Shown in pieces: positions 1 to 38,495 of a stretch of DNA of 38,495 bases. Under the pieces are notes generated by a model. The model made no database searches, was not told where the DNA came from, and saw only the letters and a program-made list of their open reading frames with translations. The position numbers and the translations under genes were made by a program. Origin of the DNA: Alphaproteobacteria bacterium (GTDB lineage: Bacteria; Pseudomonadota; Alphaproteobacteria; UBA11222); the NCBI GenBank assembly GCA_023252275.1, contig JAHHGO010000003.1:1-38495 (forward strand). Reading direction: 5' to 3'. Numbering within the stretch: position 1 is the first letter of the stretch; every line of letters starts with the position of its first letter.

Positions 1-302
1 TTGCCGGCCGCGCTGGCAGCATAAAGATGCAATTCCTTGTCATGGTGAAAGCGCCCCTCTACCACGGTTTTGCGATAGCGCCAGACATCCGCGTCTATCG
101 GGCCGAAAGGCAAGGGGCTGGCGGGCAGAGCCAGTTGCGTATCGATGGTGGCGATGATTTCGGATTTCCAGTTCAGGCGCTGCAACTGCCACACGCCCAG
201 ACCAATCAGAATGACAAAAGCCGCCAGGGTCATCAGGCTGGGGACAAGCGGAAGCCTTGCGATCAGTCGCGACAGGGCGGGCCGGGGCGCGTCCGAGGTC
301 AT
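1..302 (-). CDS. SURF1 family cytochrome oxidase assembly protein (C-terminus beyond window)
   Basis: This gene is not in the ORF track because it runs off the left edge without a stop. Reading minus-strand from an ATG at 302 gives MTSDAPRPALSRLIARLPLV, one membrane span, then GVWQLQRLNWKSE, which matches the conserved GxWQxxRxxxK segment after the first SURF1 helix. About 100 residues are visible; SURF1 proteins are usually 220-260. SURF1 proteins are inner-membrane factors that help assemble the haem a3/CuB centre of subunit I. The position downstream of ctaE at the end of the oxidase cluster fits this. An AAGAG-like ribosome site precedes the ATG. The overlapping 109-aa ORF at 40-369 is in another frame and is a shadow. 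The family call is firm; the rest of the gene cannot be assessed. Confidence 0.88.
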   Translation of the reverse strand, partial: MTSDAPRPALSRLIARLPLVPSLMTLAAFVILIGLGVWQLQRLNWKSEIIATIDTQLALPASPLPFGPIDADVWRYRKTVVEGRFHHDKELHLYAASAAG

Positions 303-351
303 TTGGGTGCTCTTTTCGGGTAAGAATTCTGACGATTGAATAGCTCAAAAG

Positions 352-382
352 AAGAATACCGCCAATCACTGGCGGTATTCTT
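352..382 (-). terminator. Hairpin between ctaE and SURF1, probable terminator
   Basis: A perfect 13-bp inverted repeat (AAGAATACCGCCA / TGGCGGTATTCTT) with a 5-nt loop. Read on the minus strand it is followed by the T-rich CTTTTGAG. It lies after the ctaE stop and before the SURF1 start. It may end or attenuate oxidase-operon transcription so that SURF1 is expressed at a lower level. The U-tract is short, so strength is uncertain. Confidence 0.6.
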
Positions 383-434
383 ATACTGGTTTACGCCTTC
401 ACAAAAGAGGCTGCTTGGTTAGCTGAGCCCCAAA

Positions 435-1229
435 TCAGGTTCTGCCCCAGACATAGATGCAGGCGAACAGGAACAGCCACACCACGTCGACAAAGTGCCA
501 ATACCAGGCGGCGGCTTCAAATCCGAAATGATGGTCCGGCTTGAAATGCCCCATCTCGGAGCGGCCCAGGCATACGATCAGGAAGATCGTACCGACGAGC
601 ACATGGAAGCCATGAAAGCCGGTCGCCATATAAAAGGTCGAGCCGTAAATATTACCCGCAAAGGCAAATGAGGCATGGGAATATTCATAGGCCTGAATGG
701 AGGTGAACAAGGCCCCCAGAATGATCGTCAGGATCAGCCCATAGCGTAATCCCTTGCGGTCGCCATGCTGCAGGGCATGATGCGCCCAGGTTACGGTGGT
801 GCCGGAGGTCAGCAGAATGAGGGTGTTGAGCAGCGGCAAATGCCAGGGATCAAGTGGCTCAATGCCTTCAGGGGGCCAGATGCCGCCGGTTGTGTCCGGG
901 AACAGGCTGGCGTTAAAAAACGCCCAGAACCAGGCCACGAAGAACATCACTTCCGAGGCGATAAACAGCAGCATGCCATAGCGATGATGCAGTTGCACCA
1001 CTGGCGTATGCTGGCCGCGATGCTCGGCTTCGTTAATTACTTCGCGCCACCAGCCGATAAAAGTATAGGCGAGACCGGCAGCCCCCAGGAAAAATATCCA
1101 TGCGGGGCCTTCATGCATGGCGATCACCCCGCCAACCGCGGCGGTAAAGGCACTGATAGCGCCGATAATCGGCCAGGCGCTTGGGTCTACCAGATGATAG
1201 TCATGTTGTGGGGCGTGTGCGTCTGCCAT
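435..1229 (-). CDS. ctaE: Cytochrome c oxidase subunit III
   Basis: The product has 264 residues, normal for an aa3-type subunit III. It is a multi-span inner-membrane protein that stabilises the catalytic core and the proton-uptake region of cytochrome c oxidase. Recognisable segments are [19 protein letters not shown], the [12 protein letters not shown] helix, [25 protein letters not shown] and the C-terminal [16 protein letters not shown]. These match the family's seven-helix pattern. It starts 11 nt after the ctaG stop and is the last structural gene of the operon. A hairpin follows it. No unusual features seen. Confidence 0.97.
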
Positions 1230-1240
1230 GCTTTTTCTCT

Positions 1241-1834
1241 TCAGTTGCGCTGAGTGGGACTGGTTGAGCCAGCTATCCTTGGATGGGTAGGATAGAAGGT
1301 GTAGGAAAGCGTGATGGTTTTTACATCCCGCATGTTTTCATCCTCATCAATCGCAGGATCGATGAAATATTGCACGGGCATGTCCATTTCCTGACCCGCT
1401 GCCAGTTGCTGTTCCGTGAAGCAGAAACACTCAATCTTGGAAAAATACACGCCTGCCTTGGCGGGCATGACATTAAATGTCGCGGTGCCGCTTATCGTCT
1501 TGTCCGACAGATTTTTAGCTTTGTAAAAGGCAAGGCCAACCTCGCCGACCTGCAATTTCTGTGAAGCCTGTTCGGGCGCAAACCGCCAGTCCAGATCGCG
1601 TGCCACGCTGGCGTCAAAGCGAACATTAACCTGCCGGGGCAGAACATGGTCCGGTCCGGCATCAGCCCTGTTGGGGGTGCCGCCAAAGCCGGTTAACTGA
1701 CAGAACATGCTGTAGAGAGGGACAGAGGCATAGGACAGGCCAAGCATTCCGGCCACCACCGCAACGCACACGCCTGCAATACGGCGCGATGCCCGTGACA
1801 GGTTCTCCGGATTGCCTTCCCCCGCAGTCATCAT
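1241..1834 (-). CDS. ctaG: Cytochrome c oxidase assembly protein CtaG/Cox11 (CuB copper delivery)
   Basis: The product has 197 residues with one N-terminal membrane span (about residues 20-40) and a periplasmic immunoglobulin-like domain. It carries family landmarks: [17 protein letters not shown] just after the span and [10 protein letters not shown] with the CxC copper ligands, then QYFIDP. Cox11 proteins deliver copper to the CuB site of subunit I. The ATG overlaps the stop of the upstream 41-codon gene (ATGA), indicating translational coupling. Either of two adjacent ATG codons could be used, since the ribosome site is weak. Confidence 0.96.
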
Positions 1835-1956
1835 GGGGCCCCGCCGCTTAATTTAACCATGGTCACAGCGAACAGCAGCGCCATGATGGCCACCAGAATA
1901 CCGGCGACCGTGAAGTTTTTGGTGCGCTTGCGCTTGTGCAATTCGGTGATCGGCAT
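1831..1956 (-). CDS. 41-residue single-span membrane protein between ctaB and ctaG (CoxF-like position)
   Basis: The ORF track misses this gene. From the ATG at 1956 the translation is MPITELHKRKRTKNFTVAGI, then a hydrophobic helix (LVAIMALLFAVTMV), then KLSGGAP and TGA. The shape is a basic N-terminus followed by one transmembrane helix. The ATG lies one base after the ctaB stop and its TGA overlaps the ctaG start, so it is tightly coupled at both ends. Small one-span proteins occur at this place in alphaproteobacterial oxidase operons (sometimes called CoxF), and a role in oxidase assembly is inferred from position only. I cannot confirm homology without a search. Confidence 0.75.
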   Translation of the reverse strand: MPITELHKRKRTKNFTVAGILVAIMALLFAVTMVKLSGGAP

Positions 1957-1957
1957 G

Positions 1958-3007
1958 TTATGCGCCGCTTCCCATATTCAGCAGCCCCTCGGCCAGCAGG
2001 GCCGTGAACAGCAGCATCAGATAAAGAATGGAATAGGCGAATAAATGCCGGGCCGGCCTGTCGGCATTATCGCCGGACAGATTTCGCGACTGCCATACCC
2101 GCAGTGCGAAAACGGCAAAGATAAGTCCGAGCACTGCCGCGCTGACGCCATAATAGATGCTGGCAAATCCCATCAGCCAGGGGGCCAGGGTGACCGGGAT
2201 CATCAGGGCGGTATATATCAGGATCTGCTTGCAGGTTTCCAGACGTCCCGCCACGACGGGCAGCATGGGGACGCCGACCTTGGCATATTCCTGACTGCGA
2301 TAGAGCGCCAGCGCCCAGAAATGCGGGGGCGTCCACATAAAGATGATCATGAACAGCACAATGGATTCAACGCTGACCGTACCGGTTACGGCAGCCCAGC
2401 CGATCATCGGCGGAAATGCCCCGGCGGCGCCGCCGATGACAATATTCTGCGGCGTGCGGCGTTTCAGCCACATGGTGTAAATAAACATGTAGAAGCCAAT
2501 GGTCAGCGCCAGCAAGGCGGCGGAGACGGCATTAACCGCAATTCCCATCAGCAGGATCGAGCCGAGCGACAGCGTGACGCCAAGGTTCAAGGCTTCGGCC
2601 GGGGCGACGCGGCCCATTGGAATCGGACGGGTTTTCGTGCGCTCCATCTGCTGATCTATGTCGGCGTCATACCACATATTCAGCGCGCCCGACGCGCCCG
2701 CGCCAATGGCGATGCACAGCAAGGCGATAAAGCCGATCACCGGATTAATGGCGCCGGGGGCCATCATCATGCCGGTCAGCCCGGTAAACACCACCAGCGA
2801 CATGACGCGCGGCTTAAGCAGGGCGAAATAATCGCCTACTGTGGCTTCTTCGGTTTGCGGTTGAATATAGGGCGCGCGGGCAATTTCGCGGCGGGCCGTG
2901 TTGAACAGGCGCGCAGCGGGCGAGGCAATGCCATGGGGCGCGCCGGGTTGCGTATCCGCAGCCTGACTGGTGATCCTGTATGCCGGCCTGTCCTGATGCC
3001 CGTCCAT
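1958..3007 (-). CDS. ctaB: Protoheme IX farnesyltransferase (haem O synthase)
   Basis: A UbiA-family polytopic prenyltransferase that adds farnesyl to haem B to make haem O, the precursor of the haem A used by the neighbouring oxidase. The family start [18 protein letters not shown] and the Asp-rich prenyl-diphosphate site [17 protein letters not shown] are visible, as are [20 protein letters not shown] and about eight or nine hydrophobic helices. The length of 349 is about 40 residues above the common alphaproteobacterial size because of a soluble N-terminal extension before residue 55. No internal ATG lies between that extension and the first helix, so the extension is probably real. No strong ribosome site is seen. 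Confidence 0.95.
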
Positions 3008-3096
3008 TTCTTTAACCCGGAAAATTGCTAATTATTAGGCTTGGCGGAGCTTAGCGTTTTTATTGGCGAACTGAAACAATGAAGATCGAACCCTGA

Positions 3097-3129
3097 TTCC
3101 GGATGGGCGTTAACCCTGCCCATCCGGAA
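3097..3129 (-). terminator. Hairpin in the ctaD-ctaB gap
   Basis: A perfect 12-bp inverted repeat (TTCCGGATGGGC / GCCCATCCGGAA) with a 9-nt loop sits in the 136-nt gap between ctaD and ctaB. No T-run follows in either direction. It may be a rho-independent-like pause, or an mRNA-stabilising structure at the 3' end of ctaCD transcripts that sets structural subunits apart from assembly factors. Confidence 0.45.
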
Positions 3130-3143
3130 ACCGTGTCCGGTTA

Positions 3144-4751
<1,608 letters not shown>

Positions 4752-4793
4752 CTAGCTACTCTCTCTGTCTTTTCAAATCATTGGTCACGCGAT

Positions 4794-5648
4794 TTAGCGG
4801 ACTGTGGCGGCTGACGCCAGTCCGACGGGCTGCTGCACCGGAGACGAGGCGTGTTTAACTTTGGCTTCCTCAAGCCAGGCTGCAAAAGCCTTCTTGCTGA
4901 CTACCTTCAGGGCCATTGGCATGAAGGCATGCCGCGAGCCGCAGATTTCCGAGCATTGGCCATAGAAGGTGCCTTCGCGCGTGGCCTTGTACCAGGTTTC
5001 ATTCAACTGTCCCGGCACGGCATCGATTTTCACACCCATAACCGGCATTGCGAAAGCATGGATGACATCGGATGCCGTTGTCTGCACCCGAATCGTCGTA
5101 TCCACGGGCACTACGATATCATTGTCCACGGCCAGCAGGCGCGGCGCGTCAGCGGGACGGTCGGCGTCTTCCAGCATGGTGATGTCGTAGGTTAGCGAAT
5201 CATGATCAGGATATTCGACGTTCCAGAACCATTGGTTGCCCGTCAATTTCAGGGTCATTTCTGCTTCGGGCACCACGTCGGCCCGATAAAGCAGCCGGAA
5301 CGAGGGGATGGCCATCACCACGAGAATTATAATCGGGACCACCGTCCAGATGATTTCAAGCGGGGTATTATGCGTATTGGTCGACGGAACAGGATTGGCC
5401 CGCGAATTGAAGCGCAGCATCACATATAGCAGCAGCGCCAGTACAAACAGCGTGATGCCGGTGATCAGGATAAGCAGGATATGATGAAAGCTGGTGATGT
5501 TTTCCATGACAGGCGAGGCGGCCGGTTGGAAGCCCATCTGCCAATTGTAAGCTGTTTCAGCCAGCGCTGAGCCAGCGGATAAAAAAACCGCAAGGGCGGC
5601 GCCTAATGCTAGCCGCGCTGAGCAGCAGAACCGGGTAATAGAAGACAT
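4794..5648 (-). CDS. ctaC: Cytochrome c oxidase subunit II
   Basis: The product has 284 residues. A signal sequence ends near ALAETAYNW. Two membrane helices follow (about 50-75 and 95-115), then a periplasmic cupredoxin domain. The CuA ligands are all present: His in DVIHAFAMP and the set CSEICGSRHAFMPM (C-x3-C-x3-H-x2-M). This subunit takes electrons from cytochrome c and passes them to haem a. An AGGA ribosome site lies 7 nt before the ATG. It is the first gene of the oxidase operon and follows a good candidate promoter. The C-terminal tail after residue 260 is low-complexity. Confidence 0.97.
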   Translation of the reverse strand: MSSITRFCCSARLALGAALAVFLSAGSALAETAYNWQMGFQPAASPVMENITSFHHILLILITGITLFVLALLLYVMLRFNSRANPVPSTNTHNTPLEIIWTVVPIIILVVMAIPSFRLLYRADVVPEAEMTLKLTGNQWFWNVEYPDHDSLTYDITMLEDADRPADAPRLLAVDNDIVVPVDTTIRVQTTASDVIHAFAMPVMGVKIDAVPGQLNETWYKATREGTFYGQCSEICGSRHAFMPMALKVVSKKAFAAWLEEAKVKHASSPVQQPVGLASAATVR

Positions 5649-5747
5649 CTATTTTTCCTGTTGTTTTTCCCACACCGAGTCAGTCCCCGCCAACCCGAAT
5701 TCAACGCATCACAAACCACAGTCGGCAGCAAACTGCAAGCGCAGAAC

Positions 5748-5776
5748 ATAATACCTGAAAAAAACTGTGGTGATAA
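5748..5776 (-). promoter_or_regulatory. Candidate sigma-70 promoter for ctaC operon
   Basis: Minus-strand TTATCA (-35, 5776-5771) and TATTAT (-10, 5753-5748) are separated by exactly 17 nt, matching the consensus at 4/6 and 5/6. This gives a leader of roughly 95 nt before ctaC. It lies in the 223-nt gap between the 180-residue gene and ctaC, which otherwise shows no gene. Confidence 0.45.
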
Positions 5777-5871
5777 AATGGCTCATTTGCGCCAGCAATT
5801 GAGAATAGTTACCATTTGCGCCCCTCAGAGCGGCTGCAAAGCAGTCAACGCGATGGATGACATGTTTTAAT

Positions 5872-6414
5872 TTATGGTTTGGGCTGCCGGTATGTGGCGG
5901 CGCGCGCCGCATCGCCCTCTGCGGCCACCTCATAGAGCGGCTTTAGCATGGTTGCTATATCTATGCGTCCCTGGTCCATGGATTGTTGTAGCGCCCAGAT
6001 CAATTTGTCGCTGAGCCTTCGGGTATATTCAGGCACTTCCGGATCAACGCCTCCGCCCAATGGAGGCCGGTTGCCGCTGGCTGTGCGCGTGTCCACGGCC
6101 ACCTGTTCCGCCTTGCGCGCTTCCTGCGCGATCACTCCCAAAACCGCCGCCAGTTGCGGCAGATCCATTTCCAATGATTGCTCTATGGCCCAGATCAGCT
6201 TATCCGAAAGCCGGCGCGTGTAGCGGATCGTGTCGCCCTTATCGAGTATGCTCTGCCGAACGGCCAGCCACTTTTTGTACTCGGCAAGATCATTGGCTAC
6301 AACCGCGTCGGCCAGCGCCCGCGCGGCGACATTCTGCGCCGAAGGCCCATGCCTGCCGATCAGCGAATCGGCCAGGTCTGAAATTTCCTGCGCATTGGCC
6401 ACACTTGGGGACAT
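5872..6414 (-). CDS. Unrecognised protein with an internal YTRRLSDKLIWA duplication
   Basis: I do not recognise this protein (180 residues from the second ATG). The ORF track starts at 6420, but GGGAG is only two bases from that ATG and eight from the ATG at 6414, so 6414 is preferred. There is no signal peptide or membrane helix. Residues are numbered from the track start. Residues 1-60 look helical (DLADSLIGRHGPSAQNVAAR). Two copies of a ~31-residue unit follow at about 67-97 and 132-166, both beginning YTRRLSDKLIWA and joined by a Gly/Pro-rich linker (GNRPPLGGGVDPEVP). It sits between divergent tldD and codirectional ctaC, 223 nt from the latter, so it is probably a separate transcript. 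The duplication suggests a pseudo-dimeric helical fold. Function unknown. Confidence 0.8.
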   Translation of the reverse strand: MSPSVANAQEISDLADSLIGRHGPSAQNVAARALADAVVANDLAEYKKWLAVRQSILDKGDTIRYTRRLSDKLIWAIEQSLEMDLPQLAAVLGVIAQEARKAEQVAVDTRTASGNRPPLGGGVDPEVPEYTRRLSDKLIWALQQSMDQGRIDIATMLKPLYEVAAEGDAARAATYRQPKP

Positions 6415-6420
6415 ATTCAT

Positions 6421-6553
6421 AACTCCCGGCAGGTTGCACTGTTTTCAATGGCTTTGGATTACTATATTCAGTGTATTATATATGCCGCAGTGATTTGCAT
6501 AGGCGATTGCCGCATCAGTTCAACACAGTTTGACCGCCCGAAAGGAATGAAAA
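6421..6553. promoter_or_regulatory. AT-rich divergent promoter region
   Basis: This 133-nt spacer separates the minus-strand duplicated-motif gene from plus-strand tldD. It contains an AT-rich block (ACTATATTCAGTGTATTATA). Read minus-strand this gives a TATAAT hexamer, and read plus-strand it gives TATATA 17 nt after TTGGAT. The hexamers are weak on the -35 side, so exact promoters are not assigned. Confidence 0.35.
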
Positions 6554-8011
6554 TTGACCGATGCAGCATCCAGAGGCGGATTTTCCGGCCAGACATCTGA
6601 GCATCTTTTCTTCAATCAGTCTGGTATGGACCGGCGCCGGGTGCAGTCGATTGTTGATGACGCCCTTAATCGCGGCGATGATGGTGAATTGTTCCTGGAA
6701 TATTCGGTTTCGGAAAGCTTCGTATTTGACGATGGCAGGCTTAAAAATGCGGCCTTTGATACCGGCCAGGGCTTTGGATTGCGGTCTGTGGCGGGTGAGG
6801 CCACCGGCTATGCCCATGCCGCCGAATTAAGCGAATCGGCGATTGCCCGGGCGGCCCAAACCGTTCGAGCGGTGCAGAGCGGCAAGTCCGGACAAGTATC
6901 AGCAGGCCCTGTGCGGACTAATCAGTCACTGTACAGTCCGGATAATCCGCTGGATACGGCCAGCTTCGAGACCAAGATCAAGCTTCTGGAAGATATCAAC
7001 GCCTATGCCCGCAGTCTGGACCCGCGGGTGCGCCAGGTTTCCTGCTCGCTGGCGGGAGAATGGCGGGTGGTGGAGATTATCCGCCCGGGCGGAGAAAGTG
7101 TTCATGATATCCGGCCCTTGGTCCGCCTGAACGTGTCTGTCGTGGCGGGTGACGGCGACCGCCAGGAATCCGGCAGCTATGGGGCGGGTGGACGTAACGG
7201 TTATACTGCCTATCTTTCACCAGAAAACTGGCAGCCTTTTGTAAAGGAGGCGCTGCGGCAGGCGCTGGTCAATCTGCAATCCGTTCCCGCTCCGGCGGGT
7301 GAGCAGATGGTTGTGCTGGGGCCGGGCTGGCCCGGAATTCTGCTGCATGAAGCGATCGGGCATGGTCTGGAAGGCGATTTCAACCGTAAGAAAACCAGTG
7401 CTTTTGCGGGCTTGCTGGGGCAACAGGTGGCGGCGAAGGGGGTCACCATCGTGGATGATGGCACTTTGCCCGGGCGGCGCGGCTCATTAAGTGTGGATGA
7501 TGAGGGAACCCCTACCGCAAATACGGTATTGATAGAGGATGGCATCCTTAAAGGCTACATTCATGACCGGCTCAATGCCCGGTTGATGGGTATGACCCCA
7601 ACGGGCAATGGCCGCAGGCAATCTTATGCCCATATGCCCATGCCGCGCATGACCAATACCTATATGCTTTCTGGCGCAAATGACCCGGCGGAAATTCTCG
7701 CCTCGGTAAAAAATGGCATTTATGCCGTTTCCTTTGGCGGCGGGCAGGTTGATATTACCAGTGGAAAATTCGTCTTTTCATGCACCGAAGCCTATCGCAT
7801 TGAAAATGGCAAGGTTGGCGCGCCCATCAAGGGCGCGACGCTGATCGGCAATGGTCCTGAGGTGCTGAAGCGGGTGGCCATGATTGGAAATGACATGCAA
7901 CTGGACCCAGGCATCGGCACCTGCGGCAAAAGCGGGCAGGGCGTTCCGGTCGGGGTCGGCTTGCCGACGATACGGATCGATGGGCTGACAGTTGGGGGTA
8001 CTGCGGGCTGA
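6554..8011 (+). CDS. tldD: Metalloprotease TldD
   Basis: This is the TldD half of the TldD/PmbA (TldE) zinc protease, which trims unfolded peptides and matures some microcins and antitoxins. The 485-residue length is typical. The zinc-binding HExxxH is visible as LHEAIGHGLEGDFNRKKTSAF, with the first His at about residue 265. Other family segments are GFGLRSVAGEATGYAHA near the N-terminus and TNTYMLSGANDPAEILASVKNGIY near the C-terminus. The start is TTG at 6554, with AAAGGA a few bases upstream and no better ATG in frame. tldD next to the ctaC cluster is a common alphaproteobacterial arrangement. The partner gene pmbA is not in the window. Confidence 0.96.
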   Translation: MTDAASRGGFSGQTSEHLFFNQSGMDRRRVQSIVDDALNRGDDGELFLEYSVSESFVFDDGRLKNAAFDTGQGFGLRSVAGEATGYAHAAELSESAIARAAQTVRAVQSGKSGQVSAGPVRTNQSLYSPDNPLDTASFETKIKLLEDINAYARSLDPRVRQVSCSLAGEWRVVEIIRPGGESVHDIRPLVRLNVSVVAGDGDRQESGSYGAGGRNGYTAYLSPENWQPFVKEALRQALVNLQSVPAPAGEQMVVLGPGWPGILLHEAIGHGLEGDFNRKKTSAFAGLLGQQVAAKGVTIVDDGTLPGRRGSLSVDDEGTPTANTVLIEDGILKGYIHDRLNARLMGMTPTGNGRRQSYAHMPMPRMTNTYMLSGANDPAEILASVKNGIYAVSFGGGQVDITSGKFVFSCTEAYRIENGKVGAPIKGATLIGNGPEVLKRVAMIGNDMQLDPGIGTCGKSGQGVPVGVGLPTIRIDGLTVGGTAG

Positions 8012-8128
8012 CGGGCTTTCCCATTTCAGCCAGGGCGATCCTGTTTCCCACGGAAAAATACTCGCCGGTAGCACCCCCCAATTATGCGTTGAATCCCTGT
8101 ATCACTAAATCTTGATCGGCGCAGGACA

Positions 8129-8164
8129 TAGGATATCCCTGAGGATATCCCTGAGGATATGCCT
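8129..8164. repeat. Three tandem 12-nt GGATATCC-type repeats
   Basis: The unit GAGGATATCCCT occurs three times at a 12-nt period (first copy TAGGATATCCCT, third GAGGATATGCCT). Each of the first two holds the palindrome GGATATCC. The block is flanked by CATAGG and CCTATG, making the whole nearly palindromic. It lies about 100 nt upstream of the DUF1329 gene, so it could be an operator array or simple local slippage. Confidence 0.75.
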
Positions 8165-8215
8165 ATGCTCCCCCTTAATAACGTTTTGTTGAATTGTGCA
8201 TCCGGACTGCTCCAT

Positions 8216-8244
8216 GTCAGGTTGCCTCAGGGAGTGAACCTGAC
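8216..8244 (+). other. Stem-loop in the DUF1329 leader
   Basis: A perfect 8-bp inverted repeat GTCAGGTT / AACCTGAC with a 13-nt loop ends ten bases before the GGAG ribosome site of the DUF1329 gene. It could stabilise the mRNA 5' end or modulate translation. It is not a recognised riboswitch. Confidence 0.45.
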
Positions 8245-8265
8245 AATCCGCATGGAGAACCATAA

Positions 8266-9639
8266 ATGACAACCAAGAATATTCTTTTTACTGCGGCGAT
8301 TGCGGGGCTGCTGTCTTCAGCGGCTTTTGCTGGTGTGCCGCCAGAAGTGGCCGATCGTCTTGGCAAGGATCTGACGCCGATGGGCTCGCAGAAATCGGGC
8401 AACAAGGAAGGCACGATCCCGGAATGGACGGGCGGCCTGTCTCATCCGCCGTCGAATGTCACGTACAAGATCGGCGACCGTCACCCGGATCCGTATGCGG
8501 ATGACAAGATACTGTTCACCATCACGGCTGCGAACATAGGGCAGTACGAAAAGAACCTGGGCGAATTGCCCAAGGCGATGTTCAAGAGCTATCCTGACAC
8601 GTACAAGGTGAATGTCTATCAGACCCGCCGCTCTTGCGCGCAGCCGCCCGCGGTGTATGAAGTAGTGAAGAGCAACGCGCTCAACAGCGTCGGCTCACCA
8701 ACCGGCGCAGGCTTCACGGGCGCCATCCGTTCCACGGCGTTCCCGATTCCGAGCACTTCCCAGGAAATAATGTGGAACCATAAGCTGAAGTTCCGCAATT
8801 TCAAGGCAACCCGCCAGTTCGGCTTTGCCGCGCCTACCCGCAGCGGCGACTTTACGCTCTATGTTGCGCAGGATGATGTATATCAGATGTATGGCGATCC
8901 TGCGGTGAAGGATGTGTCGGAACTCAATAACATCTCACTCAAATATATCTCGAACACCATCGCTCCGGCGCGGAGTGCGGGTAATGTGGTCCTGATTCAT
9001 GAAACCATCAACGTTTCGGAAGGGGCGCGCAAGGCCTGGGTGTACAGCCCTGGCACCCGTCGCGTCCGCCGCGCGCCGAACATCGCCTATGATAACCCGC
9101 TGACCAACTCGGATGGCATGGACGCCACTGACAATTTCGGCGGCTATAATGGCGCCACTGACCGTTATGACTGGTCCTATGTCGGGCGTCAGGAAGCCTA
9201 TATGCCCAACAACAATTTCCGGTTTGCGCAACGTGACCTGCAATACAAGGACATCCTGATCCCCGGCGGCCATCTAAATCAGGATGTTGTGCGTTACGAG
9301 TTACAGCGCGCACATATTCTGGAGGCCAATGTTCGTCCGGAAACCCGGCATATCTATCCGCGGCGGCAATTCTGGATTGAGGAAGATAGCTGGTTTGTAT
9401 TGCAGAATACCGCCTATGACGCGCGTGGCGACATGTGGCGGCTGCACGAACAGTTCTCCATGACCTATTACGAGGTTCCGGTTTGTGACCGCGTCGGCGC
9501 GGCCACCTATGATCTGAATGCGGGCCGTTATCTCGCCGGGTCTTTGGTCAATCAGGAGGCTCAGATCAGCTGGAATGCCGACGAACTGAAGGAGGATCGC
9601 TACACTCCCGACGCGATCCGCCGGCTGGGTGTCCGTTAA
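8266..9639 (+). CDS. Exported DUF1329-family protein
   Basis: The product has 457 residues with a clear cleavable signal (MTTKNILFTAAIAGLLSSAA, cleavage likely after AFA). The mature start GVPPEVADRLGKDLTPMGSQ and the segment GTIPEWTGG are characteristic of DUF1329 proteins. That is a LolA/LolB-like periplasmic or outer-membrane-associated family, usually encoded beside a DUF1302 outer-membrane protein. No DUF1302 gene is here, so it is an orphan. A GGAG ribosome site lies 8 nt before the ATG. Arg codons are often CGT, with AAG and AAC favoured; with the strong terminator this suggests high expression (inference). Exact function unknown; a role in envelope lipid or hydrophobic-substrate handling is plausible. 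Confidence 0.88.
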   Translation: MTTKNILFTAAIAGLLSSAAFAGVPPEVADRLGKDLTPMGSQKSGNKEGTIPEWTGGLSHPPSNVTYKIGDRHPDPYADDKILFTITAANIGQYEKNLGELPKAMFKSYPDTYKVNVYQTRRSCAQPPAVYEVVKSNALNSVGSPTGAGFTGAIRSTAFPIPSTSQEIMWNHKLKFRNFKATRQFGFAAPTRSGDFTLYVAQDDVYQMYGDPAVKDVSELNNISLKYISNTIAPARSAGNVVLIHETINVSEGARKAWVYSPGTRRVRRAPNIAYDNPLTNSDGMDATDNFGGYNGATDRYDWSYVGRQEAYMPNNNFRFAQRDLQYKDILIPGGHLNQDVVRYELQRAHILEANVRPETRHIYPRRQFWIEEDSWFVLQNTAYDARGDMWRLHEQFSMTYYEVPVCDRVGAATYDLNAGRYLAGSLVNQEAQISWNADELKEDRYTPDAIRRLGVR

Positions 9640-9663
9640 ACCGGTTATCGTCCCATCTTAAAG

Positions 9664-9695
9664 AAAACGGGCCGCCCAGAAGCGGCCCGTTTTTT
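9664..9695 (+). terminator. Rho-independent terminator after the DUF1329 gene
   Basis: ACGGGCCGC pairs with GCGGCCCGT around the loop CCAGAA, followed by a run of T (extended by flanking A/T pairing to 12 bp). It starts 24 nt after the stop. Its A-rich 5' flank makes it potentially bidirectional, so it may also serve the convergent aldehyde dehydrogenase gene. Confidence 0.92.
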
Positions 9696-9743
9696 GTGAC
9701 GTCTGTTTGGATATTGTACGCTTTGTTCCGATCAACAACTGGT

Positions 9744-11204
9744 TCAGCGTTTGACCTGCGACAATAATATTTTTCTCAGGCGCGGCGTAAATGGCGGGCG
9801 CATGAAACGGCCCAGATCGAAACGCCGGCCCTGTTCAAACACTGCCTTGGCATGGCTGAAGTTTTTGAATCCGTCATGGCCATGATAGGATCCCATGCCG
9901 CTGGCGCCTACGCCGCCGAATGGTAAATCCTCCTGGGCGACATGCATCATGACATCATTGACGGCAACGCCGCCGGACGTCGTGCGGTTCAGCACCCGCG
10001 ATTGTTCCACTTTATCCTCGCCGAAATAATACAGGGCCAGCGGTCGCGGATGGGTATTGATATAATCGATGGCCTCATCAACGCCCGAATAGGTTTTCAC
10101 CATCAGCAGCGGGCCAAAAATCTCTTCCTGGGCGATCTTCATGTCTTCGGTCACATCCAGAAGAAGCGTAGGCGGAATTTTATGCGCCGGCTGTTGTGAG
10201 AAATCTTCATTGGCCGGATTAATTTCAACAATCCGCGCACCCTTTGATTGCGCGTCGCTAATATAGCCCTGCAACCGGTCATAATGACGCTGGTTGATTA
10301 CGGACGTATAGTCGGGATTGTCTTTCAGGCTTGGATACATGGCTGCAACCGAGTGTTTAGCGGAAGATACAAAGGCTTCTTCGGACCCTTTGGGAACGAA
10401 AACATAATCGGGCGCGAGGCAGATTTGCCCGGCGTTCAGCATTTTGCCATTCATGATACGGTCGGTTGACATTTGCATCGCGGCTGACCGGCCAATGATG
10501 GTAGGCGATTTGCCGCCAAGCTCAAGCGTAACCGGCACCAGATTTTCGGCCGCTGCGCGCATGATATGTTTACCAACGGCCGTGGCGCCGATAAAAATAA
10601 TATGGTCGAAGGGCAGGGCGCTGAACGCCTGGCCCACATCCGGGCCGCCGGTGAACACCGCCACTTCGTTTTCGTCATAGGCGCTGGAAAACATGCGCGC
10701 CAGCAGTTCAGAGGCGCGCGGAGTATATTCGGATGGCTTCATCATCACCCGGTTGCCGGCTGAAAAAATTCCGGCGAGCGGCGAGAATGTCATGGCCATG
10801 GGAAAATTCCAGGGCGTAATCAGGCCAACCGTACCGAGCGGCTGATATTCCACCCGCGCTTTTCCACCCGCCAGATTCATCGGAAACATGGCCGAGCGCC
10901 TTTCCGGCCGCATCCATTTGCGCAGATATTTTTTCGCGTCTCTCAAACCGCCCAGACTGCCGACGACGTCCGACATGATCGACTGATCCGTGCTGCGATA
11001 TCCAAAATCGGCGCTCAGCGCCGCGCAGATTTCATCCTTATGATCGACGATAAGGCCGATGGCGCGGTTGATACGATCTATGCGCAGTTCTGCGCTGGGG
11101 GCGCCCTCACGAATATGCGCCTGCTTCTGGCGCTCCAGCACGGCGCGCATCCGCACCTCGACATTGGAGGAATCGGACTGGGGACTGGCTTGTGATGTGC
11201 TCAT
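9744..11204 (-). CDS. Coniferyl-aldehyde-type dehydrogenase (CalB-like ALDH)
   Basis: An NAD(P)-dependent aldehyde dehydrogenase of 486 residues. Visible family features are ADFGYRSTDQSIMSDVVGSL, WMRPERR, the cofactor segment GLITPWNFPMAM...KPSEYTPR, the ELGGKSPTIIG glutamate motif and the catalytic cysteine in NAGQICLAPDYVFVP. These subfamily segments match the CalB group described for coniferyl aldehyde oxidation, but such proteins often act on other aromatic or medium-chain aldehydes. The substrate is therefore inferred. An AGGG ribosome site lies 7 nt before the ATG. It is divergent from the enoyl-CoA hydratase gene, consistent with a catabolic cluster. Confidence 0.9.
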   Translation of the reverse strand: MSTSQASPQSDSSNVEVRMRAVLERQKQAHIREGAPSAELRIDRINRAIGLIVDHKDEICAALSADFGYRSTDQSIMSDVVGSLGGLRDAKKYLRKWMRPERRSAMFPMNLAGGKARVEYQPLGTVGLITPWNFPMAMTFSPLAGIFSAGNRVMMKPSEYTPRASELLARMFSSAYDENEVAVFTGGPDVGQAFSALPFDHIIFIGATAVGKHIMRAAAENLVPVTLELGGKSPTIIGRSAAMQMSTDRIMNGKMLNAGQICLAPDYVFVPKGSEEAFVSSAKHSVAAMYPSLKDNPDYTSVINQRHYDRLQGYISDAQSKGARIVEINPANEDFSQQPAHKIPPTLLLDVTEDMKIAQEEIFGPLLMVKTYSGVDEAIDYINTHPRPLALYYFGEDKVEQSRVLNRTTSGGVAVNDVMMHVAQEDLPFGGVGASGMGSYHGHDGFKNFSHAKAVFEQGRRFDLGRFMRPPFTPRLRKILLSQVKR

Positions 11205-11238
11205 GCGGATACCCTGTCAGTGAATAAGGTTGATAAGG

Positions 11239-11272
11239 ATTATAGTTCACTCTGGAAGAAAATCCGATAGGA
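11239..11272 (-). promoter_or_regulatory. Candidate promoter of the aldehyde dehydrogenase gene
   Basis: A consensus TATAAT (11244-11239, minus strand) lies about 35 nt upstream of the ATG. The -35 side (TCGGAT region) is poor, so activation by a regulator or a different sigma factor is possible. It lies in the 128-nt divergent spacer. Confidence 0.35.
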
Positions 11273-11332
11273 TTGTGACGGTGGGCTTAACCCGGACCTA
11301 TCAATTCTGATCATAGTTTGCGGAGACGGATC

Positions 11333-12124
11333 ATGGACTATCAGCATATCCTGTTTACACGGTCCGATGGGGTCGGCCATATCTCCTTTAATTCACCTGC
11401 AACGCTTAATGCGCTGACCCGCGCTATGCTGCATGAATTTGAGGCCGCGCTGGATATATGCAACGCCCCCGATAGCGGCATTCGCTGCCTGCTGCTCACT
11501 GGGGAGGGGCGGGGTTTTTCCTCCGGCATGAATTTGGCGGATCCCGGCGGCCCCAAATTGCCGCAGCCGGATGCGGGACAGATATTGGACGAAATTTTCA
11601 ATACACTGATGCTGAAGCTGCGGGATATGGAGATTCCCATCGTTGTGGGGCTGCATGGGGCAACGGCGGGGATCACCATGAGTATTGCGCTGATGGGGGA
11701 TATTATCCTGGCGGCGCGTTCGGCCTATCTGTTGCAGCCGTTCGCCAATATCGGCCTGATACCCGATGGCGGCGCCACCTGGCTGCTGCCGCGCATGCTG
11801 GGCAAGGCGCGGGCGTTTGAACTGTCGCTGCTGGGCGATCGGCTGCCCGCTGAAAAAGCGCTGGCCTGGGGCCTGATCAATGATGTCCAGGACGATCACA
11901 AATTGCGCGATGCGGCGATTGCCATGGCGCGCCGTCTGGCGCAAGGCCCAACCCGTGCCTATGCGCTGACCCGCAAGGCGTTCTGGGAAGGCTTTGATAA
12001 TTCGTTTACGGAACAATTACTGATAGAGCGCATGCATCAGCGCACCGCCAGCCGAACCGAAGACGCGAAGGGGGCCGTGCGCGCGTTTTTGAACAAGCAG
12101 CCTCCCAAATTTACCGGACAATAA
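11333..12124 (+). CDS. Enoyl-CoA hydratase/isomerase family protein
   Basis: A crotonase-fold protein of 263 residues. The segments FNSPATLNALTRAM, LLTGEGRGFSSGMNL (oxyanion hole), GLHGATAGITMSIALMGDII (second oxyanion-hole Gly) and FANIGLIPDGGATWLLPRMLG are typical. The track starts at TTG 11318, but GGAGACGGATC places a ribosome site 7 nt before ATG 11333, so that start is chosen. The helix around GLIPDGGATW has Asp where many hydratases carry the second catalytic Glu. The exact reaction (hydratase, isomerase or hydrolase) is uncertain. It probably shares a transcript with the b561-YceI gene 13 nt downstream. Confidence 0.88.
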   Translation: MDYQHILFTRSDGVGHISFNSPATLNALTRAMLHEFEAALDICNAPDSGIRCLLLTGEGRGFSSGMNLADPGGPKLPQPDAGQILDEIFNTLMLKLRDMEIPIVVGLHGATAGITMSIALMGDIILAARSAYLLQPFANIGLIPDGGATWLLPRMLGKARAFELSLLGDRLPAEKALAWGLINDVQDDHKLRDAAIAMARRLAQGPTRAYALTRKAFWEGFDNSFTEQLLIERMHQRTASRTEDAKGAVRAFLNKQPPKFTGQ

Positions 12125-12137
12125 AGGGTGCCGATAG

Positions 12138-13232
12138 ATGCGGCTGCGCAATAACGTACAAACCTATGGCCTTGTTGCCAGAGCTTTTCACTGGGGCGCG
12201 GCGCTTCTGGTGTTTATATTGCTGCCGCTTGGCTGGTATATGCATGAGCTGCCGCTCGGGCTGGCGCGCTATCGCTATGTGGAGTGGCACAAATCGCTTG
12301 GCCTGCTTCTGTTGATCCTGATGCTGGGCCGCAGCCTGTGGCGGGCCTTCAATCCGCCGCCGCAGCTGCCGGACACATTGCCGCGCTGGGAATTACTGGC
12401 CGCCAAACTGACGCATTGGGCATTATATGGCGCGCTGTTATTACAGGTTTCTGCCGGCATGGCGCTGGTGTGGGCGGCCAATTCTCCGCTGCTGTTTTTT
12501 GGCTGGTTCGCCGTACCCAGTCCGATAGATGCCGATAAACCTCTGCGGCATTTGATGGAGGAAGCACACGAGCTGCTGGCCTTTGTCATCGTCCTGTTGC
12601 TGTTAATGCATATTGGCGCGGCATTGCGGCATCATTTTATTCTGAAGAATGATATTTTGCAGCGTATGCTGGGCATGTTTCTGATTGTAGGCGGGGCGAT
12701 CGGCGTCAGGCCGGCAGAGGCGGCGATGTGGAATGTGCAGAAATCCAGCCAGTTGCTGTTTCATTTCACACAAAGCAGCCTGCCCTATACGGGCAAGTTT
12801 GAACAGTTCGAAGCGCGTATTGATTTTGATCCGGACAGGCCGGAGGAGGGACGCATTAATGTAATGATTGATATGGCCAGCCTTGATACGCAAAATTCCG
12901 AACGCGACACGATTTTACGTTCGGCTGAAATGTTTGACGCCGAAAAATTTCCCCAAGCGCAATTTGTTGCGGACAAGATCCGGGCCATTGCTCCGGGCAA
13001 ATATGAGGCGGTGGGCATTCTGACCATTCGGGACATTTCTCAGGCGCTGATATTGCCTTTTGATCTAAAGATTGAAAAAGATGCCGCCAATGGTGATCAT
13101 GCCAGCGCCGCGGGAAGCATTGCAATTTCCCGGCGCGATTTCGGCCTGGCGCGCGGGCAATGGGAGGCGGCGGATATTGTGGCCGATGAGGTTAAGATTG
13201 AAATCAGGTTGGAAGCCGCGCAACAGCGGTAA
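12138..13232 (+). CDS. Cytochrome b561 - YceI fusion protein
   Basis: A two-domain protein of 364 residues. Residues 1-165 are a bacterial b561-type di-haem membrane domain with four helices and candidate haem ligands H18 (ARAFHWGAA), H51 (VEWHKSLG), H144 (EEAHELLAF) and H158 (LLLMHIGAA). A further hydrophobic stretch (about 177-196) leads into a periplasmic YceI lipocalin-like domain (WNVQKSSQLLFHFTQSSLPY to the C-terminus). YceI proteins bind polyprenoid or quinone-like lipids, so the fusion may couple membrane electron transfer to a bound isoprenoid. That is inference. A second, separate YceI gene follows 26 nt later. Confidence 0.9.
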   Translation: MRLRNNVQTYGLVARAFHWGAALLVFILLPLGWYMHELPLGLARYRYVEWHKSLGLLLLILMLGRSLWRAFNPPPQLPDTLPRWELLAAKLTHWALYGALLLQVSAGMALVWAANSPLLFFGWFAVPSPIDADKPLRHLMEEAHELLAFVIVLLLLMHIGAALRHHFILKNDILQRMLGMFLIVGGAIGVRPAEAAMWNVQKSSQLLFHFTQSSLPYTGKFEQFEARIDFDPDRPEEGRINVMIDMASLDTQNSERDTILRSAEMFDAEKFPQAQFVADKIRAIAPGKYEAVGILTIRDISQALILPFDLKIEKDAANGDHASAAGSIAISRRDFGLARGQWEAADIVADEVKIEIRLEAAQQR

Positions 13233-13258
13233 TCGACACCAACATAAGGGGAGATAAA

Positions 13259-13852
13259 ATGCTGAATTCGAAACGCCTATTGCCGGTTTTTCTAATGCTT
13301 CTGACGCCAGCAAGCCTAGCCTTGCCAGCGTCGGCGGCGGACCAATATCTGCTCGACGCCAGCCATACATCGGTGATGTTTGGCGTGTCGCATCTCGGAT
13401 TTTCCAGGGCTCTGGGAACATTCAACAAGGTTGAAGGCGCTTTAACGCTGGATGCGGAAGAGCCGGAAAAATCATCCGTGGTCGTTACAATTGACGCCGC
13501 CAGCATAGACACCAATCACGCCGAACGCGATGAACATATGCGCAATAAGGATTTCTTCGATGTCGCGCAGTTTCCAACGCTTATCTATAAAAGCACATCA
13601 GTGAAAGTGACGGGCGACAAGACCGCCACCATCACCGGCGATCTGACACTGCATGGGGTCACGAAAGCTGTTCCGCTGGAAGTGACGCTGGTAAAGGCCG
13701 GGCCGCATCCGGTCGATAAAACCCGGACGATTGCCGGTTTTTCTGCGCGCGGCACGTTGAAACGCTCTGAATTCGGCATGACCTACGGCCTGCCTTTGCT
13801 GGGTGATGAGGTTGAGATCATCATCGACTCGGAAACCATCAAGCAGCCTTAG
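13259..13852 (+). CDS. YceI family periplasmic protein
   Basis: The product has 197 residues with a signal peptide (LLPVFLMLLTPASLALPASA, cleavage near ASAADQY) and one YceI domain. YLLDASHTSVMFGVSHLGFS is the typical first strand pair, and HGVTKAVPLEVTL and GTLKRSEFGMTYGLP are later family segments. YceI proteins are lipocalin-like barrels that bind isoprenoid chains. GGGAG lies 5 nt before the ATG. It follows the b561-YceI fusion in one probable operon and ends one base before the convergent tfoX-like gene, with no obvious terminator between them. Confidence 0.94.
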   Translation: MLNSKRLLPVFLMLLTPASLALPASAADQYLLDASHTSVMFGVSHLGFSRALGTFNKVEGALTLDAEEPEKSSVVVTIDAASIDTNHAERDEHMRNKDFFDVAQFPTLIYKSTSVKVTGDKTATITGDLTLHGVTKAVPLEVTLVKAGPHPVDKTRTIAGFSARGTLKRSEFGMTYGLPLLGDEVEIIIDSETIKQP

Positions 13853-13853
13853 G

Positions 13854-14219
13854 CTATTTTTTACGCTTACGGCGCGGGGCTTTTTTTTTGGCCCAGTCAA
13901 GCGCTGCCGCATGCGCTTTTCCGGCCCATTCGGCCAGCGCTTCCGCATCATCATACAGCGCATCCGGTATGGTGTAGTAAGACATGGTCGTGGTACGGCC
14001 ATTTTTGCTTTCATAGATGAAGGCGTTCTGAGCGGCGGCCTCATAATCGGCGCGGTTGTGATCATTCACTTTCAGATAGATCTGCTCTTCAATGACCAGG
14101 CCGATCATCAGATCATCGCAAAAAATCCCGGCGGCCCCAAACATGCTGCGAAGCCGGACCGGTCCAAAGCCCGTAAACAGTTCGCGCACATATTCGCGAT
14201 ATTCTTCGCTGATGGCCAC
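13854..14219 (-). CDS. TfoX N-terminal domain protein
   Basis: The product has 121 residues. EYREYVRELFTGFGPVRLRSMFGAAGIFCDDLMIGLV and the following strands match the TfoX/Sxy N-terminal domain; the C-terminal TfoX domain is absent. The tail is very basic (KKKAPRRKRKK), which might contact nucleic acid. The start is GTG at 14219 with only a weak ribosome site. It follows sufA by 8 nt on the same strand, so it may be the last gene of the suf transcript. Single-domain TfoX proteins are widespread in Alphaproteobacteria and have no settled role; a competence function should not be assumed. Confidence 0.88.
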   Translation of the reverse strand: MAISEEYREYVRELFTGFGPVRLRSMFGAAGIFCDDLMIGLVIEEQIYLKVNDHNRADYEAAAQNAFIYESKNGRTTTMSYYTIPDALYDDAEALAEWAGKAHAAALDWAKKKAPRRKRKK

Positions 14220-14227
14220 GGATAGAC

Positions 14228-14623
14228 TCAGCTAACCCGGAAGGATTCTCCGCAGCCGCAAGTGTCCACGGCATTGGGATTTTTGAATATAAAACCGGAT
14301 TCGAATTTATCGGTTTTGTAATCCATCTCGGTGCCGATCAGAAACAGCACCGCCTTGGGATCGATCAGTATCGTCACATCCTTGTCTTCGACCTTTTCAT
14401 CGAGCGGATTTATATCCGATGCATATTCCATGGCATAGGACATGCCGGCGCAACCGGTATTTTTGACGCTGATGCGCACGCCCACAACCTTGCCTTCGGC
14501 GCGGCTCATGATTTCCTTTACCCGCGTGGCGGCGGCGTCACTGAGGGTAATGGCTTTCGGGCGCGGGCGCGCGGCCCTGCCCGCGGGCTTGCCGGAGTTG
14601 CCGTCAGTTATTTCCATAGCCAT
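14228..14623 (-). CDS. sufA: A-type Fe-S cluster carrier (SufA/IscA/HesB family)
   Basis: The product has 131 residues; the A-type carrier domain fills the last 105. All three conserved cysteines are visible: one in NTGCAGMSYAMEY and two in the C-terminal CGCGESFRV. Such proteins receive a cluster from the SufBCD scaffold and pass it to apo-enzymes. A ~25-residue basic, Pro-rich N-terminal leader (GRAARPRPKAITLSD) precedes the domain. AAGGA lies upstream, compatible with either of two close ATG codons. It is 15 nt downstream of sufT. Confidence 0.95.
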   Translation of the reverse strand: MAMEITDGNSGKPAGRAARPRPKAITLSDAAATRVKEIMSRAEGKVVGVRISVKNTGCAGMSYAMEYASDINPLDEKVEDKDVTILIDPKAVLFLIGTEMDYKTDKFESGFIFKNPNAVDTCGCGESFRVS

Positions 14624-14638
14624 TGCTTCCTTGCCTTT

Positions 14639-15007
14639 TCAAAACATGTCCAGCGCGATTTGCGCCTCGTCCGACATGCGCGACTTATCCCAGGGCGGAT
14701 CAAACACCATATGCACCTCGCATCCGCGCACGCCCGAAACCTGCAACACCGCGTCACGCACCCATACGGGCATTTCGCCCGCGACCGGGCAGGCGGGCGC
14801 GGTTAATGTCATATCAATATCGACCATGCCCTGTTCGTTGATATCAAGCCGGTAAATCAGCCCCAGTTCATATATATCAACGGGAATTTCCGGATCGTAA
14901 ACGGTCTTGATGGCGGCCACGATCGCATCATGCAGCAGATACGGATCCACATTCCCGGACGTCTCTATGACGGATGCTGATTTTGGCGCTTCCTGATCCA
15001 TATCCAT
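14639..15007 (-). CDS. sufT: SUF system protein SufT (DUF59/MIP18 family)
   Basis: A DUF59-domain protein of 122 residues from the ATG at 15007. The track's TTG start at 15034 overlaps sufS, whereas AGGG lies about 6 nt before the ATG chosen here. The domain shows AIKTVYDPEIPVDIYELGLIY, LTAPACPVAGEMP with its conserved Cys, and VFDPPWDKSRMSDEA, all typical of alphaproteobacterial SufT. SufT helps mature or protect Fe-S proteins when demand is high. It follows sufS with a 19-nt spacer. Confidence 0.93.
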   Translation of the reverse strand: MDMDQEAPKSASVIETSGNVDPYLLHDAIVAAIKTVYDPEIPVDIYELGLIYRLDINEQGMVDIDMTLTAPACPVAGEMPVWVRDAVLQVSGVRGCEVHMVFDPPWDKSRMSDEAQIALDMF

Positions 15008-15026
15008 TGTCTGCCCTGTTTCCCGT

Positions 15027-16286
15027 CTATCCAAATAATTTGCGGCAATCTTCCAATGCGCGCACCAGAATGTCGACTTCTTCTTTTGTATTATATAATC
15101 CGAATGAAGCCCGCGCCGTGGCGGTTACACCCAGATGTTTCATCAGCGGTTCGGCGCAATGCTGGCCCGAGCGGACGGCCACCCCGGACTGATCGATGAT
15201 GGTGGCCACATCATGCGGATGAATGCCGTCAATGCCAAAGGAAATGATGGCGCCTTTTTCCCGCGCCTCGCCATAGATGGTCAGAGCGTTGATTTCCTTC
15301 AGCCGCGCGGTCGCATAATCCAGCAAAGATTTTTCATGCGCGGCCACCGCTTTGCGGTCCAGCGATTGCATAAAATCAATGGCGGCGCCCAGGCCGATGG
15401 CCTGCACAATAGGCATGGTGCCCGCTTCAAAACGGAATGGCGGATCGGCGTAGGTTATGGTGTCGCGGGTAACCTGCCGGATCATTTCGCCGCCGCCCAG
15501 AAAAGGCGGCATGGCGTTAAGATGCGTGGATTTTCCGTACAATACGCCAATGCCGGTCGGGCCATATACTTTGTGCCCGGTGAAAGCATAAAAATCGCAA
15601 TCCATATCCTGCACATCGATTGGCAGATGCGGCGCGGCCTGACTGCCATCGACCAGAACCGGCACGCCCTGTGCGTGCGCCAGCCGGACAATTTCCTTGA
15701 TAGGCGTGATGGTGCCCAGCACATTCGATACATGGGTGATGGTCACCAGTTTCGCGCGCGGCGACAGAAGTTTTTCAAATTCATCCAGTTGCAATTCACC
15801 GCGCCCGTCCACCGGAACCCATTTCAGTACCGCGCCCTTATCGGCGCGCAGAAAATGCCAGGGCACGATGTTGGAATGATGCTCCATCACCGACAGAATG
15901 ATTTCATCGCCCGCATTGATGCGGGGGCGGGCGAAACTGGACGCCACCAGATTTAGCGCGCCTGTGGCGTTACTGGTGAAGATGATTTCCGATACATCCC
16001 GCGCATTGATAAAGCCGCGCACTTTTTCCCGCGCCGCTTCATATTTTTCCGTCGCCAGCGTGCTGAGATGATGCGCGCCGCGATGAATATTGGCGTAACT
16101 GGTGCGATAAGTGTCATCCAGCGCATGCAGAACCGATTCCGGTTTTTGCGCCGACGCGGCATTGTCCAGATAGACCAGCGGCTTGCCATTGACGGAAACA
16201 TTCAGAATAGGAAATTGCGCGCGTGCGCGCGCCACATCAAAACCGCTGGCCGGCTGTGCGGATTGCAGATTTACCGTCTTAGACAT
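15027..16286 (-). CDS. sufS: Cysteine desulfurase SufS (class II)
   Basis: A PLP enzyme of 419 residues that removes sulfur from cysteine for cluster assembly. Signatures are YLDNAASAQKP near the N-terminus, MEHHSNIVPWHF, the PLP lysine in FTGHKVYGPTGIGVLYG, and the catalytic Cys in RSGQHCAEPLM followed by TARASFGLYNT. The class II form (short loop, RSGxHCA) separates it from the class I desulfurase upstream. The ATG overlaps the sufD stop by several bases, so the two are translationally coupled. Confidence 0.97.
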   Translation of the reverse strand: MSKTVNLQSAQPASGFDVARARAQFPILNVSVNGKPLVYLDNAASAQKPESVLHALDDTYRTSYANIHRGAHHLSTLATEKYEAAREKVRGFINARDVSEIIFTSNATGALNLVASSFARPRINAGDEIILSVMEHHSNIVPWHFLRADKGAVLKWVPVDGRGELQLDEFEKLLSPRAKLVTITHVSNVLGTITPIKEIVRLAHAQGVPVLVDGSQAAPHLPIDVQDMDCDFYAFTGHKVYGPTGIGVLYGKSTHLNAMPPFLGGGEMIRQVTRDTITYADPPFRFEAGTMPIVQAIGLGAAIDFMQSLDRKAVAAHEKSLLDYATARLKEINALTIYGEAREKGAIISFGIDGIHPHDVATIIDQSGVAVRSGQHCAEPLMKHLGVTATARASFGLYNTKEEVDILVRALEDCRKLFG

Positions 16287-17481
16287 GCGTCACCGCCAAT
16301 TGCCGCGCCAGCCATGCGCCGATTGCCGCTTGCAACGGGTTCCGGATTTCCGCCGCATCAACTCCATTGCCACCCCGAATTTGGGCCACGGCGTCATCCA
16401 GAAACGCCGCGATCAGCAAGGCGCGCGCCTGCGCCTCGTTGATGCCGCGCGCGCGCAGATAAAACAGCGCGGCCTCATCCAACTGGCCTGCCGACGCGCC
16501 ATGCGCGCATTTTACATCGTCGGCCAGAATTTCAAGCTCCGGCTTGGCGTTTTGCACGGCTTTGGGCGATAAAAGCAGGGCCTTTATCTGCTGACGCGCA
16601 TCGGTGCGCTGCGCAGCTTTGGCCACCCGGATCAGGCCCTGAAACACGCCCTGCGATTGGCCGGCAAGCACATTGCGAAACATTTGCGAACTGCGGCTTG
16701 CGGGCGCCAGATGCGCCATGACGCAGGTGGTGTCACTGAGTTGCGCGCCATCCAGCATGGTGACGCCATTAAGACTGCAATCCGTTTCCGCGCCATTGAT
16801 CGCAATATGCGCTTCATAGCGCGACAGCCGCGCGCCGCGCGTCAGCGTAAATCCGTCATAAGCGCAATGCGCTTCCAGCCGGGCATTGAGATACTGAAAA
16901 TGCAAGGCGTTGGGGCTTTCCGCCTGATCGCGATAATGCGATAGGCGTGCGCCTTCGGCCATATGCACATCGCTGGCCTGATTGACAAAATAATTCGCAT
17001 CTGGCGCGCCATAATGGCTTTCCAGCAGGGTCATGGCGGCGCGGGGCGCCAGCATCACAAGATTGCGAATCTGGGCATTGCCTGTGTTAAAAAAAACCAG
17101 ATGCAGCGGTTTCAAGAGACGCACATCCGGGGCCAGATGAATAAAGGCGCCATCATTCAGCAGCGCGGTGTTCAGCGATAAAAACGCAGCGCCTTCACCC
17201 GCGCTCAGATTTGCAGCCAGACTGGCATCTTCATTTAATGCCGCGCGCAAAGATATGGCGCGAACGCCCGCAGGCAGATCCGCGGACGAATTTTGCAGTA
17301 CGCCGTTGATAAAGGTCAGACGCCAGCAATCAATTGCGGCAAACGGCCCGGCCAGTGGGCTGGCGGTGGAGGGGGCCGGCGCTGAAGGTTTACCCAAATG
17401 ATCATAGAGCGGCGTCAGGTCTGTCCAGCGCCAGGCTTCCTGTTTGCGGGTGGGAAGGCCGGTTTTGGCATAGTGGCGCAT
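16279..17481 (-). CDS. sufD: SufD, Fe-S scaffold subunit, N-terminus separated by a frameshift
   Basis: The open frame gives 400 residues beginning MRHYAKTGLPTRKQEAWRWTDLTPLYDHL, which matches SufD from just after its usual N-terminal helix. The C-terminal beta-helix part includes DDVKCAHGASAGQLDEAALFYLRARGI with the conserved Cys and His. SufD pairs with SufB and SufC in the scaffold complex and supports iron entry. The ATG at 17481 has no good ribosome site, and no ATG, GTG or TTG lies between it and the upstream in-frame TGA. The missing ~35 residues are encoded in another frame immediately upstream, so the gene as written appears frameshifted in a C/G homopolymer tract. Confidence 0.88.
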   Translation of the reverse strand: MRHYAKTGLPTRKQEAWRWTDLTPLYDHLGKPSAPAPSTASPLAGPFAAIDCWRLTFINGVLQNSSADLPAGVRAISLRAALNEDASLAANLSAGEGAAFLSLNTALLNDGAFIHLAPDVRLLKPLHLVFFNTGNAQIRNLVMLAPRAAMTLLESHYGAPDANYFVNQASDVHMAEGARLSHYRDQAESPNALHFQYLNARLEAHCAYDGFTLTRGARLSRYEAHIAINGAETDCSLNGVTMLDGAQLSDTTCVMAHLAPASRSSQMFRNVLAGQSQGVFQGLIRVAKAAQRTDARQQIKALLLSPKAVQNAKPELEILADDVKCAHGASAGQLDEAALFYLRARGINEAQARALLIAAFLDDAVAQIRGGNGVDAAEIRNPLQAAIGAWLARQLAVTHV

Positions 17482-17486
17482 GGCGT

Positions 17487-17594
17487 TCAGACGCAGCTCG
17501 CGCAGGGGCGGGGGCGGGGGGCGCCGGCAAGCCCCGCCTGCTGTGCGGCGATTTCATTTTGCAGTGCGCGTTCGGCTGTGGCGGTCATGTTCAT
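17487..17594 (-). pseudogene. sufD: Frame-displaced N-terminus of sufD
   Basis: From the ATG at 17594 (overlapping the sufC stop as ATGA) the translation is MNMTATAERALQNEIAAQQA, then GLAGAPRPRP, then out of frame to TGA at 17489. This is the expected SufD N-terminal helix. Adding a single base to the C-tract (plus-strand runs of four, five and six G at 17505-17521) would join it as ...GLAGAPPPPPLRELRLNAMRHY to the downstream frame. An assembly error, a true mutation or slippage-controlled expression are all possible. Confidence 0.75.
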
Positions 17595-18367
17595 GCGCCG
17601 GCCGTGATGCGGGTTTGCGGTGCGGTTTCGCCATAACCTTCGCGGTCCAGTTCCAGCGCCAGTTCCCTGCCGCCGCTGCGGGTGATTTTACCTTTCGCCA
17701 GCACATGCACAAAATCCGGCACAATATGATCCAGAAGCCGCTGATAATGCGTGATCACGATCATCGCCCGGTCCGGGGCGCGCAGACCGCTGATCCCGTC
17801 GCCGACAAGACGCAACGCGTCCACATCCAGACCGGAATCGGTTTCGTCCAGCACCGCGAGCAGCGGCTGCAACACCGCCATTTGCAGAATTTCACAGCGT
17901 TTTTTCTCGCCGCCCGAAAATCCGGTATTCACGGGGCGCTTCAGCATATCGGCGGAAATTTTCAGCTTACCCGCCTCGCGCTGCACCAGTTTCATCACGC
18001 CCATGGCGTCCAGCTCATCCTCGCCGCGAGTCTTGCGCTGCGCATTGATGGCATGTTTCAGAAAGGTCATGGTCGCCACGCCGGGAATTTCCACCGGATA
18101 TTGAAAGCCCAGAAAAATTCCTTTCGCGGCGCGCATTTCAGGCTGCAGCGTGGTCAGATCTTCGCCAAAATAATGGATGCTGCCGCCGGTGATTTCATAG
18201 CCGGGGCGTCCGGCCAGAACATAGGACAGTGTGCTTTTGCCGGACCCGTTAGGCCCCATGATCGCATGCACTTCGCCCGCATTGACCACAAGATCAACGC
18301 CGCGCAGAATTTCCTGCCCGCCAGCGGACACATGCAGATTTTTAATTTCCAGCATTAGTTTGCTCAT
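17591..18367 (-). CDS. sufC: SufC, Fe-S assembly ATPase
   Basis: An ABC-type ATPase of 258 residues that powers the SufBCD scaffold. Walker A is GPNGSGKSTL, the signature motif is FSGGEKKRCEILQMA, and Walker B is LAVLDETDSGLDVDALR; the SGGEKKR signature and DETDSGLD are specific to SufC. The track begins at 18466 inside sufB. The true start is MSKLMLEIKNLHVSAGG at 18367, one base past the sufB stop. The stop overlaps the displaced sufD start. Confidence 0.97.
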   Translation of the reverse strand: MSKLMLEIKNLHVSAGGQEILRGVDLVVNAGEVHAIMGPNGSGKSTLSYVLAGRPGYEITGGSIHYFGEDLTTLQPEMRAAKGIFLGFQYPVEIPGVATMTFLKHAINAQRKTRGEDELDAMGVMKLVQREAGKLKISADMLKRPVNTGFSGGEKKRCEILQMAVLQPLLAVLDETDSGLDVDALRLVGDGISGLRAPDRAMIVITHYQRLLDHIVPDFVHVLAKGKITRSGGRELALELDREGYGETAPQTRITAGA

Positions 18368-18368
18368 C

Positions 18369-19823
18369 TTATCCGACGCTGCCTTCCAGGCTGACGCCCA
18401 CCAGTTTTTGCGCTTCGACGGCAAATTCCATCGGTAAATGCTGCAACACTTCGCGGCAAAAACCATTGACCAGCAGCGCCACGGCGCTTTCCGTGTCCAG
18501 TCCGCGCTGGCGGCAATAGAATAATTGCTCCTCGCTCAGCTTTGACGTGGTCGCCTCATGCTCCACCTGCGCGGACGGATTGCGCACTTCGATATAGGGC
18601 ACCGTATGCGCGCCGCATTTATCACCGATCAGCAGGGAATCGCACTGCGTGTGATTGCGCGCGCCCTCGGCCCCCGGAAGGATGCTGACCAGACCGCGAT
18701 AGGTCGACTGGCTGCCGCCGGCGGAAATTCCCTTGGCGACGATGCGGCTGGTCGTGTTGCGTCCCATATGAATCATCTTGGTGCCGGTGTCCGCCTGCTG
18801 ATGATTATTGGTGATGGCGATGGAATAAAACTCGCCCGTGGAATTATCGCCCTTCAGGATACAACTGGGATATTTCCAGGTTATGGCCGAGCCGGTTTCC
18901 ACCTGCGTCCAGGATATTTTCGAGTTGCGTCCCCGGCACAGGCCGCGCTTGGTGACAAAATTATAAATGCCGCCGCGCCCTTCCTTGTCGCCAGGATACC
19001 AGTTTTGAACAGTTGAATATTTGATTTCGGCATCGTCCAGAACGACAAGTTCAACCACCGCGGCGTGCAACTGATTTTCATCGCGCATGGGCGCGGTGCA
19101 GCCTTCCAGATAGCTGACATAGGAACCCTTGTCGGCAATGATCAGGGTACGTTCAAATTGCCCGGTATTGGCGGCATTGATGCGGAAATAGGTGGACAGC
19201 TCCATCGGGCAGCGCACACCCGGCGGTATATATACAAAGGTTCCATCGCTGAACACGGCGGAATTCAGCGTGGCGTGAAAATTATCCGCATAGGGAACAA
19301 CCGATCCAAGATATTTCTTCACCATTTCGGGATGATCCCGCACGGCTTCGGAAATCGAGCAGAAAATCACCCCGGCTTCGTGCAGCTTTTCCTTGAAGGT
19401 TGTCACCACGGATACGCTGTCAAACACCGCATCGACGGCGACACCCGCCAGCAGCATGCGTTCATTCAGCGGAATGCCCAGCTTTTCATAGGTGCGCAGC
19501 AGTTCGGGATCAACCTCATCTAGGCTTTTAGGGCCGGACCCAAACCCCTTTGGCGCGGCGTAATAATAGGCATCCTGATAATCGATCTGCGGAAATTCTA
19601 CCCGCGCCCATTTCGGCTCTTTCATGGTCAGCCAGCGGCGATAGGCGCGCAGGCGCCAATCGAGCATCCATTGCGGCTCCTGCTTTTTGGCGGAGATGAA
19701 ACGGACAATGTCCTCGTTCAGCCCTTTCGGGGCGAACTCGGATTCAATCTCGGTGACAAAACCATGCTTGTAGGTTTCACCGGATTCGGCAACAGCCGTG
19801 ATGGTTTCGGGACGCGCACTCAT
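18369..19823 (-). CDS. sufB: SufB, Fe-S cluster scaffold protein
   Basis: The product has 484 residues, normal for SufB, the main scaffold on which clusters are built in the SufBCD complex. Visible segments are [22 protein letters not shown] near the N-terminus, [20 protein letters not shown] in the middle, [20 protein letters not shown], and [43 protein letters not shown] near the C-terminus. Its ATG is 9 nt after the class I desulfurase stop. No anomalies. Confidence 0.97.
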
Positions 19824-19832
19824 AATTCCACC

Positions 19833-20960
<1,128 letters not shown>

Positions 20961-20975
20961 ACGGTTTCGGACCTG

Positions 20976-21470
20976 CTAATCGGCGGCGGACGCCAGTTGC
21001 GGGGCATCAGAATTAGTGGACATACCCTCCAATGCCGGAATGGCCCCGCTCGTGCCCAGCACGCGTTTCTGTACGACATCGTCCAGGGTGACCGAGCTGA
21101 GATAGATATGAATCTGCCGGCCGAGTTCTTCCCACAAATCATGCGTCATGCAGCGGCTATTATGTTTGGCGCATCCCATCGACGAGCCGGTCTGGCAGCG
21201 GGTCGTGCGGATGGGTTCATCCACCGCCAGTATAATGTCCGCAATGCGGATCTGATCTTTCGGATTGGCTAGCCGGTAGCCGCCGCCGGGGCCACGCACG
21301 CTGCGGACAATGCCGCCGCGCCGCAATTTGGCGAATAATTGCTCCAGATAGGATAGGGATATGTCCTGACGCGCCGCAATATCGGCCAGGGTCACTGGCT
21401 TGTCCACGCCTTCGCCCGCGAGGTCCACCATCGCCATCACCGCATAACGCCCGCGTGTGCTTAGTCTCAC
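20976..21470 (-). CDS. iscR: Rrf2-family Fe-S regulator (IscR-like)
   Basis: The product has 164 residues. An N-terminal Rrf2 winged helix (MRLSTRGRYAVMAMVDLA; DISLSYLEQLFAKLRRGGIVRSVRGPGGGY) is followed by a cluster-binding segment TRCQTGSSMGCAKHNSRCMTHDLW with three Cys and a His. The spacing is C-x7-C-x6-C-x2-H, against C-x5-C-x5-C-x2-H recalled for the E. coli protein. It probably binds a [2Fe-2S] cluster and represses its own operon when clusters are plentiful. The start is GTG, with AAGGA 8 nt upstream. It is the first gene of the suf operon. Confidence 0.94.
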   Translation of the reverse strand: MRLSTRGRYAVMAMVDLAGEGVDKPVTLADIAARQDISLSYLEQLFAKLRRGGIVRSVRGPGGGYRLANPKDQIRIADIILAVDEPIRTTRCQTGSSMGCAKHNSRCMTHDLWEELGRQIHIYLSSVTLDDVVQKRVLGTSGAIPALEGMSTNSDAPQLASAAD

Positions 21471-21589
21471 TGGATTAGTCCTTTGTATAGATATGGTATT
21501 CCAGAGCAGATTTTACTGCCATTTTCAGGGCCGCTTATGATATGACCGCGCTCTGCTTCCACACCGGCTTGCCGCAGATCGCCATCTGG

Positions 21590-21617
21590 AATGTAAACAA
21601 CCTACTAAATATGTCAA
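21590..21617 (-). promoter_or_regulatory. Candidate promoter of the iscR-suf operon
   Basis: Minus-strand TTGACA (21617-21612, perfect -35) is followed after 16 nt by TACATT (21595-21590, 4/6 of -10). It lies about 120 nt upstream of the iscR GTG in a 254-nt divergent spacer. The AT-rich sequence ATACTTGACATATTTAGTAGG around the -35 is where an IscR operator would be expected, but I cannot define the site. The rest of the spacer shows no gene. On the plus side it ends with AAGGAAAGG before the hydrolase gene. Confidence 0.55.
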
Positions 21618-21724
21618 GTATTTCCAGTAAATCGTAGCCAAGCTGTTGATTTAGAAAAAATAATTCTCATTTTAAACACAATCTAAATAGTCTGATACAG
21701 ACTTAAGGAAAGGAATCGAGAAAG

Positions 21725-22387
21725 ATGTCTGAAATCTTTTTCAATGGCCCGGCGGGCCGTATAGAGGGTCGCTATTATCCCGCGAACCGGGCCAATGCCC
21801 CGATTGCGCTGATCCTGCATCCGCATCCGCTCTATGGCGGATCGATGCAGAACAAGGTCGTGCATCAGGTGGGACAGATTTTCCAGAAGCATGAGTTTTC
21901 GGTTCTGCGCTTCAACTTTCGCGGCGTCGGGCGCAGCGTGGGCGAATATGATCATGGCCAGGGCGAACTGTCGGATGCCGCATCGGCGCTGGACTGGCTG
22001 CAACAGCTTAATGGAAATGCGCCGCAATGCTGGATTGCGGGCTTTTCTTTTGGCGCCTGGATCGCCATGCAATTGTTAATGCGCCGTCCGGAAATATCCG
22101 GCTTTATCGGTATTGCGCCGCCGGCCAATAATTATGATTTCGCCTTTCTGGCTCCTTGCCCGGTGTCGGGGGCCATTATTCATGGCACCGCCGATCAGGT
22201 CGTGCCGATTGAATCGGTCGATAAGCTTGTTAACAAGCTCTCGTCGCAGAAGAATATTGTCGTGGATTATATGAAGATCAAAGGCGCCAATCATTTTTTT
22301 GAGACGCATATTCCGGATCTGAGCAAGCAGGTGAGCGATTATCTGACCCGCCAGGTCGCCGTGATCGACGCCAAACAGACGGTCTGA
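21725..22387 (+). CDS. Alpha/beta hydrolase (COG2945-like)
   Basis: A soluble alpha/beta-hydrolase of 220 residues. The elements seen are LILHPHPLYGGSMQNKVV (HPHPxxGG motif of the COG2945 group), LRFNFRGVGRS, the nucleophile elbow GFSFGAWIA with its Ser, IHGTADQVVP with an acidic residue, and GANHFFETH with the catalytic His. The group is small and lacks lid insertions; its substrate is unknown. AAGGAAAGG lies about 10 nt before the ATG. It diverges from the iscR operon and ends 4 nt from the convergent anmK stop. Confidence 0.9.
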   Translation: MSEIFFNGPAGRIEGRYYPANRANAPIALILHPHPLYGGSMQNKVVHQVGQIFQKHEFSVLRFNFRGVGRSVGEYDHGQGELSDAASALDWLQQLNGNAPQCWIAGFSFGAWIAMQLLMRRPEISGFIGIAPPANNYDFAFLAPCPVSGAIIHGTADQVVPIESVDKLVNKLSSQKNIVVDYMKIKGANHFFETHIPDLSKQVSDYLTRQVAVIDAKQTV

Positions 22388-22391
22388 TCAA

Positions 22392-23528
22392 TCAGGGCTT
22401 GCGCGCAAGCACGCCGCCCGGCAGAGGGCGCGGCGCGCCGGTGGTTGAGGGCAGGCTGATCGGCAGGCCGCGCAGATGGCGCACAGCCAGATAGGCAAAG
22501 GCTTCCGCTTCCAGCGCATCGCCGCGCCAGCCGGCTTCTTCGGCGGCATGCACGGGAACGCCCAGTTCCCGGCGCAGCATTTCCATCAAGGTCCTGTTAT
22601 GCCGCCCGCCGCCACAGACGATCCAGCGCACTGGCGGTGCGGGCAAATGCCGGACTGACGCCGCCACCGACGCCGCCGTAAAGGCGGCAAGCGTCGCCGC
22701 CCCGTCTTCTGCGGAAAGCTCGGCAACATGGGACAGATCAAAGGCCAGCCGGTCGAGGCTTTTGGGCGGCGGCGCCTGAATTAGCGGTGAGGCCATCAAA
22801 GCGGCAAGCGCGGGAGCATTGACCATTCCACGCCCGCCCAATAGGCCATCACGGTCCATCGGTATTCCGGTTTTGCGCGCGCACCAGTCATCAATCAGCC
22901 CATTACCGGGGCCAGTGTCAAATGCCACTATACCGCTGCCCAGCGGATCGAGGCTGAGATCCAGCCAGCTTACATTGGCGATGCCGCCAATATTAAGCAC
23001 CGCCAGCGGCCCGCCGCGTCCGGTTTCGTCAAAATCAAGATCGCGCGCCAGCCCCTGATGATAAAGCGGCACAAGCGGCGCGCCCTGGCCGCCCTCAGCG
23101 ACATCGGCGCTGCGAAAATCATAGACCACATCTATGTCCAGACTGCGAGCCAGCCTGCCGCCATCCCCGATTTGCAGGGTGAGGCGCTGTTCGGGGCGAT
23201 GCAACAGGGTTTGACCATGAAAGCCGATCACGGCAACCTCATCAGGCTCGATCTCGGCCTCACTCAGTAACGCCAGAACGATCTGCCGGTGCAGCGCGGT
23301 CAGATCCTGCGACAGCGCGATGATTTGCGGGTCCTGCCGCGCCGCCGCGCCCAGTTTGGCCGCCAGCGTCATGGCGTCGCGCAGATTGGCGCGCATCTCA
23401 TCCTCATAAGACTGGGTAGCCCAGGGGCCAAAGGCCTCGATGCGTTCCCCATCGGTGCGGATCAGGGCGGCGTCAATGCCGTCCAGCGAGGTTCCGCTCA
23501 TCAGGCCAAGCGCTATAACTGGCTCCAT
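22392..23528 (-). CDS. anmK: Anhydro-N-acetylmuramic acid kinase
   Basis: A kinase of 378 residues that converts recycled anhydro-MurNAc to MurNAc-6-phosphate, part of peptidoglycan recycling in the cytoplasm. The family start ALGLMSGTSLDGIDAALIRTD, GFHGQTLLHRPEQRLTLQIGDG, NIGGIANVSWL and FDTGPGNGLIDDW are all present. It diverges from tyrS, a neighbour arrangement seen in many Alphaproteobacteria. No clear ribosome site precedes the ATG. Confidence 0.96.
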   Translation of the reverse strand: MEPVIALGLMSGTSLDGIDAALIRTDGERIEAFGPWATQSYEDEMRANLRDAMTLAAKLGAAARQDPQIIALSQDLTALHRQIVLALLSEAEIEPDEVAVIGFHGQTLLHRPEQRLTLQIGDGGRLARSLDIDVVYDFRSADVAEGGQGAPLVPLYHQGLARDLDFDETGRGGPLAVLNIGGIANVSWLDLSLDPLGSGIVAFDTGPGNGLIDDWCARKTGIPMDRDGLLGGRGMVNAPALAALMASPLIQAPPPKSLDRLAFDLSHVAELSAEDGAATLAAFTAASVAASVRHLPAPPVRWIVCGGGRHNRTLMEMLRRELGVPVHAAEEAGWRGDALEAEAFAYLAVRHLRGLPISLPSTTGAPRPLPGGVLARKP

Positions 23529-23612
23529 ACGACTTCATCCCACCTTTTCGCTTGCCCGCAAAGCTGATACAGCTTGTCCGCGCTAGACACAATATTAGTT
23601 AACAGAACAGCC

Positions 23613-24866
23613 ATGAAAATGAAGTTAAACTCGCTATTTTTAGAAACTTTTGTTGCCCGCGGTTATCTGCATCAGTGCAGCGACCTTGAGGGGCTGGATG
23701 CGCTGGCCGCCCGCCAGCCGATTACGGCCTATGTCGGCTATGACTGCACCGCGCCCAGCCTGCATGTCGGGCATCTGATCTCGATCATGATGCTGCGCCT
23801 TTTGCAGCAAACCGGCCACAAACCCATTGTATTGATTGGCGGCGGCACAACGCGTGTTGGTGATCCAACCGGCAAGGATGAATCGCGCCCGCTTCTGACC
23901 GATGATCAGATCGCCGCCAATATATCGAGCATCAGAAATGTGTTCGGTAAATTTCTGATCTTTGGCGACGGGCCGACCGATGCGATTATGGTCAATAATG
24001 CGGACTGGCTGGACAGGCTGAACTATATCGGATTTTTGCGTGATTTCGGCACGCATTTCACGATCAACCGTATGCTGACAATGGACAGCGTCAAATTGCG
24101 TCTGGAACGCGAACAGCCGCTGACCTTCCTTGAATTCAATTACATGCTGTTGCAGGCCTATGATTTTCTCGAACTCAACCGCAAATATGGCTGCCATTTG
24201 CAGATGGGCGGTTCGGACCAGTGGGGCAACATCGTCAATGGCGTTGAGCTGGGCCGGCGCGCCGATGCGGCGGCATTATATGGCCTGACAACGCCGCTGC
24301 TGACGCTGGCCTCCGGGAAAAAAATGGGCAAATCGGAAAGCGGCGCGGTGTGGCTGAATGGCGATATGCTTGGCCCCTACGAATATTGGCAATATTGGCG
24401 CAATGTGGAGGATGCCGATGTCGGGCGTTTTCTGCGCCTGTTCACCGAACTGCCGCTGGATGAAATTGCGCGTCTGGAAAAATTACAGGGCCAGGAACTG
24501 AACGAGGCCAAAAAAATACTGGCCACCCAGGCGACGGCCATGGCGCATGGCGCGGAGCAGGCGCAACAGGCGGCGGAAACCGCGCGCAAAACCTTTGAAG
24601 AGGGCGCGTTAAGCGATGGGCTGCCGGAATTGGTAATTGCGCAAAATGAATTTTCATCCGGCCTTGCGGTTTCGGAACTGCTGCGCCGTTCCGGCCTCTG
24701 CGCCAGCGGCGGCGAGGCCAGAAGGCTGATCAAAAACCGGGGTGTACGGATTAATGATCGACTGGTTGAGAACGAGCTTGCCGCGCTTAACCCCGCGGAT
24801 TTTTCCAATGGCGCCATCAAGCTCAGCGCCGGGCGGAAAAAACATGTTCTGGTGCGGGCGGGATAG
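23613..24866 (+). CDS. tyrS: Tyrosyl-tRNA synthetase
   Basis: A class I synthetase that charges tRNA-Tyr, 417 residues from the ATG at 23613. The track's TTG at 23574 adds a non-conserved leader, and a second ATG lies at 23619. The HIGH-like motif is [12 protein letters not shown], the KMSKS-like motif is [13 protein letters not shown], and [14 protein letters not shown] binds tyrosine. A C-terminal S4 RNA-binding domain begins near [21 protein letters not shown]. The stop codon lies in a palindrome shared with the convergent flavin reductase gene. Confidence 0.97.
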
Positions 24867-24880
24867 ACGGCGTCTATCCC
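24860..24880. terminator. Palindrome holding both convergent stop codons (tyrS / flavin reductase)
   Basis: GGGATAGAC - GGC - GTCTATCCC is a perfect 9-bp inverted repeat. It contains the tyrS TAG on the plus strand and the flavin reductase TAG on the minus strand, so both proteins end in Gly followed by TAG. No T-run follows immediately on either side. It may act as a short bidirectional terminator. Confidence 0.5.
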
Positions 24881-25374
24881 CCGTAAAACACTTTTTCGCC
24901 CAGATCCTTCATCCATAATATCGCGTCATCGGCCCTGGCCTCGGGCTGTTTGGCGACATTGGCGTCGGTCACCTGGCCCACGAAGATGTGGTGATCGCCA
25001 AGATCGACAATGCGGCTGACTTTGCATTCCACACTGGCAATGGCGTTGCCCAGAATGGGTGAGCCATTGCGCCCGGCGCTGAACGGCTCGCCGCTGATCT
25101 TGCTGCCGTCAAGCTGCGCCGGTTTGAAAAAGGTGAATCCCACCGGGGCTTGCCCCTTGCCAAGCATGTTAAGAGCAAAACACTGGGTCTTTTTGATCAG
25201 CGCATAGGCCCCGCTATCCGTCTTGATAGCGACGGCGATCAGGGGCGGTTCAAACGAGGTTTGCGTCACCCAGTTAACGGTGGCGGCGGCAACCTCATCG
25301 CCCGAACGGGCAGTCAGTATATAAATTCCGTAGGGGATCATTCGCAGGGCAGTCTTTTTTGCCGCATCATCCAT
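24874..25374 (-). CDS. Flavin reductase-like, FMN-binding protein
   Basis: The product has 166 residues with the split-barrel flavin reductase fold. IPYGIYILTARSGDEVAAATVNWVTQTSFEPPLIAVAI is the typical FMN-phosphate segment, and GSPILGNAIASVECKV and DLGDHHIFVGQVTDA complete the barrel. Members reduce FMN or FAD with NAD(P)H, often for a partner monooxygenase. No such oxygenase gene lies nearby, so the partner and the reductase activity itself are unproven. It is followed by the convergent tyrS. Confidence 0.9.
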   Translation of the reverse strand: MDDAAKKTALRMIPYGIYILTARSGDEVAAATVNWVTQTSFEPPLIAVAIKTDSGAYALIKKTQCFALNMLGKGQAPVGFTFFKPAQLDGSKISGEPFSAGRNGSPILGNAIASVECKVSRIVDLGDHHIFVGQVTDANVAKQPEARADDAILWMKDLGEKVFYGG

Positions 25375-25441
25375 GGTCAGGCTCCTTATCTATTTTGAGG
25401 AGCAAGATTTCCGCAATCCGGCCGAGGAATCAAGCGGCATT

Positions 25442-28400
25442 TTATTCCGAAGGCGTTGAGCCGGGCTGCGCGGGCGCGGCATTTTCTTCACCCGGCGCGG
25501 CAACGTCCCCCAGATTGAAAATTTTCCGCAGGAAGCCGGGCGTGAGCGCAGACAGCGGGTTGACGAAAACATCCGGATTGTCACTCGATCCGGTAACGCT
25601 GTAATTGATGGCGAACACGCCTTCATTTTTGCCGCCGAGCAGAATTTTGCCAAGGATCGGCACCTTGCCAAACACCGTATTCAGCGTATAAGCGGGTATC
25701 ACCGTGCCGTTCATATTGACGGTTCCATCTTTTTCGTTTTTTGTGCCATGCAGGGTCAGGCCAAGCTCGGAGCCCGAACCATAGGCTTCGGACAGGCTCA
25801 CAACGCCATTTTGCATTTTATAGGGTACGAAAATGCGGTCAAAGGTCAGACCGCTGCCTGTCAATATGTCGCGAATGCCGGTGAGAGAGGCGATGGTCAG
25901 AATGCGCGTCAGCACAGGCGTATTGACGACCTGCATGTTCCGTACACGAATTTGACCCTGTAGCGGCGCATCCGTGCCCGGGTCACGCGGTTGCGTGTCA
26001 AGAAATTCTCCCTTCATATCCAGATCGCCATTAACGCCACTGTCAAACAGGGCTAGGCCATATAATATTCTGCCGGCATCCTGTGAAAGCAGTGAAAATG
26101 TTCTGTTGCCGCTCTCACTGGGCTGCAAGCGCAGGGTCACCTTTTTTTCAGCGCCATAATTGCCATCGACGGCCAGCTTGATGAAATCCTTGCCATCATA
26201 ATTTCCGATCGCGGTCACATCGCGCAGAATATTTCCCTCGCGTAACAGAACCTCTCCCATACGGGCCTCCAGCGTATAGGCAAGGCCTTTTTCGTCCGGG
26301 TCCTGAATTTCGCCGGATTTGTGCAATTCAGAGATGGAAAGAGACAGATCGGCGCGGGCGCCTTTTGCCGTGATGGCATACACGCCCTGTTTGTTCCGCC
26401 GAGCCTCGACCGTCAGGTCGTTTGACGCCCCCAGTTTTAACCTGTCCATCCGGACAATGGCTGGCGGCCCCTGAGGTTCGAACACCAGACGTCCAGCCAC
26501 ATCAATCTCCTTGCCCTTAACGGACAGTTTTTCCAGTATGACGCCGCCGCCGCCCGAAGGCATGGCGAAGTCAAAACTGATCTGCGCGGCTATATCCTTT
26601 GGCTTGCGCCAGGACAGCGGCGCGGCGATCAATTCGGCCCCGTTCAGATCGGCAATGACATGGCCGCCGGAAATGTTTTTTCCGCGTCCCCACGCCTCGG
26701 CCTGCAAGCCGGCAGGCCCGGCGATCAACCCGGCGGTTGGAAAGCCAAGCGCCTCGAGCTGCTTTTCATCGGCTTTCATTTTGACGGTGTAATTACTGGA
26801 TGGCGCATCCTTTACATTGAACTGCTCAACCCAGACAATATCCGCATCGGCATTTGCCAGAAGTCCCGTTCCTTTGGCCGTGATGCCTTTTGTATTGACA
26901 TCAACATGAAGGTTGGCCTGCTCCAATGCGACGCCATTCAGCAGATCGGGCATCAGAAAGCCGTTCACATCGGCAGAAATTTCATACTGGATTTCATCCA
27001 TCCGCATGCCGTTTTTGATGGGCAGTTTCATGTTCAGGCGTGTGGCCGCTTCGCCGCCAATGCGGGCCGGATCGATGCCATACCGCGACGGATAGCCCAG
27101 CGGCTTATAGTCGATCAATTCAAGGGTTTTGGTCATGCTGCCGTTCAGCAGCAGCACAATCTGTCCATCTTTGTCAGGCAGATGCGTATTGCCAAGTATG
27201 AATTTTCCATCGCTCAGCCGTAAGCCATCCAGAATGACGCCCTCATCAAGGTTCAGTTCCAGCTTGCGGCCGGTTATCAGGGCGCTGCCGCGCGCCTGGG
27301 AGATGGGCGGCATCGGACGCAGATAATGGCCTGTTACAGCGTTGAACTTTAATTCGACCTTGATGGCTTCATCGCTGAGCGGGCCAGCGGCAAAATCGCC
27401 GCGCGCAATATTCGCCTCGAATTGCGCCGCATCAATCGTGCCTGTATCCATATTTTCCATGAACCAGGCGCGCGAGCCGCGGGCTGCGGGAATTGGCCAC
27501 AGGCGTTTAACGGTTTCGATGCTGGCGTTGCGGATGCGGCCGGACAGATGAATGGCCGGGCTGGCAACGCCATATTCGACCGTTCCCGCAGCGTTGATCT
27601 CCAATGGCCCTTGCTTCAGTAGCGCGCGCTCAAGACGTATCAGGCCATCACTGAAACTATAGGCGCCCAGGATCTCAAGACTGTCTATCTGAACCGGCTC
27701 CGGTATCAGCTCCGGCAGAATAATTTCCCCCGCGCCGGTGCGGACATTGGCGTTTAACCCCAGCAGGGTGCCATCGCGCGCCATTTGGATTCCAAGCTGG
27801 CCGCTTACAGGCAGGTGAAATTTGGCAAGCTCGGCCAGCGCCACCGCTTCGTCAGCAAGGCGGAAAGGTTCCACGCCGCTAAAACTGACATCAATCTGGC
27901 TTTGTTGCGTTGCGCTGTCGAAATTTCCACCTAGCGACAGATCCCAGCGCTGTTCGTCAATTTTCAGGCCGATGCCGGCCTGTCCGGTAATTCCCTGCGC
28001 GGAACGCGAGAACGAAAAATTGGCCTTACTGGCCTGCCATACGGTTTCAAGCCGCAGATCGCGATAATATAATTCGACATTATCGATCGCCAGATGTTCC
28101 AGCGCCCCCATATTGCCGCTAAGGCCGGGCGGCTCCAGCAGTGCGGCAAAGGCGCGCGACAATAAACCCGATATGTCGGGCGGATTCATTTGTTTGAGAT
28201 TATCCGGCGCCGCGCCAGCGCCAAGCCGGAAAGAACCATCCAGCAGACGCACAATGGTCATGGAGGCGCCATTCAATTCCACCGATTTGGGGGCGATGCG
28301 CCCCAATAACAGGCCGCGCGCGCTAAGCCCAAGGTCAAGCCGCTGCGCCTGGGCCACAAGATTGCCGGAGGTTTCTTTTATCCGCGCGCCGGTGATGGTG

Positions 28401-28627
28401 ATTGCAAGAGAGGGCTGCAAATCGCTCCAGTCAATGACCGGCTCGTCAAATTCCCATTTGTAACCGGGGGTGACTTCGTCGAGCATCTCCCGCAGATAGT
28501 CGCCGGCAAAGGACAGGCTGACGGGACCGCTGGCGAGACGCCATAGCGCCAGCGCGGCAAGCAGCGTAACCACCGTCAGCGCGGCTCCAAGGCCGCGCAT
28601 AAGTATCTTGGTTGAACGAATAATCAC
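25442..28627 (-). CDS. Large AsmA-like / YhdP-type envelope protein
   Basis: The product has 1061 residues with one N-terminal membrane anchor (about residues 10-30, GAALTVVTLLAALALWRLAS) and a long periplasmic region of repeating beta-rich segments. The C-terminal part (ILTIASLTGIRDILTGSGLTFDRIFVPYKMQNGVVSL, then GTVIPAYTLNTVFGKVPILGKIL) is the AsmA-like C-terminal signature shared with YhdP, and the N-terminal half resembles DUF3971. Proteins of this class are thought to form hydrophobic grooves moving phospholipids toward the outer membrane. The tail is Ala/Pro-rich. The start is GTG at 28627 with no clear ribosome site; ATG 28603 is an alternative. Confidence 0.88.
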   Translation of the reverse strand: MIIRSTKILMRGLGAALTVVTLLAALALWRLASGPVSLSFAGDYLREMLDEVTPGYKWEFDEPVIDWSDLQPSLAITITGARIKETSGNLVAQAQRLDLGLSARGLLLGRIAPKSVELNGASMTIVRLLDGSFRLGAGAAPDNLKQMNPPDISGLLSRAFAALLEPPGLSGNMGALEHLAIDNVELYYRDLRLETVWQASKANFSFSRSAQGITGQAGIGLKIDEQRWDLSLGGNFDSATQQSQIDVSFSGVEPFRLADEAVALAELAKFHLPVSGQLGIQMARDGTLLGLNANVRTGAGEIILPELIPEPVQIDSLEILGAYSFSDGLIRLERALLKQGPLEINAAGTVEYGVASPAIHLSGRIRNASIETVKRLWPIPAARGSRAWFMENMDTGTIDAAQFEANIARGDFAAGPLSDEAIKVELKFNAVTGHYLRPMPPISQARGSALITGRKLELNLDEGVILDGLRLSDGKFILGNTHLPDKDGQIVLLLNGSMTKTLELIDYKPLGYPSRYGIDPARIGGEAATRLNMKLPIKNGMRMDEIQYEISADVNGFLMPDLLNGVALEQANLHVDVNTKGITAKGTGLLANADADIVWVEQFNVKDAPSSNYTVKMKADEKQLEALGFPTAGLIAGPAGLQAEAWGRGKNISGGHVIADLNGAELIAAPLSWRKPKDIAAQISFDFAMPSGGGGVILEKLSVKGKEIDVAGRLVFEPQGPPAIVRMDRLKLGASNDLTVEARRNKQGVYAITAKGARADLSLSISELHKSGEIQDPDEKGLAYTLEARMGEVLLREGNILRDVTAIGNYDGKDFIKLAVDGNYGAEKKVTLRLQPSESGNRTFSLLSQDAGRILYGLALFDSGVNGDLDMKGEFLDTQPRDPGTDAPLQGQIRVRNMQVVNTPVLTRILTIASLTGIRDILTGSGLTFDRIFVPYKMQNGVVSLSEAYGSGSELGLTLHGTKNEKDGTVNMNGTVIPAYTLNTVFGKVPILGKILLGGKNEGVFAINYSVTGSSDNPDVFVNPLSALTPGFLRKIFNLGDVAAPGEENAAPAQPGSTPSE

Positions 28628-28730
28628 AGACGGGTTTCAGTATTGCCGTATTCTCATTCTCACACCACCCTATATACTGGCGCTATCCGGGTCAGGAATC
28701 GTGACCGGCTTATATTCAGGCGGCTGTTGA

Positions 28731-31685
28731 ATGCACGTTTTTTCCCTGCTCGACGCTAACACAGATTCGTATAAATTACCCGTTCCCTTTGATGAGACGC
28801 GCGCGCAGGCGTTGCTTGGCGATTTGCAACTGGCGGCGGAAGCGTATGGTGAAACGGCCCTTCAACGCATAACCAGCCTGTTGCAGGATGCAAGGGGCCG
28901 CCGGGTTTTAGGCGCAATATTCGGCAATAGCCCGTTTCTGAGCCGGATAGCCCTGCGCGACCCGGATTTTCTGGGTGCGCTGATGCAGCAGGGGCCGGAT
29001 GAATGTCTGGCCGAAATCAATCAGGCGGTAATGGCGCTTGCGGATGCGGGCCTGCCGCAACCGGATCTGGCGCAGCAATTGCGCATGTTCCGTGGCCGGG
29101 CGGCATTGTGCATTGCGATGGCGGACATTACGGGGCTTTGGGATCTGGGCCGGGTGACGGGCGCGCTGTCCGGCTTTGCCGAATCCATTCTGAACGCCAC
29201 CATCGGCGCAATGCTGCATACGCATGCGCGGGCAGGGGATATCGTGCTGGCGGACCCGGCGCGGCCATGCTGGCGTTGCGGTTATGTGGTCATCGCCATG
29301 GGCAAGCTGGGCGCGGGCGAGTTGAATTATTCCAGCGATATTGATCTTATCATTCTGTACGATCCGCAACGCCGCACCTACCAGGGCAGACTGGAGCTGA
29401 TTGACTTTCAGGTCCGCTTCACCAAAACGCTGATCAGCCTGTTGCAGGATTTTACCGGCGATGGATATGTCTTCCGGGTTGATTTGCGCCTGCGTCCCGA
29501 TCCCGCGGCCACGCCCATTGCGCTGCCGGTTGAAGCGGCGGAAAATTATTATGAAAGCACCGGCAAGGGATGGGAGCGCGCGGCCATGATCAAGGCGCGG
29601 CCCGTGGCCGGAGACATTGAACTGGGCGAGCAGTTTCTGAAAAATATCAGTCCGTTTGTTTGGCGCAAAAACCTTGATTACGCCGCGGTCAAGGATGTTT
29701 TTGATATGGTGGGCCTGATCCGGGCGCATCATGGCCATTCGGAAATTCAGATAGAAGGGCATAATATCAAGATCGGCACTGGCGGCATCCGGGAAATCGA
29801 ATTTTTTGCGCAAACCCATCAATTAATCGCGGGCGGCCGCGACCGCGCGCTGCGCGACCCCACGACGCTGGGCATTATCTCTCTGCTGGCGCAAAAGGGA
29901 CAGCTGGATGCGGACGACGCGAAAAAAATGCGCGAAGCCTATATTTTCCTGCGCACCCTGGAACACCGTCTGCAGATGATCGATGATGAACAGACACAGA
30001 CATTGCCCAAATCTGCGGAAGGGCTGAAACATATTGCCGCCTTTTCAGGATTTGCGGATGTGGAAGATTTTTATAAAACGCTTCGCTGGCATCTGGATTT
30101 CGCCGCTGCGCAATTTCAGAAACTGACTGGCCCGGGCAATGATGTCCCCGAGGCCAGGCCGGGGGCAATCTCTGACGATGCGTCATGGGTTTCGGAATTC
30201 AGGGATGCGGAGCGGGCGAAAAGAATTATCGAAACCTGGCGCAGCTTCCGCTATCGCGCGCTGCGCACACAGCGGGCGCAGGAACTGCTGGATAGTCTGA
30301 CGCCGAAAATTCTGTCGGCCATTATACGCACTTCCAATCCCGATGCCGCCCTGTTGCGGTTTGACGAATTTCTGGCGGCCATGCCGGTCGGCGTACAATT
30401 GCTGTCTTTGTTTAACGCGCATCCCTGGCTTCTCGATCTGGTGGCGGAAATTATGGGTACGGCCCCGGCGCTAGCTGAAATGCTGGGCCGCAGGCCGGCC
30501 TTGCTGGATGCGGTGCTGTCGCCAGATTTTCTGGAAGCCTTCCCGCAACCGGAAAAATTATCCGGAGATCTGGAATATGCGCTGGAGCCCGCGCGCGATT
30601 ATCAGGATGTGCTGGATATTACCCGGCGCTGGGCGAATGAGCGCAAATTTCAGGTGGGGGTGCAGCTTTTACAAAATTTGATTGATGGCGATGGCGCGGG
30701 AGGGGCGCTCAGCGATATTGCGGATACGCTGCTGCGCGCCCTATTGCCGCGGGTGGAAGCGGAACTTGCCGAAAAACATGGCTGGGTGCCGGACGCCCGC
30801 ATGGCGGTTCTGGCGATGGGCAAGCTTGGGGGCAGGGAACTGACCTTCACCTCCGATCTCGATCTGATTTTTATTTTCCCAAATACGGAAAAGTTGTCTG
30901 ACGGCAAATCGCCCCTGAGCGCAGCGCAATATTTTGCCCGCCTGTGCCAGCGCTTGATCAATGCCCTGACCGCGCCCACGGGCGAGGGCAGCCTGTATGA
31001 AGTGGATATGCGCCTGCGCCCGTCCGGCGGGCAGGGGCCGATAGCGATATCGCTGGAGGCCTTCAGCAAATATCATGAGGAGGCGGCGCAAGTGTGGGAG
31101 CATATGGCCTGGACCCGCGCCCGGATTATCATCGCTCCGGACGGACTGGCCAGCAATATTCGCGCGGCCATGCGCAGTTTTTTGGGCAGGCGGCGCGACC
31201 CCAAAGATCTGGCGGTTGATGTCGCCACCATGCGGGCGCGCATTGACCGTGAATTTCCCGGCAAAAATATCTGGGATTTCAAATATGTTCGCGGCGGCAT
31301 GATGGATGCCGAATTCATTACTCAATATCTGCTGCTGCGCGATGCCGCCGATTTTCCGGAGACGCTTTCCGGCACGACTATTCAGGCGCTGACGCAACTG
31401 GCCGCGGCGGGGCGGCTGGATAATACACTGGCGCAGGAGCTAATCAGAGCATTACGCAAGCAGCGCGATCTCCAGCAGATCATTCGCTTATGTCTTGGCG
31501 ATCGTGCAGATGTGCAAAATGCACCTGAGGCCTTGCTGAAATTAATGGCGGCGCATGGCGGGACAAACAGTTTCGCCGATCTGGAATTGCAACTTGCGGC
31601 CTGTCAAAAATCTATATTTGAATCCTATCGCCTGATCGTTCTTGCGGCGGCGGGGCTGGACGCGGAACCGGCAGTTCCGTCATAA
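28731..31685 (+). CDS. glnE: Glutamine synthetase adenylyltransferase/deadenylase GlnE
   Basis: A bifunctional regulator of 984 residues that adds or removes AMP on glutamine synthetase in response to nitrogen status through PII. Two nucleotidyltransferase domains are visible: the N-terminal one with AMGKLGAGELNYSSDIDLIILYD and the C-terminal one with AMGKLGGRELTFTSDLDLIFIF, each keeping the two aspartates of the active site. Each is followed by a helical domain, with VDLRLRPDPAATPI and VDMRLRPSGGQGPI as repeat markers. AGGCGG lies 7 nt before the ATG. The stop overlaps a possible upstream start of the bcp gene. Confidence 0.97.
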   Translation: MHVFSLLDANTDSYKLPVPFDETRAQALLGDLQLAAEAYGETALQRITSLLQDARGRRVLGAIFGNSPFLSRIALRDPDFLGALMQQGPDECLAEINQAVMALADAGLPQPDLAQQLRMFRGRAALCIAMADITGLWDLGRVTGALSGFAESILNATIGAMLHTHARAGDIVLADPARPCWRCGYVVIAMGKLGAGELNYSSDIDLIILYDPQRRTYQGRLELIDFQVRFTKTLISLLQDFTGDGYVFRVDLRLRPDPAATPIALPVEAAENYYESTGKGWERAAMIKARPVAGDIELGEQFLKNISPFVWRKNLDYAAVKDVFDMVGLIRAHHGHSEIQIEGHNIKIGTGGIREIEFFAQTHQLIAGGRDRALRDPTTLGIISLLAQKGQLDADDAKKMREAYIFLRTLEHRLQMIDDEQTQTLPKSAEGLKHIAAFSGFADVEDFYKTLRWHLDFAAAQFQKLTGPGNDVPEARPGAISDDASWVSEFRDAERAKRIIETWRSFRYRALRTQRAQELLDSLTPKILSAIIRTSNPDAALLRFDEFLAAMPVGVQLLSLFNAHPWLLDLVAEIMGTAPALAEMLGRRPALLDAVLSPDFLEAFPQPEKLSGDLEYALEPARDYQDVLDITRRWANERKFQVGVQLLQNLIDGDGAGGALSDIADTLLRALLPRVEAELAEKHGWVPDARMAVLAMGKLGGRELTFTSDLDLIFIFPNTEKLSDGKSPLSAAQYFARLCQRLINALTAPTGEGSLYEVDMRLRPSGGQGPIAISLEAFSKYHEEAAQVWEHMAWTRARIIIAPDGLASNIRAAMRSFLGRRRDPKDLAVDVATMRARIDREFPGKNIWDFKYVRGGMMDAEFITQYLLLRDAADFPETLSGTTIQALTQLAAAGRLDNTLAQELIRALRKQRDLQQIIRLCLGDRADVQNAPEALLKLMAAHGGTNSFADLELQLAACQKSIFESYRLIVLAAAGLDAEPAVPS

Positions 31686-31714
31686 TGAATCAAACATCAC
31701 ACAGGATGACACAT

Positions 31715-32188
31715 ATGCTCGAAGAAGGTCAGAAGGCGCCAGCCTTCAAACTCCCGGCGGATGGCGGCGGCGAAATCGGTCTTGCCGGTCTGAAAGGCAA
31801 AATAGCCATTGTGTATTTTTATCCCAAGGATGACACGCCCGGATGCACCAGCGAGGCCATTGCCTTCAGTGCGTTAAAAAAACAATTCGACAAGGCAGGC
31901 GCCGTGCTGGTGGGCGTGTCCAGGGACAGCGTGCAGCGTCATGACAATTTCAAGAAAAAACATGATCTGAAAATTTGTCTGGCGTCTGATGAAGAAGGAA
32001 AGATGGTGGCCGATTATGGCGTGTGGGTGAAAAAACTGAATTATGGCCGGGAATATATGGGGATCGAACGCAGCACTTTTCTTATCGACGCCAAGGGCGT
32101 GATCCGAAAAATCTGGCGAAAGGTAAAGGTCAATGGCCATGCGGAAAAAGTGCTGGAGGCCGTGAAGGAAATGCAGGCGGCAGGTTAA
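31715..32188 (+). CDS. bcp: Bcp/PrxQ-type peroxiredoxin
   Basis: A thiol peroxidase of 157 residues from the ATG at 31715. AGGAT lies 7 nt upstream; the track start at 31685 overlaps the glnE stop (TAATG), and ATG 31706 is a third option. The peroxidatic Cys is in YFYPKDDTPGCTSEAIAFSAL. The position five residues later, where many Bcp proteins have the resolving Cys (CTxEAC), is Ile here, so the enzyme looks like a 1-Cys form. It detoxifies peroxides in the cytoplasm using thiol reductants. It is linked to glnE, probably cotranscribed. Confidence 0.95.
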   Translation: MLEEGQKAPAFKLPADGGGEIGLAGLKGKIAIVYFYPKDDTPGCTSEAIAFSALKKQFDKAGAVLVGVSRDSVQRHDNFKKKHDLKICLASDEEGKMVADYGVWVKKLNYGREYMGIERSTFLIDAKGVIRKIWRKVKVNGHAEKVLEAVKEMQAAG

Positions 32189-32439
32189 ACGATGAAATGC
32201 GCGCCGCTTGAGAAAATCCGCAGCCGCACTTGAAATTTTTTACAGTTCAGTCAGGATATTTCAGCAATGTCTGGCTATATTGTTCTTTTTTTAACCAATA
32301 TGTACTGATAGTCTTCGGGAATCGTTTATATAACATGTTGATAACAGAAAACTAATGATGGACTCGTTTGAAATATCAGGGTTCAATTGTCCGTGCGTTG
32401 CGGGCGTCGTTGAGTAGCGGGACACTGAGGGGAGGCCGG

Positions 32440-33774
32440 ATGTTGAACGGGATCGTAATGATTGCCGCTGGTGTGTGGGGAAAGCTGTTTTCTGAAAGAC
32501 AAGTCTATCTGCGCAGTCACGGGCGGGTGCGCTATGTGAGCCTGTCGCCGCTAGCGCAGTTTTCCGGATTTGTTTTTTTTCTTCTCGCATTCTCGTGGGT
32601 AGCCTTTGTCTCGGCGGGTTTTGCCTATTATCACGGCAACCGGACGGTTCAGGACGCCCGGTATCAGGAATTAAGCCATTCGCATAACCGGCTGATTGCG
32701 GAACTGGCGCAGGCTCAGCAACGTATTAGGCTCGTTGAACTGGAGATTGATTCCAATAAACGCCAGCAGACGAAACAGACCCAGCAACAAACCTTGAATG
32801 AAACTCCATCCGGGACGCCGGTTCCCTCTATGGCCAAGGCTCCGGAGCCCTTGCCCACCGGCGTGACAGATTCAAATATATCCGTAATTCCCGGTGCAAT
32901 GCCGCGCCCGCGCCCGCAGATGCAACCGGGGGAAAACGTCAATCCGTTTCAGTCCTCCGTCATGCCTCTTAAACGTCCAAACCTGCCCGTGCTGTCGCTG
33001 CCATCTTCAATGACCATTTTAGACGGCAGGCTGGAAAATGGCCAGGCCCCGCTCGCGGGCAGTCTGGCTGGATACACGGTTCCGCGCAACGAAGTGATGG
33101 CGTATTTGGCCGGGGATGCGAACACCGCCATTACCGCTTTTGAAAAACTCATTAATCAAACCGGCCTTGATGCGGAAACCATGCTGCGCCGTAGCACGGA
33201 TTCAAAATCTCCAGGCGGTCAGGCGAAAGGCGGCCCGCTGCTTAGCATGCCGCCATCAACGTCCGTTAAATTTATGCGCCGTATGGCCCCGGGTGAACTT
33301 GCCATGCCAGATAGCCGCAAAGGCCGTTTGGAATTGCTGCGCGAGGCATTGTTCAGCCTGCCTTTGGCCGAGCCGGTCAATAAGTATTATGTATCGAGCG
33401 GTTATGGATACCGGCGTGATCCCTTTACGCGCACCAAAGCCTTTCATTCCGGTGTGGATCTTGTGGCGCCGCACGGGGACCCTGTACAGGCCAGTGCGCC
33501 GGGTGTCGTTGTTTTTGCAGGGCCTAATGGACCATACGGCAATATGGTGGACATTGATCATGGCCGGGGGGTCAAAAGCCGTTATGGGCATCTCAGCCGG
33601 ATAAATGTAAAGCTGGGACAGAAGGTTGGTTTGCGGCAGACAATTGGGCTTGTTGGAAATACAGGCAGAAGCGGTACAGCGCACCTGCATTTCGAAGTCT
33701 GGTTCGATGGTAAGGCGCGCGATCCGCGTAATTTCTTAAAGGCTGGCGAAAATGTTTTTCAGCGGAAAGGATAA
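32440..33774 (+). CDS. M23-family peptidase with N-terminal membrane anchor
   Basis: A membrane-anchored cell-wall endopeptidase of the LytM class, 444 residues from the ATG at 32440. GAGGGGAGG sits about 4 nt before it; the track's TTG at 32368 has no such site. FSERQVYLRSHGRVRYVSLSPLAQ followed by a membrane helix resembles the N-terminal domain of alphaproteobacterial M23 proteins. A coiled-coil (QELSHSHNRLIAELAQAQQR) and a Pro/Gln-rich linker follow. The catalytic domain has FHSGVDLVAPHGDPV and HLHFEVWFDG, keeping the zinc His/Asp and HxH. It overlaps the bactofilin gene by 23 nt, suggesting a joint role in localised wall remodelling. Confidence 0.93.
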   Translation: MLNGIVMIAAGVWGKLFSERQVYLRSHGRVRYVSLSPLAQFSGFVFFLLAFSWVAFVSAGFAYYHGNRTVQDARYQELSHSHNRLIAELAQAQQRIRLVELEIDSNKRQQTKQTQQQTLNETPSGTPVPSMAKAPEPLPTGVTDSNISVIPGAMPRPRPQMQPGENVNPFQSSVMPLKRPNLPVLSLPSSMTILDGRLENGQAPLAGSLAGYTVPRNEVMAYLAGDANTAITAFEKLINQTGLDAETMLRRSTDSKSPGGQAKGGPLLSMPPSTSVKFMRRMAPGELAMPDSRKGRLELLREALFSLPLAEPVNKYYVSSGYGYRRDPFTRTKAFHSGVDLVAPHGDPVQASAPGVVVFAGPNGPYGNMVDIDHGRGVKSRYGHLSRINVKLGQKVGLRQTIGLVGNTGRSGTAHLHFEVWFDGKARDPRNFLKAGENVFQRKG

Positions 33775-34216
33775 GAATCCTGGCGCATCGCAGGCTGGCC
33801 GCCGGTCCGGCAAAGAGCCGATCTCGCTAATCAGTGCGGATCTGTCGGTCAGGGGTGATCTGATCTCGCCTGGCGATTTGCAGATTGATGGCCTGGTCGA
33901 GGGCGATATTCAGTGCCAATCCCTGACCATTGGGCCAACCGCAACGGTTTCCGGAAATGTTGCAGCTATAGAAGTGTTGATACGTGGAACACTGCATGGC
34001 CATATTGAGGCGCGTTCGGTGACGCTCGGTAAAACCGCGCAAGTGGTGGGTGACATTCTGCATGAAACCATTGCCATAGAGGCAGGCGCCATTCTGGATG
34101 GCCGGCTGACGGGGCGCAATCGCGTGCTCAGCGAAACCATGAACGCATTACCACAGGCGGATGATCATAGCCCGCGGTCCGAAGAGCCGCATGGCGCTTT
34201 GCGTCAGGCCCATTAA
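33752..34216 (+). CDS. Bactofilin
   Basis: A polymer-forming cytoskeletal protein of 154 residues. The core (about 25-120) is a beta-helix of short repeats, LSVRGDLISPGDLQIDGLVEGDIQCQSLTIGPTATVSGNV..., with disordered ends. Bactofilins assemble without nucleotide into filaments that position cell-wall enzymes. In stalked and budding Alphaproteobacteria they work with LmdC-type M23 peptidases, and here the bactofilin overlaps such a peptidase gene. The ATG lies inside the peptidase frame, with AAAGG-like sequence nearby, indicating translational coupling. It is convergent with the DsbA-family gene 14 nt away. Confidence 0.95.
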   Translation: MFFSGKDKNPGASQAGRRSGKEPISLISADLSVRGDLISPGDLQIDGLVEGDIQCQSLTIGPTATVSGNVAAIEVLIRGTLHGHIEARSVTLGKTAQVVGDILHETIAIEAGAILDGRLTGRNRVLSETMNALPQADDHSPRSEEPHGALRQAH

Positions 34217-34230
34217 GCCAGTCGAACCAA

Positions 34231-34878
34231 TTAAGTCGCTTCGGATTGCCGGATTTCGGCATATGCCGTATCAAGCGCCCTGACCAGCAATTCAGGTTCC
34301 TGGGCGCCCACCAGCAGATATTTATTGGCGATTACATAGGAGGGCACGCCCTGAATGCCGATGCGTCGCGCGGTTGCATCTTCCTGCAGAATTAAATCCG
34401 TGTCGGCATTGCCGCCCAGAAGATTTGCGATAATATCCGTATCCATCCCGGCCTCGCGGGCAATATCCAGCAAGACCGCATGATCGCTGATATCGTGGCC
34501 TTGCGTAAAATACCGGCGAAACATAATCTCAACCAGTTCCGGCTGACGGCCCGCACTATGTGACCAGCGGATCAGACGATGCGCATCCAGTGTATTGGGC
34601 ATGCGCGCAATATTGCTGAAATTAAATTCAATTCCCAATTCCCGGCCGGCCTCCAGCAAGGCGTCCATCATGGGGCTGGGGCCTTTTTGTTCGCCAAATT
34701 TTCGGCGAACATGTTCCTTGCGATCCATGCCTTCGCGCGGCATATCCGGATTTAGCTGAAACACCCGGTAGGCCAGATCAATCTGAATTTCCGGCCGGGC
34801 TGCGATGGCAATTTCCATGCGCTTCTTGCCCACATAGCACCAGGGGCATACCGGATCGGAAATAATGTCTAGCTGCAT
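34231..34878 (-). CDS. DsbA-family (FrnE-like) thiol oxidoreductase
   Basis: A thioredoxin-fold protein of 215 residues with the active-site CPWC in IISDPVCPWCYVGKKRME and a helical insertion typical of the FrnE/2-hydroxychromene isomerase-like group. The cis-Pro region is GIQGVPSYVIANKYLLVGAQ. There is no signal peptide, so it probably acts in the cytoplasm, unlike classical DsbA. Substrate unknown. It is convergent with the bactofilin gene. Confidence 0.93.
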   Translation of the reverse strand: MQLDIISDPVCPWCYVGKKRMEIAIAARPEIQIDLAYRVFQLNPDMPREGMDRKEHVRRKFGEQKGPSPMMDALLEAGRELGIEFNFSNIARMPNTLDAHRLIRWSHSAGRQPELVEIMFRRYFTQGHDISDHAVLLDIAREAGMDTDIIANLLGGNADTDLILQEDATARRIGIQGVPSYVIANKYLLVGAQEPELLVRALDTAYAEIRQSEAT

Positions 34879-34964
34879 GTCAGAACCCCCTTTTACGGCA
34901 AGACAGATAGCTTAAGCCTATCCGATCCCGGAGCGGGGGGAAAATGAAAAAATGTGAGGTAAGC

Positions 34965-36299
34965 CTATCTGCCGTTGGCGATCGCCGCCTTGACCAGCGC
35001 ATCGGCGCTCATGCCTGGGGATAGCGCCGCAACACCGGTTGTGACATGCGCCCGGATCGCGGTCTGGACATCCCCCTGCATGATTTCGGTAAAATTAATA
35101 ATGCTGCCGATGCGATGGGCGACCATCTCCGCCGACGCCAGACGGGTTTCCGGCATGACAAGCGCAAATTGATGTCCGCTATAACGGGCGGACAAATCCT
35201 CGCCGCGCACCAGATTGCTCAGCAAAACACCCAATTGACTGAGGATCCTGTCCCCGGAATTGAACCCGTAAAGGCTGTTTATTTCTGTCAGATTATCGAA
35301 GCTGAAAACCGCCAGGCTGAGGCTTCTGTTCTGGGCGTGAGATTCGGCAACCAGTTCGCTCAAATGCTCCATCATGAAACCATGGCTGTACAGCCCGGTC
35401 AGGGCGTCGCTGATCGACAGGTCACGGGTCTGGCGGTAGACCTTGATCAACGAGTCGCGATAGCGCTGCTGACGGAAAAGAACTTCCACCCGGGCGCTGA
35501 AATCTTCCAGATTTAATGGATGATAAAACACATCCGCGGCGCCCGCGGTATAGGCCGCGCCCGTATACAGAGTGGAAGCGGCGCTCATCATACAGACAAT
35601 GGGTATGTTAAAGAGCCGTGAGTTACGCCTTATATCCTCTACAAACTGAAAATAGACGGCTTCCTGGCCCTCAGGAATATTTAAAAGAACCGCGTCATAA
35701 CGCTGACGTTCCAGATAATGAATGCCCGTTACCGGGCTTTGCGCATGGGTGAGTGTGCCAAATCTGAACAGGCCCTGCTCAATATGCCCGAAATGATTTT
35801 CAGATGGTCCCACCAGAAGAAAATTTGCTTCCTCACCCGGAATGGCTGGCGGAGATTCAGTAATCTGATCCTTTAGACCATATTTGGAGGCGGTAATGAT
35901 ACGGCGGCGCAGTTCCTCCTGCATGGCTCCCAAGCGGGTGAGAGATTCAATCCGTCCGTACAGTTGCAGGTCATGATAGGGGTAGGGCAGGCAGGCATCG
36001 GCCCCCGCGCGCAGCCCTTCAACGAGCGATGATTCCCGATCTGAAGAGGTGATCAAAATGACCGGCACCGCGGCCGTTTCATTGCGGCCCTTCAGCGCCC
36101 GGGTCAGATTCAGGCTGGACCCGGCATTGCCGCTGCCTGCAATGATCACAATATCGGGTTTGGAGGCGCGCACCTGGTCAAGCGCGTCGGCCTTTTCTTT
36201 AAGAGGCACATTCTCATATCCCCGCGCATGCAATTTCTGCGTCATATTGATGGTGTCGACGGGGTCATTGTTGATTACAAGAACGCGCGCGCTGCTCAT
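34965..36299 (-). CDS. PleD/PopA-like protein: two degenerate receivers plus degenerate GGDEF with intact I-site
   Basis: The product has 444 residues in a REC-REC-GGDEF layout like PleD. Receiver 1 (about 4-120) has Ala54 (PDIVIIAGS) where the phospho-acceptor Asp should be and Tyr106 in place of the conserved Lys. Receiver 2 (about 158-275) has Asn207 (YDAVLLNIP) and His260 at those places. The GGDEF domain starts at DALTGLYSHGFM; its signature is SGHQF (374-378), so cyclase activity is unlikely. RGED (365-368) sits exactly five residues upstream, the RxxD inhibitory c-di-GMP site. This resembles PopA of Caulobacter, a c-di-GMP effector at the cell pole. The family layout is firm; the effector role is inferred. 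Confidence 0.9.
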   Translation of the reverse strand: MSSARVLVINNDPVDTINMTQKLHARGYENVPLKEKADALDQVRASKPDIVIIAGSGNAGSSLNLTRALKGRNETAAVPVILITSSDRESSLVEGLRAGADACLPYPYHDLQLYGRIESLTRLGAMQEELRRRIITASKYGLKDQITESPPAIPGEEANFLLVGPSENHFGHIEQGLFRFGTLTHAQSPVTGIHYLERQRYDAVLLNIPEGQEAVYFQFVEDIRRNSRLFNIPIVCMMSAASTLYTGAAYTAGAADVFYHPLNLEDFSARVEVLFRQQRYRDSLIKVYRQTRDLSISDALTGLYSHGFMMEHLSELVAESHAQNRSLSLAVFSFDNLTEINSLYGFNSGDRILSQLGVLLSNLVRGEDLSARYSGHQFALVMPETRLASAEMVAHRIGSIINFTEIMQGDVQTAIRAHVTTGVAALSPGMSADALVKAAIANGR

Positions 36300-36430
36300 T
36301 GGGATTTTTCTCCAATAGAATTCCCCGGCATTCTATAGATGGCTGGTTAATGCATTCTTTGCATTTCCGGTTGCGGCCGGGATTTATGCGGGACTAGGAT
36401 TATTATCGGGAATAAGGGGGACATCTCTTC

Positions 36431-37219
36431 ATGGGCGCGACGCAAGTGGATTTGAAAGGTAAAAATATTTTAATCACCGGCACGACCAGTGGTCTGGGCA
36501 GGCATTTTGCCCTGACACTGGCGGCGGCCGGCGCGCGTCTTGCGGTCACGGGACGCCGGGTTGATCGCCTGAAAGATTTATGCGCTGAAATAGCCGCCCG
36601 GGGAGGGCATGCCTTGTCACTGGCGCTGGATGTGACGGATCCGCAAAGCATCCGGCAGACCGTTGAACGCTGCGAAGAAGAACTCGGCCCCATTGATGTT
36701 TTAATCAATAATTCCGGGGTCAATGGGGCGGGGCGCGCGATTGATATTAGCCCCGAGGCCTATGATGAGCTGTTTAACACCAATCTGCGCGGGGCCTATT
36801 TCATGTCCACCGAAGTGGCGAAAAGAATGATGGCGCGCCACAAGGCGGATCCGTCTGTGAGCGGCAAAATCATCAATATTGCCTCCGCCGCCGCCCATGT
36901 GCTGCTGCCCGGCCTGTCGCTCTATAATATGTCCAAGGCGGGCATGGTCATGATGACCAAGGCGCTGGCGCGGGAATGGGCCCGGCAGGGGGTAAGCGTC
37001 AATGCCATAAATCCCGGCTATATCGAAACCGAATTGAACAGCGAGTGGTTCCACAGCGAGAAGGGCAAGGCGCAAATTGCCGGTTTCCTGCGCCGCCGTC
37101 TTAATCAGGCCAGCGATCTGGACGGGGCATTGTTGCTGCTATGCTCAGACGCTTCCGCCATCATGACCGGGTCCATTGTGGATGTGGATGACGGGCAAAG
37201 TCTGCTTGCGCTTGGTTAA
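36431..37219 (+). CDS. Short-chain dehydrogenase/reductase
   Basis: A classical SDR of 262 residues. The nucleotide-binding TGTTSGLG, the NNSGVNG structural motif, catalytic Ser in IASAAAHVLL and YNMSKAG (Tyr/Lys pair) are all in place. TGRRVD (Arg after strand 2) suggests NADP(H) preference. The substrate is unknown, but the CaiB-family gene downstream suggests acyl-CoA or lipid metabolism. GGGGGA lies about 9 nt before the ATG. It is divergent from the PleD-like gene across a 131-nt spacer in which no gene is seen. Confidence 0.92.
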   Translation: MGATQVDLKGKNILITGTTSGLGRHFALTLAAAGARLAVTGRRVDRLKDLCAEIAARGGHALSLALDVTDPQSIRQTVERCEEELGPIDVLINNSGVNGAGRAIDISPEAYDELFNTNLRGAYFMSTEVAKRMMARHKADPSVSGKIINIASAAAHVLLPGLSLYNMSKAGMVMMTKALAREWARQGVSVNAINPGYIETELNSEWFHSEKGKAQIAGFLRRRLNQASDLDGALLLLCSDASAIMTGSIVDVDDGQSLLALG

Positions 37220-37286
37220 GCCTTTCCTTTTGGGCGCTAGCTGCACTAAAATCATGATAACAGAATAATTAACAGGGAGCAGATCG

Positions 37287-38420
37287 ATGTCCGGACCTCT
37301 ATCAGGCGTAAAAATCATTGAATTTCAAGGTATTGGCCCTGCGCCGTTTTGCGGCATGCTGCTGTCGGACATGGGCGCCGATGTGGTGCGCATCGACCGC
37401 AAGGCCCGCAACGGAACCGGCACCAAATTTGATATTGGCGGGCGCGGGCGGCGTTCGATTTCGCTTGATCTGAAAAAACCCGAAGCCATCGAAACCTGCC
37501 TGAAGCTGGTTGAAAAAGCCGATATCCTGTTTGAGGGGTTCCGCCCCGGCGTGATGGAACGGCTCGGCCTTGGCCCTGATCTGTGCCTTGCGCGCAACAA
37601 GCGTCTGGTTTATGGCCGCATGACGGGCTGGGGCCAGGATGGGCCTTATTCCCAGATGGCGGGGCATGATATTAATTACATCGCCATTACCGGCGCCCTG
37701 CGTTCCTGCGCCCGGCCGGGCGAAAAACCCGTACACCCCCTTAATCTGGTAGGCGATTTCGGCGGCGGCGCATTATATCTGGCTGTCGGGCTGCTGGCGG
37801 CGCTGCATAGCGCTAAGGTCAGCGGTTTGGGGCAGGTCGTTGATTGTTCGATGGCCGATGGCGCCGCCTCCCTGATGTCGATGTTCTACGGCATGAGCGC
37901 CGCGGGCAGCTGGAGCGATGAGGTGGGCAATAATCTGCTGGATGGCGGCGCGCCCTTCTATGATTCCTATCTTTGCAGTGATGGTAATTACATTTCCCTA
38001 GGCAGCATCGAACCGCAATTTTACGCGGAACTGCTGGAAAAGCTTGGTCTTTCGGATGATCCGGATTTCCGCAAGCAGATGGATAAATCCAGATGGCCGG
38101 GGCTGAAACAACGGCTGACCAGCATCTTCAAAACAAGGACGCGCGATGAGTGGAGCGCCATCATGGAGAATACGGATATTTGTTACGGACCCGTATTGAC
38201 CCTTAAGGAAGCACTTAAACATCCGCACAATGTGGCCCGCAAGACCTTTGTAGAGGTGGAAGGCGTGCCGCAACCAGCCCCCGCCCCACGCTTCAGCCGG
38301 ACTGTATCCAAAATCCAAAGCCCTCCGGCTGTCGTTGGGCAGCATACCGAGAGCGCCTTGCAGGATTGGGGTCTGAGCGCCGCAGAAGTTGAAGCGCTGC
38401 GAAAAGTCCAGGCAATTTGA
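37287..38420 (+). CDS. CaiB/BaiF-family protein, alpha-methylacyl-CoA racemase-like
   Basis: The product has 377 residues. SGVKIIEFQGIGPAPFCGMLLSDMGADVVRIDR is the racemase-type family start, and RLVYGRMTGWGQDGPYSQMAGHDINYIAITGAL holds the His, with NLVGDFGGGALYLAVGLL holding the Asp, that form the racemase base pair in AMACR. This favours racemisation of 2-methylacyl-CoA (branched or sterol side chains) over CoA transfer. AGGGAG lies upstream of the ATG. It is 67 nt downstream of the SDR, probably cotranscribed, and 2 nt from the next gene. Confidence 0.93.
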   Translation: MSGPLSGVKIIEFQGIGPAPFCGMLLSDMGADVVRIDRKARNGTGTKFDIGGRGRRSISLDLKKPEAIETCLKLVEKADILFEGFRPGVMERLGLGPDLCLARNKRLVYGRMTGWGQDGPYSQMAGHDINYIAITGALRSCARPGEKPVHPLNLVGDFGGGALYLAVGLLAALHSAKVSGLGQVVDCSMADGAASLMSMFYGMSAAGSWSDEVGNNLLDGGAPFYDSYLCSDGNYISLGSIEPQFYAELLEKLGLSDDPDFRKQMDKSRWPGLKQRLTSIFKTRTRDEWSAIMENTDICYGPVLTLKEALKHPHNVARKTFVEVEGVPQPAPAPRFSRTVSKIQSPPAVVGQHTESALQDWGLSAAEVEALRKVQAI

Positions 38421-38422
38421 GC

Positions 38423-38495
38423 ATGCGGGTTTTACCGGGCACCACCGGGCGGCGGCGCATCTATCTGATGCGCCACGGTCATGTGGATTATTTCG
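38423..38495 (+). CDS. Histidine phosphatase family protein (N-terminus only)
   Basis: The gene is cut by the window end and absent from the ORF track. From the ATG at 38423, two bases after the preceding stop, the translation is MRVLPGTTGRRRIYLMRHGH then VDYF. IYLMRHGHV is the first-strand RHG motif of the histidine phosphatase (phosphoglycerate mutase-like) superfamily, with the phospho-accepting His. The tight spacing implies cotranscription with the racemase-like gene. Substrate cannot be judged from 24 residues. Confidence 0.82.
   Translation, partial: MRVLPGTTGRRRIYLMRHGHVDYF

Follow-up and report, generated by a model that had tools for sequence, protein, structure and literature searches.

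A putative all-helical protein with a duplicated RRLSDK hairpin unit, encoded between tldD and ctaC in one alphaproteobacterial genus

Results

The two-unit gene and its start site

The window, that is, the whole 38,495-nucleotide stretch of DNA analysed here, carries between tldD and ctaC a gene whose product contains two copies of a ~41-residue unit (Table 1). The complete frame (5872–6420, minus strand) codes for 182 aa, and the residue numbering below follows this reading (P0001). We prefer the start at 6414 to that at 6420, since the orthologues share the same initiating methionine and, in each of the four species (the window and three orthologues), a GGAG/GGGAG Shine–Dalgarno-like motif precedes it at a spacing suited to ribosome binding. 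The predicted protein is acidic (pI 5.5) and cysteine-free, and inspection of its sequence revealed no evident membrane segment or signal peptide. The flanking genes, which we take to be tldD and ctaC, were named by sequence recognition.

Table 1. Features of the two-unit gene and of its neighbours in the window
Feature	Position	Strand	Extent and basis
Two-unit protein CDS	5872..6414	−	180 aa from the preferred start; alternative ATG at 6420
Shine–Dalgarno-like GGGAG	6423..6427	−	8 bases upstream of the preferred ATG (6414); seen in the sequence
N-terminal helical domain, distant DUF6961 relative	6238..6387	−	residues 12–61; profile comparison and model helices
Unit 1, predicted helical hairpin	6103..6225	−	residues 66–106; core YTRRLSDKLIWA at 6187–6222; model helices 71–84, 88–113
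Variable linker, Pro/Gly-rich	6031..6102	−	residues 107–130; low model confidence
Unit 2, predicted helical hairpin	5908..6030	−	residues 131–171; core YTRRLSDKLIWA at 5992–6027; model helices 136–149, 153–178
tldD (presumed), divergent neighbour (context)	6554..8011	+	homologues in all 16 genomes searched
ctaC (presumed), first gene of ctaC-D-B-G-E, downstream (context)	4794..5648	−	tblastn to other alphaproteobacterial cta operons

An old duplication maintained by selection

The preliminary description had proposed an old internal duplication, and both parts of this claim hold. Two real units of ~41 residues each are present, and they share the identical 12-residue core YTRRLSDKLIWA (residues 67–78 and 132–143), which is also the longest exact internal repeat of the protein, while the maximum reached in 5000 protein shuffles was 6. 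Divergence lies outside the core: unit 1 and unit 2 are identical at 17/41 positions and thus no closer to each other than each of them is to the nearest single-unit relatives (18–20/41). As for its age, the duplication predates the divergence of the four species sampled. The two-unit protein was found in all three other sampled species of the genus (Alphaproteobacteria MAGs E23_maxbin.030, Baikal-deep-G66, and UBA11222) with 83, 77, and 63% identity in the search and 61–80% overall identity, both units being present in 4/4 available species, and the gene was not found in the sister genus or in the other relatives searched. In a tree of 24 units, the window-type units and their near relatives split from the short-protein group (100/99), but this tree was built from 41 columns only and does not separate the order of duplication and divergence.

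At the DNA level, the two cores of the window are identical at 24/36 positions, and differences between the units fall in 10 of the 12 core codons, all of them synonymous, which indicates that the likeness of the units is kept by selection on the protein. Comparison of the orthologues revealed purifying selection on the two-unit protein. The units show few replacements, whereas these are frequent in the N-terminal domain and the linker (33/41 columns of unit 2 are invariant among the four orthologues vs. 7/24 of the linker), and the core of unit 2 differs between any two orthologues by 4–8 synonymous changes and no replacement. Considering the synonymous core differences and the rarity of replacements in the units, we concluded from these alignments that the identical cores are due to selection on the protein and do not reflect a recent DNA duplication. 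We rejected gene conversion as the only reason for the identity of the cores, since in three of the four species the units differ in the majority of their core codons (10, 8, and 7 of 12 synonymous differences between the units). In the remaining one (L006), 8/12 core codons are identical between the units, which makes some homogenisation of the cores possible there. That the gene is a chance or spurious reading frame, as the lack of any database family might suggest, has a vanishingly small probability in view of the four orthologues, the strong purifying selection, and the conserved Shine–Dalgarno motif and start.

Predicted structure

AlphaFold2 modelling from the four orthologues gave an all-helical model with a mean pLDDT of 63.5 and a pTM of 0.56. 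The N-terminal helices (residues 5–41 and 45–60) were predicted mostly with pLDDT 80–90, the two hairpins with about 50–71, and residues 107–134 in the linker region with <50. The helical pair suspected earlier was therefore predicted, with modest confidence, and the unit probably folds as a helical hairpin. Neither Foldseek nor PDB sequence searches found a significantly similar solved structure.

Relationship of the N-terminal domain to DUF6961

P0001 had no sequence match in Pfam, NCBIfam, PHROG, or PDB, it matched no HTH family above the cut-off, and Pfam and NCBIfam hold no entry for the unit, either in its tandem or in its single form. TetR_C_14 (15.6 bits) and phnR_burk (12.5 bits) were rejected as identities because both scores were far below the cut-off. 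A profile of the N-terminal domain, however, matched small proteins in two genera, which led to a group of open frames of roughly 60–170 aa, where 7 of the 11 aligned members match PF22284 (DUF6961, small proteins of unknown function) at E ≤ 0.01. Aligning the N-terminal domain with this DUF6961-like group by hhalign gave a score of 46.1 (probability 96.3, E 1.8e-9), as against at most 17.5 for 100 column shuffles and 12.2 for the reversed alignment, which argues for homology. About 50 residues align by profile, with a common A-x2-L-[IVF]-x2-[HY]-G motif and, in most rows, a Trp in the second half, while the DUF6961 proteins are without the two hairpin units that the window protein adds. Since the window protein misses the Pfam model itself (no match to PF22284 at E ≤ 10), we regard its N-terminal domain on the profile evidence as a distant relative of DUF6961, not as a member.

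TPR-like repeat proteins resemble the window protein in that its units are similarly predicted as paired helices of ~14 and ~26 residues each, and the TPRs of kinesin light chain showed a weak partial similarity to the unit (E 0.15). However, the units differ from TPRs in signature and are spaced 65 residues apart with a variable linker, and neither P0001 nor the unit rows matched TPR or Sel1. The literature search found no paper on DUF6961, DUF2336, or the neighbourhood.

The unit is widespread in Alphaproteobacteria as a single copy

The profile search that had been suggested for one repeat unit recovered the unit widely. A profile built from the eight units of the window's genus only detected single-unit proteins in other alphaproteobacterial families (E down to 4.5e-14), and a broader profile of 22 rows gave matches at E ≤ 0.01 in 46 of 385 alphaproteobacterial genomes, mostly of 1e-10 or better and nearly always located in small open frames. 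The latter profile matched the window units with E 1.9e-19 and 8.0e-17, but these are related to its rows, so the independent support is given by the matches of the window-genus-only profile. In a phylum-level sample, the make-up of which is known only in part, the unit was found only in Alphaproteobacteria; two scans of viral contigs revealed no relatives, and no match came from plasmids searched with a short unit protein and with a winged-helix fusion. Among the genomes searched, none outside the window's genus had tandem units, one unit being the norm elsewhere.

The window protein carries the marks of this RRLSDK hairpin family, namely R-R-L-x-D-K plus the Ala and Ala/Leu positions. Across the wider family R, D, A, A, and L are invariant, and the second R, L, and K nearly so. 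Thus, of the residues previously described as invariant, Arg and Asp keep this status, the second Arg and Lys almost do, and the Trp is limited to near relatives. Similarly, the view that the protein stands outside all families is right insofar as no named family covers it as a whole, but single copies of the unit are widespread and the N-terminal half has DUF6961 as a relative.

Four architectures were distinguished by reading the frames. In the first, proteins of 70–110 aa contain little beyond the unit; in the second, a tail in which LW-FV-AR-Y and AY-W are conserved comes after the unit; in the third, complete proteins of 115–122 aa consist of a window-type N-terminal domain and then one unit, and an eight-row alignment showed these to be collinear, from end to end, with the N-terminal domain plus one unit. 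Single-unit proteins (e.g., L010–L027) share the same ~40-residue unit with the window protein, and a subgroup also the N-terminal domain, but they have one unit in place of two. In the fourth architecture, an OmpR/PhoB-type winged helix precedes the unit, which lies at the C-terminus. Trans_reg_C (PF00486) scored above the cut-off in six unit-bearing proteins from two genomes, and a seventh fusion, from a third genome of the same genus, was recognised by its 73% identity to one of the six. These proteins resemble the window protein in bearing a C-terminal unit, but their winged helix is absent from the window protein, which has no Trans_reg_C match. Among the genomes searched, such fusions came from a single genus, and they apparently represent an undescribed domain combination; several of them lie near genes which, from reading of the frames, we take to encode a response regulator, PAS kinase, or HPt protein. 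The winged-helix paralogues (L142–L147 and L172) belong to genomes G249, G328, and G656, four of them to G249.

A possible partner was indicated by gene order. In the family of G284, single-unit relatives are divergent from a DUF2336 gene in 9/9 cases from two genera, which makes the DUF2336 protein a conserved candidate partner of the single-unit relatives and our best lead; since DUF2336 paralogues are common in these genomes, the linkage is a lead and not proof. The window genome has four DUF2336 genes, none of them within the window. The loci with a divergent DUF2336 gene are L085, L086, L092, and L179–L184.

Position between tldD and the oxidase operon

Each of the four genus members has the gene order tldD (divergent), two-unit gene, ctaC, ctaD. 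The gene interrupts a common arrangement, as the preliminary description stated: tldD and ctaC face apart in the sister genus (G004, G005) without the two-unit gene between them, and they likewise adjoin, facing apart, with no such gene between in G006, G284, G361, G012, and G280. A different gene stands between them in G033, and in G087, G201, and G132 ctaC lies outside the stretch fetched around tldD. The suggestion that the presence of the gene might track with ctaC was not borne out, since in other unit-bearing genomes with tldD beside ctaC the unit gene is located elsewhere. From these comparisons, the gene appears to have been inserted between tldD and ctaC specifically in this lineage, and its position there says little about function.

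A factor for cytochrome oxidase assembly or regulation that joined the cta cluster in this genus would fit the conserved location upstream of ctaC on the same strand in 4/4 genus members, but we consider it distinctly improbable: no linkage of a unit gene to cta was found beyond this one genus in any other unit-bearing genome examined, the relatives named above have tldD and ctaC adjoining without the gene, ~220 bases separate the two-unit gene from ctaC in the window, and the protein has neither Cys nor an evident membrane segment or signal peptide.

The surroundings also vary on the far side of tldD. The relatives L005, L006, and L007 have a ~330 aa gene there that we take to be sulfotransferase-like (motif SAPRTGSTFLMEVL), which is missing from the window (8011–8266), where a presumably DUF1329-like gene (8266–9639) directly follows tldD. 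Farther on, 12138–13232 presumably encodes a b561-type cytochrome apparently fused to a YceI-like domain, followed by what we take to be a separate YceI-like gene (13259–13852), both by recognition.

Discussion

Considering these results, we tentatively propose, with a confidence slightly below even, that the product of the gene is a small adaptor or regulatory protein, cytoplasmic and all-helical, in which a DUF6961-like domain is combined with a duplicated partner-binding hairpin. The RRLSDK hairpins would dock on a partner protein, binding being predicted, and the duplication would create two similar docking sites, while elsewhere in Alphaproteobacteria the hairpin occurs as a single copy, either on its own or joined to a DNA-binding winged helix. 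A regulatory role is suggested by analogy with the winged-helix fusions. Binding of protein rather than of DNA or metal seems probable, since the protein is acidic and cysteine-free, which argues against nucleic-acid binding or metal delivery, and since the fusions have a DNA-binding domain of their own. The conserved Arg, Asp, and Lys, earlier thought to form a binding surface, could equally well serve capping and stabilisation of the hairpin. The medium to low model confidence in the units, with four sequences behind the model, counts against the adaptor reading, as do the failure of Foldseek to find a significant solved relative, the restriction of the fusions to one genus, the absence of a DUF2336 gene beside the window gene, and the general abundance of DUF2336 paralogues in these genomes.

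Two other explanations concern the unit itself. It may self-associate, and the tandem would then be an intramolecular pseudo-dimer, the protein being homodimeric elsewhere. The single unit in relatives vs. two in the window's genus, as well as the invariant Ala/Leu positions, which fit helix packing, are consistent with this, and winged-helix proteins often require a dimerisation part; nevertheless, the units have diverged outside the core and hence are not equivalent, and we judge self-association unlikely. Alternatively, the protein could be a regulator that contacts DNA or RNA directly through its Arg-Arg/Lys motif, the two units sitting on two half-sites. The repeated basic motif and the fusion to winged-helix domains in one genus speak for such a role, but it appears rather improbable, as the protein is acidic, no HTH family was matched, and the winged helix already supplies DNA binding in the fusions, which makes another function of the unit more likely there.

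Beyond the adaptor reading of the window protein, it is conceivable, albeit doubtful, that the RRLSDK hairpin is an undescribed alphaproteobacterial signalling module that recurs in varying combinations: as a stand-alone unit, behind a DUF6961-like domain, behind OmpR-type winged helices close to two-component genes, and as the tandem of this genus, possibly partnered by DUF2336 proteins. The location beside the oxidase operon gives no clue to function. The analysis defines a small protein module that is missed by current family libraries, and it joins three "unknown" alphaproteobacterial sets, namely the stand-alone units, the DUF6961-like proteins, and the unit-tailed winged-helix regulators. 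The tandem protein offers a natural duplicated version of the module for probing what it binds.
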